Positions 1 to 64,000 of a stretch of 64,000 bases of DNA are shown here, one piece after another; within the stretch, counting starts at the first letter, position 1, and every line of letters starts with the position of its first letter. This DNA is from Hufsiella arboris (GTDB lineage: Bacteria; Bacteroidota; Bacteroidia; Sphingobacteriales; Sphingobacteriaceae), in assembly GCF_009834875.1 (NCBI RefSeq), contig NZ_WVHT01000001.1, positions 434,001 to 498,000 on the forward strand, read 5' to 3'. The translations under genes and the position numbers were made by a program. The notes beneath the pieces are model-generated. The model was not told the DNA's origin. It searched no databases and saw only the letters and a list, made by a program, of their open reading frames with translations.

Positions 1-480
1 ATGACCACGCTGGCGGATTAAGATGAAAAAGATTGTAGTACCGTTCAGGCACGATCGGGTAAGGGATCATCAGGCAGGACGCTATGAACATGGCTACGAT
101 TTTCCCGGAATAGGCCTGGTAAAGATTACTGAAAGGGTCAAATAAAATGCCAGTAAGCCAATAACAGACCCGATAATGACCAGTGGATGTAACCGGATAA
201 GTCTTAGTTTAAGAAATGCCAAAACACCTATTTTTTTTAGCCTGGTGTCATAAGCGTAAGCAATTACAAAACCCGATAAGCAAAAGAAAAAATCGACGGC
301 CAGGTAAGCATGCGCGATAAAACTTTTGGTATAATCCGGAACGGCAATTTCCATAAAATGAAAGATCACCACCGCAACTGCGGCAACACCTCTCAGTCCA
401 TCTAAAATTTCAAAATGCTGCTTCGTTTTTAAAAGATCTGCCCCTGTTTCTTTAATCATCCGGCAAAAATAGAAAAGCAT
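1..480 (-). pseudogene. Acyltransferase family 3 membrane protein, frameshifted and cut by window edge
   Basis: The N-terminal part reads like an acyltransferase-3 (OafA/YrhL-type) protein: a short cytoplasmic start, the motif LDGLRGVAAVAVVIFHF with the catalytic-type His, and hydrophobic helices. These proteins move acyl groups onto sugars or lipids at the inner membrane. The frame stops at 94, far short of the usual 350 or more residues. The protein continues in another frame from about position 140 to the window edge (reading AFYFDPFSNLYQAYSGK, then IPYPIVPERYYNLFHLNPPA, typical of the family), so one T seems lost near 141-143. The first ATG is at 480; an in-frame TTG lies at 489. A real pseudogene or a sequence error are both possible. 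Confidence 0.75.
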
Positions 481-642
481 TTTTCTCAATCCAGTATATG
501 CGGTACCTTGAGAAAAAAAATCGACAAGATGATACTAATCGAGGAAGTTACCGCGATCGTATCGCCTGTGAAATGGCTTATAGCAGCTACAGGAAATGCC
601 AACGTTATTTAAACGATGTTCAGTAAAAAATCATTGATTATT

Positions 643-1845
<1,203 letters not shown>

Positions 1846-1906
1846 TCATTGCCTAGGTCCGAATAATTTAAAGTGTGAGTATTTCAATTAATAGGTGTAG
1901 ATATAT

Positions 1907-1995
1907 TGGGCGTGCCCCTTTGGGTCGGGCTTTCCGCTGCAATCTTTTTGCCCTCCGGGACAAAAAGGATTTTCGCTGCAATCCCTCACGCGCTG
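1907..1995. repeat. Palindromic intergenic repeat element (REP-like)
   Basis: The stretch lies just past the stop of the AraC gene and is more GC-rich than its surroundings. It contains CTTTTTGCCCTCCGGGACAA followed by AAAG, a hairpin with 10-bp arms, flanked by a direct repeat of TTCCGCTGCAATC and TTTCGCTGCAATCC, with GGGCGTGCCC at its outer end. I remember very similar intergenic repeats in many Sphingobacteria and Flavobacteria genomes, but I see no second copy in this window. The hairpin may help end the AraC transcript. Confidence 0.6.
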
Positions 1996-1997
1996 TC

Positions 1998-2777
1998 TTA
2001 TGCCGACTTCTTTGCTTTTCGTGCGAATGCTGCCGGCGTAGTTCCGCTGTAACGTTTGAATTCTTTGCTTAAGTGGGATTGATCGGCATAGCCCAGCTCA
2101 TGGGCCAAACTGACAAGGTTGGATTCCGGATAATGCCATAATTTATTTCGTACTTGCTCAAAGCGCATCAGCCCCGACACGTCTTTAACGCTATAGCCAG
2201 AAGATTGCCTGAACTTTCTTTCCAGTGTACGAACGGTGGAATGAGCCGCATTCGCTACCAGACTTACCGGCATGGTGCCATTCGATTCCCTCATGGCAAA
2301 CCCAGCTTTAGATATTATGCTATCAGTTGCAATTTTCGACCGCACCGTAAGAAAATACCGTTTCACCTGAGCCAGAGCATCCTCTATTTTGCCAGCATTG
2401 ATAAACTCTTCCAGGGCAGCGTGAAGCCCTGCGATCGGATGCTCAGAAATGCGGACTCCACCTTTACCGGATGGCAATCCGAGCAAATTGAACACAGTCC
2501 AGGGGAAACACCTGATACCAATGATCTCTAAATTACTTTCCGCATAAAAATTGGCTGGCTGATTGAGCAGTCCTATCATAAACGGCGACGGTAATTGCTG
2601 CCAGCTTCCATCATAAGATACGCCGCAAAGGCGTCCGAAATAAAAAATAATTTCAGCGTAACCGTCAGGAATTACCTCAAAGGTTGATTCATCTTCGTCA
2701 TGTCCTCTTCTGTTATACCAAAAGCATTTTATGGTATCTCTCAGATCTGCTGGAGGTTCAAATTCTTGGTGCTGCAT
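1998..2777 (-). CDS. AraC-family transcriptional regulator
   Basis: A DNA-binding regulator of 259 residues. The N-terminal half resembles the sensor domain common in Bacteroidota AraC proteins (DUF6597 type; EVIPDGYAEIIFYFG near residue 40). The C-terminal 90 residues hold the two helix-turn-helix units, with the family signature LAHELGYADQSHLSKEFKRY followed by SGTTPAAF. The start is an ATG; about 150 bases with no gene separate it from the LLM monooxygenase upstream. It sits next to the Tet(X)-like gene on the same strand and may control it or itself, but that is only a guess from position. The effector is unknown. Confidence 0.85.
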   Translation of the reverse strand: MQHQEFEPPADLRDTIKCFWYNRRGHDEDESTFEVIPDGYAEIIFYFGRLCGVSYDGSWQQLPSPFMIGLLNQPANFYAESNLEIIGIRCFPWTVFNLLGLPSGKGGVRISEHPIAGLHAALEEFINAGKIEDALAQVKRYFLTVRSKIATDSIISKAGFAMRESNGTMPVSLVANAAHSTVRTLERKFRQSSGYSVKDVSGLMRFEQVRNKLWHYPESNLVSLAHELGYADQSHLSKEFKRYSGTTPAAFARKAKKSA

Positions 2778-2931
2778 TATGAAAGATAACGAATGTTAGG
2801 CGTTTTGATTATCCTAATTAATAGATAGAACAAACTGGGATTCATTGCCAAACCGTAAAACTAAAACCGAAGAAAAAAATGCAAACTTCAAAACCGTTGC
2901 GGGTGTATCAAAAACATAAAGATTGAGCCTT

Positions 2932-3966
2932 TCACCCTTGAACTTTAGCCGCGATAACGTGATCTGAAAATCGTTCCATTTCTTCCAACTGAGGGCTGCA
3001 CTGAAGCAAAAAGAAATCTACGCCGACTTTTTCAAATTCGGCGATTCTGTCTTGCACTTGCCAGGGTGTCCCGATGAGCCCCGAACGTAATCCCCGGTTC
3101 GATACCGAATAATCCTGCAACGACACCTGCTGCTCGAGTTGAGTGCCAGACAGCCATTGCTGATAGTTTTTATATCCCGATGAACCCTCTTTAACGTCGG
3201 TGATACGGTCAAGTTCCTTTTTGACGTCCGCTTCATTATCGCGAACTATGCTGTATGCCGCTACACCAAACGACATTGGCGGTAACCCTTTCCTTTCGCG
3301 CCGTTCACGCAAATCGGCAATGCGTCGGCCTACTAGTTCGGGCGAATCGCCATGCATCACATAGCCATCGCAGGTGGATGAAATTAAATCTTTTGCAGCT
3401 TCTGATTCACCGCCAGCATAAATTTTAGGACGCGGCCTGTTTGGAACCGGCTTAGGCCGCAGCACGTTGTCTTTTACTTTATAATACCTTCCTTCAAAGC
3501 TAAAATGATCATGTTTCCAAACTTTATCTACAATTTCCAGCCATTCGGCGGATCTGGCATAACGGTCGTCGTGCTGCTCGAACTGAATACCGTATTTTTC
3601 AGCCTCATCCTTCCACCATGATGATACTACGTTAAGCGAAATACGACCGTTACTGATGTGATCAATGTTTGCAGCTTGTTTGGCAAGCTGGGCAGGATTG
3701 TGAAATGTCGGCCTTACTGCGACCATTAATTCCTGCCTATGAGTTACCGCGGCTAATGCTGCTGCTGTGGACCAGGCGTCAAGCGAGGGCTCCTCTTCAC
3801 CTTTAATGTCATTCAGATACAACTCGGCAATCAATGCCAGGTCAAAACCTATTTCCTCACTTCGGATAGCAAGTTTTTTAACATAATCCCAGGTTGTGGG
3901 CATGTGCTCATCTTCAACGTTTCGCAGCCAGCCACCGAATACCGGCAGCCAATATCCATAGTTCAT
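2932..3966 (-). CDS. LLM-class flavin-dependent monooxygenase (SfnG/SsuD-like)
   Basis: A bacterial-luciferase-like TIM-barrel enzyme of 344 residues. Seen: GFDLALIAE near the start, TFHNPAQLAKQAANIDHISN, GRISLNVVSSWW with the typical NVVS-W turn, HDDRYARSAEWLE, and a late LIGTPWQVQDRIAEFEKVGVDFF. These are hallmarks of the group that includes alkanesulfonate (SsuD) and dimethylsulfone (SfnG) monooxygenases, which use FMNH2 from a partner reductase and O2. No reductase or sulfonate transporter lies nearby. The gene follows the ATP-grasp gene by 27 bases on the same strand, so the two are probably co-transcribed, which points to a joint pathway rather than sulfur scavenging. The substrate is unknown. 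Confidence 0.85.
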   Translation of the reverse strand: MNYGYWLPVFGGWLRNVEDEHMPTTWDYVKKLAIRSEEIGFDLALIAELYLNDIKGEEEPSLDAWSTAAALAAVTHRQELMVAVRPTFHNPAQLAKQAANIDHISNGRISLNVVSSWWKDEAEKYGIQFEQHDDRYARSAEWLEIVDKVWKHDHFSFEGRYYKVKDNVLRPKPVPNRPRPKIYAGGESEAAKDLISSTCDGYVMHGDSPELVGRRIADLRERRERKGLPPMSFGVAAYSIVRDNEADVKKELDRITDVKEGSSGYKNYQQWLSGTQLEQQVSLQDYSVSNRGLRSGLIGTPWQVQDRIAEFEKVGVDFFLLQCSPQLEEMERFSDHVIAAKVQG

Positions 3967-3993
3967 AATTTGGTATTTTCAGATTAAAGGATG

Positions 3994-4968
3994 TTAAATG
4001 ACCGTAATATTTTCACCCTCCTGAACGGCCTGCTGTTCAAGGTAGTCAACAAGGCGTTCGTGCGGGTTAAAGCCGATGACATTGACAGCATCGGCTACGA
4101 AGTTAGATAGCGCATTTACATCGTAATATAATATTTCCCCGTCCCGGTCATCAATGATATATTCAACCCCTCCCACCTCTATTCCGCTTCGCTGTACAAT
4201 AGTTTCAATCTTTTGAATTACCTCATCAGGAGGACTATAAGCTTCCACCTTCAGACCGTTTTTAGGCGCATCAACAGCGCAAGCGTTACGCACTAAATCC
4301 TGACCCGTGGTGGTTTGGCAAATATCTGCAGGGCAAAGGTTGAAGCTTTCGCCGCTGGTAAATACTTTGATGGCATATAAATATTTTCCTCCCAAGGTTT
4401 CAACGCGGGTGATAAATCCGCCACGGGCCGGAATAAATTCCTGTACCAACGCTGTATGGTCGATACCTAAATCAACCTGGTTGCTTTTTATGGCTTCGCG
4501 AACTTCTTCGATAGTATCAAATTTCTCAATACCCGCCCCGCTCCCGCCAATATTAGCTTTTACCACGATCGGGAAGCGCAAACCTTCGGCGGCTGCTTCT
4601 ATTTGCGATGGGTGATTGACCACTCTTGATTTAGGATATTTAATACCTAGCTTTTGCAATAGCATTAGCTGAAGGGCTTTCGAAGTTTCGTATGTAAAGG
4701 CACGGTAACCATTAATTACCCTGACGCCATGGTCTTCCAGATACTTCAGGTAATTTAACGTGTAAAAAGTTCCCTGTACTCCGTCTCGTAAATAAGCGGA
4801 GGGACTCATGCGGTTAAAAAACAACGTTATGCCGGGCGTTTCGTCATCAATAGAAAAATGGTGCCGGGTAGGGTCAACCGTTTCATATACTATTTCTCTA
4901 GCTTCAAGTTCAGCAAAAAGAGGCTTAAACCAGTCTGGATGTTCATGTGATATAACAATCTTGCTCAT
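3994..4968 (-). CDS. ATP-grasp ligase (RimK-like)
   Basis: A 324-residue protein with an ATP-grasp fold. It has the pattern TYETSKALQLMLLQKLGIKY before FPIVVKANIGGSGAGI (around residue 140: the nucleotide-binding Lys and glycine-rich loop), then LVQEFIPARGGFITRVETLGGKYLYAIK, and near the C-terminus GGVEYIIDDRDGEILYYDVNALSNF, where the metal-binding acidic and Asn residues sit. Such enzymes join a carboxylate to an amine by way of an acyl phosphate; RimK relatives add amino acids to peptides or small molecules. It is the first gene of a two-gene unit with the LLM monooxygenase. A weak -7-like element (TACCTTTA, minus strand, 4996-5003) lies 28 bases upstream. Product unknown. Confidence 0.85.
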   Translation of the reverse strand: MSKIVISHEHPDWFKPLFAELEAREIVYETVDPTRHHFSIDDETPGITLFFNRMSPSAYLRDGVQGTFYTLNYLKYLEDHGVRVINGYRAFTYETSKALQLMLLQKLGIKYPKSRVVNHPSQIEAAAEGLRFPIVVKANIGGSGAGIEKFDTIEEVREAIKSNQVDLGIDHTALVQEFIPARGGFITRVETLGGKYLYAIKVFTSGESFNLCPADICQTTTGQDLVRNACAVDAPKNGLKVEAYSPPDEVIQKIETIVQRSGIEVGGVEYIIDDRDGEILYYDVNALSNFVADAVNVIGFNPHERLVDYLEQQAVQEGENITVI

Positions 4969-5071
4969 TATAGTCTATAAATTTAATAGAGAATGTAAAG
5001 GTAAATTTTTAGCTGAATATTTTTAGCTGAACTTCACATGTCCAGGTTTTTATAAAACAAATTTTTATTCG

Positions 5072-5143
5072 AGGCGTGAGGACGGACTCGAACCGTCGTA
5101 AAAGGTTTTGCAGACCTCCGCCTAGCCCCTCGGCCACTCCGCC
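5072..5143 (-). tRNA. tRNA-Cys(GCA)
   Basis: The minus strand folds as a cloverleaf: D arm GCC/GGC, anticodon arm GAGGT-CTGCAAA-ACCTT with anticodon GCA, T arm GACGG-TTCGAGT-CCGTC, and discriminator U as expected for cysteine tRNA. The acceptor 5' arm is GGCGGAG but the 3' arm is CTCACGCC, one base too long; the pairing works only if the A at 5077 is bulged out. CCA is not encoded. The identity is secure; the bulge is an oddity or a sequence error. Confidence 0.9.
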
Positions 5144-5180
5144 TGAAGGCTGCATCTGTTTTCAGGAGATGCAATTAACC

Positions 5181-7901
5181 TTACTCGCCACTAAATCCAC
5201 CCCCGTTATTCAGCAGATTAGCGAAAAAAATGGCATTCAAAAACAAGCGGTTCGTACCTAACCAGTAGCCACGATAAGTTGGATCATCTGCAAAAAGCAC
5301 CACCTCGCCGGTACCACTGGTGGTGGCGATAATAGCCGCCGAATTAGCCACTTTGTTGATATTTGTTTTTGACGAATAACCGTTAACGAACGGTTTACCA
5401 GTGTATTGGGCTATCGTCGCATATTTATTTGTGCTTGGAACCAGGATAGTCGGCCCGTTTTTATTGATGTATAATTTGCGGCTGTTAACTCCAAAAGCAA
5501 TGGGATTTGTAATATCTAAATCCGCCTGGAATATTGCACCGTTTATTCTTCTCGAGCCCTCAACATCCTCCTGACGGGCATAGTCTAAACGGTTTGGTAT
5601 TTCTTTTTTAACAAGAGCCTCCTCACCGCCAATTGAGGCCGGTGTGTTCGAGCGGCGAGTTGCCGCGGCTGTTTGTGCAGGGCTGCCAGATTTAGCTGTG
5701 CTATTTTGTTCAGGAGCCGAGGCCGGAATATCGCTACGACCAGCACGATTGGCAAAATCAGCTTCGACCAGTTTTTCTTTCACTAAACCTTGCTGAATAG
5801 CCCAGGCCGTTGCGGTTTGGAAAGTGATTAAGGTTCCCCCATCGTTTACCCAGCCTTTGAGTTTTTCTATTACAGTATTATCCCATACACTGTAATTTCC
5901 GGCGGGAAGCACCAGTACGGTGTATTTTTTCAATGAGGCCCGTGCAAAGTTGCTTAGATCGATTTTGACAACCGGCAGATCCAGCTGCTGGTTAAGAAGG
6001 AACCAAACCTGTCCGGCTTCGGAAGCTGTTACTCCCTGTCCGAATGCAAGTGCTACTTCCGGCTTGCGAATAGCTTTTATGTTACTGCTTCCCAAGTCAA
6101 TACCTTCAGCACTGAAACCGCCGTTCACTGACAAGACATTGATATGCGTATCTCCGGCTATTTCGCTAACAGCTTTGTAGAGTGAATCGGCAGAAATAGT
6201 TTGTCCGACAACCGGTACAACCAACGACCCCGAGCTGTAAACACGCTTGCCTGCGGCAGTATTTACGGTAAATGATTTGAAAGCTGTTTTTACCAATATA
6301 TTTTTAGTAAGTAGCTTATACAACGCCCTGCTGGCATTATAGTCGCTGTAATTGAGCAGGTAAGCATACGCTGATTTACCTCCCTCAATTTCACCTTTGG
6401 GCAGGTTTAAACTGTTTATCTCGGCCGCTTTAGCTACCGGTGCGACAGCTTTGACATATTTCAAACCATATGCATGAATAACGCTCCAGCCGGTGTTATC
6501 GTAATAAACACTGTCCTTTAAAATATTTTCTTCAAATAAAGAATGCACCAGCAAAAAGTTCGGTTGCCCTGCGGGTACTACATAAGCTTTTCCTTTTTCA
6601 AAAGTTTTGCCATCCTGGGTGTAGTTACTGTTCAACTCATAAACCTTAATTCGGTGCTGAAGTAAAAGTCCAAGGAAACGCTGGGTGAGGTTTACATCTC
6701 TACTATCGCCAAAGACATAGGATTTGACCGGATTCTTCTGCCCCTGCTCTAAAGCATATTTAAAAAAATCCTTTTGTACTTTAAATAATCCGCCTTTTTC
6801 AGCAACGGCACCCCTGATGGTAGAAAAACTGGTTGCTAAGTGATTACGAATAGTAAATGCGAACGTAACCAGTCCGTTGGTTGATTCCTGCTGAATTCCT
6901 CTTGAACTGGCCTGCTCAAAGGTAGCCGCCACAGACCCAAAAAACTTTGGATACGTTGAACCATATATCGGCGAAAGGTTATCATAGTTCTCTTTTGTAA
7001 AATAAAACGACCCGATATCATCCAGAGCCTGCGCATGATACTTCGCCAGAATAGCCTGATAATCGTATAGAAACTGCGGTACAATAGGACTCTCGTGGCG
7101 TTTAGGAGTTGGTTCAAAGTAATAAGTGGCATTAGTTCCCTGTTCATGAAAATCGATCTGCACATTTGGGTACCATTTGTGAAAGAACTCAATACGGTTA
7201 CGGCTTTCAACTTGTACCAGGTTCAGCCAGTCGCGGTTCAAATCGGTAAAATAATGGTTGGTACGTCCGGCAGGCCAGCCTTCAACATGTTCTTTATCCA
7301 CAGGGTCGCCCACGGGTGGAAAAGAGTGGTACGCATTATGCCAGTTAGCGGCACGGTCGCGGCCATCCGGGTTCAAACATGGATCGATAAATATCACCGA
7401 TTCATTCAGCCATTTCTGTGTTTCGGCATCCTGGCTGGCAGCCAGGTAGTACCCGGTCAGCAAACTCACCTCGGTACTTGATGTTTCGTTGCCATGCACA
7501 CCATAGCCCAGGTTAATGATGATCGGCGCACTGCTGCTTAATACAGGTTTAGCCGGGTCAATTTGGTTCAGGTGCTCCTGCCTGATTTGTTCCAGTCTGC
7601 CATAATTAGTTGGAGAAGTAATAGTGACAATAATTTGCTCACGCTGCTCATACGTTCTGCCAATTGTTTGTACATGCACACGGTCGCTCAGCCGGGCAAG
7701 CTCCCGGAAATAGGCATGCACCTGCTCTATACGTGTAAAGTAAGATCCTATAGGATAACCCAAAAACTGTTCAGGCGTAGGTATTTTACTATCCAATGCG
7801 GTAGCTTTAGGAAAATAATAATTGTTTTGCGCCGATACTTGCTGTGTAGATATCAGCAGAAAAGCAGCAAGCAAAGGGAAAATCTGTCGTAATATTTTCA
7901 T
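5181..7901 (-). CDS. M14-family zinc carboxypeptidase, secreted
   Basis: A 906-residue exported metallopeptidase. The signal peptide ends in VSAQ near residue 24. The M14 domain follows: zinc ligands H136 and E139 in GVHGNE, NPDGRDR at 177-183, third zinc ligand H252 in DFHEQGT, and the likely catalytic E329 in TFEQASSRG. The last third resembles a glutamine-amidotransferase-like fold (VLVLPAGNYSVWDN, LKGWVNDGGTLITF), usual in large Bacteroidota M14 proteins. It should trim residues from the C-terminus of peptides in the periplasm or outside. I chose the ATG at 7901 because only there does a signal peptide begin; a longer frame would overlap the SusD gene. It follows susC-susD by 34 bases. 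Confidence 0.88.
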   Translation of the reverse strand: MKILRQIFPLLAAFLLISTQQVSAQNNYYFPKATALDSKIPTPEQFLGYPIGSYFTRIEQVHAYFRELARLSDRVHVQTIGRTYEQREQIIVTITSPTNYGRLEQIRQEHLNQIDPAKPVLSSSAPIIINLGYGVHGNETSSTEVSLLTGYYLAASQDAETQKWLNESVIFIDPCLNPDGRDRAANWHNAYHSFPPVGDPVDKEHVEGWPAGRTNHYFTDLNRDWLNLVQVESRNRIEFFHKWYPNVQIDFHEQGTNATYYFEPTPKRHESPIVPQFLYDYQAILAKYHAQALDDIGSFYFTKENYDNLSPIYGSTYPKFFGSVAATFEQASSRGIQQESTNGLVTFAFTIRNHLATSFSTIRGAVAEKGGLFKVQKDFFKYALEQGQKNPVKSYVFGDSRDVNLTQRFLGLLLQHRIKVYELNSNYTQDGKTFEKGKAYVVPAGQPNFLLVHSLFEENILKDSVYYDNTGWSVIHAYGLKYVKAVAPVAKAAEINSLNLPKGEIEGGKSAYAYLLNYSDYNASRALYKLLTKNILVKTAFKSFTVNTAAGKRVYSSGSLVVPVVGQTISADSLYKAVSEIAGDTHINVLSVNGGFSAEGIDLGSSNIKAIRKPEVALAFGQGVTASEAGQVWFLLNQQLDLPVVKIDLSNFARASLKKYTVLVLPAGNYSVWDNTVIEKLKGWVNDGGTLITFQTATAWAIQQGLVKEKLVEADFANRAGRSDIPASAPEQNSTAKSGSPAQTAAATRRSNTPASIGGEEALVKKEIPNRLDYARQEDVEGSRRINGAIFQADLDITNPIAFGVNSRKLYINKNGPTILVPSTNKYATIAQYTGKPFVNGYSSKTNINKVANSAAIIATTSGTGEVVLFADDPTYRGYWLGTNRLFLNAIFFANLLNNGGGFSGE

Positions 7902-7935
7902 AACTTCTAGAAAAAATAAATAAAGTTTAACTCGA

Positions 7936-9273
7936 TTAATAACCAGGATTTTGTGTAACGTCCGGGTCAGATAAAATGTCAGAATATGGGATGGGAAACA
8001 GCCAATAATTGCGGTTTGTAAGGCCCAGAACGGCTCCTGCACGTTCCGTGCGCACCAGATCAAACCAGCGGTGCGCCTCAAAGGCAAACTCGATGCCGTT
8101 TTCATCTTCGATGGCTTGCAAGAGTTGTGCTTGTGTGATTGCCGTTGTGGCGCCAACATCTGCTCTTGCCCTTATTGTATTCAGGTCTCCCGCAGCTTCA
8201 GCCAGCTTGTTTTGTTGTGCCCTTGCTTCAGCGCGTATCAAGTACAATTCAGCTATACGGATCAGGTAAGACGGATCGGTACCCGTCGCTGTAGTGTTGT
8301 ACAACACTCCGTATACGGAGCTGCCTGTACCTGCGATCAACGTGTTGCGGGTGCCACCTATAGCTGGATTGTTGAGCTTGGTCACCAAAGCATCGGATGG
8401 TTTCAAGGTGTATTGTCCGCCTGCAGAACTCGGGTACCAAAGGTTCCAATAGGTATTACGATCGTTTACTGAATACGCCAGCTCCAACACGGATTCGGCA
8501 GTTTGAAATGGCGCTGTGAAAAAAGTTTTATACGGCTTTACCAAAGAATATTTAGCATTACTGATCACCTGGGTGGCATAATTCTCCGCATCAACCCACT
8601 GGCGGCGATATAAGTGTAACCTTGCTCTAAGTGCACGGGCGGCACTCTTCTGAGCCCGGTTCCGTGTAGTTGCGTCCTCAGGTAACAATTGTTCCGCCTG
8701 TGTCAGATCGGCCAGCACCTGATCATACGTTTGATCGAGAGTGCTGCGTTTTATGCCTTTTAGTACCGAAAGGTCGGTAGTCGGCTTTAGTTGTAATTGC
8801 ACACCTCCCCAGCCTCGCGCCAGATCAAAGTAACCCAACGCCCTGATAAAGTAAGCCTCACCCAGTATTTTATTTTTTTCCGCAGCAGTTAACTGGACAT
8901 CGGTTACAGCTGGCACATAGGCGATTACGCTGTTAGCCGAGTTAATTGCACGGTATATGCCCTGGTAGACGGCCACCGTAATGACATTATCTGTGGGAAC
9001 TGCGTTCTGATCTAATTGCAGATATTCGCTTAGTGTGCCGTTAAAAGCCACATTATCTGTAGTGATGGTACCCAAAGTTGGATAACTTGAAGCATAATAT
9101 CCCTGTACACGATCATAAGCGCCTGCTATCGCCGCCCTCGCTGTAACGGCGTCGGTTATGGCACTTTCGGCGGGAAGCGCATTATTGGGTGTTTCTTCCA
9201 GATATTTTTTGCAGGAGGTCGTTACAACTACCACAGCAGCAAGAAATATATTTTTGATATATGAAGTTTTCAT
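7936..9273 (-). CDS. SusD/RagB-family outer-membrane lipoprotein
   Basis: A substrate-capturing lid protein of a SusCD transporter, 445 residues. The lipobox ends at C21 (TTSC), followed by KKYLEETP, usual for the family. The body shows the tetratricopeptide-like pattern GEAYFIRALGYFDLARGWGGV, later AARALRARLHLYRRQW, and the C-terminal RADVGATTAITQAQLLQAIE with EFAFEAHRWFDLVRTE, all typical of SusD. It is anchored in the outer membrane above its SusC partner, whose stop lies 17 bases upstream. The M14 carboxypeptidase downstream suggests peptides rather than glycans as cargo, similar in idea to RagAB, but this is inference. Confidence 0.93.
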   Translation of the reverse strand: MKTSYIKNIFLAAVVVVTTSCKKYLEETPNNALPAESAITDAVTARAAIAGAYDRVQGYYASSYPTLGTITTDNVAFNGTLSEYLQLDQNAVPTDNVITVAVYQGIYRAINSANSVIAYVPAVTDVQLTAAEKNKILGEAYFIRALGYFDLARGWGGVQLQLKPTTDLSVLKGIKRSTLDQTYDQVLADLTQAEQLLPEDATTRNRAQKSAARALRARLHLYRRQWVDAENYATQVISNAKYSLVKPYKTFFTAPFQTAESVLELAYSVNDRNTYWNLWYPSSAGGQYTLKPSDALVTKLNNPAIGGTRNTLIAGTGSSVYGVLYNTTATGTDPSYLIRIAELYLIRAEARAQQNKLAEAAGDLNTIRARADVGATTAITQAQLLQAIEDENGIEFAFEAHRWFDLVRTERAGAVLGLTNRNYWLFPIPYSDILSDPDVTQNPGY

Positions 9274-9290
9274 GATACTCTTTTAAAGGG

Positions 9291-12200
9291 TTAGAAAGTT
9301 ACATTAGCACCGATCTGAAATGTTTTGGGCTGCGGTACCGTCGCCCAGTCGTACCCTGCGGTATTCTGGTTATTGCTTTGTGAGCTTACCTCAGGATCAA
9401 GGCCACCATAGTCAGTAAATGTGATCAGGTTAGTCGCCTGTGCATAAAGTCTGATCTTGCTTATCTTAATCTTTTGTACCACAGACGCCGGCAGGTTGTA
9501 GCCAAGCGTGAGAGTTTTTAATCTGATGAATGAACCATCTTCTAGATAACGAGAACTCAGGTTAGCGACATTACCTCCGTAATTGTTAGCCGGACCTCCA
9601 TTAACTGCAGGATTTCGGCTATCAGCGGTTAAACGGGGAATATCAGTTTCGTCGCCCGGTTTTTGCCAACGCTCCAGTTGTCTCGGAAGGAAACCGATAT
9701 TTGCCTGGAGCCCGCCATGAACCATAAAGAAGTCGTTCATGTTCATGATCTTATTTCCCTGCTGGAAATAAAAGAAGAAGCTCAGATCGACATTTCTGTA
9801 GCTCAGATTATTTGTAAGGCCTCCCGTAAACTTAGGCAGCGCATTGCCAACGATTTGGCGGTCCGCCGAGGTGATCAGCCCGTCGTTGTTGACATCCTGG
9901 TAAACAGCGTTACCTGTCTGCGGATCAACATATAATTGTTTATACAACTGGAACGAATTAACCTCAAATCCTTGTCTCAGGATCGAAATATTTCGGCCAG
10001 AAGCACCCAGGGCAATATCTGATGCCAGTTTTTCAATTTTATTTTTATTGAACGAAATATTAAAATTGGTCGTCCATTTAAAAGCCGTCGACTGGATGTT
10101 AGAGGAATTGACAGCTAGTTCAACACCCTTGTTACGAACCGCACCATAGTTTTGAAGGTAAGAAGTGAAGCCTGAACGTGACGGAACCGGAACGTTCAGC
10201 AACAGGTCATAGGTATATTTGTTATAATAATCAACCTCAATGTTCAGCCTGTTTTTCAGGAAGCCAAATTCAGCTCCAAAGTCCACCTGGCGGGTTGTTT
10301 CCCAGGTCAGATCCGGATTAGCCAGTTGTGACGGCGCCGTACCAGGCAGTTCGAGATAGTTCGAACCCGATGCCCACAGCCCTTGCGCCGCATAAGCGCC
10401 AATACCATTTTGGTTACCTGATAATCCGATGCTGGCACGGAATTTCAGTTCATCAAATACATTCAGTTTTTTAATAAACTCTTCCTGCCCTGCTCTCCAT
10501 GCAACACCTCCCGACGGAAAATATCCCCATTTTTTATTTACACCAAATTTGGAAGAGCCATCGGCCCGGATGCTTCCGTCTATCGTGTACTTGTTATCGT
10601 AGGTGTAGCTTACCTTGCTGAAGAATGATAAAAGCGTTGATTCTGTCCGCGAAGATGAGCCCGATCGCGTAGCCGCCACCGCTACAGACTTTAAGCTGTT
10701 TGCAGCAAAGCCTGTTCCGGTAGCTGTGGTGTTTTGAGATAATACGGTATTGATGGTATTGCCAATTAATGCGTTGACATTATGCTTGCCGGTTGACCCG
10801 AAGGTTTTAATGTAGTTCAGGACTTGTTCATTGGTTAGCACCAGATTTTTGGTTTCATACGATGCTGCGGAACCGTTGGATGCTATGCCTGCGCTGATCA
10901 GCGTATTGGCATAGTTGTTCTCGTATTCACTTCCATTATCCAGGCTCCAGCTGCTGCGTAGTTTCAAACCAGGGATGAAGGTAAACTCACCATAAATATT
11001 TCCGATAGTTCGCCATCCGACCGCGTCATTGTCCAGGTTTTCAATGAGGGCAATGTGGTTATCAAAACTACCATAGCGGGCATAGCTGCCATCTGCATTG
11101 TAAATAGGCAGATATGATCTGGGGAATAAAGCCGAATTGATTACACCGGTGGGGTTATTATCGCTTCCGCTTAAGTTGCGGTCCGAACGGCTGATATTGA
11201 CGCTGGTACCTATCTTCAATTTGTTAGTCAGATAGGTATCATAATTCAATCGCCCTGTGTATCGCGAATAGCCAGACGGCTTTACTACCGCATCCTGGCT
11301 TAAATAACCTAAACCAATATAATAATTGCTTTTCTCGCCACCGCCCTGGGCAGCCAATTCATAGTTTTGAGTACGCCCGGTTCGAAAAAGATCGGCAAAG
11401 CGGTCGTAAGTAGGTTGTGTTGAAGGATCAGGAAGAAGTACGGGCGCAGGTAGCGCCGGATTATCTTTAACGGTATTCAGGCGCGACTCATTAGTTAATA
11501 AAGCCGTTTCAGGACCGCTTGCAACGTTGAACTTATTGATTGCCGCTGACCAACCTTGATAAGTATTTAAACTGATATTTGCCGTCGTATTGCGCCGTCC
11601 ACGTTTAGTTGTAACAATCACAACACCATTAGCGCCTAAAGAACCATAGATGGCCGTCGCATTGGCATCTTTTAATATCTGGATGCTTTCAATATCATTG
11701 GGATTAAGATCAGCGAGTGGATTGGATCCCTGCTGATTGCCCAGGCTGGTTTGTATCGGATCGGCATTGCTCACAAAAACCCCGTCAATAATATACAGGG
11801 GATCAACCGAGGCGTTTATAGAATTGTTACCTCTAACCCTTAATGTGATGCCACCGCCCGGAACGCCGTTGCTCGCCAGCACCTGCACGCCGGTTGCTTT
11901 ACCTTGCAATAATTGGTTAAAGCCTGCCGCGGGTTGATCTTTAATCACATCGCCCTTCACACTGGTGATAGCACTTGCCACATATCTGCGTTCCTGTGTA
12001 GTGTAACCGGTAATCACGACCTCACTCAGCTGGCTGACGTTTTCTTTTAATTGAATTTCGACAGGGCTGCCATCTACTCTGACCTCTTGCTCAACATACC
12101 CGATAGAGCTGATGATTAACGTATAAGGAAAGCTTTGGCCGGTAACAAAGCTGAATTTTCCGTCGGAATCTGTCGAAACAGCATGTGTTGTTCCTTTGAT

Positions 12201-12362
12201 TTTAACGGAAGCGCCGGCAACGGGCTGTTTGTTAGCGGCGTCGGTAACTACGCCAACCAGCTTAGATTTAACTGTCGCCTGGCTACCGGGCTGTGCGGTC
12301 ACAACTTTGGTAATAATTACCCAAAGCAACAACAGAACGACTCTTTTGTAAAGGTGTTTCAT
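9291..12362 (-). CDS. SusC/RagA-family TonB-linked outer-membrane transporter
   Basis: A 1023-residue TonB-dependent transporter. After a signal peptide (ending KVVTAQ) comes a carboxypeptidase-regulatory-like domain (GVVTDAANKQPVAGASVKIK), then the plug with the SusC signature LLQGKATGVQVLASNGVPGG and DPLYIIDGV, and a 22-strand barrel ending in aromatic FQIGANVTF. The start is set at the ATG at 12362, where the signal peptide begins; an upstream extension to 12449 has no support. First gene of the susC-susD-M14 operon. No ECF sigma factor, anti-sigma or hybrid sensor gene is next to it, so regulation is not visible from the sequence. Confidence 0.93.
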   Translation of the reverse strand: MKHLYKRVVLLLLWVIITKVVTAQPGSQATVKSKLVGVVTDAANKQPVAGASVKIKGTTHAVSTDSDGKFSFVTGQSFPYTLIISSIGYVEQEVRVDGSPVEIQLKENVSQLSEVVITGYTTQERRYVASAITSVKGDVIKDQPAAGFNQLLQGKATGVQVLASNGVPGGGITLRVRGNNSINASVDPLYIIDGVFVSNADPIQTSLGNQQGSNPLADLNPNDIESIQILKDANATAIYGSLGANGVVIVTTKRGRRNTTANISLNTYQGWSAAINKFNVASGPETALLTNESRLNTVKDNPALPAPVLLPDPSTQPTYDRFADLFRTGRTQNYELAAQGGGEKSNYYIGLGYLSQDAVVKPSGYSRYTGRLNYDTYLTNKLKIGTSVNISRSDRNLSGSDNNPTGVINSALFPRSYLPIYNADGSYARYGSFDNHIALIENLDNDAVGWRTIGNIYGEFTFIPGLKLRSSWSLDNGSEYENNYANTLISAGIASNGSAASYETKNLVLTNEQVLNYIKTFGSTGKHNVNALIGNTINTVLSQNTTATGTGFAANSLKSVAVAATRSGSSSRTESTLLSFFSKVSYTYDNKYTIDGSIRADGSSKFGVNKKWGYFPSGGVAWRAGQEEFIKKLNVFDELKFRASIGLSGNQNGIGAYAAQGLWASGSNYLELPGTAPSQLANPDLTWETTRQVDFGAEFGFLKNRLNIEVDYYNKYTYDLLLNVPVPSRSGFTSYLQNYGAVRNKGVELAVNSSNIQSTAFKWTTNFNISFNKNKIEKLASDIALGASGRNISILRQGFEVNSFQLYKQLYVDPQTGNAVYQDVNNDGLITSADRQIVGNALPKFTGGLTNNLSYRNVDLSFFFYFQQGNKIMNMNDFFMVHGGLQANIGFLPRQLERWQKPGDETDIPRLTADSRNPAVNGGPANNYGGNVANLSSRYLEDGSFIRLKTLTLGYNLPASVVQKIKISKIRLYAQATNLITFTDYGGLDPEVSSQSNNQNTAGYDWATVPQPKTFQIGANVTF

Positions 12363-12930
12363 GATAATTTGATTATTTGAGCTAAAAACCATGTGCTCCA
12401 ACGCGGTGCACACGAGATAGGGAAAATTCAGACTGATATATACCTGCAATCAATACGATGCAATCAGCAACAACAACTACCGAACATGTACATTGGAAGT
12501 ACATGGATGAGTTTTTCGGCGGCAGATTTAAAGACGCTTTCCGGCTTTGAAATTAGCATATCAAGCGATCGGGCCGTATAAAAGAGGCATTGTTTCATAA
12601 ATCTATATTGTCTATCGATTAAGTAGACAAATAAAAGAATTATATTTCGTTCGTCCAAAAATATGCTCAAGAAACGTTCGATTTTCCCAAAGCCGGAAGT
12701 TGAATGAAGCGATCGTCCGCTTGATGTTTGAACAATACTTCTTTACAAATAAGTTAATTTGATTATCCGCTGTCAGGTGGACTAAATTTATCCGGTTAGA
12801 TATAAACCCATTAACCTAACAACAAATACAAATATCGTAGTACAAATTTGTGCTTTGGCTGAACAACTATCCGCTAATCAGCAAACTGCTAGCGCTATCT
12901 AGTAAATTAACAATCTGTTAGACAGGTTAA
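12363..12930. other. AT-rich intergenic region upstream of susC, no gene seen
   Basis: No credible gene is visible. It contains two perfect inverted repeats: CATGTAC-N7-GTACATG at 12485-12505 and TTGTCTA-N9-TAGACAA at 12608-12630. Either could be an operator for the susC operon. On the minus strand TTTG near 12632 followed about 22 bases later by TAGATTTA resembles a weak Bacteroidota promoter. A 68-residue minus-strand open frame (12464-12670) has no coding character. Confidence 0.4.
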
Positions 12931-12933
12931 AAC

Positions 12934-13053
12934 AAAAAAGCACCAGATTTCTTATGCTTCTTGTTTGGTAGCCCCGGCGGGAATCGAACCCACATCTAGA
13001 GTTTAGGAAACGCCTATTCTATCCGTTGAACTACAGGGCCGGATATCTGGTGC
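12934..13053 (-). terminator. Leader-trailer stem and T-run enclosing tRNA-Arg
   Basis: On the minus strand the leader GCACCAGAT (13053-13045), four bases before the tRNA, is the exact complement of ATCTGGTGC in the trailer (12948-12940), which is followed directly by TTTTTT. The whole tRNA would form the loop of a 9-bp stem with a T-run, giving both a processing stem and an intrinsic-terminator shape. The pairing is seen; the function is inferred. Confidence 0.55.
12966..13040 (-). tRNA. tRNA-Arg(CCU), CCA encoded
   Basis: Cloverleaf on the minus strand: acceptor GGCCCTG/CGGGGCT with G.U pairs, D arm GTTC/GAAT, anticodon loop TTCCTAA with anticodon CCU, variable loop AGAT, T arm GTGGG-TTCGATT-CCCGC, discriminator A and an encoded CCA. 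The anticodon stem GGCGT/ACTCT contains a C29-U41 mismatch, which is unusual. It reads AGG codons. Confidence 0.9.
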
Positions 13054-13182
13054 AAAGATTTCAAAAATAACGCAATTATTCAATTTTACCCAGCCTTTCT
13101 TTCAAGGAAGAATTATTTAATCAGCACTGGTATTCCATCATTTAGATATATCTTAGAGATTTACCTCTTAATCACAAATTAA

Positions 13183-14030
13183 ATGAAACCAGTTTCTATT
13201 TGCTTAGCCTCTGCTTTACTAATTGTTGCCTGTAAAAAAAATAAAGAAGGTGCAATAATTGAAACGGAGTCTTGTAAAGTAAATACATTTCAGCCTTTTG
13301 TAAGAGACTACGATTCTGGAGTAAAAGAATTCTTTAAATATGATAGTAAAGAACGAATTACAAGAATTGATTATAATAAAGCGAATTCAACATCATTCAA
13401 AACAATCAAATATGATAGTGATAAAATCACTACCTATTTTGAAGAACTTCGCCAAAACGGTTATTTAAACACTTTCCGAGATACTGTCTATCTTGATAAT
13501 AGCGGGCAAATACAGAGACTTTCTGGTCTTTATGACGAGTATTTTTTTGACTACGACGCCAGCGGGTATTTAATTTCAGTAACGATTAAATCCGGCGATG
13601 TACCTTATCAAACTGTTACATTTCATTCTTTTAAATACAATAATGGCAACCTTAATAAAATAGAAACAAAGTTTACTACGTATACAACAAAACTTCGTCG
13701 TTTACAACCGAAATCGAGTATTCAAATGATGACTTTAATAATGATTTAATTGACGAGTTTTATTTATGGAAGCTCATTAGTGTAGATCTTGTCGGCAACA
13801 CTTTTCTAGGAAAATATTTCGGCAAGAAATCCAAAAAACTAATTGCTAAAATTAACAGATCTACAAATTATGACCCTTATTTCCGTTTTGACGGAATTAC
13901 ATATTTGCCCATCACACCTCAGGATATTCTGTTTAATTACGAAAAAGATTCAAAATCCAACGTTTTGACTATCAACGAAACAGTAGACGATAGGATGCGG
14001 AAATATTCATTCAGCTACGAGTGCCCATAA
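13183..14030 (+). pseudogene. Hypothetical lipoprotein with YD-like repeats, frameshifted
   Basis: The first frame (13183-13749) starts with a lipoprotein signal ending at C17 (LLIVAC, then KKNKEG) and continues with tyrosine/aspartate-rich strands such as FFKYDSKERITRIDY and YFFDYDASGYLISV, similar in style to RHS/YD or DUF4595 proteins. At 13689-13692 a run of four A appears one short: shifting the frame there gives TSSFTTEIEYSNDDFNND and a further 90 or so residues to a stop at 14028-14030. Restored, the protein would have about 282 residues and end directly against the metG stop. Function unknown. A biological frameshift or a homopolymer error are both possible. Confidence 0.65.
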
Positions 14031-16106
14031 TTATTTAATACCACTTCCGTTATTAAATCCTTCTTCCGGTTTTACAAAAGTTAACTTTCCATCCGAATTT
14101 TCGGCCATCAAAATCATTCCCTGTGAAAGGATTCCTTTAATTTCCCTTGGCTCTAGATTGACCAGGATGCTTACCTGTTTACCAATGATATTTTCGGGTT
14201 CAAAATATTCCGCGATACCAGAAACAACAGTTCGCTGATCGATCCCGGTATCAATTTTAAGCTTCATCAGCTTTTTTGTTTTAGCCACTTTTTCCGCTTC
14301 CAGGATCGTTCCCACACGGATATCCATGCCTGCAAACTCGTCAAAGCTTATATTGGGTTTCGCCGGAGCGACCGAAACCTGCTTTTCAGTTTGTGCGGTA
14401 GCATGCTTTTTATCAGCAAGTTTTTGCAATTGCTTTTCAATTACATCGTCCTCGACCTTTTCAAACAATAAACTTACCGCGCCGAGCTGGTGACCGTTCT
14501 CAAAGGTCATTTCTTCATCAAACGTTACCACATCTTTTTCAAGGTTCAGCATTCCAAATATCTTTTTTGCAGATACCGGAAGGAACGGCTGCATACAGGT
14601 TGCCAGGTGCCCAATGAGGACAACACAATTGTGCAAAGCTTCCCGTGCCGCATCGGGGTCAGATTTAATAGTTTTCCAGGGTTCTTTTTCCGTCAAATAT
14701 TTATTACCGAGACGGGCGAGATCGATTACGTTTTGCAAAGCCTGGCGGAATCGGTAATCTGAAACGTTTGAATCAAGCTCATCATATATTCGTCCAATTT
14801 CGTCGTTTAGGCTCTCGTCTTTCAACATTAATTGCGCTCCTCCTGTTTCAATTTTACCGTCGAAAAACTTATGCATCAAAACCATCACGCGGTTAACAAA
14901 ATTACCAAGAATGGCAACCAGCTCATTGTTCACCCGCGCCTGGTAATCTTTCCATGTAAACTCACTATCACTGGTTTCCGGCAAAATAGACGTTAATACG
15001 TAACGAAGCTCATCCTGCTTGTTTGGTAATTCATCAAGGTATTCATGCAGCCAGACCGCATGATTGCGCGATGTGGAAAGTTTGTCGCCTTCCAAGTTTA
15101 AAAATTCATTAGCCGGGATATTTTCCGGTAAAATATAGTCGCCGTGAGCATTCAGGATCGAGGGGAACGTTATGCAATGGAACACGATGTTATCCTTGCC
15201 TATGAAGTGAATCAGACATGCATCGTCGTCAGAATTTGCCTGCTTTTTCCAGTATTTTTCCCAGTCTTTACCCTGATCAATTGCCCATTGTTTGGTAGCA
15301 GAAATATATCCGATAGGTGCATCCAGCCACACATACAACTTTTTGCCTTTCGCCTCCGCCAGCGGAACATCGATACCCCAGTCAAGGTCGCGTGTCATCG
15401 AACGGGGCTGCAGCCCCTGCTTCAGCCATGAACTGCATTGGCCGTAAACGTTGGCTTTCAGGATGTCCTTTTTGCCTTCCAACAACCATTTTTCAAGCCA
15501 GGGTTGGTATTTATCCAATGGCAGATACCAGTGCTTGGTTTCCCGCAGAACAGGCGATTTTCCGCTAAGTGTCGATTTTGGGTTAATCAGGTCTGTCGGG
15601 TTAAGAGAGCTTCCGCATTTCTCGCACTGGTCGCCATAAGCGTTCTCATTTCCGCAAACAGGGCAGGTTCCAACGATATACCTGTCTGCAAGAAACTGAT
15701 CGAAGTCCTCATCATAGTATTGTTCCGAGTACTTTTCAATAAACTCACCCTTGTTATACAGGTTCAGGAAAAATTCCTGTGAAAGCTCGTGATGAATCGG
15801 TGATGAAGTGCGGTGATAAATATCAAATGAAATACCAAATTTCTCGAAACTGTCTTTTATCTGGGTATGGTACTTATCTATAATTTCCTGCGGAGTTATA
15901 CCTTCCTTTTTTGCTTTGATAGTTATCGCAGCGCCGTGTTCATCGGATCCGCAAACATACACCACGTCCTTTTTCTTCAACCGGAGAAAGCGCACGAAGA
16001 TGTCAGCCGGAATATAGGCACCGGCCAGATGACCTATGTGTAAAGGCCCGTTCGCATACGGAAGAGCTGAAGTGATAGTATATCTTTTAAAATTCTTAGT
16101 TTCCAA
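14031..16106 (-). CDS. metG: Methionyl-tRNA synthetase
   Basis: Charges tRNA-Met with methionine. 691 residues: Rossmann catalytic domain with the HIGH motif at 23-26 (PLHIGHLAG), a zinc knuckle CPVCGNENAYGDQCEKCG, the KMSKS-like loop as KLSTS, the alpha-helical anticodon domain, and a C-terminal EMAP-II/Trbp111-like tRNA-binding domain (FDEFAGMDIRVGTI through VNLEPREIKG) that makes the dimer form. The start is a TTG: no in-frame ATG lies nearby upstream, and a good promoter element (TATCTTTG) sits only about 28 bases before it. Its stop directly touches the stop of the convergent lipoprotein gene. Confidence 0.97.
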   Translation of the reverse strand: METKNFKRYTITSALPYANGPLHIGHLAGAYIPADIFVRFLRLKKKDVVYVCGSDEHGAAITIKAKKEGITPQEIIDKYHTQIKDSFEKFGISFDIYHRTSSPIHHELSQEFFLNLYNKGEFIEKYSEQYYDEDFDQFLADRYIVGTCPVCGNENAYGDQCEKCGSSLNPTDLINPKSTLSGKSPVLRETKHWYLPLDKYQPWLEKWLLEGKKDILKANVYGQCSSWLKQGLQPRSMTRDLDWGIDVPLAEAKGKKLYVWLDAPIGYISATKQWAIDQGKDWEKYWKKQANSDDDACLIHFIGKDNIVFHCITFPSILNAHGDYILPENIPANEFLNLEGDKLSTSRNHAVWLHEYLDELPNKQDELRYVLTSILPETSDSEFTWKDYQARVNNELVAILGNFVNRVMVLMHKFFDGKIETGGAQLMLKDESLNDEIGRIYDELDSNVSDYRFRQALQNVIDLARLGNKYLTEKEPWKTIKSDPDAAREALHNCVVLIGHLATCMQPFLPVSAKKIFGMLNLEKDVVTFDEEMTFENGHQLGAVSLLFEKVEDDVIEKQLQKLADKKHATAQTEKQVSVAPAKPNISFDEFAGMDIRVGTILEAEKVAKTKKLMKLKIDTGIDQRTVVSGIAEYFEPENIIGKQVSILVNLEPREIKGILSQGMILMAENSDGKLTFVKPEEGFNNGSGIK

Positions 16107-16134
16107 ATTATTAGAGGGGATATTCTTTAATTTG

Positions 16135-16142
16135 CAAAGATA
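16135..16142 (-). promoter_or_regulatory. Putative -7 element of metG promoter
   Basis: TATCTTTG on the minus strand matches the Bacteroidota -7 consensus TAnnTTTG, about 28 bases before the metG TTG start. No clear -33 TTG is seen. Confidence 0.45.
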
Positions 16143-16183
16143 AACATAGATATGAGATCCGAAATTATCGGATCAGTTTGAAC

Positions 16184-17080
16184 ATGATAACACCTCCTTA
16201 TTTACAAAAAGGCGATAAAATAGCAATTACTTGTCCGGCAAAAAGTCTTCCCCATCCGATTGATGATGCTGTAAGCTTATTGGAGTCATGGGGTTTGGAA
16301 GTTGTTCTGGGTAAAACGGTTGGAGCAAGTTTTCACCAATATGCCGGAACCGATGATTTAAGAACACACGATTTCCAGCGCTTTTTAGACGATCCGGAAA
16401 TTAAAGCGATCATTGCTGCGCGTGGAGGTTATGGTTCCATCCGCATAATTGACCGACTGGACTTTTCATCTTACATTAAGCAGCCAAAATGGATCGCCGG
16501 GTTCAGCGATATTACCGTGCTTCATAGTCATGTTCATGCCAATTTTGAAATCGCAACGATACATGGCCAAATGCCTTTAAATGTTCCGGATGCGACAGGC
16601 ACGTCGTTAGTAACACTTAAAAAAGCACTTTTTGGTGAAAACATAGGGTATTCTGTAAGTACATCACCGCTAAATAAACCCGGATACGGCGAGGGAATTC
16701 TTATTGGCGGGAATCTAACGCTATTAACCATGTTAAGTGGCTCTGTTTCAGAAATGAATTTCGACGGAAAAATTCTTTTCATCGAAGATGTCGGTGAATA
16801 CTTATATTCTATCGACCGGATGTTGTGGAATTTGAAACGGTCAGGGAAATTAGCCCGGTTAGCCGGTTTAATTGTCGGAGCTTTTACCGATAGCAAAGAC
16901 AACGATATTCCCTTCGGAAAAACACCTCAGCAAATCATTCATGAACATGTAAAGGATTATGAGTATCCGGTTTGTTTTGATTTCCCTGCTGGCCATATTT
17001 CCGACAACCATGCTTTGATATTAGGGAAAATAGTAAATTTAACAGTTAACTTAACCGAAACATCACTTAAATACAGCTAA
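16184..17080 (+). CDS. ldcA: LD-carboxypeptidase (S66 family)
   Basis: A cytoplasmic serine peptidase that removes the terminal D-Ala from murein tetrapeptides during peptidoglycan recycling. 298 residues, normal for the family. Seen: AARGGYGSIRIIDRLDF, the nucleophile elbow GFSDIT with the likely catalytic S108, IEDVGEYLYSIDRML with the conserved Glu, and a late PAGHISDNHALILG with the His of the Ser-His-Glu triad. The ATG at 16184 is preferred over an upstream TTG at 16178. Its stop overlaps the doxX ATG by one base (TAATG), so the two are translationally linked. Confidence 0.93.
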   Translation: MITPPYLQKGDKIAITCPAKSLPHPIDDAVSLLESWGLEVVLGKTVGASFHQYAGTDDLRTHDFQRFLDDPEIKAIIAARGGYGSIRIIDRLDFSSYIKQPKWIAGFSDITVLHSHVHANFEIATIHGQMPLNVPDATGTSLVTLKKALFGENIGYSVSTSPLNKPGYGEGILIGGNLTLLTMLSGSVSEMNFDGKILFIEDVGEYLYSIDRMLWNLKRSGKLARLAGLIVGAFTDSKDNDIPFGKTPQQIIHEHVKDYEYPVCFDFPAGHISDNHALILGKIVNLTVNLTETSLKYS

Positions 17081-17487
17081 TGGCGGCATTATCTAAATTA
17101 GGAAACTATAAAAACACGGGCCTGTTAATAATCCGTATTGGACTGGGAATCATGTTTATTTATCATGGTTACCCTAAATTACTCGGCGGCCCGGATAAGT
17201 GGACGGCAATTGGAGGATCTATGAAGAACATACACATTGACTTCCTCCCGGTTTTTTGGGGCTTAATGGCTGCAGTGACCGAAACATTCGGCGGATTTTT
17301 GCTTTTAATCGGTCTTTTTTTCAGGCCGGTTTGTTTATTGCTAACATTTGTGATGCTTATCGCATGCCTTAACCACCTGGCCTCCGGCGATGGTTTGTCA
17401 GGCGCTTCACATGCTATTGAAGCGGGTATTGTTTTTCTTGGCCTGACCTTCGTTGGCCCGGGAAAATACAGTGTAGACAAAAAATGA
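17080..17487 (+). CDS. DoxX-family membrane protein
   Basis: A small inner-membrane protein of 135 residues with about four transmembrane helices. The family signature is present: LLIIRIGLGIMFIYHGYPKL near the start, then FWGLMAAVTETFGGFLLLIG and HLASGDGLSGASHAIEAG. DoxX relatives include quinone-linked oxidoreductase subunits and proteins linked to oxidative stress, but most have no proven role. It lies between ldcA (one-base overlap) and the OmpA-like gene (one base apart), so all three probably form an operon. Confidence 0.88.
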   Translation: MAALSKLGNYKNTGLLIIRIGLGIMFIYHGYPKLLGGPDKWTAIGGSMKNIHIDFLPVFWGLMAAVTETFGGFLLLIGLFFRPVCLLLTFVMLIACLNHLASGDGLSGASHAIEAGIVFLGLTFVGPGKYSVDKK

Positions 17488-17488
17488 T

Positions 17489-18679
17489 ATGAATCGGCCC
17501 GTCGTAATCGGCCTTTTACTGCTTGCGAAAATTTGTTCGGCACAAAATAAAACTTCGCCGGCCGATTTGGATGGCGCGCAGGCAATCAGCTTAAATAAAA
17601 CCTATCATTTCGACAAATCTCCTGCGGGATTTGGAAATATCCAGGAGTTTCCTTTAAATCAAACACGAAGCAATATCTATTTTGAAAAAGAAAGAAATAC
17701 CATATGGTTTTCTATATCGATTCCGATTAGTGGCACGCTAACATTTGAAATTAGCCCAAAAAATATCAACGACGATTATGACTGGATGCTTTTCAATTAT
17801 ACCCCTTTGCTGAAATCGCAAATCAGTAACGGAACCGCAAAGCCCGTAAGAACCAATAACGCACGAAACAATAAAAGTTCAGCGAGTAAAACCGGGCTAA
17901 AAGAAGGAATTAGAAATTTGTTTGAAAATCCCGGACCTGGAAAAAGTTTCTCTAAACCACTGGAAGTGAAAAGCGGTGAGAGGCTTGCCTTATTGGTTGA
18001 CAATATTTATGATTTGGGCGATGGCTTCGACATAACTGTCAATCTCAAGCCGTCTTTCAGTTTGACCGGTCAATTAATTGGTTCTGTTAAATCAAAGTTG
18101 TCCGGTCTACCATTAAAAGCAGATGTAACATTAGAAGACGACTCGACCGGATTTGTGCTGAGCAAAGCTAAAACAGATTCCAGGGGCAACTATAGAATCA
18201 GCGCACCACTCGCCAGACCTTTAAACGTTATTGCAGATAGCAAAAGGTATATTTTTGCTTCAGACAAGGTCATGCTGGATACCGTTGACACAAAAACCGT
18301 TAATCTGTTGCTTGATACAATAGCGGCCGGCAGCAAAATGGTTCTGTTTAACATTCACTTTTTGCCAAACAGCAATGAAATTTTGCCAAATTCAGAAACA
18401 GAACTTATACGCCTGAAGAACTTTCTTCAAACTAAACCCGAATGGGAAGTAAAACTCACCGGCCATACCAACAACAACGTTTTTGCCGATAACAAGTACC
18501 TGCAAAAACTCTCTTTTGAAAGGGCTGTAGCCGTGAAACAATATCTCGTCCGTAATGCGATTCCTGAGACAAGGATCACCTGCCTAGGTGTAGGTGGAAA
18601 AACGCCGTTAATCCAAACAAAAGATCCGGTAGCAGGAATGAAGAACTTGAGGGTAGAGGTCGAGTTAGAACGGAAATGA
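17489..18679 (+). CDS. OmpA-family outer-membrane/peptidoglycan-binding protein
   Basis: A 396-residue exported protein. A signal peptide ends near residue 18 (KICSAQ). A beta-rich N-terminal region of unknown type (about 20-190) is followed by a carboxypeptidase-regulatory-like domain (LSGLPLKADVTLEDDSTG) and a C-terminal OmpA domain (about 280-395: FNIHFLPNSNEILPNSETEL, LTGHTNN, RAVAVKQYLV, GVGGKTPL). The OmpA domain binds diaminopimelate in peptidoglycan and so may tie the outer membrane to the wall. Being behind ldcA fits a cell-envelope job. A hairpin follows at 18692. Confidence 0.85.
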   Translation: MNRPVVIGLLLLAKICSAQNKTSPADLDGAQAISLNKTYHFDKSPAGFGNIQEFPLNQTRSNIYFEKERNTIWFSISIPISGTLTFEISPKNINDDYDWMLFNYTPLLKSQISNGTAKPVRTNNARNNKSSASKTGLKEGIRNLFENPGPGKSFSKPLEVKSGERLALLVDNIYDLGDGFDITVNLKPSFSLTGQLIGSVKSKLSGLPLKADVTLEDDSTGFVLSKAKTDSRGNYRISAPLARPLNVIADSKRYIFASDKVMLDTVDTKTVNLLLDTIAAGSKMVLFNIHFLPNSNEILPNSETELIRLKNFLQTKPEWEVKLTGHTNNNVFADNKYLQKLSFERAVAVKQYLVRNAIPETRITCLGVGGKTPLIQTKDPVAGMKNLRVEVELERK

Positions 18680-18691
18680 CACTAAAAAGAA

Positions 18692-18718
18692 GAGCCCTGG
18701 AACATAGTTCCAAGGCTC
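18692..18718. terminator. Bidirectional hairpin between convergent genes
   Basis: GAGCCCTGGAAC-ATA-GTTCCAAGGCTC forms a 12-bp stem with one C-A mismatch and a 3-base loop, between the ends of the OmpA-like gene (plus) and susD (minus). A-rich sequence precedes it (a T-run on the minus strand), so it should end the minus-strand susD transcript best. Confidence 0.7.
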
Positions 18719-18741
18719 ATAATTAAATCACCGGTAAACCC

Positions 18742-20196
18742 TTAGAGTGATTTATTATTTTGAATTTCTCCTGAAGATATCGGCCATATATATGCTGGCG
18801 ACGTAGATTCCACAGCAGGAGCAGCTCCTTTAGCAGGAAACGGCAGATTTAGCCGGGTAATGTCAAACGATCGAAAGCCCTCGCCTAGTAGTTCTAATCT
18901 CTTTTCTGTTGAAATGGTGATTAACAAAGTAGCTGGCGTGCTCGTCTCAGCTGCAGAAAAAGTATATGCAGGATCAGATCTATGTCTAACTGCATTCAAC
19001 AGCGCTGTTGCCCTAACAACATCACCAGTACGGACCGACGCCTCAGCAAGGTTAAGTAATACTTCAGCGTATCGAATTACTGGGACATAATCGGTATAAG
19101 GTGACGGCTTTTTGAATTTTGTAAGGAAGAATTTCGTTTTACTTATGCCCACAAAACCCTTCCTGGCATCTAATGACGTAGCACCGCTTAAAGCCGGATT
19201 AGAATAAATTCCGTTCGCAGCAGTGTTGAAATAATATTCCTCATTGCCACCCCCTGCTGCAACATTATAATAATAGGCAAGTTGATTCTGAGTTCCCGGT
19301 GCGCTAAGATCGGTCATTGGCAATGATAATATTGCTTCCGATCCGACATAAGATCCTTCGAAGACCGCGGAAATTTTTGCCTCAAGAGTATTTATATTGC
19401 CTGTTGCGGCAGTAAAAGGTGCAGCAGCACTTACAATCTTATTTGCTTCAGTAACAACCTGCGCATAATTTCCCTGCGCAAGATAAACCCTTGTTTTCAG
19501 AGCTATAGCGGCATTCCGATGAGCTCGAGTTGGAATAGCTGTCAAAGGGAGATCAGCTTCAGCCTCATTTAGATCTTTAAGGATCTGTGTATAAATTTCG
19601 GCGACAGTACTTCGCTTAAGATCGTTGTTTTCAGCAGTCAATTCGCCTTTCAGACGAAGAGGAACAGCTGGGCTTGCGCCGTTATCCGCTAAGAATGGTT
19701 TAGCATACAATTGAATTAACTCGAAATATGCTAATGCGCGGCAAAACTTAGCTTCTGCAGTATATTGTTTCGCTAAATCGGCGCTAACAGAATTGGGATT
19801 GGCTACTAACCCATCGATAAGTAAATTCGCACGATTGATTGCTGTATATGCTGCGGACCATAAGTTCACAACCTCATTGGTATTAGAGTTTACGTTAAAG
19901 CGCCAGGTATCAAGCCCGGTCACCCCATTGCTTAAATTATTAATAAACTCCTCTCCTCTGATATCCATGTAAATCTGATATCTTCCGCCGAGGAACTGAC
20001 CGCTTTTCAAACCATTATAAACGCTATTTACTTGTGATTCAACGCGCGCCGGAGTAGCGAATGCATCGGCTTGCGCAAGTTGGGTTTTAGGCGTAATATC
20101 CAAAAAATCCTTCTTACACGACATCTCCATAAATAAGGGTAAAATGGCGATGCTTCCTATTACAATTTTATTTAAATTATTCTTTTTCATTTTCAT
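18742..20196 (-). CDS. SusD/RagB-family outer-membrane lipoprotein
   Basis: Second SusD in the window, 484 residues. The lipobox ends at C27 (MEMSC, then KKDFLDITP). Family features: GLKSGQFLGGRYQIYMDIRG, AEAKFCRALAYFELIQLYAK, AALKTRVYLAQGNYAQVVTEA, and a C-terminal EKRLELLGEGFRSFDITRLN. It caps the SusC barrel encoded just upstream (7 bases between). The start is taken at 20196; a longer frame would run into susC. Unlike the first pair, no degrading enzyme is attached, so the cargo cannot be guessed. Confidence 0.92.
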   Translation of the reverse strand: MKMKKNNLNKIVIGSIAILPLFMEMSCKKDFLDITPKTQLAQADAFATPARVESQVNSVYNGLKSGQFLGGRYQIYMDIRGEEFINNLSNGVTGLDTWRFNVNSNTNEVVNLWSAAYTAINRANLLIDGLVANPNSVSADLAKQYTAEAKFCRALAYFELIQLYAKPFLADNGASPAVPLRLKGELTAENNDLKRSTVAEIYTQILKDLNEAEADLPLTAIPTRAHRNAAIALKTRVYLAQGNYAQVVTEANKIVSAAAPFTAATGNINTLEAKISAVFEGSYVGSEAILSLPMTDLSAPGTQNQLAYYYNVAAGGGNEEYYFNTAANGIYSNPALSGATSLDARKGFVGISKTKFFLTKFKKPSPYTDYVPVIRYAEVLLNLAEASVRTGDVVRATALLNAVRHRSDPAYTFSAAETSTPATLLITISTEKRLELLGEGFRSFDITRLNLPFPAKGAAPAVESTSPAYIWPISSGEIQNNKSL

Positions 20197-20203
20197 AGTT
20201 CCA

Positions 20204-23200
20204 TTAAAAACCAACATTGAGACCAAACGTGAAAACTCTTCCTGATGGTGTAGCATTTCTGTCAACACTTGGAGCAAGGTTTCCGCTGTTACCACTTGCG
20301 GTTGCGTTACCGTTTACTGATACTTCAGGATCCGGTCCTGGATATTTTGTTATTATTACCAAATTGGTGGCCTGCGCATACACTCTTACAGAACTTAAGC
20401 CCTTTGCTGGTAATAAGCTTTTAGGAAAGCTATAGCCGAAAGCAATATTTCTAAGCTTAAGAAAGTCTCCGCTGAAAACGTTTTGTGATTCTGGAAGTGC
20501 AGATCCGTTAGAAGTATTATCACCATAAACCACTTTCGGGATATCGGTAACCTGGCCTGGTGTAGTCCACCTGTCTAACATTCCAACTTCATTGTTCCAG
20601 AAACGTTGGTCACGAAGTCCGGCGAGCGTTCCGTAATAAACCTTGTTGCCGCCTGAAAAGGTTATTCCAAGATTCATGTCAAATGCTTTATAACGGAAGT
20701 TATTGTCAAAACCGCCATACCAGGTTGGAATTGCATTACCTGTAATTTTTCCATCGAGTGTTGCATCAATCGCAGGAGCGACGGCACCTGCATTTGCACC
20801 TTCTAAATATAACCATCTGGAAGCTGTGGGACGTGCGAAACTGAATCGCACTTTATCTCCGTTCCTGTTAATAAATATACGCTCGCCAGTAGCAGGGTCA
20901 ACGCCCGCTGTCGGAACTGTAAAAATTGATCCTAAAGAATAGCCTACACGTGTAATATTTGCAGTCTCAAGCCCACTTGGTCCAAATAAATCAGCATTGT
21001 TGTTTGCCAAAGCTGTAACCCTATTTTTATTAGTGCTAAATGAAAGAGTTGAAGACCATGTGAAAGAACCTTTACGGATATTGGTCGAATTTACCGAGAA
21101 TTCGAATCCTTGGTTGTACATTGAACCAATGTTCGCTGCAATCGAGTTATTAGGAATACCTTTCGATGGAGATTGTGGTGAATTTAATATGAGGCCATCA
21201 ATATTGTTACGATAATAATCCGCATCAAAATTAATACGACCATCCAGAAAGCCAATAGTTAAGCCACCATCATACTTTTTACTGGTTTCCCATTTTAGAT
21301 TCGGATTGCCGGCTTGGTTAAATGCCAGCGCAGCACTTGTTCCATACAATCCTGGGTTATATAAATAAAGTGCCGCAAAATCGCTTAAACCAGCGTTACC
21401 AACCTTACCAAAACTTCCCCGGATTTTCAACATGCTAACGAGCTTGCTTATTCCCGAATTTTTGAAAAAGTTTTCCTCAGAAATAGCCCATCCGGCAGAT
21501 GCACCCCCGAAATTACCATACTTGTTTCCTTCTGCTAATGCCGATAAGCCGTCGCGACGGAAACTTCCGCTGATAAAATATCTCTTTTTATAATCGTAAT
21601 TAAGATTGGTAAAAAACGATCTGAAAGAGTTTTCGCCCTGTACAAGGTTTGCGGGAACGATTGTTCCATATGATCCCTGGAAAACATCAATAAAAGGGTC
21701 AATTACATTTGAACGCTGCGCGCCCCAACCATCAACTGATGTATGTTGTTCTTCGTAACCAACATATGCGTTGATACTATGATCCTTTCCGATGGTTCCA
21801 TTGTAGGATAAAGTATTAAACCAATCCCACCTCTTACTTTTTACAGTTCCATTAGTTGAAATACCGTTAGATGCATATCCGTCACCATTTATACGGTTGT
21901 TAAAGCCAATACTTTCTACATTTAAATTATTTAAACCGTAGTTCGTTTTAAATGTAAGTCCTTTTAATATCTCATATTGGCCGTAAAGCGTTGCAATTAA
22001 GTTGTTATTTTCAGAAGTAAACTTATCCTCATTAACCAATACTGCGGCATTTGGATAGCTCGGCGCCACAGCTGAGCTGTTTGCACCATAACCAATTGCT
22101 GATCCGGATACGTTATAAGAACCATCGGCGTTATATGCGGCAACGTTAGGTGGCAATACTATTGCCAAACGTCCTAAACCGCCAGTGTTAAAAGCCTGTC
22201 CAGGAAGCGATCCTGTCGAAGGTGCCTGGTTAAAACTATTGCTAAAATTGAAATTCGTTCCAACTTTGATTTTATCTGTAATGTTATGATCAAGATTAGC
22301 CCGGCCGATCATACGTTTATAGTCGTTTTTCCGGATAATACCTTGCTGATCTGTATAACCTACCGAGATATAATAGCTGGTTGAGGATGAAGCACCCGCA
22401 AAGTTTAAATTGTGGTTTTGCGAAACACCTGTACGATAAGCGAAATCGTACCAGTCAGTATTTAATGTGCTGCCGTCGTCTAGCTTCTGCAGTGCAAATG
22501 CCTGACTTTGGCCGGCGTTAGTCCGCGCTTCGTTTTTAAGTGTCACATATTGTTCGGCATTAAGAAGTTCGGGAAGCCGTTGAGTATTTGAGATACCAAC
22601 CCAGCCGTCGTAATTTACTTTTACTTTCCCCTGCGTTCCTTTTTTCGTGGTTATTACCACTACTCCGTTTGCAGCTCTTGAACCATAAATAGCTGTCGAA
22701 GCTGCATCCTTTAGAATATCAATAGATTGAATATCTTCAGGGTTAATATCACCCAGCGGATTACTTGGCGCATTTGTCTGAGATTGATCTCCTGTAAATA
22801 CCGGCAAGCCATCCACAACAATTAACGGGTAAGAACCAAGAGAAATTGAATTGAATCCTCTTACTCTGAAGACAGGAGGATTATTCAATACACCATTGGG
22901 CTGTATTACGCTAACGCCGGTCGCTTTACCCTGTAAAGCCTGCTCGAAGCTCTGTACAGGTTGGTTTCTTAATTTTTCACCACTTACACTGGCAACAGAT
23001 CCGGTAACGTCTCTTCTCGACTGAGTGCCGTAGCCTGTCACGATAACCTCGCCAAGTTGCTTTGCATCACCTCCTAATTCAACATTTAGAATACTTCCTT
23101 TTACCGCAACGGTTTGAGCTGTATAACCGATGTAAGAAAATGTCAATGACTCCTGACCACGCGGCAAAGTGATCGAAAATTTACCATCCGCATTTGTCTG

Positions 23201-23359
23201 GGTGCCGGTTTTGGTGCCTTTAATTACGACGCTGACTCCAGGCAGTGGAGTTCCGTCAGCCTGGTCGGTAACAGTTCCTGTTATCACACGCTCCTGGGCA
23301 AAAGCTTGTGACAGCAAAATGCTCATAAAAAGCATTAAGCTTTGTAAAATTCTTTTCAT
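20204..23359 (-). CDS. SusC/RagA-family TonB-linked outer-membrane transporter
   Basis: A 1051-residue TonB-dependent transporter. Signal peptide ending SQAFAQ, then a carboxypeptidase-regulatory-like domain (GTVTDQADGTPLPGVSVVIK), the plug with QALQGKATGVSVIQPNG and YPLIVVDGLPV, DIQSIDILKDAASTAIYGSR, and a barrel with repeated aromatic strands ending in FTFGLNVGF. First gene of a two-gene susC-susD operon. No FecI/FecR-type regulator is beside it. It is about 27 residues longer than the first SusC and clearly different in the barrel, so the pairs are not a recent duplication. Confidence 0.93.
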   Translation of the reverse strand: MKRILQSLMLFMSILLSQAFAQERVITGTVTDQADGTPLPGVSVVIKGTKTGTQTNADGKFSITLPRGQESLTFSYIGYTAQTVAVKGSILNVELGGDAKQLGEVIVTGYGTQSRRDVTGSVASVSGEKLRNQPVQSFEQALQGKATGVSVIQPNGVLNNPPVFRVRGFNSISLGSYPLIVVDGLPVFTGDQSQTNAPSNPLGDINPEDIQSIDILKDAASTAIYGSRAANGVVVITTKKGTQGKVKVNYDGWVGISNTQRLPELLNAEQYVTLKNEARTNAGQSQAFALQKLDDGSTLNTDWYDFAYRTGVSQNHNLNFAGASSSTSYYISVGYTDQQGIIRKNDYKRMIGRANLDHNITDKIKVGTNFNFSNSFNQAPSTGSLPGQAFNTGGLGRLAIVLPPNVAAYNADGSYNVSGSAIGYGANSSAVAPSYPNAAVLVNEDKFTSENNNLIATLYGQYEILKGLTFKTNYGLNNLNVESIGFNNRINGDGYASNGISTNGTVKSKRWDWFNTLSYNGTIGKDHSINAYVGYEEQHTSVDGWGAQRSNVIDPFIDVFQGSYGTIVPANLVQGENSFRSFFTNLNYDYKKRYFISGSFRRDGLSALAEGNKYGNFGGASAGWAISEENFFKNSGISKLVSMLKIRGSFGKVGNAGLSDFAALYLYNPGLYGTSAALAFNQAGNPNLKWETSKKYDGGLTIGFLDGRINFDADYYRNNIDGLILNSPQSPSKGIPNNSIAANIGSMYNQGFEFSVNSTNIRKGSFTWSSTLSFSTNKNRVTALANNNADLFGPSGLETANITRVGYSLGSIFTVPTAGVDPATGERIFINRNGDKVRFSFARPTASRWLYLEGANAGAVAPAIDATLDGKITGNAIPTWYGGFDNNFRYKAFDMNLGITFSGGNKVYYGTLAGLRDQRFWNNEVGMLDRWTTPGQVTDIPKVVYGDNTSNGSALPESQNVFSGDFLKLRNIAFGYSFPKSLLPAKGLSSVRVYAQATNLVIITKYPGPDPEVSVNGNATASGNSGNLAPSVDRNATPSGRVFTFGLNVGF

Positions 23360-23471
23360 ACGCTAATCTTATTTTTGTTTGAATCGTAAATATGAAATTA
23401 AGAAAATGCAAATCCAAGTTTTTTTTAATAGTTTTTTACAATACGATGCAACATTTTGTATTAGTAAAAAT

Positions 23472-23506
23472 AAAAAGGGCCAATATTTAAAATATTGACC
23501 CTTTTT
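23472..23506 (-). terminator. Intrinsic terminator after the phosphatase gene
   Basis: On the minus strand AAAAAGGGTCAATAT pairs with ATTGGCCCTTTTT around a short AT loop, followed by TATTTTTA. It sits 17 bases past the stop of the phosphatase gene and before susC, and closes the fumC-to-phosphatase run. Confidence 0.75.
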
Positions 23507-23522
23507 CGAATTTACACCTTAG

Positions 23523-23954
23523 TTAATTACCTGGAATGATTCTTTCACATCCTCTTTTTATCATTTGATACACCGGATCAAATAATTTGTGATCATAATA
23601 AGGGTCTGGTACAACTTCCGTATCTAATAATAACTTTACTTTTTCCTCATCAGCCATGTTTCTGGCGAGATTTAGCACGTCTGCCAGATTACTCTTATCC
23701 ATCACGTATATCCTGTCGTAGTAATCGAAATCGCTAACGCGGAACTGGCGACAGCACTGCTTGGAAATATCTACGCCATATTTCTTTGCTATAGCAATAG
23801 ACCGGGAATCCGGAGCTTCCCCAATATGCCAATTTCCTGTACCGGCCGAATCCACCTCCCAGTTTAAGCCATGCTTTTCAACAAGACTTTCCATAATACC
23901 ATGCGCCAACGGTGAGCGGCATATGTTCCCCAGGCAAACCATTAAGATTTTCAT
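23523..23954 (-). CDS. Low-molecular-weight protein-tyrosine phosphatase
   Basis: A cytoplasmic phosphatase of 143 residues. The P-loop CLGNICRS (C7 nucleophile, R13) is at the N-terminus and the general acid D117 lies in VPDPYY, giving the full catalytic set. Such enzymes remove phosphate from tyrosine on proteins, often those controlling polysaccharide export; no partner kinase is visible here. It follows the S1/P1 nuclease gene after one base and is the last gene of the unit, before a strong hairpin. Confidence 0.93.
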   Translation of the reverse strand: MKILMVCLGNICRSPLAHGIMESLVEKHGLNWEVDSAGTGNWHIGEAPDSRSIAIAKKYGVDISKQCCRQFRVSDFDYYDRIYVMDKSNLADVLNLARNMADEEKVKLLLDTEVVPDPYYDHKLFDPVYQMIKRGCERIIPGN

Positions 23955-23955
23955 C

Positions 23956-24753
23956 CTAAGCGAAAATCTGGTTCAGGATTGCGGCTAAATGAACCCCGCC
24001 TTTTAGTAATTGCCTGTTCAACGTTTCCACATAGTCAAAATTGTAGCGGTAACTTAACTTATCTCCATCCTTTACTCCTTTATAAATTTTGTCAGCTTCA
24101 AGACTCGAATCATAAAGCCATTTACTCACATTGACTTTTTTCCATTCTTTTAGTTGGAGCTGGGTCGGGAAATTTATGGCCTTTACATACTCTGTGTAAC
24201 TTAACTGCTGGTATTCAATTAACCCTGAATCCCAAACCGAATGAAGATTGCTTGGCTGGCCAAACCAGGTAACTTTGATATCGTTTCCGCCTTTATCTTC
24301 TGTGTGACCTGTATGCATTGGCTGATGAATATCGCCTACGATATGGATTACTAATCGCAGATACATTACTTTTTTATCCTGGGGAAGATTTTTCTTTTTT
24401 AATTCTGCCACCAGGAAATTAAGCTTCGTATAGGCGTCTGTAGCAGTATCCCTTTGTAAATACTGTTGCATTTCAGGGTACGAGTACTGCTTGTCGAAAT
24501 CAACATAGTGCCAGGGACTCAGGTAACTGTAAGCTTTATCAGATTTAATAAAGTCGGGCCAGTTGCTTGCCATTGCCATAGATTCATTGCCCAGGATTTG
24601 CTTTATCTGCAAGCGTGCTTTGTCTGTCAGGTAGCTTTCTGCAATTTGTCCCACGATGCGATGGCCCAGCATGCCCCAGGCCATAGATTTTGATGGTACG
24701 TAAAATAATGTGACGATTAGGATTAGCTTAAAAATTCTTTTTTTCATATTCAT
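23956..24753 (-). CDS. S1/P1-family nuclease, secreted
   Basis: A zinc-dependent single-strand nuclease/3'-nucleotidase of 265 residues, exported. The signal peptide ends SKSMA just before W26; in this family the mature N-terminal Trp is itself a zinc ligand, and here it is followed by GMLGHRIVGQIAE with H31. Other ligands appear in WPDFIKSD, SPWHYVDFD, LRLVIHIVGDIHQPMH and GGNDIKVTW with LHSVWDSGLI. It probably degrades nucleic acids outside the inner membrane. Its start overlaps the end of the upstream lipoprotein gene by four bases. Confidence 0.93.
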   Translation of the reverse strand: MNMKKRIFKLILIVTLFYVPSKSMAWGMLGHRIVGQIAESYLTDKARLQIKQILGNESMAMASNWPDFIKSDKAYSYLSPWHYVDFDKQYSYPEMQQYLQRDTATDAYTKLNFLVAELKKKNLPQDKKVMYLRLVIHIVGDIHQPMHTGHTEDKGGNDIKVTWFGQPSNLHSVWDSGLIEYQQLSYTEYVKAINFPTQLQLKEWKKVNVSKWLYDSSLEADKIYKGVKDGDKLSYRYNFDYVETLNRQLLKGGVHLAAILNQIFA

Positions 24754-25265
24754 TCTATTGGTTTAGGATCACAGGTAATCCTTTTTTTTAAAATTAGCGA
24801 AACAGGAACGTGACTTTGAGCGCTTTGAAATGAAAGTGTGTCGCCATCATTTTTTATTATATGCAAGGCATCCAAATATTGCCCGATCCGGTAGCAACCG
24901 GTTATTTTTTGTTTCCAGTTGGGTTTTGTAAAGGTTCCGTTGAGGTATACGGTATCGTGGCTTGCAGCATAAGTTCCCCTGGCGTATTCTTTCCAGATAC
25001 CCTCGTTAAAACACTGATCTTCATAACGATTGTGTTTTCCGTGTGTTACAAAACTTGCATAAAATGAATCACAGGTAAAGGTATAGCTAGTTTCCGTATA
25101 CTCCATAAGCTGCTCCTTATAAGGTATTGTTTGCTGAACCCAAATCCCCTGCAATGCCTGGTCACCTCTTCCCTGAACGTTTTTATTGAACGTACAAGCC
25201 TGTGTTGCTCCTAGCAATACAAACAGCAAAAAAGGAAACTTCCCTAACTTATCTAACGGCTTCAT
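24750..25265 (-). CDS. Hypothetical lipoprotein downstream of fumC
   Basis: 171 residues with a lipobox ending at C24 (GATQAC). The rest is beta-rich with LQGIWVQQTIPYKEQLMEYT near the start and repeated Tyr/Thr strands (YTFTCDSFYASF, YAASHDTVYLNGTF), a lipocalin-like look without a firm family match. The ATG at 25265 is chosen because it gives a clean lipoprotein signal; the frame is open further upstream into fumC. It lies 29 bases after the fumC stop and overlaps the S1/P1 nuclease gene by four bases, so it probably shares the fumC transcript. Role unknown. Confidence 0.75.
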   Translation of the reverse strand: MKPLDKLGKFPFLLFVLLGATQACTFNKNVQGRGDQALQGIWVQQTIPYKEQLMEYTETSYTFTCDSFYASFVTHGKHNRYEDQCFNEGIWKEYARGTYAASHDTVYLNGTFTKPNWKQKITGCYRIGQYLDALHIIKNDGDTLSFQSAQSHVPVSLILKKRITCDPKPIE

Positions 25266-25294
25266 AAACCCGGTGCCTGTTTGAAATGTATGTA

Positions 25295-26692
25295 CTATTT
25301 CAAACCTCCGATCATATCTTCCGGCTTTACCCATTGGTCAAACTGCTCGCTGGTAAGCAGTCCAAGTTCAACGGCGACTTCACGTAATGATTTATTTTGC
25401 TTATGGGCTGTTTTAGCGATTTTAGCAGCATTTTCATACCCTATATGCGGATTAAGAGCTGTTACAAGCATTAACGAATTTTCAACATGCTTCTTAATAC
25501 CTTCGTAATTAGGCTCGATACCTACGGCACAATGATCGTTAAATGAAACACAAGCATCGCCTAACAAGCGCGCCGACTGGAGAAAGTTTGCCGCCATAAC
25601 CGGCTTAAACACGTTCAATTCGTAATGGCCGTTTGATCCACCGATGGAAATGGTCACGTCATTACCCATAACCTGGGCAGCGACCATTGTCATCGCCTCA
25701 TTTTGCGTAGGGTTTACTTTCCCGGGCATGATCGACGAGCCGGGTTCATTTTCCGGGATAAAAATCTCGCCGATTCCTGAACGTGGGCCAGATGCAAGCA
25801 TCCTGATATCGTTGGCAATTTTCATTAACGAAACGGCAAGTTGCTTTAAGGCGCCGTGGGTTTCAACGATGGCATCGTGAGATGCAAGCGCTTCAAATTT
25901 ATTTTCGGCTGTACGGAATGGCAACGCAGTGAACTGAGCAATATATTCTGCAACTTTCACGTCATAACCTTTTGGTGTGTTAATTCCGGTTCCAACGGCG
26001 GTTCCCCCAAGAGCAAGTTCTGATAAATGATCAAGCGTATTGCGCAGTGCCTTTAATCCGTGATTAAGTTGTGAGACATATCCTGAAAACTCCTGGCCAA
26101 GTGTTAGCGGAGTTGCATCCATTAAATGAGTACGGCCAATTTTAACTACGTCTTTAAATGCATCGGATTTGGCTTTTAAAGTGTCTCTTAATTTTTCAAC
26201 GCCTGGGATTGTGGTGCCGATGACCATCTTATATGCAGCGATATGCATAGCAGTTGGATACGTGTCGTTAGACGATTGCGACTTGTTTACATCATCATTT
26301 GGATGGATAAACGTTTTGCCCTCACCAAGCTTATCTCCCTGCAGAACATGCGAACGGTTTGCAACGACCTCGTTTACATTCATGTTTGACTGGGTTCCGG
26401 AACCTGTCTGCCAGATCACGAGAGGGAATTCTTCCGCTAAGCCGCCTGCCAGAATTTCGTCACAAACCTGGGCGATTAAATCCCGCTTTTCTGCCGGCAA
26501 CACGCCACAGTCTGTATTTGTATAAGCCGCCGCCTTTTTAAGATAAGCGAAAGCTTCTATAATCTCTTTAGGCATCGAAGCCTCGGGCCCTATTTTAAAG
26601 TTATTACGTGATCTTTCTGTCTGTGCGCCCCAGTATTTATCGGCTGGTACCTGCACTTCTCCCATAGTATCGTGTTCAATTCTGTAAGCCAT
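25295..26692 (-). CDS. fumC: Fumarate hydratase class II
   Basis: Interconverts fumarate and malate in the TCA cycle; the iron-free tetrameric type. 465 residues, normal length. Seen: [44 protein letters not shown], and the superfamily signature [13 protein letters not shown] with the catalytic-loop Ser. A -7 element TAACTTTG is found upstream at 26714-26721. Downstream genes (lipoprotein, nuclease, phosphatase) follow closely on the same strand but have no obvious metabolic link. Confidence 0.97.
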
Positions 26693-26713
26693 TGTTCATC
26701 GTTTAATTATGCG

Positions 26714-26721
26714 CAAAGTTA
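26714..26721 (-). promoter_or_regulatory. Putative -7 element of fumC promoter
   Basis: TAACTTTG on the minus strand fits TAnnTTTG, 21 bases before the fumC ATG. No good -33 TTG at the usual distance. Confidence 0.45.
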
Positions 26722-26880
26722 TATTATTCTGTACAAGCAGGAAAGTCTTTGTCGAACCTGTTACATTGGCGTTTAGTCACTGAAAACACGGATTAATTTC
26801 ACCCGAATATTGTTTAAAACTCTTTTTATATGACCAAGCAATAATTTCTATTTTCAGCCTTTCTTTTATGAGGCCGAGAT

Positions 26881-28092
26881 ATGACGCGTATTTTAAAATC
26901 CATTCTACCTATTTGTTTGCTAATCAGCATGTTCACAGCATGTCAAAATAATTCAAAACAAGACACAAATTTTGCAAGGAAACCAACCGACGACAAAACT
27001 GACAGTTTATTGCTGGTTTACGATCCTGCGAAAGCCGATCAACGCATTGATGCGTTTATGAAAGAACTCCATCGCACCCGTGCTTTTAACGGCAATGTAC
27101 TGGTAGCCAAAAAGGGCAAAATATTATATGAAAATGCTATCGGCTGGGCCGATTATCTGCATCGCGACAGTTTGAAACTTGGCTCACAATTCGAGCTTGC
27201 TTCTGTATCAAAAACCATGACCGCCACAGCCATACTCATGCTGATGGAACGTGGAAAGCTAAAACTCGACCAAAATGTAAAGGACTTTTTCCCGGATTTT
27301 CCATATGATGGTATAACTATAAAGCTTCTTTTAACGCACCGCTCGGGGCTGATGAACTATGTTTATTTCGTAGATAACATCTGGAAGAAAAACCACAAAG
27401 ATGAGCGCAAAGGCATCACTAATATGGATGTAATGAATCTGATAGCCGAATATAAACCGGCACCTTACACACAGCCAAACCGCGTTTTTCACTACAATAA
27501 TTCCAATTTCATGATTTTGGGAGCTATCATCGAAAAGGTGACAGGAAAATCCTATGCTGAATTTATGAAGGAAAACGTTTTTAATCCAGCAGGAATGAAA
27601 CACACCGCGGTCTATTCTAAAGCCGTTTATGACAAAATACCGGTTGATGTTGTTGGTCACGATCGCGGACAATGGAGGTATTCTGTTGTTCAAAACTTTT
27701 TAGACGGGCCGGTTGGCGATAAAGGCGTTTATAGCACGGTCAACGATCTGTATCTTTTTGATCACGCGCTAAAAACAGGCAGGCTATTAAAACAGCAAAC
27801 TCTTGATTCTGCTTATACCGGACACAATCCGGCCATTCGCGGCCATTTCAACTATGGCTATGGTTGGAGAATATTTGATTCGCCGGGGGAAAAAGTTGTT
27901 TATCATACCGGTTGGTGGCATGGTTTCAGACATATCTATCTCCGCGACTTGAAAAATGACGTAACGATTGTACTATTAACTAACCTTTCAAATGGAAGTT
28001 TGTTAAAACTCGACGGACTTTTTAACATTGTTGGCATGCCTGTTGTAAGAAAAAGTGCTTATACCGGATCGGGCGAAACGGCCGAAGATTGA
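26881..28092 (+). CDS. Serine hydrolase of the class C beta-lactamase/DD-peptidase fold
   Basis: A 403-residue lipoprotein; the lipobox ends at C21 (FTAC). Active-site motifs of the penicillin-binding fold are present: S108-V-S-K111 (nucleophile in ELASVSKTMTA), a YxN motif in VFHYNNSNFMILG, and HTGWWHGF in place of KTG. Such proteins include esterases, D-aminopeptidases and some beta-lactamases; the HTG form and lipid anchor argue for an esterase or peptidase at the cell surface more than for antibiotic resistance. It stands alone, followed after about 110 bases by a receiver-domain gene. Confidence 0.85.
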   Translation: MTRILKSILPICLLISMFTACQNNSKQDTNFARKPTDDKTDSLLLVYDPAKADQRIDAFMKELHRTRAFNGNVLVAKKGKILYENAIGWADYLHRDSLKLGSQFELASVSKTMTATAILMLMERGKLKLDQNVKDFFPDFPYDGITIKLLLTHRSGLMNYVYFVDNIWKKNHKDERKGITNMDVMNLIAEYKPAPYTQPNRVFHYNNSNFMILGAIIEKVTGKSYAEFMKENVFNPAGMKHTAVYSKAVYDKIPVDVVGHDRGQWRYSVVQNFLDGPVGDKGVYSTVNDLYLFDHALKTGRLLKQQTLDSAYTGHNPAIRGHFNYGYGWRIFDSPGEKVVYHTGWWHGFRHIYLRDLKNDVTIVLLTNLSNGSLLKLDGLFNIVGMPVVRKSAYTGSGETAED

Positions 28093-28205
28093 TTAATGTA
28101 ACATTTTCACTGTTTCAGCACATTTTCCGATTGGCTAATTTATTTCTTTATTCTTTACAGTAATTTAGATCGCGAACAATGCACCCAGCCACCAAAGGCA
28201 ATATT

Positions 28206-28586
28206 ATGAGTAAGGTATTTATTATAGATGACGATCCGATACATCAGAGAATTGCCCAGATAATGATTGAAAAGCATGCGATCTTCAACGATTACCGGAG
28301 TTTTACCGAGCCGGTAAAAGCGCTTGAATTCCTGGAAGAGAACAAGCATGAAGCGGCCATATTGCCTGACGTTATTTTGCTGGATTTGAATATGCCGGTT
28401 TTTGATGGGTGGGATTTTCTTTCAGGCATTGAAAAATTTATAAACCTGCTGCAAAAAAAAGTGAGAATTTTTATCGTCAGTTCGTCGATTGATGAGAAAG
28501 ATAAGCTCCGTTCTAAAAATTACCCCTTCGTAAACGGCTTTATTTCTAAGCCATTGTCGCCAGATATTATCAGAAGTACGCTCTGA
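28206..28586 (+). CDS. Single-domain response regulator
   Basis: A 126-residue receiver domain with nothing attached. The acidic pocket IIDDDP (D8-D10), the phosphoacceptor D60 in VILLDLNMPVFDGWDFL, the Ser switch in IFIVSSSI and the Lys in FISKPLS are all present. It should take phosphate from a histidine kinase encoded elsewhere and act through protein contacts. The ATG at 28206 is preferred; a frame from 28179 adds nine residues outside the fold. No kinase lies nearby. Confidence 0.9.
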   Translation: MSKVFIIDDDPIHQRIAQIMIEKHAIFNDYRSFTEPVKALEFLEENKHEAAILPDVILLDLNMPVFDGWDFLSGIEKFINLLQKKVRIFIVSSSIDEKDKLRSKNYPFVNGFISKPLSPDIIRSTL

Positions 28587-28610
28587 ACTTTTCGCCAGGC
28601 GGGATGTTTA

Positions 28611-28629
28611 TACATTTGTACAAAATGTA
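28611..28629 (+). promoter_or_regulatory. Promoter -7 element inside an inverted repeat upstream of ybaB
   Basis: TACATTTG (28611-28618) fits the TAnnTTTG -7 element 18 bases before the ybaB ATG. The same bases are the left half of a perfect inverted repeat TACATTT-GTACA-AAATGTA, so a protein bound there would cover the promoter. Confidence 0.45.
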
Positions 28630-28635
28630 AATATT

Positions 28636-28944
28636 ATGTTCGACAAACTTTTTCAGGCACAACAAAAAGCCGATGAGATAAAAAAGCGGCTGGATGCGAT
28701 TACTGTAACGGGAACTGCAGAAGGCGGCAAAATAACCGTAACCGCTACTGCAAATAAAACCATTCGATCAATACAGATCGATCCTGATTTTTATGCAAAT
28801 TCCGATCGCGAAGAACTCGAAGAACTAGTTACCGTAGCTGTTAACAAGGCGATGGAACAGGCCGAAAACATCAGCCAAAGCGAAATGCAGGCTGCAACAC
28901 GTGATATGTTTGGCGGATTGGAGGGCCTTTTCGGAAATCAATAA
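28636..28944 (+). CDS. YbaB/EbfC-family nucleoid-associated protein
   Basis: A small DNA-binding protein of 102 residues that dimerises like tweezers. Family pattern seen: an N-terminal helix with AQQKADEIKKRLDAITVTGTA, then GGKITVTATANKTIRSIQID, and a C-terminal helix ELVTVAVNKAMEQAENISQS. In many bacteria it sits beside recR and dnaX; here it is instead three bases before a metallo-hydrolase gene, with a promoter of its own. Confidence 0.92.
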   Translation: MFDKLFQAQQKADEIKKRLDAITVTGTAEGGKITVTATANKTIRSIQIDPDFYANSDREELEELVTVAVNKAMEQAENISQSEMQAATRDMFGGLEGLFGNQ

Positions 28945-28947
28945 TTT

Positions 28948-29628
28948 ATGAAAGCAACTTATTATGGACAATCAACCGTTGAGCTCCAACTGGCTGACGG
29001 TAAAAAGCTACTATTTGACCCGTTTATAACGCCGAATCCAGCAGCAAAACACATCGATATCTATTCGCTGAAACCTGATTACATCCTGGTTTCACATGCA
29101 CATGGAGATCATGTTGCCGACCTGATCCCTATTCAAAAAAATTCCGATGCGACCGTCATTTGTATTGCCGATATTACCAGGTGGCTTTCTCAAAATGGCG
29201 TTGACAAAGCTGAAGGTATGAATATTGGTGGGTCCCTTAAACTGGATTTCGGAAAGGTGAAAATGGTAAATGCCATTCATTCAAGCGCATTGCCAGATGG
29301 TTCATACGGAGGCAACCCGGCGGGTTATGTAATTACCACTAATGAAAAGAAGGTTTATTTCGCGGGTGACACCGCTTTAACAATGGACATGAAGCTGTTG
29401 GAAGATGAAAACCTCGATTGGGCTTTCCTTCCGATTGGCGATTATTATACCATGGGCATTGACGATGCGGTCAAGGCTGCGAAATTTATAAACTGCAAAA
29501 ACATTATCGGGATACATTTCGATACATTTCCTGCTATCAAAATAGATCATGAAGAAGCCCGGAAAAAATTTGCTGATGCCGGCTTAAATTTAGTTTTACC
29601 GGAACTCGGCCAAATAATCGAACTTTAA
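28948..29628 (+). CDS. Metallo-beta-lactamase-fold hydrolase (UPF0173/UlaG-like)
   Basis: 226 residues. The metal site motif SHAHGDHVADL (HxHxDH) is complete; GGNPAGYVI, VYFAGDTALTMDM and the late IIGIHFDTFP supply the remaining His and Asp ligands. The family (UPF0173) includes L-ascorbate-6-phosphate lactonase relatives, but most members have no known substrate. It is cytoplasmic, with no signal peptide. It follows ybaB after three bases and ends at a strong terminator. Confidence 0.9.
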   Translation: MKATYYGQSTVELQLADGKKLLFDPFITPNPAAKHIDIYSLKPDYILVSHAHGDHVADLIPIQKNSDATVICIADITRWLSQNGVDKAEGMNIGGSLKLDFGKVKMVNAIHSSALPDGSYGGNPAGYVITTNEKKVYFAGDTALTMDMKLLEDENLDWAFLPIGDYYTMGIDDAVKAAKFINCKNIIGIHFDTFPAIKIDHEEARKKFADAGLNLVLPELGQIIEL

Positions 29629-29629
29629 A

Positions 29630-29664
29630 AAAGAGCCGGAACCGAAATTCCGGCTCTTTTTTTT
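29630..29664. terminator. Strong intrinsic terminator, bidirectional
   Basis: AAGAGCCGGAA-N6-TTCCGGCTCTT is an 11-bp perfect stem flanked by A-run and T-run (TTTTTT), working for the metallo-hydrolase gene on plus and the small repeat-protein gene on minus. Confidence 0.9.
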
Positions 29665-29958
29665 CTAAGGTTTTTTTACAGCCTTTGTCGACTTAGTTGT
29701 AGTGGTCGTTTTTTTATTCTCTTTGTAACGCATATCTGGTGTGCCGTCTTTTTTCTTCGGACCAGCAGTAGTGGTGGTCGAACTCGTTTTATTTTCTTTG
29801 TAACGTTTGTCTGGCGTACCGTCGCTTTTTAAATGTGTGGTAGCCGATTTGGTTGTTTTTGTAGTGGTTGTCTTTTTAGCTGGCGTTGTTTGAGCAACAG
29901 CGAATAGCGAGCTCATTGAAATTGCTGCTATTGCAACGATTGACATTAATTTTTTCAT
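29665..29958 (-). CDS. Small exported protein with two DGTPDxRYKENK repeats
   Basis: 97 residues. A signal peptide ends near residue 22 (LFAVAQ). The mature part is made of Lys/Thr-rich low-complexity linkers around two copies of a 12-residue motif, DGTPDKRYKENK (first copy) and DGTPDMRYKENK (second copy). The protein is very basic. I recall similar motifs in small Sphingobacteriaceae proteins but know no function. It is a single gene, convergent with the metallo-hydrolase gene and sharing its terminator. Confidence 0.75.
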   Translation of the reverse strand: MKKLMSIVAIAAISMSSLFAVAQTTPAKKTTTTKTTKSATTHLKSDGTPDKRYKENKTSSTTTTAGPKKKDGTPDMRYKENKKTTTTTKSTKAVKKP

Positions 29959-30178
29959 AATACATTCATTTAATTTATTGATTAAAGCTAGTTTTTGAAC
30001 ATGAAGAACAAATGAATTCTGCCAACCTTAGGATTGTCAGATCATTAAACAGGTAACAGCAAACGATCAACTCTGTTTACATTATCCAGCCATCTATTCA
30101 ACAATGATTTTTAGCTATTTTATTTTACTCGTTTAAAAGCACGATTCGAATTCTTATATTCCCTTATAATTTTTTAAC

Positions 30179-30712
30179 ATGCCAGAGGCAGCAGGCGATA
30201 AATCCGCTTTACACTTAATCTGCGGATTACCAGGTTCGGGCAAAAGCACTTTAGCGAAAGAAATAGCGAGAGAATATAATGCCATCAGGTTTTGCCCCGA
30301 TGAATGGATAAAAACGATCTGGAAAGAAACCGCCGAAACAGAAGGAAACACGTTCAGATCAAACATCGAGCAATTACAATGGGAATTGGCGAAAAGCATT
30401 CTTAAGCAAGGAATCGATGTTATTATTGAGTGGGGAACATGGTGGCAGAACGAACGTGAAAAACTGAGGGATGAAGCGAAGTCTGTTGGAGCAATGGTGA
30501 GATTTTACTATCTCGATGCACCCCGTGAAGTTTTGCGGGAACGGATACTCGAAAGAAATAAACTGGAACATCCCCGTGAGTTTCACATCCCGGAAAGCGA
30601 GATTGATGAATTTCTGGATATCTGTTTTCTTTCGATTGAAATTCCTGGTCAATACGAATTGAGTACTTACGATTTCGTCGATCTCAGGGTCACGCAGCAC
30701 TCACAGGAATAA
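30179..30712 (+). CDS. P-loop kinase-like ATPase (AAA_33 type)
   Basis: A 177-residue nucleotide-binding protein. Walker A is GLPGSGKST (residues 16-24), FCPDEW follows at the usual place of the substrate-binding Asp, IDVIIEWGTWW is the Walker B-like strand, and LRERILERNK is a lid with arginines. Relatives include gluconate kinase, zeta toxins and chloramphenicol phosphotransferase; the substrate cannot be told. It is not paired with an antitoxin. A hairpin lies after the gene. Confidence 0.8.
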   Translation: MPEAAGDKSALHLICGLPGSGKSTLAKEIAREYNAIRFCPDEWIKTIWKETAETEGNTFRSNIEQLQWELAKSILKQGIDVIIEWGTWWQNEREKLRDEAKSVGAMVRFYYLDAPREVLRERILERNKLEHPREFHIPESEIDEFLDICFLSIEIPGQYELSTYDFVDLRVTQHSQE

Positions 30713-30745
30713 AAATTCGGAAAACGATAATCATATTATAACAAA

Positions 30746-30768
30746 AAGGAGCTCATAAAAAGCTCCTT
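30746..30768. terminator. Hairpin between convergent genes
   Basis: AAGGAGCT-N7-AGCTCCTT, an 8-bp perfect stem with A-rich flanks, between the P-loop kinase gene and glgC. Confidence 0.65.
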
Positions 30769-30801
30769 AGAAAAACGTGTGAATATCACTAACTCGGATG
30801 A

Positions 30802-32067
30802 CTATATCACCGTACCGTTTGGAATAACAGCCATCTTTTTTATAACGACGATACCGTCCTGGACAGTATATTTTTCATAATCACCATTTGGAAGATGGGG
30901 GCCGCCGTTGATGCGAACATCGCTGCCGATCATACAGTTTTTATCGAGTATGGCATTGTTAATGTAACAGCGGTCGCCGATTCCCATGATCGGTGTTCCC
31001 GTTGCTTTCGCTTCTTCAAGCTGTTCCAGGGTTTGATAATAATCGCTTCCCATAATATAACTGCAAATGATGGTTGTTCCACGGCCAATCCTGGTACGGA
31101 TACCAATAACCGAACGCTCGATACGGCTCGCGTTAATTATGCAGCCTTCAGCGATGATCGTTTTCTCTAACGTAGTGCCGGATATTTTAGAGGGTGGAAG
31201 CATTCGTGCCCTCGAATAAATACTGCGCTTATCGAATAAATTAAAGCTCGGTATATCATCAGTCAATCCGAGGTTGGCTTCGAAAAACGATGGTATCGTA
31301 CCGATATCTGTCCAATATCCATCGTATTGGTAACTGATAACCTTGTAGGTATTTATCGCATCCGGAATAATTTCTTTGCCGAAATCAGTATGCGGATCAT
31401 TGTTAAGAATGTCGGTCAAAACCTTTTTACCGAAAATATAAATCCCCATCGACGCCTGGTAAACGCGACCCTGCGCCTTCATCTCGTCACCAACTTCTGA
31501 TGGCCAGTCTTTCAACAGCTCCGATTTGGGCTTTTCAATAAATGAGGTAATATTTTGATTCTCATCCGATTTCATTATGCCGAAACTTGTAGCATCTTTA
31601 GCATTAACCGGAATAGTTGCTACAGTAACGTCAGCGCCGGCGTCCTGATGATTCCTTATCATATCATCAAAATCCATCTGGTAAAGCTGATCTCCGGAAA
31701 GAATAAGAATGTACTCATATTCAAACGGTTCCAGGTGCCTCATTGACTGCCTGACGGCATCGGCGGTTCCTTGGTACCAGGTTGTATTGTGCGGCGTTTG
31801 TTCTGCGGCCAGAATGTCAACAAAAGCACTGCTAAAAACGTTAAAGTGATACGTGTTTTTAATGTGCTTGTTTAATGACGCCGAATTAAACTGCGTTAAG
31901 ACAAATATTCGGTCAATGCCCGAATTAAGACAATTTGAAATAGGAATGTCAACCAAACGATAGTTCCCGGCTATGGGAACTGCTGGCTTTGAGCGGGTTG
32001 CTGTAAGCGGATGCAGGCGGGTGCCGGCACCACCGCCCAGTATCACGGCAATAACTTTTGACGTCAT
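30802..32067 (-). CDS. glgC: Glucose-1-phosphate adenylyltransferase
   Basis: Makes ADP-glucose from ATP and glucose-1-phosphate, the first committed step of glycogen synthesis. 421 residues, the usual length. Nucleotidyltransferase motif GGGAGTRLHPLTATRSKPAVP at the N-terminus; LILSGDQLYQMDF with the metal-binding Asp; FIEKP for glucose-1-phosphate; a C-terminal left-handed beta-helix (CMIGSDVRINGG). It follows glgA by three bases, forming a two-gene glycogen unit. Confidence 0.97.
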   Translation of the reverse strand: MTSKVIAVILGGGAGTRLHPLTATRSKPAVPIAGNYRLVDIPISNCLNSGIDRIFVLTQFNSASLNKHIKNTYHFNVFSSAFVDILAAEQTPHNTTWYQGTADAVRQSMRHLEPFEYEYILILSGDQLYQMDFDDMIRNHQDAGADVTVATIPVNAKDATSFGIMKSDENQNITSFIEKPKSELLKDWPSEVGDEMKAQGRVYQASMGIYIFGKKVLTDILNNDPHTDFGKEIIPDAINTYKVISYQYDGYWTDIGTIPSFFEANLGLTDDIPSFNLFDKRSIYSRARMLPPSKISGTTLEKTIIAEGCIINASRIERSVIGIRTRIGRGTTIICSYIMGSDYYQTLEQLEEAKATGTPIMGIGDRCYINNAILDKNCMIGSDVRINGGPHLPNGDYEKYTVQDGIVVIKKMAVIPNGTVI

Positions 32068-32070
32068 ATG

Positions 32071-33492
32071 CTATTTTGAATTTAAAGTCTTATACAGGTT
32101 TATATATAATTCGGCTGACCGGTCCCATGAAAAATCAAGAGCCATCATTCTCTTCGTTAACAATTGTAAGAGTTTGCTGTTTTTAAATAACGTAACAGAA
32201 CGGTCTATTGCTGAACAAATATCTTCAACAGTAGTTTGATCGAATGTGATTCCGTATCCCTCGCTTTCCGAATAATCGATCACGGTATCGATCAACCCAC
32301 CCGTTTTCCTTACAACCGGAACCGTAGCATATCGCAATGAATATAACTGATTTAAACCGCAAGGCTCAACACGCGATGGCATCAAAAGGAAATCGGCACC
32401 CGCGTAAATCCGATGCGCCAACATTTCGTTATATCCTATAAAAACATTGTAATATCCTTCAAATTCACTTTTCAACGCTTTCAGTTCACTCTCGGTCTCC
32501 GGCTCCCCCGACCCCAAAACAATAACGTTTAGTTGCTTCTTATACTTTTCTAGACTTAACCGCAATGCAGCGGGGAGCAGATCCGCCCCTTTTTCACCCA
32601 CTAAACGTCCAATAAATGTAAGCAATGGCTTTTTAGGATCAAGATTAAACTCTTCACATAGCTTCCTTTTGTTCCCAAGCTTTCCAATTTTTGCTGTAAT
32701 ACTATTAAACGATGTAAAAATCATCGGGTCAGTAGAGGGATCCCAAACTTCCGTGTCAATGCCATTGATAATTCCGTAGCCCTTAGCTTTTTCCATTTCG
32801 AAAAGGTACTCAAGGCCGTTGGAGTTTACGGACAGCTCTTTAAGATACGATGGGGAAACAGTGGTAAACGCCCAGCAACACTTAATGGCGGCAGCAAGTG
32901 GATTAATGGTACCACCCCAGTCCAAAAGCCCCGTTTTCGACAAATCAATCTGCGGAAGATAGCTCAGTTTTTCCCACCCGAACCAGCCCTGGTATTGCCC
33001 GTTATGAATCGTGCAAATTGTTGGTATCGTCGAAAGCGCTTTGTATTTGGCCGAGTGGCTGACCAGAAACGGCACCAGGCCACTGTGATGATCGTGGCAG
33101 TGAATTACGTCTGGCTTAACTTCACGCTGTGACAGCCAGTTTAAAACAGCCAGCTGATAGGCTACAAATTGTTCTGTTTCATCATTGTAGCTATAAATTT
33201 CGGGGCGGTCTAAAAGCCCGGCACTATAAACCAGGTACAAATCAAATCCAAGGACTTGTGTTTCCTCCCGCAATATTTTGAACTGAAATGGGCGGTTCCC
33301 CAACAGCTCACTGCCTTCAAAAACGGTTTCGAAGCTGTGCTCCTGAACAAATTTTCTATCATAGTAAGGAATAACTACCGATGCTTCGACGCCTGCAAAA
33401 CGCTGATATTTCGGCAATGCCCCAACCACGTCGCCTAATCCGCCTACCTTGGCAACCGGATAACATTCCGCACTAAGATGAATAACCTGCAT
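32071..33492 (-). CDS. glgA: Glycogen synthase (GT5)
   Basis: Transfers glucose from ADP-glucose to growing glucan chains. 473 residues. The GT5 ADP-binding motif KVGGLGDVVGALP begins at K15, a DVIHCHDHHSGLVPF loop follows, and the C-terminal half has FIGRLVGEKGADLL and MPSRVEPCGLNQLYSLRYATVPVVRKTGGL with the catalytic Glu pair. First gene of glgA-glgC; branching enzyme and phosphorylase are not in the window. Confidence 0.96.
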   Translation of the reverse strand: MQVIHLSAECYPVAKVGGLGDVVGALPKYQRFAGVEASVVIPYYDRKFVQEHSFETVFEGSELLGNRPFQFKILREETQVLGFDLYLVYSAGLLDRPEIYSYNDETEQFVAYQLAVLNWLSQREVKPDVIHCHDHHSGLVPFLVSHSAKYKALSTIPTICTIHNGQYQGWFGWEKLSYLPQIDLSKTGLLDWGGTINPLAAAIKCCWAFTTVSPSYLKELSVNSNGLEYLFEMEKAKGYGIINGIDTEVWDPSTDPMIFTSFNSITAKIGKLGNKRKLCEEFNLDPKKPLLTFIGRLVGEKGADLLPAALRLSLEKYKKQLNVIVLGSGEPETESELKALKSEFEGYYNVFIGYNEMLAHRIYAGADFLLMPSRVEPCGLNQLYSLRYATVPVVRKTGGLIDTVIDYSESEGYGITFDQTTVEDICSAIDRSVTLFKNSKLLQLLTKRMMALDFSWDRSAELYINLYKTLNSK

Positions 33493-33613
33493 ACAAAATC
33501 GTTTCTTGTGTAATATCCTAAAACATATTTATTATTACAAAACATCGTTTGCGCAATGTTGTGTTGCTTAAATAAAACGAAATGTTTTTTATTACATTTA
33601 CTAAAAAGCATCT

Positions 33614-34486
33614 ATGAAAAGCCTTGTTTTGTTCAGCCTGTCTGCATTGCTGTTTTCTATTTCAACATCTTTTAAACCTGACGATGCTTGGGAAAATCTT
33701 TTAGATAAAAATTTAAGCAAGTGGTCGATGTACCAAAGTTACCGGCACAAAAACGGATATTCCGGCAAAATGCCGACTGATGAGCAAGGCCAACCCATTA
33801 AACCAATAGGCTATGGTAAAAATGAAGCTAATGTTTTTACTGTAAAAATTGAGGACGGGCAACCGATACTGCATATCAGCGGAGAGATTTACGGGTGCAT
33901 TTTCACGAAACAAGACTTTGAAAATTACCATTTGACGGCTCAGGTAAAATGGGGGACAAAGAAATGGGAGCCACGCTTAAACGAACCCATGGATTCAGGA
34001 ATTCTATATCATTCGCAGGGTGAAGCCGGAGTTGATTATTTCAGATCCTGGCTGTTAGGCCAGGAGTTTCAGATTATGGAAAACGGAACGGGCGATTGGT
34101 GGCCGATTGCCAGCGCAGGGGTATCTGTTCATGCCGAAAAGCGAAAAGATTCTACAAACTATATTTTCAACCCCAAAGCGCCGTTGGTAAAAATGGGCGC
34201 CGGCGCGCCGGACTATTACTGCCAGCGCAATTCGAATTCTGAAAAGCCGTACGGTGAATGGAACCAACTTGAGCTGATCTGCTTTGGCGACAAAAGCCTG
34301 CACATAGTAAACGGCAAAGTGGTGATGGCGCTTTCAAATCTGGTTTATAATGAGACCGGCCAACTAAAACCGCTTTCCAAAGGTAAAATTCAGTTACAAA
34401 GCGAGGCTGGCGAAGTATATTTCAAAGATGTGAAGATCAGGCCGATCACAGGCATTCCTGAAAAGTACAGTCAATACTTTAAGTGA
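33614..34486 (+). CDS. DUF1080-domain (3-keto-disaccharide hydrolase-like) secreted protein
   Basis: 290 residues with a signal peptide of about 18 residues (LFSISTSF). The rest is a concanavalin-like jelly roll of the DUF1080 type: WENLLDKNLSKWSMY at the start, NYHLTAQVKWGTKKWEPR, DSGILYHSQGEAGVDYFRSW, EFQIMENGTGDWW and YFKDVKIRPI at the end. Members split 3-keto-glycosides or bind sugars. It lies alone between glgA (divergent) and polA (convergent, seven bases apart). Confidence 0.88.
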   Translation: MKSLVLFSLSALLFSISTSFKPDDAWENLLDKNLSKWSMYQSYRHKNGYSGKMPTDEQGQPIKPIGYGKNEANVFTVKIEDGQPILHISGEIYGCIFTKQDFENYHLTAQVKWGTKKWEPRLNEPMDSGILYHSQGEAGVDYFRSWLLGQEFQIMENGTGDWWPIASAGVSVHAEKRKDSTNYIFNPKAPLVKMGAGAPDYYCQRNSNSEKPYGEWNQLELICFGDKSLHIVNGKVVMALSNLVYNETGQLKPLSKGKIQLQSEAGEVYFKDVKIRPITGIPEKYSQYFK

Positions 34487-34493
34487 GTTCTTT

Positions 34494-37292
34494 CTAATGC
34501 GCTTCCAGCCAGTTTAATCCCTGCCCGATTTCTACAAGAATTGGCACTTCTGTCTTTATCGCATGCTTCATTCGGTTCTCAATGATCTCTTTCATGATTT
34601 CAACTTCGCCTACTGGAACATCGAACACCAACTCATCATGCACCTGCATAGTCATTCTGGCTAACAAATTTTGGCTGATAATGTCTTTATGAATATCGAT
34701 CATCGCGATTTTAATCATATCTGCAGCCGACCCCTGGATTGGTGCATTGATCGCGTTTCGTTCTGCAAAGCCCCGGACCGTTGCGTTAGCGGAGTTAATA
34801 TCACGTAAATAGCGCCGGCGTTTTTTAATAGTTTCCACGAAACCATTTTCGCGGGCAAAATTCATCGTATCGGCCATATAACGTTTGATTCCTGAATATT
34901 GCTCAAAATAACTTTCGATAATTTCCCCCGCTTCTTTTCGCGGGATACCCAAACTTTGCGACAATCCGAAAGCCGACTGTCCGTAAATAATACCAAAGTT
35001 TACAGCCTTGGCATTTCGACGCATATCTGATGTGACTTCATCCAGGGATTTACCATACACTTTCGCAGCAGTGGCGGTGTGAATATCAAGCCCTTTTGCA
35101 AAAGCATCCATCATGTTTTCGTCTTTACTGATCTCGGCGATCAATCTCAATTCGATCTGTGAATAATCCGCCGAAAGCAATATGTGATTTTCATCCCGCG
35201 GGATAAAAGCTTTACGCACTTCCCGGCCGCGTTCAGTTCTTATAGGAATGTTTTGCAGGTTCGGGTTATTTGAACTTAATCTTCCGGTTGATGCTACTGC
35301 CTGATTGTAAGATGTATGAACACGTCCTGTCTTTGGATTGATCATCGTAGGCAAAGCATCTACATAAGTCGATTTAAGCTTCTGTAACTGGCGAAAATCC
35401 AGGATATCTTTTACGATATCACTTTTATTTGCCAGGGCCATCAACACATCTTCCCCGGTTTGATATTGGCCGGTTTTTGTTTTTTTGGCTTTCGGATCCA
35501 GCTGGAGCTTATCGAACAACACTTCACCTAACTGCTTGGGCGACGCGATATTGAAACGTACACCGGCTTTTTCATATACTGTTTTCTCTAACTGTACCAG
35601 GTCTGTTTCGAGTTGTTTGGAGAAATCGCGTAAGGTCGGTTCGTCTATACGTACACCTTCACGTTCCATTCCGGCTAGAACATAAATCAGCGGATTTTCT
35701 ATTTCCGCCGCAAGCTGATCTGCCTGCGCGTTTTTTAAAAGCGGCGTAAAAGTATGAGCAAGCTGAAGTGTGATATCGGCGTCCTCAGCTGCGTATTCCT
35801 TTATCTTTTCCAGCTCTACATCGCGCATTGTTCCCTGGTTCTTTCCTTTCGCGCCAATCAACGTTGTAATTGAAACGGGAATATAATTGAGATAGTTTTG
35901 CGATAACAGGTCCATGTTATGTCGCGAATCAGGCTCCAGCAGGTAATGAGCCAGCATGGTATCAAATAATTCACCCTTCACTTCAACGCCGCACCAGCTC
36001 AGCATCAGGATATCATACTTCAGATTCTGGCCGATCTTTTTTATGTTTTCATTTTCCAGAACCTGCTTAAACTCTTTAACGATTTCGCTGCATTGGTTCT
36101 GATCAGCCGGCACAGGAATGTACCAACCCTCTCCCGGCTTTATAGAAAACGACAAGCCAACCAGCTCCGAGCTGTTAGCATCCATCCCGGTAGTCTCGGT
36201 ATCAAAGCAGATAACGGTTTGCTCATTTAATAATTTGATAAGCTCCGCACGCTGGTCAGACGTGGTCAATAAATGATAAGTATGCGGTGTATTCTCTATA
36301 TTTTTCCCGGGAACTACTTCTTCAATAACAGCAGTTTCTGTAGTGATGTCGACTTCGACCGGCTGACCGAATAAATCCATCTGCCCGCTAACGTGCGAAA
36401 CTCTTACATCGGTAACATTGAACTCCTCGCCAAAAACACGGCGGCCGATAGTACGGAATTCAAGTTCGGCAAATAACGGCTCAAGAAGCTCGCGGCTTGG
36501 TTGCTCCATTTTTAACGCCTCTTCATCAAGTTCAACCGGAGCATTTAAAAGTATTCTGGCCAGCTTTTTTGAGATCAGCCCCTGCTCGGCAAACGTTTCG
36601 ACATTTTCACGCTGTTTCCCTTTTAGTTCATGACTGTTGGCAATAATATTTTCGACTGATCCATAAGTTTTGATCAATGATTTGGCTGTTTTTTCACCAA
36701 TGCCGGGAATCCCGGGAATGTTGTCAACAGCATCGCCCCAAAGTCCCAGGATGTCTACAACCTGATCAACACGATCGATTTCCCATTTAGCCAAAACTTC
36801 TTTAACACCCAAAATCTCCATGTCGTTGCCCATGCGAGCTGGCTTGTAAATAAAAATATTGTCGGAAACCAACTGCGCGAAATCTTTGTCCGGTGTCATA
36901 CAGTACACTGTAAAACCAACCTGTTCAGCCTTTTTAGCAAGCGTTCCGATAATATCGTCAGCTTCGTAACCATCTGATGTTATCACCGGAATGCGGAAAC
37001 CTTCGATAAGTTTAACAACGTAGGGCAAAGCAGCGGAAAGATCTTCCGGCATTGCTTCGCGATGTGCTTTGTAATCTGTAAAATCAATATGCCGTTCGGT
37101 TGGAGCATCAGTATCAAAAACCACGGCCATATGCGTCGGATTCTCCTTGCGGATAACTTCCATCAGCGTGTTGGCAAAACCCATCACTGCGGATGTATTC
37201 AATCCATTTGATGCAAACCGCGGATTCTTACTTAATGCAAAATGCGCCCGGTAAATGAGCGCCATTCCGTCTAATAAAAAAAGTTTTTTCAT
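34494..37292 (-). CDS. polA: DNA polymerase I
   Basis: Repair and Okazaki-fragment polymerase, 932 residues with all three domains. The 5'-3' exonuclease domain (1-290) has FLLDGMALIYRAHFA and DGYEADDIIGTLA; the 3'-5' proofreading domain (about 345-520) keeps FDTETTG and AAEDADIT acidic residues; the family A polymerase has DYSQIELR (motif A), RRNAKAVNFGIIYG (motif B) and MQVHDELVFD (motif C). The ATG at 37292 starts exactly at the conserved KKLFLLDGMALIYR; an upstream extension to 37319 is unlikely. A -7-like TATTTTTG lies at 37317-37324. Confidence 0.97.
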   Translation of the reverse strand: MKKLFLLDGMALIYRAHFALSKNPRFASNGLNTSAVMGFANTLMEVIRKENPTHMAVVFDTDAPTERHIDFTDYKAHREAMPEDLSAALPYVVKLIEGFRIPVITSDGYEADDIIGTLAKKAEQVGFTVYCMTPDKDFAQLVSDNIFIYKPARMGNDMEILGVKEVLAKWEIDRVDQVVDILGLWGDAVDNIPGIPGIGEKTAKSLIKTYGSVENIIANSHELKGKQRENVETFAEQGLISKKLARILLNAPVELDEEALKMEQPSRELLEPLFAELEFRTIGRRVFGEEFNVTDVRVSHVSGQMDLFGQPVEVDITTETAVIEEVVPGKNIENTPHTYHLLTTSDQRAELIKLLNEQTVICFDTETTGMDANSSELVGLSFSIKPGEGWYIPVPADQNQCSEIVKEFKQVLENENIKKIGQNLKYDILMLSWCGVEVKGELFDTMLAHYLLEPDSRHNMDLLSQNYLNYIPVSITTLIGAKGKNQGTMRDVELEKIKEYAAEDADITLQLAHTFTPLLKNAQADQLAAEIENPLIYVLAGMEREGVRIDEPTLRDFSKQLETDLVQLEKTVYEKAGVRFNIASPKQLGEVLFDKLQLDPKAKKTKTGQYQTGEDVLMALANKSDIVKDILDFRQLQKLKSTYVDALPTMINPKTGRVHTSYNQAVASTGRLSSNNPNLQNIPIRTERGREVRKAFIPRDENHILLSADYSQIELRLIAEISKDENMMDAFAKGLDIHTATAAKVYGKSLDEVTSDMRRNAKAVNFGIIYGQSAFGLSQSLGIPRKEAGEIIESYFEQYSGIKRYMADTMNFARENGFVETIKKRRRYLRDINSANATVRGFAERNAINAPIQGSAADMIKIAMIDIHKDIISQNLLARMTMQVHDELVFDVPVGEVEIMKEIIENRMKHAIKTEVPILVEIGQGLNWLEAH

Positions 37293-37366
37293 GTACGTGG
37301 TGTTAACCGGCTCGGTCAAAAATACGGATCAGAGGTTAAAAGTTTATTATTAACCAACTAAATAAA

Positions 37367-37397
37367 AAGGGCCGGATAAACGTTTTATCCGGCCCTT
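37367..37397 (-). terminator. Intrinsic terminator after the lipocalin-like gene
   Basis: AAGGGCCGGATAAA pairs with TTTATCCGGCCCTT around a 3-base loop, 14 bp in all, followed by TTTTTATT on the minus strand, between the lipocalin-like gene and polA. Confidence 0.85.
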
Positions 37398-37414
37398 AAT
37401 CAAATTTGGTAGTA

Positions 37415-37837
37415 TTAACGTTTGTATGTTTGAATGTCTTCATATTTATATTTGACGCCGCTAACCGTCGCTTCATCTGACTCGTATAATACCAGATCAG
37501 ACGAAGTCAATTTAGTAATTGTAGCTGTATGCTCATCTGGAGTTCCGTTATCTACTGTGATTTTATCTCCGCTCAACGTCCATGTACCAGTTTCATACCG
37601 GGATATGTAAGAGCCATTTTCTTTTAGCTCGATTGTCTCATCTGATAAATCTTCTGTTCCGCTGGCTGAATTATCAAGGTTGCCATTTTCGTAAACTTTA
37701 TACTGAAGTGTTACGCCGTGCCAGACGCCAATTAAAAGTTTTCGTTTGTCATCGGGACTCGAATCATCTTTTTTACAAGAAGAAACGATTGCAAAAAGCC
37801 CAAGAAGGGCAATTAAAGAGAATTGCGACTTTTTCAT
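37415..37837 (-). CDS. Lipocalin-like lipoprotein
   Basis: 140 residues; lipobox ends at C21 (VSSC, then KKDDSSPDDK). The body has the lipocalin-like pattern of Bacteroidota small lipoproteins: LLIGVWHGVTLQYKVYENG near the start, GSYISRYETGTWTLSGDKIT in the middle and a final strand pair. These proteins probably bind a small hydrophobic ligand or just coat the membrane; no specific role is known. Single gene with its own terminator. Confidence 0.8.
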   Translation of the reverse strand: MKKSQFSLIALLGLFAIVSSCKKDDSSPDDKRKLLIGVWHGVTLQYKVYENGNLDNSASGTEDLSDETIELKENGSYISRYETGTWTLSGDKITVDNGTPDEHTATITKLTSSDLVLYESDEATVSGVKYKYEDIQTYKR

Positions 37838-37899
37838 AAAAAGGTTTAGTTTTTTCCTGTCGCAATATATAAATATTTTAAAATTAAGACTGCAAGCTA

Positions 37900-38469
37900 T
37901 TATCGAAACCTACAACCACTAATATGATCATTTACCATACCAGTTGCCTGCATATGCGCATAACAAATGGTTGACCCAAAAAATTTGAATCCGCGCTTTT
38001 TCATGTCCTTTGAGATGATATCTGAAATTTCCGTCGTTGCAGGCGCGCTCTTGTAATCAGTCAGTTCATTTTTAATCGGTTTTCCGTCTGGCATGAATGA
38101 ATACAAATATTTATCGAACGATCCGAACTCTTTCTGTATTTTAAGGAATAATTTGGCGTTGGTAATTGCACCTGTAATTTTTAAACGGTTACGGATAATC
38201 CCTGAATCGTTCATAAGTCGTTCAACATCCTTCTCTGTGAAAGCAGCAACTTTTTCAGCATCGAAATCAGCGAATGCTTTGCGATAATTTTCGCGCCGTT
38301 TTAAGATAGTAATCCAGCTAAGGCCGGCCTGTGCTGCTTCAAGAATCAGAAATTCAAACAGGGTTTTATCATCATGAACTTCTTTACCCCACTCCTCGTC
38401 ATGATATTTTATGTATAGCGGATCGGTGCCACACCAGCCGCAGCGTATAATTGTTTTGTCATCAACCAT
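37900..38469 (-). CDS. tag: DNA-3-methyladenine glycosylase I
   Basis: Removes 3-methyladenine from alkylated DNA. 189 residues, normal length. The zinc site is visible: RCGWCG near the start, EEWGKEVHDD with the first His, and YAHMQATGMVNDHISGC at the C-terminus with the second His and Cys. EAAQAGLSWITILKRRENYRKAF is the base-recognition helix. The ATG at 38469 is chosen; upstream extension to 38553 shows no family similarity. Confidence 0.95.
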   Translation of the reverse strand: MVDDKTIIRCGWCGTDPLYIKYHDEEWGKEVHDDKTLFEFLILEAAQAGLSWITILKRRENYRKAFADFDAEKVAAFTEKDVERLMNDSGIIRNRLKITGAITNAKLFLKIQKEFGSFDKYLYSFMPDGKPIKNELTDYKSAPATTEISDIISKDMKKRGFKFFGSTICYAHMQATGMVNDHISGCRFR

Positions 38470-38571
38470 GCAATAAAGATAAAGCTTGATCGTCTTAATT
38501 TTAATCTCTAAAAAAGAAAGCCATCCCCCAAACGGCAGATAGCTTTCAATCATAAGGGACTATTCGGGTCC

Positions 38572-40908
38572 TTATTTTTTTAATACAAATGGAAGATATA
38601 ATCCAAAAGTTACATTTCTTCCGGGATTGTAAATTCCGAATGTTGGGTCGTTTTGGTCAAGTCTGCCGGGTTTTAGCCTACTAAGAGCGTCATAGTATTT
38701 CTGATCAAGTAAGTTGTTTGCCGAAACGGATAATTTCAATGGTTGCTTGCCAAATAATAATGTTGTTCCAATACCCGCATTCAATAAGGTATAACCACTT
38801 GTTCGGGTTTCGAATTCCGAGTCAACACGATTTTGCTGAAACGCGCTGTTTACCCCGACAGAAAAATAGGAATCACGGGTATCTTTAATCTTCGGCTCGA
38901 AACGAAGCTCGTTCTTGATATTTGCAGCGGGAATAAAAGGCAGCGGTTTATCCATCGTTAGATTTTGAGCGTGGGTATAGCCTAACGTGTTCTCAAAATG
39001 GATAAACGCTACCGGATGAATAGTCAGGCTGGCTTCGGCTCCATATAAGTTGGCATTTACCTGGCCATATCTATAAACAGGATAATTACTCACGTTTCCA
39101 TCTTCGTCTGTTACATCAATATTATCTCCAGCCATATTGGATGCATAAATGTAGTTATGAACATAATTTTCGTAAACACCGATGTTCGCTGTAACAAATT
39201 TCCCGTCGTATTCCAGGTTTAAATCAGCCTGATAACTCCGCTCAGGAGTGAGGTTCGGATTGCCTACCTCGTAACGGAATGTACCTTCATGGACGCCATT
39301 TGAGCCAAGCTCAGCAGGATTGGGTGAACGAAAAGCAGTTCCCGCGTTTGCCTTAAAGTTGAGAGCATCAGTAAATTGGTGAGTAAAACCCAGCGCTCCG
39401 CTGACGTTTGAAAACTGGTTGCTGAACAACGGAAATTTCGAATTTCCGTCATCATCAAACGCTTGCTTACCGTCATTTTTTCTAAAATCATAACGCGCAC
39501 CTAAACTGAGCGTACTTTTTTCCCAGCTTTTCTTAGCATAAGCGAAAGCCCCAAAACCATAGGTATCGTAAGCCGGAATTAATAACTCTACACCTTTGTT
39601 TTCACTGTGGCCGGCATCTCCGCTTAAGCCGAAAACTGGTTGCCAGCCGCTGGTTTCGTGGAGATAATATTTAAGGTCGGCGCTATAAGTTTTCAAATCA
39701 AAGAACAAAGAAGGCGTCGGCCCGTCTTCCAGTTCGCGCCGCTGATTATCCTGGTAACCGAAATCCGCTTTCAAATTGCCGGATGATCCGAGCGCAAAAT
39801 TGTTATTCAGCGAGATTTTGAAATGGCGAATGTCCTGTCGCGGAAAATCCAGGGAGCGATCTTTAAATTGTGTATTCGTGTACACTTCGCCATCTTCATT
39901 TACAAAACTTCCATCCGCGTTAACAACAGGATCGTAAAATCCGATGTTATTTCGGAAACTTGAAACATTCAGATGTGAATATCCCCAACTTTTGTTCAGC
40001 CCAACCATTCCATTTACGTCGGTTTCGTTATACCCGGAATTAGGAAAATAACCGGTTGGCGTTTTGAAGGAATAAGCATTTTTGTAAGAACCCCGGCCCT
40101 GCCATACAAAACCATTTTGGTTGCCTTCAAGCATGACGGAGTTGGCGCTTAAACCATTATTACCCGAATAATTTGTAATGACTTCGCCTTTGACCTGGCC
40201 TTCCGGTGCCGGAAGCGGCTCAAGCAAATTGATAACACCACCCAATGCATCCGACCCATATTGCAATGACGCCGCGCCACGCAAAACCTCAACGCGTTCG
40301 GCTTTAAACTGATCTATTTCGATTCCATGCTCGTCGCCCCATTGCTGCCCTTGCTGCTTCACGCCATTATCCAGCGTTACGATACGGTTATATCCCAAAC
40401 CACGGATGACAGGTTTTGAAATAGCCAACCCGGTAGAAATTTGCGAAACACCCGGAACTTGTTTTGCCAACGCGTCGACGAGATTGGTAGACGGTTGCAG
40501 CAACTCCGCTCTATTTAACACTGTTGCCGATGTGCTAGTACGTTTATTACTACCACTTACAGCGGTTCCTGTAACAACAACTTCTTTTGTTTCGATGGAT
40601 GTTGGCTGAAGTTTAAACTGCAGCTCCGAGACATTTGCAAGATCAACCACCTGAGTGAATACCTTATAACCGATATATTTGATCTCCACCAAATAAGTTC
40701 CTTTCGCCGGAATATTAGTCAGCAGGAACTCTCCATTGGAGTTGGTTATTGCAGAAGTGCGCAAATCTGGAACCGAAACCGTCGCACCAGGCAACGGGTC
40801 ATTTGAATTTGCGTCAACAACTTTACCTTTGATGGAAATTACGTTCGGAAAAACTGAATAGGAGCTGAATAATAAAAGTAAAATGCTGAATAATATCTTA
40901 TTCTTCAT
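38572..40908 (-). CDS. TonB-dependent receptor, ZnuD-like
   Basis: A 778-residue outer-membrane receptor. Signal peptide, then a carboxypeptidase-regulatory-like domain (GKVVDANSNDPLPGATVSV), plug with VVVTGTAVSG, GLGYNRIVTLDNGVKQQGQ, QWGDEHGIEIDQF and VEVLRGAASLQYGSDALGGV, and a barrel whose FRSPNPAELGSNGVHEGTF and EVGNPNLTPERSYQ resemble the zinc receptor ZnuD as I remember it. His-containing loops (GDAGHSENKG) fit metal binding. Next to a His/Cys-rich small protein, which supports zinc or copper uptake. Substrate is inferred only. No Zur box was identified. Confidence 0.85.
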   Translation of the reverse strand: MKNKILFSILLLLFSSYSVFPNVISIKGKVVDANSNDPLPGATVSVPDLRTSAITNSNGEFLLTNIPAKGTYLVEIKYIGYKVFTQVVDLANVSELQFKLQPTSIETKEVVVTGTAVSGSNKRTSTSATVLNRAELLQPSTNLVDALAKQVPGVSQISTGLAISKPVIRGLGYNRIVTLDNGVKQQGQQWGDEHGIEIDQFKAERVEVLRGAASLQYGSDALGGVINLLEPLPAPEGQVKGEVITNYSGNNGLSANSVMLEGNQNGFVWQGRGSYKNAYSFKTPTGYFPNSGYNETDVNGMVGLNKSWGYSHLNVSSFRNNIGFYDPVVNADGSFVNEDGEVYTNTQFKDRSLDFPRQDIRHFKISLNNNFALGSSGNLKADFGYQDNQRRELEDGPTPSLFFDLKTYSADLKYYLHETSGWQPVFGLSGDAGHSENKGVELLIPAYDTYGFGAFAYAKKSWEKSTLSLGARYDFRKNDGKQAFDDDGNSKFPLFSNQFSNVSGALGFTHQFTDALNFKANAGTAFRSPNPAELGSNGVHEGTFRYEVGNPNLTPERSYQADLNLEYDGKFVTANIGVYENYVHNYIYASNMAGDNIDVTDEDGNVSNYPVYRYGQVNANLYGAEASLTIHPVAFIHFENTLGYTHAQNLTMDKPLPFIPAANIKNELRFEPKIKDTRDSYFSVGVNSAFQQNRVDSEFETRTSGYTLLNAGIGTTLLFGKQPLKLSVSANNLLDQKYYDALSRLKPGRLDQNDPTFGIYNPGRNVTFGLYLPFVLKK

Positions 40909-40971
40909 AAAAATTTAATGCAGATGCATGAGGCATCCTGATAAGAAATTCTAATAATTAACCCTTGACGT

Positions 40972-41316
40972 TTAAGGATTTCCGGGAGGTCCGCGAAGTG
41001 TGCTTAGAAGAAGTTCAACGATTGGAGCCGTAATTTTCAACTCCTTGAAAAAACTTACAACGGGAATGTTTTCAATCGAATACTTTGTATCAGCCTTATT
41101 GAATGTTTTATCAACGTGGATGGCACATACCCAGCAAAATGAGCCTCTGTCTGAAACGTGTAGTTTATGATGGCAGGTTCCGGTTGCTCTTGCCTCACGG
41201 CATAACTGCTCTTGCTTATGATTATGCAAAAAATCGAGCGGCAAAATTGTTACCGAAAAAATCAGCAGCAATAACGCGCTTATGCCTGTTCCAAACGATT
41301 TTTTTAACCGAAGCAT
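40972..41316 (-). CDS. His/Cys-rich small exported protein, likely metal-binding
   Basis: 114 residues. An N-terminal hydrophobic helix (ISALLLLIFSVTILPLDFL) acts as signal or anchor, followed at once by H31-N-H33, C39, C48-H49-H50, H53, C61-W-V-C64 and H67. That density of His and Cys in 37 residues points to zinc or copper binding outside the inner membrane. No named family is recognised. It lies 63 bases upstream of the ZnuD-like receptor on the same strand and so probably shares its transcript. The ATG at 41316 is used; another four residues upstream are possible. Confidence 0.7.
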   Translation of the reverse strand: MLRLKKSFGTGISALLLLIFSVTILPLDFLHNHKQEQLCREARATGTCHHKLHVSDRGSFCWVCAIHVDKTFNKADTKYSIENIPVVSFFKELKITAPIVELLLSTLRGPPGNP

Positions 41317-41386
41317 TTTGTTGCACAAAAATAGATAAACTGAAAGTAATTTCGTCGGCTCAGTGTAACAATAACGATGATGCTGT

Positions 41387-41394
41387 TACCTTTG
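41387..41394 (+). promoter_or_regulatory. -7 promoter element next to a start codon
   Basis: TACCTTTG fits TAnnTTTG exactly and ends only five bases before the ATG at 41400. Transcription would begin at or just after that ATG, suggesting a leaderless mRNA. A GTG at 41363-41365 is a weak -33 candidate. Confidence 0.45.
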
Positions 41395-41399
41395 CAGCT

Positions 41400-41738
41400 A
41401 TGACGCCAGCGGAAATCAATACGAAATGGAAAGAACTCCAAACTAAAATAGCGACCGATTTCGACACGGACACGCCGGATATTAAGGTGTTCCTTTTCTT
41501 AATTGGCGTACAGGAACTGGGCCAGGGACCAAGGAAATTCAGCAAGCGTCAAAAGGAAGAGCTTATGCATATTGCTACTTGCAGGTTGTTCAGCGAGCTG
41601 GGATTTTATGAACTGGAAGGCCTTGACCAGGATGGTTGGCCACATTGGAAACGTGTTAAAACACTTCCGAACTACACCCTGCTTGAGCAGGAAATGCTTA
41701 TGAAATCCTTAATTATTACGTATTTTGAAACCCTATAA
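41400..41738 (+). CDS. Small conserved-looking cytoplasmic protein of unknown function
   Basis: 112 residues, acidic, no signal peptide or membrane segment. It reads as a soluble helical domain: KWKELQTKIATDFDTDTPDI, FLIGVQELGQGPRKFSKRQK, then MHIATCRLFSELGFYELEG and DQDGWPHWKRVKTLPNYTL. I have seen similar small proteins in Bacteroidota genomes but know no role. The ATG at 41400 is chosen because the frame further upstream overlaps the divergent His/Cys-rich gene and a promoter element lies just before. The cyclophilin gene follows after nine bases, so the two probably share an mRNA. Confidence 0.8.
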   Translation: MTPAEINTKWKELQTKIATDFDTDTPDIKVFLFLIGVQELGQGPRKFSKRQKEELMHIATCRLFSELGFYELEGLDQDGWPHWKRVKTLPNYTLLEQEMLMKSLIITYFETL

Positions 41739-41747
41739 TTTCTGTTC

Positions 41748-42530
41748 ATGATTCGCATTACCAAGCTTGTTTTAACATCTTTTCTTCTGTTCGCGGTGGT
41801 GGTTGCTTCTGCGCAAAGCCAGTCACACCAATATGTCCGTATAACAACATCAAAAGGCGAATGTACCCTATTGCTTTACAACGAAACGCCCCTGCATCGG
41901 GATAACTTTTTAAAGCTGTCTGAACGCAAAAGCACCGGAATTTTCAGCTTTTTAAGCAAGCCAAAGCCCAGCTTTTACGACGGAACATTGTTTCACCGTG
42001 TTATTAAAAACTTTATGATTCAGGGCGGAGACCCTGATTCAAAAACAGCCAAACCAAAGCAGGCTTTGGGAGAAGGTGGATTGAAATACACCATTCCTGC
42101 TGAATTCCGCGACAGCTTATTCCACAAAAAAGGTGCGCTGGCAGCTGCCCGCGATGATAACCCCGGAAAAGAGTCGAGCTCTACTCAATTCTACATTGTT
42201 CAGGGGAAAAAATATACCGACGAAGAGTTGGATCGGCTTGAACAAACACGTTTAAAAGGACGAAAAATTCCAGTATGGCAACGCGATGTTTACAAAACTG
42301 CTGGCGGAACGCCATGGCTCGATCAAAATTACACTGTATTCGGCGAAGTTGTGAAAGGCATTGAAATGGTCGACGCTATTGCGGTTGTTCCGACAGATGA
42401 AAATAACCGTCCGCTGCAAGACGTTAAAATGGAGGTTTCCGTGCTAAAAAAGAAAGAGGTAAAGCAACTTGAAAAGGAACTGGTTCAAAGCTCGTTCAAA
42501 AAGAATCTGATTATGGATTCGAAGAAATAA
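41748..42530 (+). CDS. Cyclophilin-type peptidyl-prolyl isomerase, exported
   Basis: Catalyses cis-trans isomerisation of proline bonds in the periplasm. 260 residues; signal peptide ends VVASAQ. Cyclophilin motifs: YDGTLFHRVIKNFMIQGGDP with the catalytic-type Arg, AAARDDNPGKESSSTQFYIV, and YTVFGEVVKGIEMVDAIA. It is longer than simple PpiA because of an insert of about 35 residues (DEELDRLEQTRLKGRKIPVW) and a charged C-terminal tail. It lies between the small unknown gene and xth. Confidence 0.95.
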   Translation: MIRITKLVLTSFLLFAVVVASAQSQSHQYVRITTSKGECTLLLYNETPLHRDNFLKLSERKSTGIFSFLSKPKPSFYDGTLFHRVIKNFMIQGGDPDSKTAKPKQALGEGGLKYTIPAEFRDSLFHKKGALAAARDDNPGKESSSTQFYIVQGKKYTDEELDRLEQTRLKGRKIPVWQRDVYKTAGGTPWLDQNYTVFGEVVKGIEMVDAIAVVPTDENNRPLQDVKMEVSVLKKKEVKQLEKELVQSSFKKNLIMDSKK

Positions 42531-42542
42531 TCTAGCTAGCTT

Positions 42543-43310
42543 ATGAAGATTGTTACCTATAATGTCAATGGAATCCGTTCGGCAATTAATAAAAACTGGC
42601 TAAGCTGGCTGCAGGCAGTTGATGCAGATATTGTTTGCCTGCAGGAGATTAAGTGTTCGCCGGATCAGCTAATGGATATTCTTCTGATTGAGCAAATGGG
42701 CTATGAACATTACTGGAATCCGGCTGAAAAGAAAGGGTACAGCGGAACGGCGATCTTTACGAAAAAATCACCAAACCGGGTTGAATATGGCTGTGGGATC
42801 GGCGATTACGACCGTGAAGGCCGTGTCCTTCGCGCAGATTTCGACAACTTCTCCGTGATGAGCACGTATTTTCCTTCCGGCTCAAGCGGCGACGAACGGC
42901 AGGCATTTAAATACCGCTTTCTTGACGATTTCCAGGAATACATCGACCATCTGAAAATTGAGTTTCCGAAATTGATAATCTCCGGCGACCTTAACATTTG
43001 CCATCGCGCTATTGACATCCATAATCCGAAATCTAATGCCAATTCATCCGGATTTTTACCGGCAGAGCGGGAATGGATGGAAGAATTTTTGAACTCCGGA
43101 TATATTGACACCTTCCGGCATTTCAATCCGGAACCGCATAATTATACCTGGTGGAGTTTCAGAGCGAATTCCAGGGCTAAAAATCTGGGCTGGCGCATCG
43201 ATTATAACCTGGCATCAAGCGATCTGAAAGATAATCTTAAGCGGGCGGTTATTTTGCCCGAAGCAAAACACTCGGACCATTGCCCGGTATTGCTGGAGCT
43301 GGCGTTTTAA
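42543..43310 (+). CDS. xth: Exodeoxyribonuclease III
   Basis: AP endonuclease and 3'-5' exonuclease of base excision repair. 255 residues. Metal and catalytic motifs are complete: YNVNGIR at the start, CLQEIK, GYSGTAIFTKK, the catalytic GDLNICH, WRIDYNLASSDL and the final SDHCPVLLEL with the His. Twelve bases separate it from the cyclophilin gene, suggesting one transcript. Confidence 0.96.
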   Translation: MKIVTYNVNGIRSAINKNWLSWLQAVDADIVCLQEIKCSPDQLMDILLIEQMGYEHYWNPAEKKGYSGTAIFTKKSPNRVEYGCGIGDYDREGRVLRADFDNFSVMSTYFPSGSSGDERQAFKYRFLDDFQEYIDHLKIEFPKLIISGDLNICHRAIDIHNPKSNANSSGFLPAEREWMEEFLNSGYIDTFRHFNPEPHNYTWWSFRANSRAKNLGWRIDYNLASSDLKDNLKRAVILPEAKHSDHCPVLLELAF

Positions 43311-43329
43311 CGAAAGCTCATTGGTCACC

Positions 43330-43355
43330 CATCCAATGGCTTAAGTAATTGGATG
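43330..43355. terminator. Weak hairpin between convergent genes
   Basis: CATCCAAT-N10-ATTGGATG, an 8-bp perfect stem between xth and the cyclo-ligase gene, without a clear T-run. Confidence 0.4.
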
Positions 43356-43364
43356 ACTAATGCA

Positions 43365-43934
43365 TTAGAACTTCCTGATTTCATAAGGAGTAATACACAG
43401 ATCTAACGGAATGTCATGGTCATCCGCATCCTGGATTTCATCCTCGGATCCGAAAAAAGATACGCCAATTTTTAAAACACCGGTCCGGCACTCTATTAAA
43501 AACCGATCGTAAAAACCCTTTCCATAACCAACACGATTGCCTTTTTTGTCATAAGCGAGCAGGGGAATTAAAACGGCATCAATTTTCACAGGATCAACGA
43601 CACGGCCGTTTTCAGGCTCAGTTATTCCCCAGCTATTCATCGCAAGGCGCGTTTCGCTATTCCACACAACATGCTGCATGGTTCCTGTTTCTAAATTGCT
43701 TTGCGGAAGAACAAGTATAACTTCGGGATATGACTTCTTTAGCCAGTCTGTTAAAATAAGGGTATCAAACTCGGATCGCCCTATCATTGGGTAATACGTA
43801 TGAAAATATCTGATCACTGTAAAATCAAGCGTTTTAAAATTAGCCAGGATTTGAACGCTCAATGCGCCACGTTCCATTTCGGATAAGGCTCGACGCTTTT
43901 CAAGGTAGGATTTTCGTAGTTCTGCTTTATTCAT
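43365..43934 (-). CDS. 5-formyltetrahydrofolate cyclo-ligase
   Basis: Converts 5-formyl-THF to 5,10-methenyl-THF using ATP, returning folate to the one-carbon pool. 189 residues. Family motifs are KAELRKSYLEKRRALS at the N-terminus, FHTYYPMIGRSEFDT, LIPLLAYDKKGNRVGYGKGFYDRFL (the nucleotide-binding loop) and IPLDLCITPYEI at the end. Single gene, insulated from efp by a strong palindrome upstream of its start. Confidence 0.94.
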   Translation of the reverse strand: MNKAELRKSYLEKRRALSEMERGALSVQILANFKTLDFTVIRYFHTYYPMIGRSEFDTLILTDWLKKSYPEVILVLPQSNLETGTMQHVVWNSETRLAMNSWGITEPENGRVVDPVKIDAVLIPLLAYDKKGNRVGYGKGFYDRFLIECRTGVLKIGVSFFGSEDEIQDADDHDIPLDLCITPYEIRKF

Positions 43935-43956
43935 TGTTGGATTAGCTAAAATAAAA

Positions 43957-43982
43957 AAAACGGCTCCAATTGGAGCCGTTTC
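43957..43982 (-). terminator. Strong terminator after efp
   Basis: AAACGGCTCCAATTGGAGCC then GTTT is a perfect 24-base palindrome, followed by TTTTTTAT on the minus strand; it closes the lpxD-to-efp transcript before the cyclo-ligase gene. Confidence 0.9.
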
Positions 43983-44029
43983 ATAATCAACCTAAACCTT
44001 AAACTTAATGTATGAAAAAAAGATCTTTA

Positions 44030-44590
44030 TTATTTCACACGCTCGATGTAGTCACCGGTACGTGTATCAACTTTTACTTTGTCACCCTGGTTGATGAACA
44101 TAGGAACTTTAATTTCGACACCGGTTTCAACAGTCGCATTTTTTAACGCGTTTGTTGAAGTGTCGCCTTTTACCGCCGGCTCTGTATAAGTTATTTCTAA
44201 CTCAACGCTGGCAGGGGCTTGTCCCATGATCGGCTCATCACTTTCGAACGCTACGATTACATTCATTCCCTCTTTCATAAATTTGGTTGCATTGCCAAAC
44301 AATGATTTCGGAACATTGAACTGCTCATAACTATTATTATCCATTACTACGTAATAATCACCGTCTTCATATAAATACTGGTAATCGTTTGTTTCTACGC
44401 GGCATATTTCAACTTCTTCATCAGTACGGAAACGATATTCAACCAATTTTCCTGATTTAATATTACGCATGCGAGCCTGGTAAAAAGCACGAAGGTTCCC
44501 GGGTGTACGGTGGATAAACTCTTCTACGTTCACCAAATCGCCGTTAAAGCGTAATATGTTTCCGTTTTTAATATCTGATGCCTTAGCCAT
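44030..44590 (-). CDS. efp: Translation elongation factor P
   Basis: Rescues ribosomes stalled at proline runs by binding between the P and E sites. 186 residues in three beta-barrel domains. The tip loop of domain I reads HRTPGNLRAFYQ (27-38). In E. coli the modified Lys34 sits in PGKG, so the aligned residue here is N32, with R34 two places on; neither Lys nor the usual rhamnosylated Arg context is present. The last domain has the family ending GDKVKVDTRTGDYIERV. It has its own promoter at 44613-44643. Confidence 0.95.
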   Translation of the reverse strand: MAKASDIKNGNILRFNGDLVNVEEFIHRTPGNLRAFYQARMRNIKSGKLVEYRFRTDEEVEICRVETNDYQYLYEDGDYYVVMDNNSYEQFNVPKSLFGNATKFMKEGMNVIVAFESDEPIMGQAPASVELEITYTEPAVKGDTSTNALKNATVETGVEIKVPMFINQGDKVKVDTRTGDYIERVK

Positions 44591-44612
44591 AATGGATAGG
44601 TTTTTCGAGCCG

Positions 44613-44643
44613 CAAAGGTAAAAACATTTGCACGAACTCGCAA
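44613..44643 (-). promoter_or_regulatory. efp promoter
   Basis: On the minus strand TTG, then 20 bases, then TACCTTTG, matching the Bacteroidota -33/-7 pattern with ideal spacing; 22 bases before the efp ATG. This makes efp independent of the lpx genes upstream. Confidence 0.65.
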
Positions 44644-44688
44644 GTGAAAAAATAAATTATTTTAACTGGTTTATTATCAGCCGCAATA

Positions 44689-45306
44689 TCACTTATAATC
44701 AGCAATATTCAAACAGCTGCCGCAGAAATCATACTCATTTTCCTGGTTGGAGCAGATTATTAGTAAACGGTTTGCTGTGAATTGCTGGATTAGCATGTGG
44801 TACCACTTTAGTCCTTCTTTGTCAAGATTTGACGTCGGCTCATCTAACAGCAAAACCGGGGTGTCGGACGCCATTGCAAGGGCAAGCTTAGTCCGTTGCT
44901 TCATTCCGGAAGAAAAAAACCGGATATTTTTGTTTTTTGCACGTTCAAAACCAAGCAATTCAATTAATCTGCCTCTGTCAAATCCGGGGACATAAGCCTT
45001 AAACTTAAAATGAAAATCAATGAGCTCTGAAAGCGTGAACTCTTCGATCAGTTCGAGATATGGTGCAGCTATACTAAGCGAATGAAAAATATGATCTGTC
45101 GAAATTTCTACATCATTTCTACGATAAGTTATTTTTCCCTCGGATTCGCTTAAACTACCTGAAAGTACCTGCAGAAAAGTTGACTTACCCGATCCGTTAG
45201 GACCCAAAATTGCATAAGAATCGCCCTGAATAAAGGTTTGGCTAATCCCGCGGAATATCCATTCACGGTTGAATCTCCTGCCGATATTTTCCAGAACGAT
45301 TTCCAT
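44689..45306 (-). CDS. ABC transporter ATP-binding protein without a permease gene nearby
   Basis: A 205-residue ATPase. Walker A GPNGSGKST (35-43), signature FSSGMKQRTKLALAM and Walker B VLLLDEPTSNLD are complete; the D-loop is present, and the switch His is not clearly visible (LLIICSNQENEYDFC takes its place). No membrane component is next to it. It follows lpxA by five bases and so belongs to the lipid A operon; a role in envelope transport is possible but unproven. The missing switch His may mean weak or regulated hydrolysis. Confidence 0.85.
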   Translation of the reverse strand: MEIVLENIGRRFNREWIFRGISQTFIQGDSYAILGPNGSGKSTFLQVLSGSLSESEGKITYRRNDVEISTDHIFHSLSIAAPYLELIEEFTLSELIDFHFKFKAYVPGFDRGRLIELLGFERAKNKNIRFFSSGMKQRTKLALAMASDTPVLLLDEPTSNLDKEGLKWYHMLIQQFTANRLLIICSNQENEYDFCGSCLNIADYK

Positions 45307-45311
45307 TCCAG

Positions 45312-46094
45312 TTAGGAGCTGGCAAATCCCCGCATAATTCCACGGTTTGAATCCCTGATAAAATCCAGGATCTCATCGCGGATTTCGGTCGGTTGTTTTT
45401 CCGCCTCAATGATATCCAAAGCAGTAGTAATATTATGCTTTTTCACAAAAATGGTGCGGTAAATATCCTGTATTTCGTTGATCTGATCTGAAGAAAAACC
45501 TCTCCTCCGCAACCCAACAGAGTTAATTCCAACATATGAAAGCGGCTCACGTGCTGCTTTTACGTAAGGTGGAACATCCTTGCGAACTAATGAACCACCG
45601 GTTACAAAAGCGTGTGAACCAACGTGTACAAATTGATGTATCGCTACTAATCCTGCTAAAACGACATAATCGCCAATGGTGATGTGGCCGGCCAGTGTAG
45701 TGCTGTTCGAAAAAATACAGTTATCTCCAACAAAGCAGTCGTGAGCAATATGGCAATAAGCCTGGATCAGGCAGTTTTTTCCAACAACAGTTTTCCAGCG
45801 GTCTTTTGTTCCACGGTTAATTGTGCAGCACTCGCGGATAGTTGTATTATCGCCAATCTCAACGGTCGTCTCTTCGCCGGCAAATTTCAGATCCTGAGGA
45901 ACTCCGGATATAACAGACCCCGGGAATATTTTGCAGTTTTTTCCGATCCGCGCACCGTTCATAATTGTCACATTCGGGCCAATCCATGTTCCTTCGCCGA
46001 TAATTACATCGCCTTGAATGGTCGAGAAGGGCTCGATGACAACATTATCCGCAATCTTTGCCTGTGGATGAATGTATGCTAGTGGCTGAATCAT
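45312..46094 (-). CDS. lpxA: UDP-N-acetylglucosamine acyltransferase
   Basis: First step of lipid A synthesis: moves a hydroxyacyl chain from ACP to UDP-GlcNAc. 260 residues, a left-handed beta-helix of hexapeptide repeats (VIIGEGTWIGPNVTI, ARIGKNCKI), with catalytic His in LIQAYCHIAHDCFVG, followed by a C-terminal helical cap (RRRGFSSDQINEIQDIYRTI). It overlaps the end of lpxC/fabZ by four bases, so they are translationally coupled. Confidence 0.97.
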   Translation of the reverse strand: MIQPLAYIHPQAKIADNVVIEPFSTIQGDVIIGEGTWIGPNVTIMNGARIGKNCKIFPGSVISGVPQDLKFAGEETTVEIGDNTTIRECCTINRGTKDRWKTVVGKNCLIQAYCHIAHDCFVGDNCIFSNSTTLAGHITIGDYVVLAGLVAIHQFVHVGSHAFVTGGSLVRKDVPPYVKAAREPLSYVGINSVGLRRRGFSSDQINEIQDIYRTIFVKKHNITTALDIIEAEKQPTEIRDEILDFIRDSNRGIMRGFASS

Positions 46095-47500
46095 GCTTCG
46101 TTATTTTTTACTTTTACAATCTGTGCCATCAATTCAGCTTCAACAACTATCCGTTCGCCAACCATGCCAACACCTTTCATCTGGGCAATTCCGCGACGTA
46201 TCGGCGCTAAAAGATCACATACGAAAATAATGGTGTCTCCGGGAACGACTTTATCTTTAAACCTGGCATTCTCTATTTTAAGGAAAAGTGTCAGATAATT
46301 TTCTGGATCAGGAACCGTATTTAAAACTAAAATGCCACCTGTTTGGGCCATCGCCTCAATTTGCAGAACACCGGGAAAAATGGGAGAACCAGGGAAATGT
46401 CCCTGAAAAAGGTCTTCGTTCATGGTTACATTCTTCACACCAACCACGTGAGTTTTGGTAAGCTCCAGGATCTTATCGATCATGAGAAATGGTTGCCGGT
46501 GCGGCAGTATTTCCATTATCTGTACCGTATCATATACCGGCTTGGTGTTTGGATTATAGATGTGCAAACTTTTTTTGCTCTTCTCTTTCTTGATTTGCGC
46601 CTTAATTTTTTTCGCAAAAGCAACGTTTGCCGCGTGTCCCGGACGAGCCGCCATAATATGCCCGCGCAGCGGAACGCCGACCAAAGCAAGGTCGCCGATC
46701 ATATCAAGCAACTTGTGTCTTGCCGGTTCGTTCTGATGACGAAGTTCTATATTATTTAGGATTCCCTCGCGGGCAACATCGATATCTTCCCTGTTAAAAA
46801 GCTTGGCCAGATGCTTTAATTCATCTTTGCTAACCTCTTTATCGACTACAACGATCGCATTATTTAGATCACCGCCTTTGATCAGGTTATGTTTCAGCAA
46901 CATCTCCAGTTCATGAAGAAAACAAAAAGTACGGCTTGAACTTATTTCGCGTTTGAAATCTGCCAGTGACGAAATAGCTGCATGCTGGCTGCCTAAAATC
47001 GGCGAATTATAATCGATCATGCAGGTAAAGCGGTAATCACCTTCTAATGGCATAGCTACCATCTCTACCTTTCTGTCGGCCTCGGAATAATGGATGTTAT
47101 ATGGTATGTTATAATATTCACGGTTCGCATCCTGCTCACGGAAGCCAATATCTTCCAAAGCATCGATAAACTTAATCGAGCTGCCGTCCATTATAGGCGT
47201 TTCGGGGCCGTCAAGTTCAATCATCACGTTATCAACTTCCAATCCCACTAACGCAGCCAAGACATGTTCGACAGTGCTTACACTTGCCCCATTTTGTGAG
47301 ATAGTTGTGCCGCGTGAAGTATCGGTAACATTGTCAACATCAGCATCAATAACAGGCTGGCCTTCAACATCAACACGCCTGAACTTGTATCCATGATTTT
47401 CCGGCGCCGGTTTAAAGGTCATAGTAACAGCTTCGCCGGTATGTAACCCGACACCTGATACTACAACGTCAGACTTGATCGTTCTTTGTTTTACTTCCAT
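46091..47500 (-). CDS. Bifunctional LpxC deacetylase / FabZ dehydratase
   Basis: A fusion of two enzymes, 469 residues. Residues 1-310 are LpxC, the zinc deacetylase that commits to lipid A: GVGLHTG at the start, STVEHVLAAL with zinc ligand H79, and KLLDMIGDLALVG with the later His/Asp pair. Residues 325-469 are FabZ: LPHRQPFLMIDKI and GHFPGSPIFPGVLQIEAMAQ with the catalytic His and Glu. The fusion is normal in Bacteroidota. The ATG at 47500 is preferred over a GTG at 47512. It lies between lpxD and lpxA. Confidence 0.97.
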   Translation of the reverse strand: MEVKQRTIKSDVVVSGVGLHTGEAVTMTFKPAPENHGYKFRRVDVEGQPVIDADVDNVTDTSRGTTISQNGASVSTVEHVLAALVGLEVDNVMIELDGPETPIMDGSSIKFIDALEDIGFREQDANREYYNIPYNIHYSEADRKVEMVAMPLEGDYRFTCMIDYNSPILGSQHAAISSLADFKREISSSRTFCFLHELEMLLKHNLIKGGDLNNAIVVVDKEVSKDELKHLAKLFNREDIDVAREGILNNIELRHQNEPARHKLLDMIGDLALVGVPLRGHIMAARPGHAANVAFAKKIKAQIKKEKSKKSLHIYNPNTKPVYDTVQIMEILPHRQPFLMIDKILELTKTHVVGVKNVTMNEDLFQGHFPGSPIFPGVLQIEAMAQTGGILVLNTVPDPENYLTLFLKIENARFKDKVVPGDTIIFVCDLLAPIRRGIAQMKGVGMVGERIVVEAELMAQIVKVKNNEA

Positions 47501-47520
47501 ATAAATAGGCACGATAGCAG

Positions 47521-48564
47521 CTATGATTTATTATTTTTCAATTCCGCAATGGCGCGGTTTAATTCTTCAATTTTTCTTTCCAGATCTGGCAAACGCTGCA
47601 ATACCACCTGTGAGCGGAGATTATTATGATACGAGGTAGCCGGGGCTCCTGCCCATTTCTTACCCTCTTCTTCGATAGATCGGTTTATACCGGATTTTGC
47701 CTGTATTTGAGATCCTTTGGCTATCGAGATATGGCCAACGACACCAACCTGGCCGCCAATCACGGCATTTTCTCCGATTTTTGAACTCCCTGAAATTCCA
47801 GTTTGGGATGCGATAACGGTATTTGCGCCAATTTCCGCGTTGTGGGCTATTTGAATAAGATTATCAAGCTTCACTCCTTTCCGGATGAACGTAGAACCCA
47901 TTGTTGCACGATCGATTGATGTGTTTGAACCAACCTCCACATCATCTTCAATGACCACATTTCCAATCTGGCTTACTTTTGAATAGCTCCCGTCAGGTTG
48001 CGGAGCAAAGCCAAAACCGTCACTGCCTATCACCGCGTTTGAGTGGATAACTATGCGATTTCCCAGTACACAATCCGAATAGATCTTTACACCCGGAAAT
48101 AATGTACAGTCGGATCCAATCTGAACATTATCACCGACAAAAGCTTGCGGATAAATTTTGCTGTTATCGCCGATCACAGCTCCTGCACTGATGTACGCGA
48201 AGGCGCCGATAAATACATTAGCGCCAATCTGGGCTTCGGGGTGTATAAAAGACGGTGTTTCAATTCCTTTTTTGTCCAGCCGGATCGTATTATATTTTTC
48301 CAGCAAAACCGAAAACGCGCTATAAGGATCAGCTACTTTTACCAGGGTTGACTGTATTGTTTGCGAAGGCGTAAAATCTTCGTTCACAATAACAACCGAC
48401 GCCTCCGTTTGATAAAGGAAGGGCTCATACTTTGGATTGGCAAGAAACGACAGTGAACCTGCCTTAGCTTCTTCGATCCTGGCTAATTTGTTTACTGTAA
48501 CATCCGGATTCCCCTCGACGGTACCATTTAACAAAATTCCAATCTGATGTGCAGTAAATTGCAT
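47521..48564 (-). CDS. lpxD: UDP-3-O-acylglucosamine N-acyltransferase
   Basis: Third step of lipid A synthesis: adds the second acyl chain. 347 residues: an N-terminal uridine-binding domain, a central left-handed beta-helix of hexapeptides (IGANVFIGAFAYISAGAVIG and many more) with the catalytic His in LIQIAHNAEIG, and a C-terminal helix (DLERKIEELNRAIAEL). First gene of the lpxD-lpxC/fabZ-lpxA-ABC run. Confidence 0.97.
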   Translation of the reverse strand: MQFTAHQIGILLNGTVEGNPDVTVNKLARIEEAKAGSLSFLANPKYEPFLYQTEASVVIVNEDFTPSQTIQSTLVKVADPYSAFSVLLEKYNTIRLDKKGIETPSFIHPEAQIGANVFIGAFAYISAGAVIGDNSKIYPQAFVGDNVQIGSDCTLFPGVKIYSDCVLGNRIVIHSNAVIGSDGFGFAPQPDGSYSKVSQIGNVVIEDDVEVGSNTSIDRATMGSTFIRKGVKLDNLIQIAHNAEIGANTVIASQTGISGSSKIGENAVIGGQVGVVGHISIAKGSQIQAKSGINRSIEEEGKKWAGAPATSYHNNLRSQVVLQRLPDLERKIEELNRAIAELKNNKS

Positions 48565-48633
48565 GCGGCAAATTTATAGGTTAAAAGTGAATGCACAAAT
48601 TGATTTAACAAGAGCTTAACATTTGACTATTGA

Positions 48634-49908
48634 TCACGCGAAAAGTTTCAAGTCCTTATCATAACAAAGTATAAATTTCTCAACCGTCTTGCCTAAAGCC
48701 TCCAGGTTTGAGTTATCAGAGGCCGCGGCAATATCTTCAATGATGCCGTTTTTCTTTAAAATATTGATATTTCCATCACCCGGTTTATACGCGTTGTTTT
48801 GTACTGTCTCCATAAAAACGAAATACGTAGTTTCCTCGTCCGTTAGTTTATATTTCTTTTTCGCCTTTGTTGCAAGCTGCTCAACCAGCTCGACAGGAGG
48901 TGGTATACTGGAAAGCTCAACCTGATATAAATTACGGTTTAGTAGTTTACTGCAAAGTATAGCAAGGATTTTATCTTCATGGTTAGCCCAGACTTTAACC
49001 GATGTGTAAATGTCAAAATCATCCAGCGTTGAGAAACGGTTTAGATTCTCTAAGCGGAAATCCCCTGTCGATATATTTTGATACAGGAAATATTTAAAAT
49101 CAGGTGTGGCGAACAACTCCGTTCCCTGCAAAGCAAGCTCCCGCGCTCTTTCAAGAATTTTTACCAGTAGTAATTCGGCTGCCAAAACGGTTTTATGAAG
49201 GTAAACCTGCCAGTACATCAGCCTGCGCGCAATAAGAAACTTTTCTACCGAATAGATTCCCTTTTCTTCCACAACAAGCTCGTCATTAACCACATCCAGC
49301 ATTTTGATAATCCGGTCGAAGCTGATCACGCCTTCGGAAACGCCGGTAAAAAAGCTATCCCGGTTCAGGTAGTCCATCCTGTCTATATCCAGTTGTCCGG
49401 ACACTAACTGCGAAAGGAATTTCTTCGGATACTCTTTTTTGAATATTTGAATGGCAATGTCTAATTGTCCCTTAAACTCTTTATTCAGCTCGTCCATCAA
49501 CATGATGGAAATATCTTCGTGAGATACACCTTCAACAATTGTATGTTCGAGGGCATGCGAATACGGTCCATGGCCAATGTCATGAAGCAGAATCGCAGCG
49601 GTCACCCCTCTTTCCTCTTCTTCGGTGATAACATGCCCCTTGTTGCGCAATGTTTCGATTGCAAGGCACATCAAGTGCAGGGCACCTAATGCATGATGAA
49701 AACGACTGTGAATTGCTCCGGGATATACCAAATAAGTTAATCCGAGCTGTTTAATATTGCGAAGCCGTTGAAAATAAGGGTGCTGAATAAGATCATATAT
49801 CAGATCCGAAGGAATGCTTATAAAACCATAAACCGGATCGTTGATGATTTTTTTCTTGTTTAGGGTCGGAAAGTTTTTCGTATTCAAAAATTTAGCATTT
49901 TTTAACAA
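48634..49908 (-). CDS. HD-domain phosphohydrolase
   Basis: A 424-residue metal-dependent phosphohydrolase of the dGTPase-related HD superfamily. Metal ligands are seen in SRFHHALGALHL, LLHDIGHGPYSHALEH (the HD pair) and LDIDRMDYLNRD (the late Asp). The likely activity is removal of phosphate from a nucleotide, not further defined. No ATG lies near the start: the frame opens at a TTG at 49908 with another TTG at 49887, and a stop is just upstream. It is 69 bases before lpxD and divergent from porX. Confidence 0.88.
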   Translation of the reverse strand: MLKNAKFLNTKNFPTLNKKKIINDPVYGFISIPSDLIYDLIQHPYFQRLRNIKQLGLTYLVYPGAIHSRFHHALGALHLMCLAIETLRNKGHVITEEEERGVTAAILLHDIGHGPYSHALEHTIVEGVSHEDISIMLMDELNKEFKGQLDIAIQIFKKEYPKKFLSQLVSGQLDIDRMDYLNRDSFFTGVSEGVISFDRIIKMLDVVNDELVVEEKGIYSVEKFLIARRLMYWQVYLHKTVLAAELLLVKILERARELALQGTELFATPDFKYFLYQNISTGDFRLENLNRFSTLDDFDIYTSVKVWANHEDKILAILCSKLLNRNLYQVELSSIPPPVELVEQLATKAKKKYKLTDEETTYFVFMETVQNNAYKPGDGNINILKKNGIIEDIAAASDNSNLEALGKTVEKFILCYDKDLKLFA

Positions 49909-49960
49909 TACAAAAGTGAGCTTTTATTGTTATATATGACTTATTGTAAAAAGCTTTAGA

Positions 49961-51514
49961 ATGCAGGAAACTATAATTTTATGGGCCGATGACGAAATCG
50001 ACTTATTAAAACCGCATATTTTATTTTTAAATGACAAAGGTTATACCGTGAAAACGGTGACCAACGGCAATGATGCACTCGAAACTTTTAAATCCGGCCA
50101 CTTTGATCTTGTTTTTTTAGATGAAAACATGCCGGGACTAACCGGTCTTGAAACACTCGCCGAAATTAAAAACGTCAACCCTGAAATACCTATCGTATTA
50201 ATTACCAAGAACGAAGAGGAACATTTGATGGAAGATGCCATCGGTTCAAAAATCGACGACTATCTGATAAAACCTGTGAATCCAAAACAAGTTTTATTGA
50301 CCATCAAAAAGCTGACCGACAATAAGCGGCTTGTCAGTGAGAAAACCACTATGGCCTATCAGCAGGATTTCAGAAACCTGGGAATGACCCTTAACGACAA
50401 CCTCTCTCACCAGGAATGGGTGGACGTATACAAGAAGCTGATCTATTGGGAGCTTTCGCTTGAAAAACTTGAAGATGAAGGCATGCATGAAATATTAACT
50501 ATGCAAAAAGCCGAAGCCAACATGCAATTTTCAAAGTTTATTGAAAAAAGCTATCTCGGCTGGCTAAAGGATAACGCAACGGCTCCGGTGATGTCGCACC
50601 AGCTTTTTAAGCGGAAGGTTTTTCCAGCTCTTGAGACGAATAAACCGGTATTTTTCATCCTGATAGATAACCTGCGATATGACCAATGGAAAATGATAAA
50701 TTCTATCATTACCGACTATTTCAGAATGGATGAAGAAGACAACTATTACAGTATTCTTCCAACAGCTACGCAATACGCACGTAACGCTATTTTTTCGGGG
50801 TTAATGCCGCTTGACATGGAAAAACGCTTTCCTTCTATGTGGCAAAATGATGAAGATGAAGGTGGCAAGAATTTATTTGAAGAGCAGTTCCTGCTCGACC
50901 AGGTTCAGCGGGGGCTTAGAAAAGACTGCAAAGTTTCATACAATAAAATCCTTACTTATGAACAAGGCCGCGACATTACAGACACTGTAAACAATCTTTT
51001 GGGCAACGATCTGAATGTGCTCGTTTACAACTTTGTGGATATGCTGTCGCATGCGCGTACAGATATGGCGATGATCAGGGAGCTGGCCAATGATGAAGCT
51101 GCCTATCGTTCACTTACACTGTCGTGGTTTGAACATTCTCCACTGCTGGACACCCTAAAAAAGCTGTCGCAGAAAAATGTAAAAATCATCGTCACAACCG
51201 ATCACGGCACCATCCGGGTAAAGCACCCAAGTAAAGTTATCGGCGACAGGAACACAAACACGAATCTTCGTTACAAGCAAGGGAAGAATCTTAATTATAT
51301 CGGTAAAGATGTATTTCTGATAAAAAATCCGCACGACGCCATGTTGCCAAAGCTTCATGTAAGTTCAAGCTTCATTTTTGCAAAAGAAGACACCTACTTT
51401 GTTTACCCCAATAACTATAATCAGTTTGTTAACTACTTCAACGAAACGTTTCAGCATGGCGGAATCTCTCTTGAAGAAATGATTATCCCGTTTGCTATTT
51501 ACAGCTCAAAATAG
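49961..51514 (+). CDS. porX: Response regulator with PglZ/alkaline-phosphatase domain, PorX
   Basis: Regulator of the type IX secretion system. 517 residues: a receiver domain (1-120) with the acidic pocket WADDE, phosphoacceptor D54 in VFLDENMPG and LIKP with the Lys; then a helical linker; then a PglZ domain of the alkaline phosphatase superfamily with ILIDNLRYDQW, LPTATQYARNA and VTTDHGTIR. In known cases PorX works with a kinase PorY and SigP; neither is in the window, nor are the secretion genes. Confidence 0.95.
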   Translation: MQETIILWADDEIDLLKPHILFLNDKGYTVKTVTNGNDALETFKSGHFDLVFLDENMPGLTGLETLAEIKNVNPEIPIVLITKNEEEHLMEDAIGSKIDDYLIKPVNPKQVLLTIKKLTDNKRLVSEKTTMAYQQDFRNLGMTLNDNLSHQEWVDVYKKLIYWELSLEKLEDEGMHEILTMQKAEANMQFSKFIEKSYLGWLKDNATAPVMSHQLFKRKVFPALETNKPVFFILIDNLRYDQWKMINSIITDYFRMDEEDNYYSILPTATQYARNAIFSGLMPLDMEKRFPSMWQNDEDEGGKNLFEEQFLLDQVQRGLRKDCKVSYNKILTYEQGRDITDTVNNLLGNDLNVLVYNFVDMLSHARTDMAMIRELANDEAAYRSLTLSWFEHSPLLDTLKKLSQKNVKIIVTTDHGTIRVKHPSKVIGDRNTNTNLRYKQGKNLNYIGKDVFLIKNPHDAMLPKLHVSSSFIFAKEDTYFVYPNNYNQFVNYFNETFQHGGISLEEMIIPFAIYSSK

Positions 51515-51566
51515 CAGTAATACATTTAGTTGAACTTAGTGTGATTTTCACTTTATTTTGCAGTTA

Positions 51567-51989
51567 ATGAATACAGAATTTCTGGCGCCGGCACCGGAAG
51601 ATTTACCGGTCGCTGCCGCTTCATTGCTGAATAAATTTCCATCCGAACGGGTGTTCCTTTTTTACGGGGATATGGGCGCAGGTAAAACCACTTTCATAAA
51701 AGCTCTTTGCCAAAGCCTGGGAGTACAGGCTTCTGTTTCCAGCCCTACCTTTTCCATTGTCAATGAATATCCATCTGAAGCCGGGCCTGTATATCATTTT
51801 GATTTTTACCGGATAAAGACGCAGGAAGAAGCTTTAGATATAGGTATCGAAGAGTATTTCTATTCGAGTCATTACTGCTTCGTTGAGTGGCCGGAAAAAA
51901 TCCCCGACTTAATTCCTGCCGGTGCCGTGAAGGTTACGATTACTATCCAGCCTGACAGTTCTAGGTTAATTAAAGCTGATGAGGTTTAA
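51567..51989 (+). CDS. tsaE: tRNA threonylcarbamoyladenosine biosynthesis ATPase
   Basis: ATPase that drives the TsaBD complex in making t6A37 of tRNAs. 140 residues. Walker A GDMGAGKTTF (34-43) and the family signature SSPTFSIVNEY, then YHFDFYRI and FVEWPEKI are all present. An ATG at 51567 is better than the TTG at 51558. It lies between porX and ald, a common arrangement in this phylum. Confidence 0.95.
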   Translation: MNTEFLAPAPEDLPVAAASLLNKFPSERVFLFYGDMGAGKTTFIKALCQSLGVQASVSSPTFSIVNEYPSEAGPVYHFDFYRIKTQEEALDIGIEEYFYSSHYCFVEWPEKIPDLIPAGAVKVTITIQPDSSRLIKADEV

Positions 51990-52048
51990 GCTCTTTTAAA
52001 ATACATGGTAATTTTCTATCTTCACCCACCTTTGACTTAACCGGAAAC

Positions 52049-53263
52049 ATGATAAGTGAACTATCTGACATTGCCAGGCAAGCTATGCTACAGCCACAGG
52101 AGGCTATGCTGGAAACACGTGCCAGGAAGAATTCGTTATTTATCGGTATACCTAAAGAGACATCCTTCCAGGAAAACCGCATCGCGTTAACCCCTTTATC
52201 GGTCGCTTTACTGGTTAATAACGGCCACCAGGTTTTTATCGAGTCGAACGCCGGGCTTGCAGCTAACTTTACCGATAGCGATTACAGCGAACAGGGGGCA
52301 CGGATCATCCACGACCGAAAAGAGGTTTTCCAGGCCGATATCATTATTAAAATCGGACCACCGACCATGGATGAGGTCAGTATGATGAAATCCGGCCAAG
52401 TACTCTTCTCTACTTTGCAGATGTCGTCGATGAAAACGGATCTGCTCGAAGCGATGATGAAGAAAAAAATCACAGCCTTATCTTTTGAATATCTTCGCGA
52501 TGAAGGCGGATCACTAAGCGTTGTGAGGGCTATGAGCGAGATCGTTGGAGCAACTTCCATATTAATTGCAGCCGAGTATTTAAGCAACGTTTTTGAAGGG
52601 AAAGGTTTGATGCTTGGCGGTATCACAGGAGTTCCTCCCACAGAAATCGTTATTCTTGGGGCAGGGACCGTTGGTGAATACGCCGCCAGAACTGCTATTG
52701 CTCTTGGCGCGGAAGTAAAAGTTTTTGACAGCTCTATCTATCGACTTCGCCGGCTTCAAACTAATATCGGAGCAAGAGTTTTCACCTCAGTTATTCAGCC
52801 AATCGTGTTACATAAAGCCATTACAACCTGCGATGTGGTAATCGGGGCAATTCGCGCAACGAACGGCCGCAGCCCTTGTATTGTTTCAGAAGAAACCGTT
52901 AGCAAAATGAAAGCCCACTCAGTAGTTATCGATGTAAGCATTGATCAGGGTGGCTGTTTTGAAACATCAAAGGTCACCAATCATACACATCCCGTTTTCA
53001 GAAAGTATGATGTGATTCATTATTGCGTTCCTAACATTGCATCTCGCGTGGCGAGGACCGCAACCTATGCGCTGACAAATATCTTCACGCCAATCCTGGT
53101 AGACATTGGCGAAATGGGCGGAATCATGAACGTAATCTGGGAGAAACCGGGAGTTCGTAACGCTATATACCTTTACCAGGGCCAATTAACAAACAAAGAC
53201 TTGGCTGTAAGATTCAACTTAGTTCCTAAAGACCTTGACCTATTGATTGTTTCACAGAGATAA
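52049..53263 (+). CDS. ald: Alanine dehydrogenase
   Basis: NAD-dependent conversion of alanine to pyruvate and ammonia. 404 residues, about 30 more than in most bacteria because of an N-terminal extension (ISELSDIARQAMLQPQEAML). Then the conserved core: GIPKETSFQENRIALTP, LIAAEYLSNVFEGKGLMLGG, VILGAGTVGEYAARTAIALG for NAD and VIDVSIDQGGCFETSKVTNH with the active-site region. A typical Bacteroidota variant. It is followed by the dipeptidase gene after two bases. Confidence 0.93.
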   Translation: MISELSDIARQAMLQPQEAMLETRARKNSLFIGIPKETSFQENRIALTPLSVALLVNNGHQVFIESNAGLAANFTDSDYSEQGARIIHDRKEVFQADIIIKIGPPTMDEVSMMKSGQVLFSTLQMSSMKTDLLEAMMKKKITALSFEYLRDEGGSLSVVRAMSEIVGATSILIAAEYLSNVFEGKGLMLGGITGVPPTEIVILGAGTVGEYAARTAIALGAEVKVFDSSIYRLRRLQTNIGARVFTSVIQPIVLHKAITTCDVVIGAIRATNGRSPCIVSEETVSKMKAHSVVIDVSIDQGGCFETSKVTNHTHPVFRKYDVIHYCVPNIASRVARTATYALTNIFTPILVDIGEMGGIMNVIWEKPGVRNAIYLYQGQLTNKDLAVRFNLVPKDLDLLIVSQR

Positions 53264-53265
53264 AG

Positions 53266-53955
53266 ATGAGAGTATTTACCCGTGCTGTAGTGGTATTATT
53301 CTTATGCGGTGTCAGCCAAAAATCGTTTTCTCAAGCAAATAATCCTTATAATCTACCAATCGACAACTCGTTACAGCTATACAATCAATCTCTGAAAGAA
53401 AACCCAGCCAATCGCTTGGTTGAAATAAAAAAGGCAATTCCATCAATCCGGTTGGATATACGCTATGCAACGACCAACAATTTCACAGGAAAGGTAATGT
53501 ATGATGCGCCGAGGGCGTTTGCGCGAATGCCGGTAGTAAAGGCCTTAAAGCAAGTCCAGGCAGAGTTACAGAAAAAAGGTCTTGGTTTGAAAATATTTGA
53601 CGGATATCGCCCTTATGCGATTACGATTAAATTCTGGAACGCTACAGATAAAAAGGAATTTGTCGCCAATCCGAAAAACGGATCACGCCATAACCGCGGC
53701 TGCGCTGTTGATCTGACCATTATTGATCTAAAAACCGGAAAGGAAATAGATATGCCAACCGGCTATGACAGCTTTTCTGAAAAAGCAAGTCCGGATTACA
53801 GCGACCTGCCGGCTGTTCAAAAAGCTAACCGCGATATGCTTCGAAGCGTAATGGAATCCCACGGCTTTAAGGTGATCGATAACGAATGGTGGCATTTTGA
53901 TTTTACCGGTTGGGAAAAATTCGCTTTAATGGATATTCCATTTAACAATCTATGA
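53266..53955 (+). CDS. D-alanyl-D-alanine dipeptidase (M15, VanX/DdpX-like)
   Basis: Splits D-Ala-D-Ala. 229 residues with a signal peptide (ending KSFSQA), so it acts outside the inner membrane. M15D zinc motifs are intact: GSRHNRGCAVDLTI (SxHxxGxAxD) and NEWWHFDFTGW with the catalytic Glu and zinc His; DGYRPYAI holds the conserved Arg. Its export argues for wall recycling and D-Ala use rather than vancomycin resistance, where VanX is cytoplasmic. Placement directly behind alanine dehydrogenase fits use of alanine as a nutrient. Confidence 0.92.
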   Translation: MRVFTRAVVVLFLCGVSQKSFSQANNPYNLPIDNSLQLYNQSLKENPANRLVEIKKAIPSIRLDIRYATTNNFTGKVMYDAPRAFARMPVVKALKQVQAELQKKGLGLKIFDGYRPYAITIKFWNATDKKEFVANPKNGSRHNRGCAVDLTIIDLKTGKEIDMPTGYDSFSEKASPDYSDLPAVQKANRDMLRSVMESHGFKVIDNEWWHFDFTGWEKFALMDIPFNNL

Positions 53956-54015
53956 TCTAAAACTAATTGAAACGAAATGTAACGGTAGGTTGTTGCTAAC
54001 AAACAAACTACTGCT

Positions 54016-54987
54016 ATGAAAAAGTTTTTTACCAAAGAATACTGGAAAGATGTATGGAAAATCCTGCAAACAACCTTCACGGGTTTTTCAAATGATAAAG
54101 GACTTAAATTAAGTGCGTCTTTGGCGTACTATACGATATTTTCAATCGGCCCGCTTTTCATAATCATCATATCGCTGGTTAGTGCCGTTTACGGCAGAGA
54201 GGCGATTGAAGGTGAACTATATCCTCAAATTAAATCTTTCGTTGGCCCCGGCGCAGCGGCACAAATTCAAAGCATTATAAAAAGCCAGGAACTTTCGGGA
54301 AAAACTTCATTCGCTTTAGTTATTGGTATAGTAACCCTGGTTTTGGGCGCCACCAGTGTTTTTCTCGAAATACAAGACTCACTAAATATGATCTGGCGTG
54401 TAAAAGCAAAACCAAAAAAGGGTTGGCTGCAAATGCTTAAAAACAGGTTTTTATCGTTCTCGTTGATAATTAGCCTGGGCTTTTTGTTGCTGGTATCCTT
54501 ACTTATTAATGCGATAATACTTGCGCTTCAAAATAAATTGACACGATTGTTTCCCGGGATGACGGTTATAGTTACCGATATCGTCAATCTCGCTATCACC
54601 TTTTTTGTCATCTCATTTCTTTTCGGCATAATTTTCAAGTTTTTACCAGATGTAAAAATAAAATGGAAAACAGTGAGGGCCGGCGCCTTCTTCACAGCGA
54701 TTCTGTTTATGCTCGGAAGATATGCAATCGGGCTTTACATACAAAATACGGGAACAGCCTCAACGTATGGCGCCGCCGGCTCCATTATTGTTATCCTTTT
54801 GTGGATTTACTATACTTCAGCAATATTATATTTTGGCGCTGAATTTACCCAGGTTTACGCTGAAAGTACTTGCGATAGTATCGAACCGGAAGACTATGCT
54901 GTACACATTGACCAGGTTGAACGGGAAAAAGATGTCGATACGTTAACTCCCAAGCATCCTGATATTGCAAAATCAAATGACAATTAA
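54016..54987 (+). CDS. YihY/BrkB-family inner-membrane protein
   Basis: 323 residues, about six transmembrane segments. Features of the family: LSASLAYYTIFSIGPLFIII at the N-terminus, VTLVLGATSVFLEIQDSLN, then long helices (SLIISLGFLLLVSLLINAI) and GSIIVILLWIYYTSAILYFG followed by AEFTQVYAE. No enzymatic role is known; the old name ribonuclease BN is wrong for this family. It lies 60 bases after the dipeptidase gene. Confidence 0.92.
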   Translation: MKKFFTKEYWKDVWKILQTTFTGFSNDKGLKLSASLAYYTIFSIGPLFIIIISLVSAVYGREAIEGELYPQIKSFVGPGAAAQIQSIIKSQELSGKTSFALVIGIVTLVLGATSVFLEIQDSLNMIWRVKAKPKKGWLQMLKNRFLSFSLIISLGFLLLVSLLINAIILALQNKLTRLFPGMTVIVTDIVNLAITFFVISFLFGIIFKFLPDVKIKWKTVRAGAFFTAILFMLGRYAIGLYIQNTGTASTYGAAGSIIVILLWIYYTSAILYFGAEFTQVYAESTCDSIEPEDYAVHIDQVEREKDVDTLTPKHPDIAKSNDN

Positions 54988-54997
54988 TAAGCCGGAG

Positions 54998-56290
54998 TTA
55001 TCCGTGAGTATGCAGATAAGATAAAATACGCTCAACCTCCTGTCGGATTTGATTTGATGGAAGCGTGAAGTTATTGTTCATAAAGCTAAAAGCGTAGATC
55101 TTACCCCGCTTTGAAACTAAATAGCCTGCAAGGTTGTAATTGTTCGAGAAACTTCCGGTTTTTGCAAATACATAAGGAATTTCACTTTTGAAGTAGTTTT
55201 TCAACGTTCCGCTTTTTCCACCGTTTGGCAGCAAAGCGAACAGCCGGCTTTGGTCATTCACCTTTTCATATATTTTTTCAAGAAGTTTAACATTATCTCT
55301 CGGAGTAAATAAGTTATACCGTGAAAGTCCGGAGCCATCAACCCAACTCGGCTTGTCCGGCAGATCTGGCAAATAGTTTTTTATAATATAAGCAATTGTT
55401 TGGGCCGTATTCATTTCTATGCCCAATCGCGCCGCATAAACTAAATGCAATTGCTCGGCAGTGAAATTATCGCTCACATGCAGCATATACTTATATAATG
55501 AATCGGCCGGCAAGCTATTTATTGCTTTCACATTTTGCGGAATTGGCTCATGTAAAAACCCGACAGCTCTTTTAAGAGTATCTTGTAATAAACAAGCGAT
55601 TTCGGCTTCATCCGTTTCAAATGGAACAAACTGCTTGTACCCCGTTGTGTCACGAGGATAAAAAAATACATTTTGATCCACATCCCGCCTGATCTCAAAT
55701 GGTCCTTTTTTGTTAGTTTTAATTAGCGAAAACATATCCGGAACCATCGATATACGACCATCTGTTCCGGCATTAAACCAAACACCATTTCCATACAATG
55801 GAAATTCGTTTATTTCAGACTGATAGTCATCGTTATAATCATCCCACGCCCACCCCGGCCCGAACTTTTTACCTGTATACTGCCCGTCGGCAAAAAACAG
55901 CTTTTGCTTGGTGCTTTTCAGGAAGTTAAAAACCTCCTCGGTTTTATAGGCCCGGTTTAATAAACTGGGATCGCCGGTTCCCCAAAAAATCAATGAATCA
56001 TTACGAATAATGTATTTCAGCGCGGGAACAGAATCTTTTAAAATACACAACCCGCCATAAAACGTATATAATTTGGTATTAGAAGCTGGTTGAAAATATT
56101 TGTCGTCCTGATATCCCTTAAGCCATTTTTTATCACCGATATTGTACAAAGCGAAACCGGTGTGTTGACTTTTAAGAATTGATGATTTACGTATCATCCG
56201 CCTCAACTTACCCGGGCCGGCAACAGCATTGTACTGGTTAAAAAATGCGCAGAGGATGAGTATATAGAAATAAATTCTTCTTAATTTCAT
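54998..56290 (-). CDS. D-alanyl-D-alanine carboxypeptidase/endopeptidase, PBP4 type (S13)
   Basis: A 430-residue periplasmic peptidoglycan hydrolase. Signal peptide ends NAVAG. S13 active-site motifs: SxxK at S70-N-T-K73 (PASNTKLYTF), SxN in HVSDNFTAEQ, and KTG in FAKTGSFSNNYNLAGYL; DGSGLSRYN is also typical. It trims stem peptides or splits cross-links. An upstream extension to 56323 is rejected as the signal starts at the ATG at 56290. It is convergent with the YihY gene and divergent from the aspartyl protease gene. Confidence 0.93.
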   Translation of the reverse strand: MKLRRIYFYILILCAFFNQYNAVAGPGKLRRMIRKSSILKSQHTGFALYNIGDKKWLKGYQDDKYFQPASNTKLYTFYGGLCILKDSVPALKYIIRNDSLIFWGTGDPSLLNRAYKTEEVFNFLKSTKQKLFFADGQYTGKKFGPGWAWDDYNDDYQSEINEFPLYGNGVWFNAGTDGRISMVPDMFSLIKTNKKGPFEIRRDVDQNVFFYPRDTTGYKQFVPFETDEAEIACLLQDTLKRAVGFLHEPIPQNVKAINSLPADSLYKYMLHVSDNFTAEQLHLVYAARLGIEMNTAQTIAYIIKNYLPDLPDKPSWVDGSGLSRYNLFTPRDNVKLLEKIYEKVNDQSRLFALLPNGGKSGTLKNYFKSEIPYVFAKTGSFSNNYNLAGYLVSKRGKIYAFSFMNNNFTLPSNQIRQEVERILSYLHTHG

Positions 56291-56340
56291 GTGTAAATCT
56301 AATAAAAGCGGTGAACTGATCACCGGCCACCAATTATAAA

Positions 56341-57591
56341 ATGATGATTTTTAAAAACCGCAGAAGAACGCTATGGCTGTTTATGTCCATGCTTTTTTCT
56401 TTTCTGAATTCATCATTGGAGGCGCAGTCCCTGCAGTTTAAAAACAACCGCAAAAGAGAAACCATCGACTTCAAATTCATAAAAAATCTCATCGTAATTC
56501 CCTTGGAAATTAACGGACAGGGACCGTTCAACTTTGTTCTAGATACCGGCGTTGGCCTCTTTATCATAACAGATCCTAAGCTTGTTGATAGCGTCGGCAT
56601 CAACAATTTGCGCAGCATCAACATCAATGGTTTTGGCGAAGGCGGCGATCTCTCAGCATATATCAGCCCTTCCATACAAATCGACATCGGCAATTCGATA
56701 TCCGGAAACTGTGCCGCTGCAATTTTGAAAAAGGATCGCTTTAATCTATCAGAATATACAGGCATGCCGATTCACGGACTAATAGGCTACGAATTCTTCA
56801 GCAGCTTTATTGTACGGATAAATTACGCCCAAAAGACCATTGTAGCATATGACTCAAAGGTTGGGTACATTCCTAAAAAAGGATTTAAGGTTCCTATAAC
56901 AATCGAGGAACATAAGCCTTATGTTACGGCGGCTATAGATCTCGACTATAACAGGAAAATGATGGCCAAACTTATAATTGATACCGGCGCCGGGCATCCG
57001 TTATCGCTCGAGTCGGACAACGGTCAGCCAATCGTAGTGCCTGCTGTTAATATTCCGGCAAATCTCGGTATCGGGCTTTCCGGACCAATTAATGGCTATC
57101 TGGCACGCCTTAAGTCAATAAAGCTTGGCAAGTTTCAGCTTGATAACATAATAAGCGCATTTCCGAACTACAACGATGTTGGCGCAAAAGTAAATTCACA
57201 AACGAGGAACGGAAATATCGGAAATAATGTGCTCAAGCGCTTTGAACTTGTATTTGATTACGAAAGACAATGCATGTATCTGAGACGCACGTCATCTTAT
57301 TCAGAGCCGTTTGAACATGATATGAGCGGACTTGAGCTAATGGCCGCTGGCGACGACTTCAATCGCATCATCGTAAGCAGGGTTGAACCCGGTTCTGCCG
57401 CAGTTGACGCCGGCCTTGAAAATGACGACGAGATATTAAGTATCAACTTCAAACCTGTTAAAGAGATGACCATGGAAGAAATTGACGCTATGTTCCGATC
57501 TCGTAACGATCGTAGTTTTATAATGGACGTTTTACCGCATGGGCAAAAAAATCGTGTACACGTTATTTTAACTTTAAGACGGAGGATCTAG
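56341..57591 (+). CDS. Retropepsin-like aspartyl protease with C-terminal PDZ domain
   Basis: 416 residues, exported (signal peptide ending LEAQS). Two retropepsin-like halves each carry an active-site motif: FVLDTGVGLF with D68-T-G70 and LIIDTGAGHP with D214. A PDZ domain occupies about 330-416 (VEPGSAAVDAGLENDDEIL, then GKPV-like FKPVKEM). Known relatives occur widely in Bacteroidota but few have defined substrates. Its end overlaps the convergent lipoprotein gene by four bases. Confidence 0.88.
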   Translation: MMIFKNRRRTLWLFMSMLFSFLNSSLEAQSLQFKNNRKRETIDFKFIKNLIVIPLEINGQGPFNFVLDTGVGLFIITDPKLVDSVGINNLRSININGFGEGGDLSAYISPSIQIDIGNSISGNCAAAILKKDRFNLSEYTGMPIHGLIGYEFFSSFIVRINYAQKTIVAYDSKVGYIPKKGFKVPITIEEHKPYVTAAIDLDYNRKMMAKLIIDTGAGHPLSLESDNGQPIVVPAVNIPANLGIGLSGPINGYLARLKSIKLGKFQLDNIISAFPNYNDVGAKVNSQTRNGNIGNNVLKRFELVFDYERQCMYLRRTSSYSEPFEHDMSGLELMAAGDDFNRIIVSRVEPGSAAVDAGLENDDEILSINFKPVKEMTMEEIDAMFRSRNDRSFIMDVLPHGQKNRVHVILTLRRRI

Positions 57592-58226
57592 CCTTGCTTC
57601 TTCCAACCCGGATGAATGCTTAGATAAGTTTGTGAAGGGTCTTTGCCCGCTTCATAAATCGTAATTGCAATGCATCGGCCGCTATCATCCACGTTAAAAG
57701 CAATACCTGACGGGTCATTGTAAACTGAAATCTTTCTGGCCTTATCGCTGTACTCACCCAGAATTTTCAATAGAGGAAATTTCTTTTTTATAAAATCAAG
57801 CGATGCTCCAGTTGATACCTTACTTTTTGTTGTAAAGAAACTGGATGTAACACTTACCTGCTTTGCCCTTGGTACTGCATTGGGGGCGCCCATATTTGTT
57901 GTAAAGTAAACCATTGTAACTTCTTTCCTGGGTTTCGAAAACCAATACGAAACTGATTTCCCCATTGCAGCATCTCCCGAATCGGGCTTACCGAGATTAT
58001 TAACTATTGAATCGGCGCGATCATTTAACCTGGTAAGGCCGATTCTATCTCCCGGAATTATGGAACGGCTTGGAGGTATTGAATCATCGGCTGGCCCCGA
58101 CTCAATTGAAGTTGTGGCTGTTAAGGAATCTTGCCCAGCACGCTCATGTTTTGCCGGCTGTGAACACGATATCGCCAATATCATGGCAAACCCTAAACAG
58201 GCAGCTGTTTGTTTAAATGAGATCAT
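57588..58226 (-). CDS. Hypothetical lipoprotein
   Basis: 212 residues; lipobox ends at C21 (LAISC). A Ser/Thr-rich linker (AGQDSLTATTSIESGPADDS) follows, then an alpha/beta region with IGLTRLNDRADSIVNNLGKP, SVSYWFSKPRKEVTMVYFTT and a C-terminal FNVDDSGRCIAITIYEAG. No family recognised; the layout resembles small periplasmic proteins with a SmpA/OmlA-like repeated fold (the GLTRL..V...LG.P pattern), which would be a guess. Its stop overlaps the convergent aspartyl protease gene. Confidence 0.75.
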   Translation of the reverse strand: MISFKQTAACLGFAMILAISCSQPAKHERAGQDSLTATTSIESGPADDSIPPSRSIIPGDRIGLTRLNDRADSIVNNLGKPDSGDAAMGKSVSYWFSKPRKEVTMVYFTTNMGAPNAVPRAKQVSVTSSFFTTKSKVSTGASLDFIKKKFPLLKILGEYSDKARKISVYNDPSGIAFNVDDSGRCIAITIYEAGKDPSQTYLSIHPGWKKQG

Positions 58227-58445
58227 GCTTGATCAACAAAATCTTTTCTGGCAAGTTTTGCCGGATTCCTAAACAGTTTGACAGGCCGCCTAACCGGTGA
58301 AAAGTTCAAATTAGATTTTCGCCGACATGAAAAGCTCGTTTACCGAAATCTTTCCTTCGCTAGCCCAAAAGTCATTTACAAGCCTTGAAATCTGAGGTAG
58401 TTTTGAGTCAACAAATAACAAAAACTAAACTAAAACATACTCAAA

Positions 58446-58826
58446 ATGAAAACTTTAAGCATCATCACCGCAGCAATTCTGATAACAATTTCTACAGCAA
58501 GCAGAGCTGACGAAAAAAACAAAGCTTTTGGAAAAAATGCGAAACACCGTTTATCTGTTGCCACGGCTCCTATGATTTGGGGTAATCCTAACGAAAAGGC
58601 GCCTGAAGAGTTAAGATTAATGGCTGTAAAAGTAGCGCCAATGACTTATGGAAATCCTGACGAAAAAGCGCCTGAGGATTTAAGACTCATGACAGTAAAA
58701 GTTGCTCCAATGGTTTATGGAAATCCAAATGAAGAAGCACCTGAAGACTTAAGATTGCAAACAGTTCCGGTTGCTCCAATGGTTTACGGAAACCCTAATG
58801 ACGCTGCACCTTCGGATCTTAAATAA
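58446..58826 (+). CDS. Small exported protein made of four 23-residue repeats
   Basis: 126 residues. A signal peptide ends near residue 21 (ISTASRA). After a short basic linker (KNKAFGKNAKHR) the rest of the protein is four tandem units of 23 residues with consensus VAPMxYGNPxEKAPEDLRLMTVK; the last is cut short after APSDLK. No Cys; Pro, Tyr/Trp, Asn and acidic residues are fixed in place. No known family comes to mind. The next gene begins 33 bases later on the same strand but has no obvious link. Confidence 0.8.
   Translation: MKTLSIITAAILITISTASRADEKNKAFGKNAKHRLSVATAPMIWGNPNEKAPEELRLMAVKVAPMTYGNPDEKAPEDLRLMTVKVAPMVYGNPNEEAPEDLRLQTVPVAPMVYGNPNDAAPSDLK
58566..58826 (+). repeat. Four in-frame 69-bp tandem repeats
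   Basis: The codon for Ala in each AP-M motif begins at 58566, 58635, 58704 and 58773, an exact 69-base period. The DNA copies differ at many third positions while the protein is kept, so selection acts on the peptide rather than recent duplication. Confidence 0.85.
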
Positions 58827-58859
58827 TTTGACAGAGAAATATCTACCTTCGTATAAAAT

Positions 58860-59243
58860 ATGAAGGATTTCAAAAAATATTATACCATACCTGCTGCGCC
58901 GGAAGAAGTTTACCTGGCGCTTACCAACCCGGCAACTTTGCATCTGTGGACTGGCGATGAGGTAGAAATGTCAACCGAGCCAGGATCAGAATTTTCACTT
59001 TGGGACGGCAGCATTGTCGGAAAAAACCTGGAATTTGAAGAAGGTAAGAAAATCGTTCAGCAATGGTATTTCGGAGATCAGGATACAGCCTCTATCGTAA
59101 CGATCAAACTACATCCGCATAAACAGGGCACCTCAGCCGAACTTCATCACACAAACATTCCGGATGCGGACTATGAGGACATGGTCGACGGCTGGAACAC
59201 CACATATTTCGGCGACCTGATTGATTTTTACACTGGCGAGTGA
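58860..59243 (+). CDS. SRPBCC/AHSA1-like domain protein
   Basis: 127 residues of the START/Bet v1-like hydrophobic-pocket fold: FKKYYTIPAAPEEVYLALTN with the first strand and helix, LHLWTGDEVEMSTEPGSEF, LWDGSIVGKNLEFEEGKKIV, then QQWYFG and a final VDGWNTTYFGDLIDFY helix. Members bind hydrophobic ligands or act on Hsp90-type partners; no ligand is known here. The ATG is 34 bases after the repeat protein. Confidence 0.88.
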   Translation: MKDFKKYYTIPAAPEEVYLALTNPATLHLWTGDEVEMSTEPGSEFSLWDGSIVGKNLEFEEGKKIVQQWYFGDQDTASIVTIKLHPHKQGTSAELHHTNIPDADYEDMVDGWNTTYFGDLIDFYTGE

Positions 59244-59253
59244 TAAAACGTCG

Positions 59254-59922
59254 TTAGTCAATCAAATCATTTTCAAGCATAAATAATTTCGCCGCGTTAA
59301 AATCAAGGAATAAGTTATCGGCTATACTTAGTTTGTGGTGCTCGTCCAGGTTACTTTGAATGGCGTAACACATTAGTCCGGCAGCTTTAGCTGATCTTAT
59401 ACCGTTAACGGTATCTTCAAAAACGATACAATTTTCTTTAGATAGTCCTAATCTATCTACGCACAAGTTATAGCTTTCCGGATCTGGTTTGCTGTTTGTT
59501 ACGTCACTTCTGGTAACAATTACTCGGAAATATTTTTTAAGGTTATTATGCTCGAAGGTTGCATCGACATCATATCTCGGGCTGCCTGTTACCAATGCTA
59601 GTATCAATCCTTTTTCTGTAAAAAACTCTAAAATATCTTCTGCATAGGGCATTAGCGCTACTTTAGTTGTTTTTAATCGTTCGAGCGTCAAAGTCTCGCG
59701 GCGACTGATCAATTCCCCGCTTTCATACGGCAAATTAAATTGTTCGATGATGTTTTTAGCGTTTGTTGGCAGAGGAATTCCTGAATATGATTTTAACCAG
59801 TCAGCATACGTTAATTGATTTCCATGTTCTCTCAAAATTTCGTTCCAGCATTCCATATGAAAGCGTTCTGAGTCGATCAGGGTTCCGTCAAGGTCGAAAA
59901 GTATGGCTTTGGGCTTATTCAT
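59254..59922 (-). CDS. HAD-family phosphatase (beta-phosphoglucomutase-like)
   Basis: 222 residues of the HAD superfamily with a helical cap. Motif I FDLDGTLIDSE (nucleophile Asp), motif II LVTGSP, motif III Lys in SKPDPE and motif IV FEDTVNGIRSAKAAGL are all present. This subgroup covers sugar phosphatases and beta-phosphoglucomutase; the substrate cannot be told. The ATG at 59922 begins right at the conserved KPKAILFDLDG; a further start at 59952 adds ten residues outside the fold. Confidence 0.92.
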   Translation of the reverse strand: MNKPKAILFDLDGTLIDSERFHMECWNEILREHGNQLTYADWLKSYSGIPLPTNAKNIIEQFNLPYESGELISRRETLTLERLKTTKVALMPYAEDILEFFTEKGLILALVTGSPRYDVDATFEHNNLKKYFRVIVTRSDVTNSKPDPESYNLCVDRLGLSKENCIVFEDTVNGIRSAKAAGLMCYAIQSNLDEHHKLSIADNLFLDFNAAKLFMLENDLID

Positions 59923-60038
59923 ATCGCTAAAATAACCGATGTTTTCTATCATGACTATTTCTGGTAACTATTTTTTCGAAGACTCTTCTGCCGGTCGCTA
60001 TTGAAATCACCGTTCACTCTAAATAGCTAAATTTGTTT

Positions 60039-61094
60039 ATGGACTTTAACAGCCGCGAATATTATTCTAGTCATAGCAAGTTAAGTTTTATCGGTTATCA
60101 TGGCCAGCAAAAGCTAAAGGATGCGAAAGTGTTGGTTATTGGAGCCGGCGGACTTGGCTGCCCTTGTCTTTTAAATTTAACCACCAGCGGAATCGGAACT
60201 ATTGGTATCGCAGACTTTGATATTGTCAGCATTTCAAACTTGCACCGGCAAACTCTTTTCACCATCAATGATTCCGGCCGACTTAAAACGGGGGCAGCTA
60301 TCGAGCGGTTAAAATCTCATAATCCTGAAACACTTTTTGTTAACCATTCGATCATTGTCGGGCAGGATAACGTTCTTGATCTGATCGATCCGTACGACAT
60401 TGTTGTTGATTGTACCGATAATTTTCTTGCCAGGTACCTGATCAACGATGCATGTGTTTATATGGATAAGCCACTGGTTTATGGAGCCATTCATCAGGCG
60501 GAAGGCCACTTAACGGTTTTCAATTATGAAAATTCTGGAACATTAAGGTGCTTGTTTCCCGAGCCGGAGCATGGAGCAATTCAAAGTTGTGCTGACATTG
60601 GCGCCTACAATGTTACCACCGCGCTTATTGGAACGATGATGGCAAACGAGACACTGAAGATTGCATTGGAAAATCCCAACGTTCTGTCAGGTACGCTGCT
60701 AACTTTAGATTCGTTAGACGGTACATTCACTAAAATAAATTATAAAAAAAATAATGAAAGTTTAACGGAAAGTATCAAACGCTTTTCCGAAAATCCTGCG
60801 CTATTTGTTCTTTCGAATGAAGCTTTCACGTCAAAGCTTAAAAACACAAGTTACCAACTCATCGATGTCCGCACGGAGACCGAACACGATACATTTAACC
60901 TAGGCGGCACCAATATTCCCTTCGATGATTTAATATCTGGCAAAGTTTTAGATTTCGACCCTAAAGCCACCGCGATTTTTTACTGCCAACAGGGATTCAG
61001 AAGCTACGAAGCCGTTAAATTCTTACGAAAACTCGGATTTAATAAAACGTTCTGTCTCCGCGGTTCAATGTCAAACTGGATAAACATCATTTAA
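60039..61094 (+). CDS. MoeB/ThiF-family adenylyltransferase fused to a rhodanese domain
   Basis: 351 residues. The E1-like domain (1-245) adenylates the C-terminus of a small sulfur carrier such as MoaD or ThiS: VIGAGGLGCPCLLNLTTSGI, IADFDIVSISNLHRQ, DCTDNFLARYLINDAC, and the region LRCLFPEPEHGAIQSCADIG. The rhodanese domain (260-351) carries the active Cys loop CQQGFRS. The usual MoeB zinc cysteines are largely missing: one is seen where CxxC should be and the second pair is absent. The ATG at 60039 beats a TTG at 60033. First gene of the molybdenum-cofactor run. Confidence 0.92.
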   Translation: MDFNSREYYSSHSKLSFIGYHGQQKLKDAKVLVIGAGGLGCPCLLNLTTSGIGTIGIADFDIVSISNLHRQTLFTINDSGRLKTGAAIERLKSHNPETLFVNHSIIVGQDNVLDLIDPYDIVVDCTDNFLARYLINDACVYMDKPLVYGAIHQAEGHLTVFNYENSGTLRCLFPEPEHGAIQSCADIGAYNVTTALIGTMMANETLKIALENPNVLSGTLLTLDSLDGTFTKINYKKNNESLTESIKRFSENPALFVLSNEAFTSKLKNTSYQLIDVRTETEHDTFNLGGTNIPFDDLISGKVLDFDPKATAIFYCQQGFRSYEAVKFLRKLGFNKTFCLRGSMSNWINII

Positions 61095-61194
61095 GTCTAA
61101 CAAGAGTACCAAACAACGATGTTTAAATTCCGCGGATGATAAAACTATATAACGACATGGCATAAGCCGTAAAAAGCACGTAATTTAGCGTTGC

Positions 61195-62025
61195 ATGTTA
61201 CAGGTAAGCCAGTTGTTTATTTATCCGATTAAGTCACTGGGCGGGATTTCGGTTTCCGAAGCTGAAATAACGGACCGCGGCTTTAAGCACGACCGCCGCT
61301 GGATGCTGATTGATAAGAATGATCGATTTTTATCTCAGCGTGAGTTTGCTCAAATGGCGCTATTGACTGTAGAAATAAACGATAACGAGTTGGTTGTTTC
61401 CCATAAGCATGAGTTACAAAAGAAACTAAACATTCCAATCGTACCGAAAACAAACCAAAGTATTTTTGCTAGCGTGTGGGATGATCAGTTTGAAACCATC
61501 CGTGTCGACCCTGAAGCGGATAAATGGTTTTCCATGATGCTTGGCTTTGATTGCAGATTGGTTTATATGCCCGATGAGACACATCGCGCTGTCGATGAGC
61601 GTTATGCTATTAACTACGATGAAATCACGTCTCTTTCTGATGCTTACCCGTTTTTGCTGATCAGCGAAGCCTCGCTCGAAGATCTCAATAATAAGCTGGC
61701 TGAAAAATTACCCATGGACCGTTTCAGGCCCAACATTGTGATCAAAGGCGCATTCCCATTTCAGGAAGACGAAATGGAAGAGTTTTCAATTAACGGTATT
61801 TCATTTTTTGGCGTAAAGCCATGCGCCCGCTGCATTGTTACCACCATCAATCAGGACAATGCTCAGAAAGGGAAGGAGCCTTTGAAGACACTTTCGTCTT
61901 ACCGGTTAAAAGGTCATAAAATTCTTTTTGGCCAAAATCTTCTACATGGCGGACTGGGAAAGATTGCCGTTGCCGATCAAATCGCCATTGTCAAAGAAAA
62001 AGAACCCGTTTTGCCTAACATATGA
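61195..62025 (+). CDS. MOSC-domain protein (YcbX-like)
   Basis: 276 residues: an N-terminal beta-barrel (LFIYPIKSLGGISVSEAEIT, FKHDRRWMLIDKNDRFLSQR) followed by a MOSC domain (DRFRPNIVIKG, FFGVKPCARCIVTTI with the conserved Cys, and SYRLKGHKILFGQNLLH). MOSC proteins carry or insert the sulfurated molybdenum cofactor and reduce N-hydroxylated compounds in their mARC/YcbX form. It sits in the molybdenum-cofactor gene set, whose next gene it overlaps by four bases (ATGA). Confidence 0.92.
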   Translation: MLQVSQLFIYPIKSLGGISVSEAEITDRGFKHDRRWMLIDKNDRFLSQREFAQMALLTVEINDNELVVSHKHELQKKLNIPIVPKTNQSIFASVWDDQFETIRVDPEADKWFSMMLGFDCRLVYMPDETHRAVDERYAINYDEITSLSDAYPFLLISEASLEDLNNKLAEKLPMDRFRPNIVIKGAFPFQEDEMEEFSINGISFFGVKPCARCIVTTINQDNAQKGKEPLKTLSSYRLKGHKILFGQNLLHGGLGKIAVADQIAIVKEKEPVLPNI

Positions 62026-62534
62026 AGATATACGTTTTATTCATCCTGCTACTCATAAGCCATTTCGCCTTTAGCCAGGATCATCCCGAAGGGAAAATCA
62101 GTGAAAAGCTTGCCATCTCTGGATTGGTCAACAAGCAATTATCGCTGACATTATCTGATCTGAAAGAATTAAAAACGGTGGAACTAAAAAATGTTAAGAT
62201 TATCGGAAAAGGCGGTGACGTTAAACGGACCATCCCATCTCTAAAAGGATATTTGTTAAAAGACATTATTAACATGGCAGGCATTGCCGAGCCAAATTTT
62301 AAAGAGAACGGCATGATTTATTTCATCGCTTCTGCTACCGACGATTACAACGTTTTATGCTCTTGGTCAGAGGTGTTTAATTCAGCAAGTGACCAGGTTT
62401 TTGTAGTCACCGAAGAGGACGGGCAACCGTTGAACAAAGACGGAAAATTTGCGCTTCTCTGCCTGAAAGATAAAATCAATGGCTTACGTTTTGTAAAATG
62501 GCTGAACAGGATTGAGGTCAAAAAGGCTAATTAA
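62022..62534 (+). CDS. Exported molybdopterin-binding-domain protein
   Basis: 170 residues with a signal peptide (ending FAFSQ). The rest resembles the oxidoreductase molybdopterin-binding domain of the sulfite oxidase family, in short form: ISGLVNKQLSLTLSDLKEL, IPSLKGYLLKDIINMAGI, NVLCSWSEVFNSASDQVFVV with one Cys (LCSW) that could be the molybdenum ligand, and RFVKWLNRIEV at the end. It overlaps the MOSC gene by four bases at its start, and its stop shares one base with moaCB. Catalytic status uncertain. Confidence 0.8.
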   Translation: MKIYVLFILLLISHFAFSQDHPEGKISEKLAISGLVNKQLSLTLSDLKELKTVELKNVKIIGKGGDVKRTIPSLKGYLLKDIINMAGIAEPNFKENGMIYFIASATDDYNVLCSWSEVFNSASDQVFVVTEEDGQPLNKDGKFALLCLKDKINGLRFVKWLNRIEVKKAN

Positions 62535-63484
62535 TGCGGGATATTACTCATAAAACCAATACTCTCAGAACCGCGAAAGCCACCGGCATCGTTTTCTGTT
62601 CGGCAGAAACAATCCGTCTTATACAAAACAACGAGTTACCCAAAGGCAACCTTTTTGATGTCGCCAGGGCAGCCGGATTTATCGGAGCAAAACTAACGCC
62701 TCAGCTCCTGCCCCATTGCCATCCCGTAGCAATTGACGGTATGGATATTCAGTTTAACTTCCTGGAAAGTGAGGCCCATTCGGGAGTTTTTCCAGAGATT
62801 GATTTTCAAAGATCAGGTATAGTAATCACTGCTGACACTAAATCGATCGGGCGAACCGGGATAGAAATTGAAACGCTTACGGCTGTTTCCATCGCAGCGC
62901 TTGAGCTTTATGACATGTTGAAGCCCGTTGATAAAATCCTGGAAATTGGCCATATTAAGCTTCTCGACAAGAAAGGCGGTAAAAGCGATCGACAGAAATT
63001 TCTCGACAATATGCCAACCTGCGCTGTTTTAGTCTGCTCTGATTCAACAGCGAAAGGCGAACGTGAAGATAAAAGCGGAAAAATTATCAGCCAGATGCTT
63101 AAAGATGTCAATGCACAGGTTGTTCATTACGCAGTTGTCCCTGACGAGAAGGAAAAAATACAGCAGTATATCAAAGACTGGGTTTCGGAAGACATTCATT
63201 TCATTTTCACAACTGGCGGCACCGGCCTTGGGCCAAGGGATAACACCATCAGCGCGGTTAAGGAAATTCTTGAGCGAGATGCTGACGGTATTACGGAAGC
63301 TATGCGAAGTTATGGTCAGCAACGTACGCCGTTTGCGATGATGAGCCGCGGCGTTGCCGGTTCTATTGCGGAAACATTAATAGTTACACTTCCGGGAAGT
63401 TCAGATGGCGCCAGGGAATCACTGGAAGCAATCCTTCCGGCAATTTTTCACGCGAGAAAGATGATGAAAGGAGGCGGCCATTGA
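62534..63484 (+). CDS. MoaC-Mog fusion, molybdenum cofactor biosynthesis
   Basis: A 316-residue fusion. Residues 1-150 are MoaC (makes cyclic pyranopterin monophosphate): AKATGIVFCS, KLTPQLLPHCHPVAIDGM, VSIAALELYDMLKPVDK and IKLLDKKGGKSD. Residues 155-316 are Mog/MoaB-like (adenylates molybdopterin): CAVLVCSDSTAKGEREDKSG, FTTGGTGLGPRDNTISAV and LPGSSDGARESLEAILP. The fusion is known as MoaCB in several phyla. Its stop overlaps the start of moeA. Confidence 0.95.
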   Translation: MRDITHKTNTLRTAKATGIVFCSAETIRLIQNNELPKGNLFDVARAAGFIGAKLTPQLLPHCHPVAIDGMDIQFNFLESEAHSGVFPEIDFQRSGIVITADTKSIGRTGIEIETLTAVSIAALELYDMLKPVDKILEIGHIKLLDKKGGKSDRQKFLDNMPTCAVLVCSDSTAKGEREDKSGKIISQMLKDVNAQVVHYAVVPDEKEKIQQYIKDWVSEDIHFIFTTGGTGLGPRDNTISAVKEILERDADGITEAMRSYGQQRTPFAMMSRGVAGSIAETLIVTLPGSSDGARESLEAILPAIFHARKMMKGGGH

Positions 63485-64000
63485 TAACCTACCAGGAAGC
63501 ACTGCAAATTATTCTGTCTCATGCCCGTTCTTTCGGAGACGAAACTGTGCTTCTTGAAAACGCTGATGGCCGGGTATTGGCAGAAGACATCTTTGCCGAC
63601 CGCGACTATCCGCCGTTCAATCGTTCAACAGTTGACGGTTATGCAATAAACATTGAGGAATGGCGGGCCGGCCTTAAAAATTACCGAATCGCCGAAACCA
63701 TTTTTGCCGGAAATGTCTCCGAAGTTGCGTTGGCCTCCGGCCAATGTTATAAAATTATGACAGGTGCTTCTGTTCCGAAAAGCGCCAGTGCTGTTATACG
63801 GCGTGAAGATGTTTTTGAAGATAGTGGCTCCGTAACAATAAACGTCGAAAATATTGAGGAACAGCAAAATATATCGAAGCAGGGAGAAGACGCTAAAAAG
63901 GGAGATTTAATTCTGGGACAAGGCTTGATTTGCCAGCCGAATGTTATCAGCATTTTAGCCAGTCTCGGAAAAGGTAAAGTGAAAGTGAAACGCTTACCCG
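63481..64000 (+). CDS. moeA: Molybdopterin molybdenumtransferase, partial at window edge
   Basis: The first 173 residues, running off the window. MoeA inserts molybdenum into adenylated molybdopterin. Seen: TYQEALQIILSHARSFGDET at the start, then FNRSTVDGYA in the substrate-binding domain, KIMTGASVPKSASAVIRRED, and KQGEDAKKGDLILGQG with domain 2 following. The start codon is a TTG at 63481 whose last base pair forms TTGA with the moaCB stop, a four-base overlap like the usual ATGA. No in-frame ATG lies before the conserved part. Confidence 0.92.
   Translation, partial: MITYQEALQIILSHARSFGDETVLLENADGRVLAEDIFADRDYPPFNRSTVDGYAINIEEWRAGLKNYRIAETIFAGNVSEVALASGQCYKIMTGASVPKSASAVIRREDVFEDSGSVTINVENIEEQQNISKQGEDAKKGDLILGQGLICQPNVISILASLGKGKVKVKRLP

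What the first reader, a model, noticed from the sequence alone, without database searches (positions are those of the whole stretch)
58446..58826. Secreted protein of four exact 23-residue repeats with no known family
The mature protein is almost nothing but four units with a fixed PMxYGNPxExAPxDLR core on an exact 69-base period. DNA copies have drifted at third positions while residues stay, a mark of purifying selection. The regular Pro/Tyr/acid pattern suggests a repeated binding or structural unit.
Basis: seen in the sequence. Interest (0 to 1): 0.55.

Follow-up and report, generated by a model that had tools for sequence, protein, structure and literature searches.

The report
Secreted repeat protein of envelope-stress regulon
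A small secreted bacterial protein made of repeated Pro-Met-x-Tyr-Gly-Asn-Pro units belongs to an undescribed protein family, and its gene carries the same unusual control sequence as cell-envelope stress genes of its relatives, so it probably helps to protect the cell surface.

Summary
ORF 58446-58826 (126 aa) is a signal peptide, a polar linker and four units on an exact 23-residue (69-bp) period. Only the period is exact: units differ at 4-7 residues. Third-position drift, and dN/dS of 0.14-0.20 between Daejeonella orthologs, show protein-level constraint. No credible Pfam, NCBIfam, PHROGs or PDB match was found. The family is patchy and multi-copy in Sphingobacteriaceae (16 of 201 genomes; three paralogs here). 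AlphaFold gave no confident fold.

The promoter is more telling than the protein. At 58341-58415 lies a rigid ~75-bp element: a 21-bp-spaced direct repeat of LytTR type plus a Bacteroidota -7 box. A matrix trained on other genomes finds it three times in 863 kb of this genome, exactly before the three paralogs. In relatives the full element precedes this family, secreted NTF2-like proteins, LiaF-TM, DUF4342-like and PspC proteins. In 5 of 8 LiaF loci examined, a LytS-type kinase and LytTR-type regulator follow.

Best reading: a secreted, probably flexible effector of a Lia/Psp-like envelope-stress regulon. The regulation rests on comparison, the molecular action on inference. The cognate regulator was not identified in the 18% of this genome that was read.

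The parts
58342..58350 (+). first half-site (ACCGAAATC) of a 21-bp-spaced direct repeat, probable LytTR-type regulator site
   Evidence: CCG at this place, 55 bp before the -7 box, in 32 of 35 repeat-family genes and 14 of 14 NTF2-like genes compared; 21 bp is the best of 51 offsets for self-similarity of the promoters
58363..58371 (+). second half-site (GCCCAAAAG) of the direct repeat
   Evidence: CC 34/33 bp before the -7 box in 42 of 42 promoters that have TAnnTTTGA
58374..58377 (+). position of the -33 element (ATTT here; ATT or ATA in most relatives)
   Evidence: T at 23 bp before the -7 box in 42 of 42 promoters; about 20 bp from the -7 box
58398..58405 (+). -7 box TAGTTTTG (Bacteroidota consensus TAnnTTTG)
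   Evidence: consensus as given in PMC9723704 (passages)
58405..58415 (+). conserved GAGTCAACAAA around the expected transcription start
   Evidence: TAnnTTTGA(N)TCAACAA occurs three times in the whole own genome, each time before a paralog of this gene
58446..58826 (+). gene of the secreted repeat protein, 126 aa
58446..58508 (+). signal peptide MKTLSIITAAILITISTASRA (cleavage after A21 judged by eye)
   Evidence: sequence; hydrophobic N-terminus common to the members listed; no signal-peptide predictor was run
58509..58565 (+). polar linker DEKNKAFGKNAKHRLSVAT
   Evidence: sequence
58566..58634 (+). repeat unit 1, APMIWGNPNEKAPEELRLMAVKV
58635..58703 (+). repeat unit 2, APMTYGNPDEKAPEDLRLMTVKV
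58704..58772 (+). repeat unit 3, APMVYGNPNEEAPEDLRLQTVPV
58773..58823 (+). repeat unit 4, cut short: APMVYGNPNDAAPSDLK

Best explanation
This is a secreted effector of a cell-envelope stress response. Shown by comparison: the gene is transcribed (predicted) from a housekeeping-sigma type promoter with a rigidly placed 21-bp-spaced direct repeat just upstream of the -33 region, and in other Sphingobacteriaceae the same promoter drives LiaF-TM, PspC, DUF4342-like and secreted NTF2-like genes; several of those LiaF genes are followed by a LytS-type histidine kinase and a LytTR-type response regulator. Inferred: the LytTR regulator binds the direct repeat and switches on the whole set, its own operon included, when the envelope is damaged. 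The protein is then exported by Sec (by eye: signal peptide, no lipobox, no sorting domain noted), stays soluble in the periplasm or outside, and works as a flexible chain of four short W/Y-G-N/S/D-P-acidic motifs that bind one kind of partner many times over (damaged envelope, a cationic attacker, or an envelope protein). The number of motifs may change by in-register gain or loss of units while each motif is kept by selection.
For: Dedicated promoter: TAnnTTTGA(N)TCAACAA occurs 3 times in the own genome, each before one of the 3 paralogs; over 11 genomes 13 matches, 10 before family members, 2 before NTF2-like genes, 1 elsewhere. Both half-sites at fixed places in 32 of 35 family genes and 14 of 14 NTF2-like genes. 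A matrix trained on 90 sites from other genomes scores the window 50.9 and the paralogs 43.3 and 35.3; the next best place in 863,107 bases of this genome scores -3.3 and the reversed-sequence control -2.9. Gene classes: of 139 distinct pattern sites held, 95 have CCG at the upstream half-site, which was not in the search pattern; 92 of these 95 lie before one of five gene classes, against 1 of 44 (a TM2 gene, a sixth class) without CCG (p 4e-31). Fresh loci only, fetched after the classes were fixed: 21 of 22 with CCG against 0 of 32 without (p 4e-14). LiaF-kinase-LytTR order in 5 of 8 LiaF loci; domains checked by Pfam for two regulators and one kinase. Half-site spacing (9-mer, 12 bp, 9-mer) as in known LytTR sites (passages of PMC6193735). 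Protein-level constraint. Low-confidence, mostly coil models.
Against: In the 863 kb (18%) of the own genome that was read no LiaF or DUF4342 gene was found, the one PspC gene there has no such site, and the LytTR regulator found (C1:299132-299869, weak relative) is paired with a kinase not next to LiaF, so the cognate regulator is not identified here. The own genome's NTF2-like gene has a different promoter. 3 of 8 LiaF loci lack the adjacent kinase and regulator. 3 of 35 family genes lack the aligned element. No expression, binding or stress data. The protein carries no feature that itself points to envelope protection, and the window protein is only weakly acidic (net -1). AlphaFold alignments were shallow (16 and 10 rows), so lack of a fold is weak evidence of disorder.
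Confidence: 0.6

Rival explanations
1. Cassette reuse: promoter, leader and signal peptide were copied as a block onto unrelated mature parts by recombination, so the shared promoter shows common descent and says little about present function.
For: Signal-peptide DNA of paralog 2 is 71% and 67% identical to that of two NTF2-like genes of another genus, but 44% to the NTF2-like gene of its own genome; identity at -200 to -80 is 43-48% for the first two and 57% over only 49 aligned bases for the third. The NTF2-like profile hits paralogs 2 and 3 (E 1.5e-7 and 2e-5), presumably through the signal peptide.
Against: LiaF, DUF4342-like and PspC genes carry the same element without any signal-peptide cassette, and the half-sites stay at fixed spacing over wide divergence, which needs selection. 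No background of unrelated signal peptides was computed. Reuse and co-regulation can both be true.
Confidence: 0.2
2. Multi-peptide precursor: the repeats are cut out as separate short peptides that act as signals or antimicrobials.
For: Tandem units with basic residues between cores; in-register change of copy number; secretion signal.
Against: No conserved dibasic or other cut site: the commonest basic position, 14 residues after the motif G, is Lys in 37 of 78 units; some members lack one by eye. No modification enzyme was noticed next to the gene (by eye).
Confidence: 0.12
3. Structural repeat: the units stack into a solenoid or a curli-like fibre that strengthens the surface.
For: Period of 20-29 residues, nearly constant within many members; low-confidence short helix in each repeat of one relative.
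Against: Two models with pTM 0.17 and 0.14; Pro in every unit of the window protein; the unit lacks the Asn/Gln/Ser-rich pattern of curli (recalled); irregular spacers in several members.
Confidence: 0.15
4. Ordinary lineage-specific secreted repeat protein with no defined role.
For: Patchy spread: 16 of 201 family genomes, absent from the only other genome held of its own genus.
Against: Purifying selection and a dedicated conserved promoter.
Confidence: 0.08

Closest known systems
Lia/Psp envelope-stress systems (LiaF-TM PF22570, PspC PF04024, LiaFSR; reviewed in PMC11237479 and PMC9239133, passages only)
   Same: The promoter is shared with LiaF-TM and PspC genes, and several LiaF genes lie next to a two-component system
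   Different: A secreted repeat protein is not named as a component in the passages seen; the regulator is LytTR type, whereas LiaR has a winged HTH per PMC11237479. That paper mentions LytTR with LiaI-LiaF-TM in Firmicutes; here it is Sphingobacteriaceae
LytTR-family regulons with 21-bp-spaced direct repeats (PMC6193735, PMC4227749, passages)
   Same: 9-bp direct repeats starting ACC/GCC, 12 bp apart, just upstream of the core promoter, also before an operon that encodes a LytTR regulator
   Different: Bacteroidota promoter (-33/-7); the second half-site lies only about 2 bp from the -33 element instead of about 10 bp from -35
Secreted NTF2-like / Putative lumazine-binding proteins (PF12893)
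   Same: Same promoter and a similar signal peptide in a subset of genomes
   Different: Mature domains unrelated: one is a globular NTF2-like domain, the other a tandem repeat
Curli-type repeat proteins (recalled, not tested)
   Same: Secreted, repeat period in the low twenties
   Different: Pro in each unit, other residue pattern, no sign of a dedicated secretion gene among the close neighbours

Membership tests
Described protein family (Pfam, NCBIfam, PHROGs, PDB) | score above the curated cut-off, or a significant sequence match | tested here: not met
   Pfam best DUF1414 E 0.036; NCBIfam best SbmC E 1.8e-4, 21.7 bits against cut-off 179; 25 relatives against Pfam: scattered hits, best E 5.9e-4, no family in more than 3 members; PHROGs best E 0.01; PDB profile search none at E up to 1
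LytTR-controlled regulon | two short direct repeats with a 21-bp period upstream of the core promoter | tested here: met
   window 58342-58350 and 58363-58371; 21 bp is the best of 51 offsets over 45 promoters
LytTR-controlled regulon | same element before the operon that encodes the regulator | tested here: met
   in relatives: 5 of 8 LiaF loci; Pfam confirms LytTR in the two regulators submitted
LytTR-controlled regulon | cognate regulator in the same genome | tested here: inconclusive
LytTR-controlled regulon | binding and activation by the regulator | not testable with these tools
   needs mobility shift and reporter assays
Lia/Psp-like envelope-stress response | co-regulation with LiaF or PspC genes | tested here: met
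   by shared promoter element in relatives; not shown in the own genome, where the PspC gene read lacks the site
Lia/Psp-like envelope-stress response | induced by envelope damage | not testable with these tools
   no expression data
Multi-peptide precursor | conserved protease site between units | tested here: not met
   Lys at the best basic position in 37 of 78 units; no conserved dibasic position in the position counts shown
Curli-like fibre | confident beta-solenoid model | tested here: inconclusive
   low-confidence models from shallow alignments

The most novel reading that the evidence does not exclude
Sphingobacteriaceae answer envelope damage with a secreted shield: a LytTR regulon makes flexible, mostly acidic repeat proteins (33 of 35 relatives carry a net negative charge by a crude count) that coat or soak up the attacking agent, and the cell tunes the shield by gaining and losing repeat units and gene copies while one promoter keeps all copies in step. 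Neither the effector class nor this regulon was found in the literature searched.
Probability: 0.25. Interest if true: 0.75.

Novelty: new variant of a known kind. Interest (0 to 1): 0.55.

Why it matters
The finding turns a protein of unknown function into one with a testable role: a precise promoter ties it to envelope-stress genes, and the regulator type can be named. It also outlines a LytTR regulon across Sphingobacteriaceae that includes two kinds of secreted proteins, whereas the Psp/Lia reviews seen here (passages of PMC11237479 and PMC9239133) discuss membrane and cytoplasmic parts. The searches for such a link showed no paper describing it.

Tried and rejected
Pfam, NCBIfam and PHROGs scans and the PDB sequence search gave only sub-threshold hits; these were judged chance because the best-matching stretches are short, do not agree between relatives, and fall far below cut-offs. 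Plasmid and phage collections: no match to the protein. The conserved-neighbour test found no operon partner: members sit at unrelated places, apart from one Daejeonella locus shared by six genomes (flanked on both sides by the same genes in five; in the sixth the contig ends) and a second Daejeonella locus (output cut by the tool). Fold search was not run because both models were too poor. A first idea that the tail GATTCAACAAA was the whole conserved element was replaced. A first idea of an inverted repeat around -33 was dropped in favour of the 21-bp direct repeat. The site regular expression in the script was mis-spaced and found no sites, not even the known one in the window; sites there are taken instead. 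A script-made signal-peptide cut differs by about three residues from the cut used in the parts list, so charges are rough. The gene classes were named after looking at the loci, and repeat and NTF2-like loci had partly been fetched by protein similarity; therefore repeats the test on loci fetched later. A paper search on tandem repeats with envelope stress gave one paper, judged off the point from its listing; one on Daejeonella was too broad to be useful.

Full report
Observation. The ORF at 58446-58826 is present as described. It encodes 126 residues: a signal peptide, a polar linker and four units that start at residues 41, 64, 87 and 110. Tandem Repeats Finder reports the array at 58566-58798, period 69, 3.4 copies, 78% matches. 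The word 'exact' applies to the period only: units differ at 4 to 7 residues, and the last is cut to 17 residues.

Selection. Between units 1-2 and 3-4, 18 of 28 base differences are at third positions (counts; p = 0.0008). Between three Daejeonella orthologs the mature part gives dN/dS of 0.20, 0.14 and 0.20; the signal peptide is less constrained (0.37, 0.48, 0.96). One of the three lacks 28 residues, one whole unit, in register, so copy number changes while the unit is kept.

Family. No library gives a credible match: Pfam, NCBIfam, PHROGs, PDB sequences with a 16-row profile, and Pfam with 25 relatives one by one. The best scores are an SbmC model at E 1.8e-4 but 21.7 bits against a cut-off of 179, and single-member hits at E 5.9e-4 and above. 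The window's genome has three members: this one, one about 17 kb downstream (56% identity) and one on contig 34 (54%). Of 201 genomes of the taxonomic family, 16 have a match at E 0.001 or better, in 5 of 25 genera; all 29 matched loci show the same layout by eye. A profile search of 296 genomes drawn from the phylum finds 2, both of this family. The other genome held of the own genus has none. Named relatives are Daejeonella, which is Sphingobacteriaceae, Bacteroidota.

Unit. Over 92 units picked by a motif search from 33 relatives the consensus is [VIF]-x-x-[AP]-x-[FM]-x-[WY]-G-[NSD]-P-x-[DE] followed by a variable spacer; positions outside the picking motif that are also kept are the hydrophobic residue at -8 (91 of 92 V, I, F or L) and the acidic residue at +4 (81 of 92). 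Spacing is 20-29 residues in the family where neighbouring units were both caught, 23 here. Two AlphaFold runs from shallow alignments gave mean pLDDT 59.1 and 49.8, pTM 0.17 and 0.14, so no fold search was made. Of 35 relatives 33 have a net negative mature charge by a crude count and 27 have no cysteine; the window protein is nearly neutral (-1).

Promoter. Upstream of the gene lies TAGTTTTG (58398-58405), the Bacteroidota -7 box TAnnTTTG (passages of PMC9723704). The longer string TAnnTTTGA(N)TCAACAA occurs three times in the own genome, each time before one of the three paralogs, and not in the sister genome. In eleven genomes together it occurs 13 times: 10 before family members, 2 before NTF2-like genes, 1 elsewhere; the pattern read backwards gives 2 matches in the same genomes. 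Aligning upstream DNA showed a much longer element with fixed spacing: CC at -34/-33 and T at -23 in 42 of 42 promoters with TAnnTTTGA, and CCG at -55 in 32 of 35 repeat-family genes and 14 of 14 NTF2-like genes. The two CC-bearing 9-mers are 21 bp apart; of 51 offsets tested, 21 gives the highest self-similarity (4.51 of 9 positions, next 3.22) over 45 promoters. In the window they are ACCGAAATC at 58342-58350 and GCCCAAAAG at 58363-58371.

Regulon. I read the genes behind 40 chosen hits and then those behind 65 further listed hits. In all sequence held there are 139 distinct sites. CCG at the upstream half-site, which was not part of the search, is present in 95. Of these, 25 precede repeat-family genes, 27 NTF2-like genes (PF12893), 27 LiaF-TM genes, 11 DUF4342-like genes, 2 PspC genes and 3 none of these. 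Of the 44 without CCG, 1 precedes a TM2 gene and 43 none of the classes (Fisher p 4e-31). Because classes were named from the first 40 loci and many repeat and NTF2-like loci came from protein searches, the cleaner test uses only the 54 distinct sites from the later loci: 21 of 22 with CCG fall in the classes, against 0 of 32 without. Pfam confirms LiaF-TM, PspC, TM2 and one DUF4342 on sample proteins; the shorter DUF4342-like kind scores 24.4 bits against a cut-off of 25.

Regulator. Of 14 stretches fetched with 12-14 kb, eight hold a LiaF gene behind the element. In five of them (G405, G012, G379, G037, G165) a PHFLFN-type kinase and a response regulator follow, in two of these after a second LiaF-type gene. 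In three (G065, G020, G040) they do not, though G065 has another such pair a few kb upstream. Pfam gives LytTR plus receiver for the two regulators submitted and His_kinase PF06580 for the one kinase. Known LytTR sites are direct repeats such as ACCACTTAT, 12 bp, ACCGCTTAT, just upstream of the promoter and often autoregulatory (passages of PMC6193735). The element here has the same unit length and spacing.

Own genome. A matrix built from 90 sites of other genomes was run over 863,107 bases of this genome. The three paralogs score 50.9, 43.3 and 35.3 (training sites: lowest 28.3, median 54.3), the next place -3.3, the reversed control -2.9. An earlier matrix from 41 promoters put the window at 58.9 and the two paralogs near 30, below its lowest training score of 42.9, with the control at -24.4. 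In the same 863 kb no LiaF or DUF4342 gene was found; one PspC gene and one TM2 gene are there without a site; one LytTR regulator with a kinase lies at C1:299132-300953 but is only a distant relative and not next to LiaF. The own NTF2-like gene has another promoter. So the regulator in this genome remains to be found.

Shared leader. Signal-peptide DNA of paralog 2 resembles that of NTF2-like genes of another genus (71% and 67%) more than it does the NTF2-like gene of its own genome (44%). Promoter, leader and signal peptide may therefore have been reused as a block; no background of unrelated signal peptides was computed.

Reading. The most likely role is a secreted effector of a LytTR-controlled, Lia/Psp-like envelope-stress response, acting as a flexible multivalent chain. 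The regulatory link is shown by comparison only. The stress signal, the binding partner and the location after export are inferred. PMC11237479 and PMC9239133 (passages) describe Psp/Lia systems; in those passages no secreted repeat protein is named, and LytTR is mentioned with LiaI-LiaF-TM in Firmicutes. Paper searches on the link gave nothing closer (the first motif search gave none).

Noticed in passing
window 29665-29958 (-): Another small secreted, Lys/Thr-rich protein with two near copies of (K)xDGTPDxRYKENK; a weak, non-significant hit of the family profile (E 0.59).
   Followed up: no
window 60033-63484 (+): A run of genes that looks like molybdenum-cofactor use and synthesis (ThiF/MoeB-rhodanese, MOSC, a molybdopterin-binding-like protein, MoaC-MogA fusion), named from the translations by eye.
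   Followed up: no
L125 (own genome C2:136069-136494, -), L126, L132: NTF2-like genes outside the regulon have a different upstream pattern (GTAAC ... CGTCTATT), which looks like an ECF-sigma promoter from memory.
   Followed up: no
L058 compared with L056: Clean in-register loss of one 28-residue unit between orthologs at the same Daejeonella locus, a natural case of repeat-number change.
   Followed up: partly
L067 9908-10435 (+): ORF with near-perfect repeats of a (LIFFxDxTDxEFTSSGLPQxISGAGIVR) unit next to a family member; also seen in clusters from two other genomes; may be repeated non-coding DNA.
   Followed up: no
G016:C1:596190-596206 (L113): The single core-promoter match outside the two gene families lies before an Lrp/AsnC-like gene, judged by eye to be chance.
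   Followed up: partly
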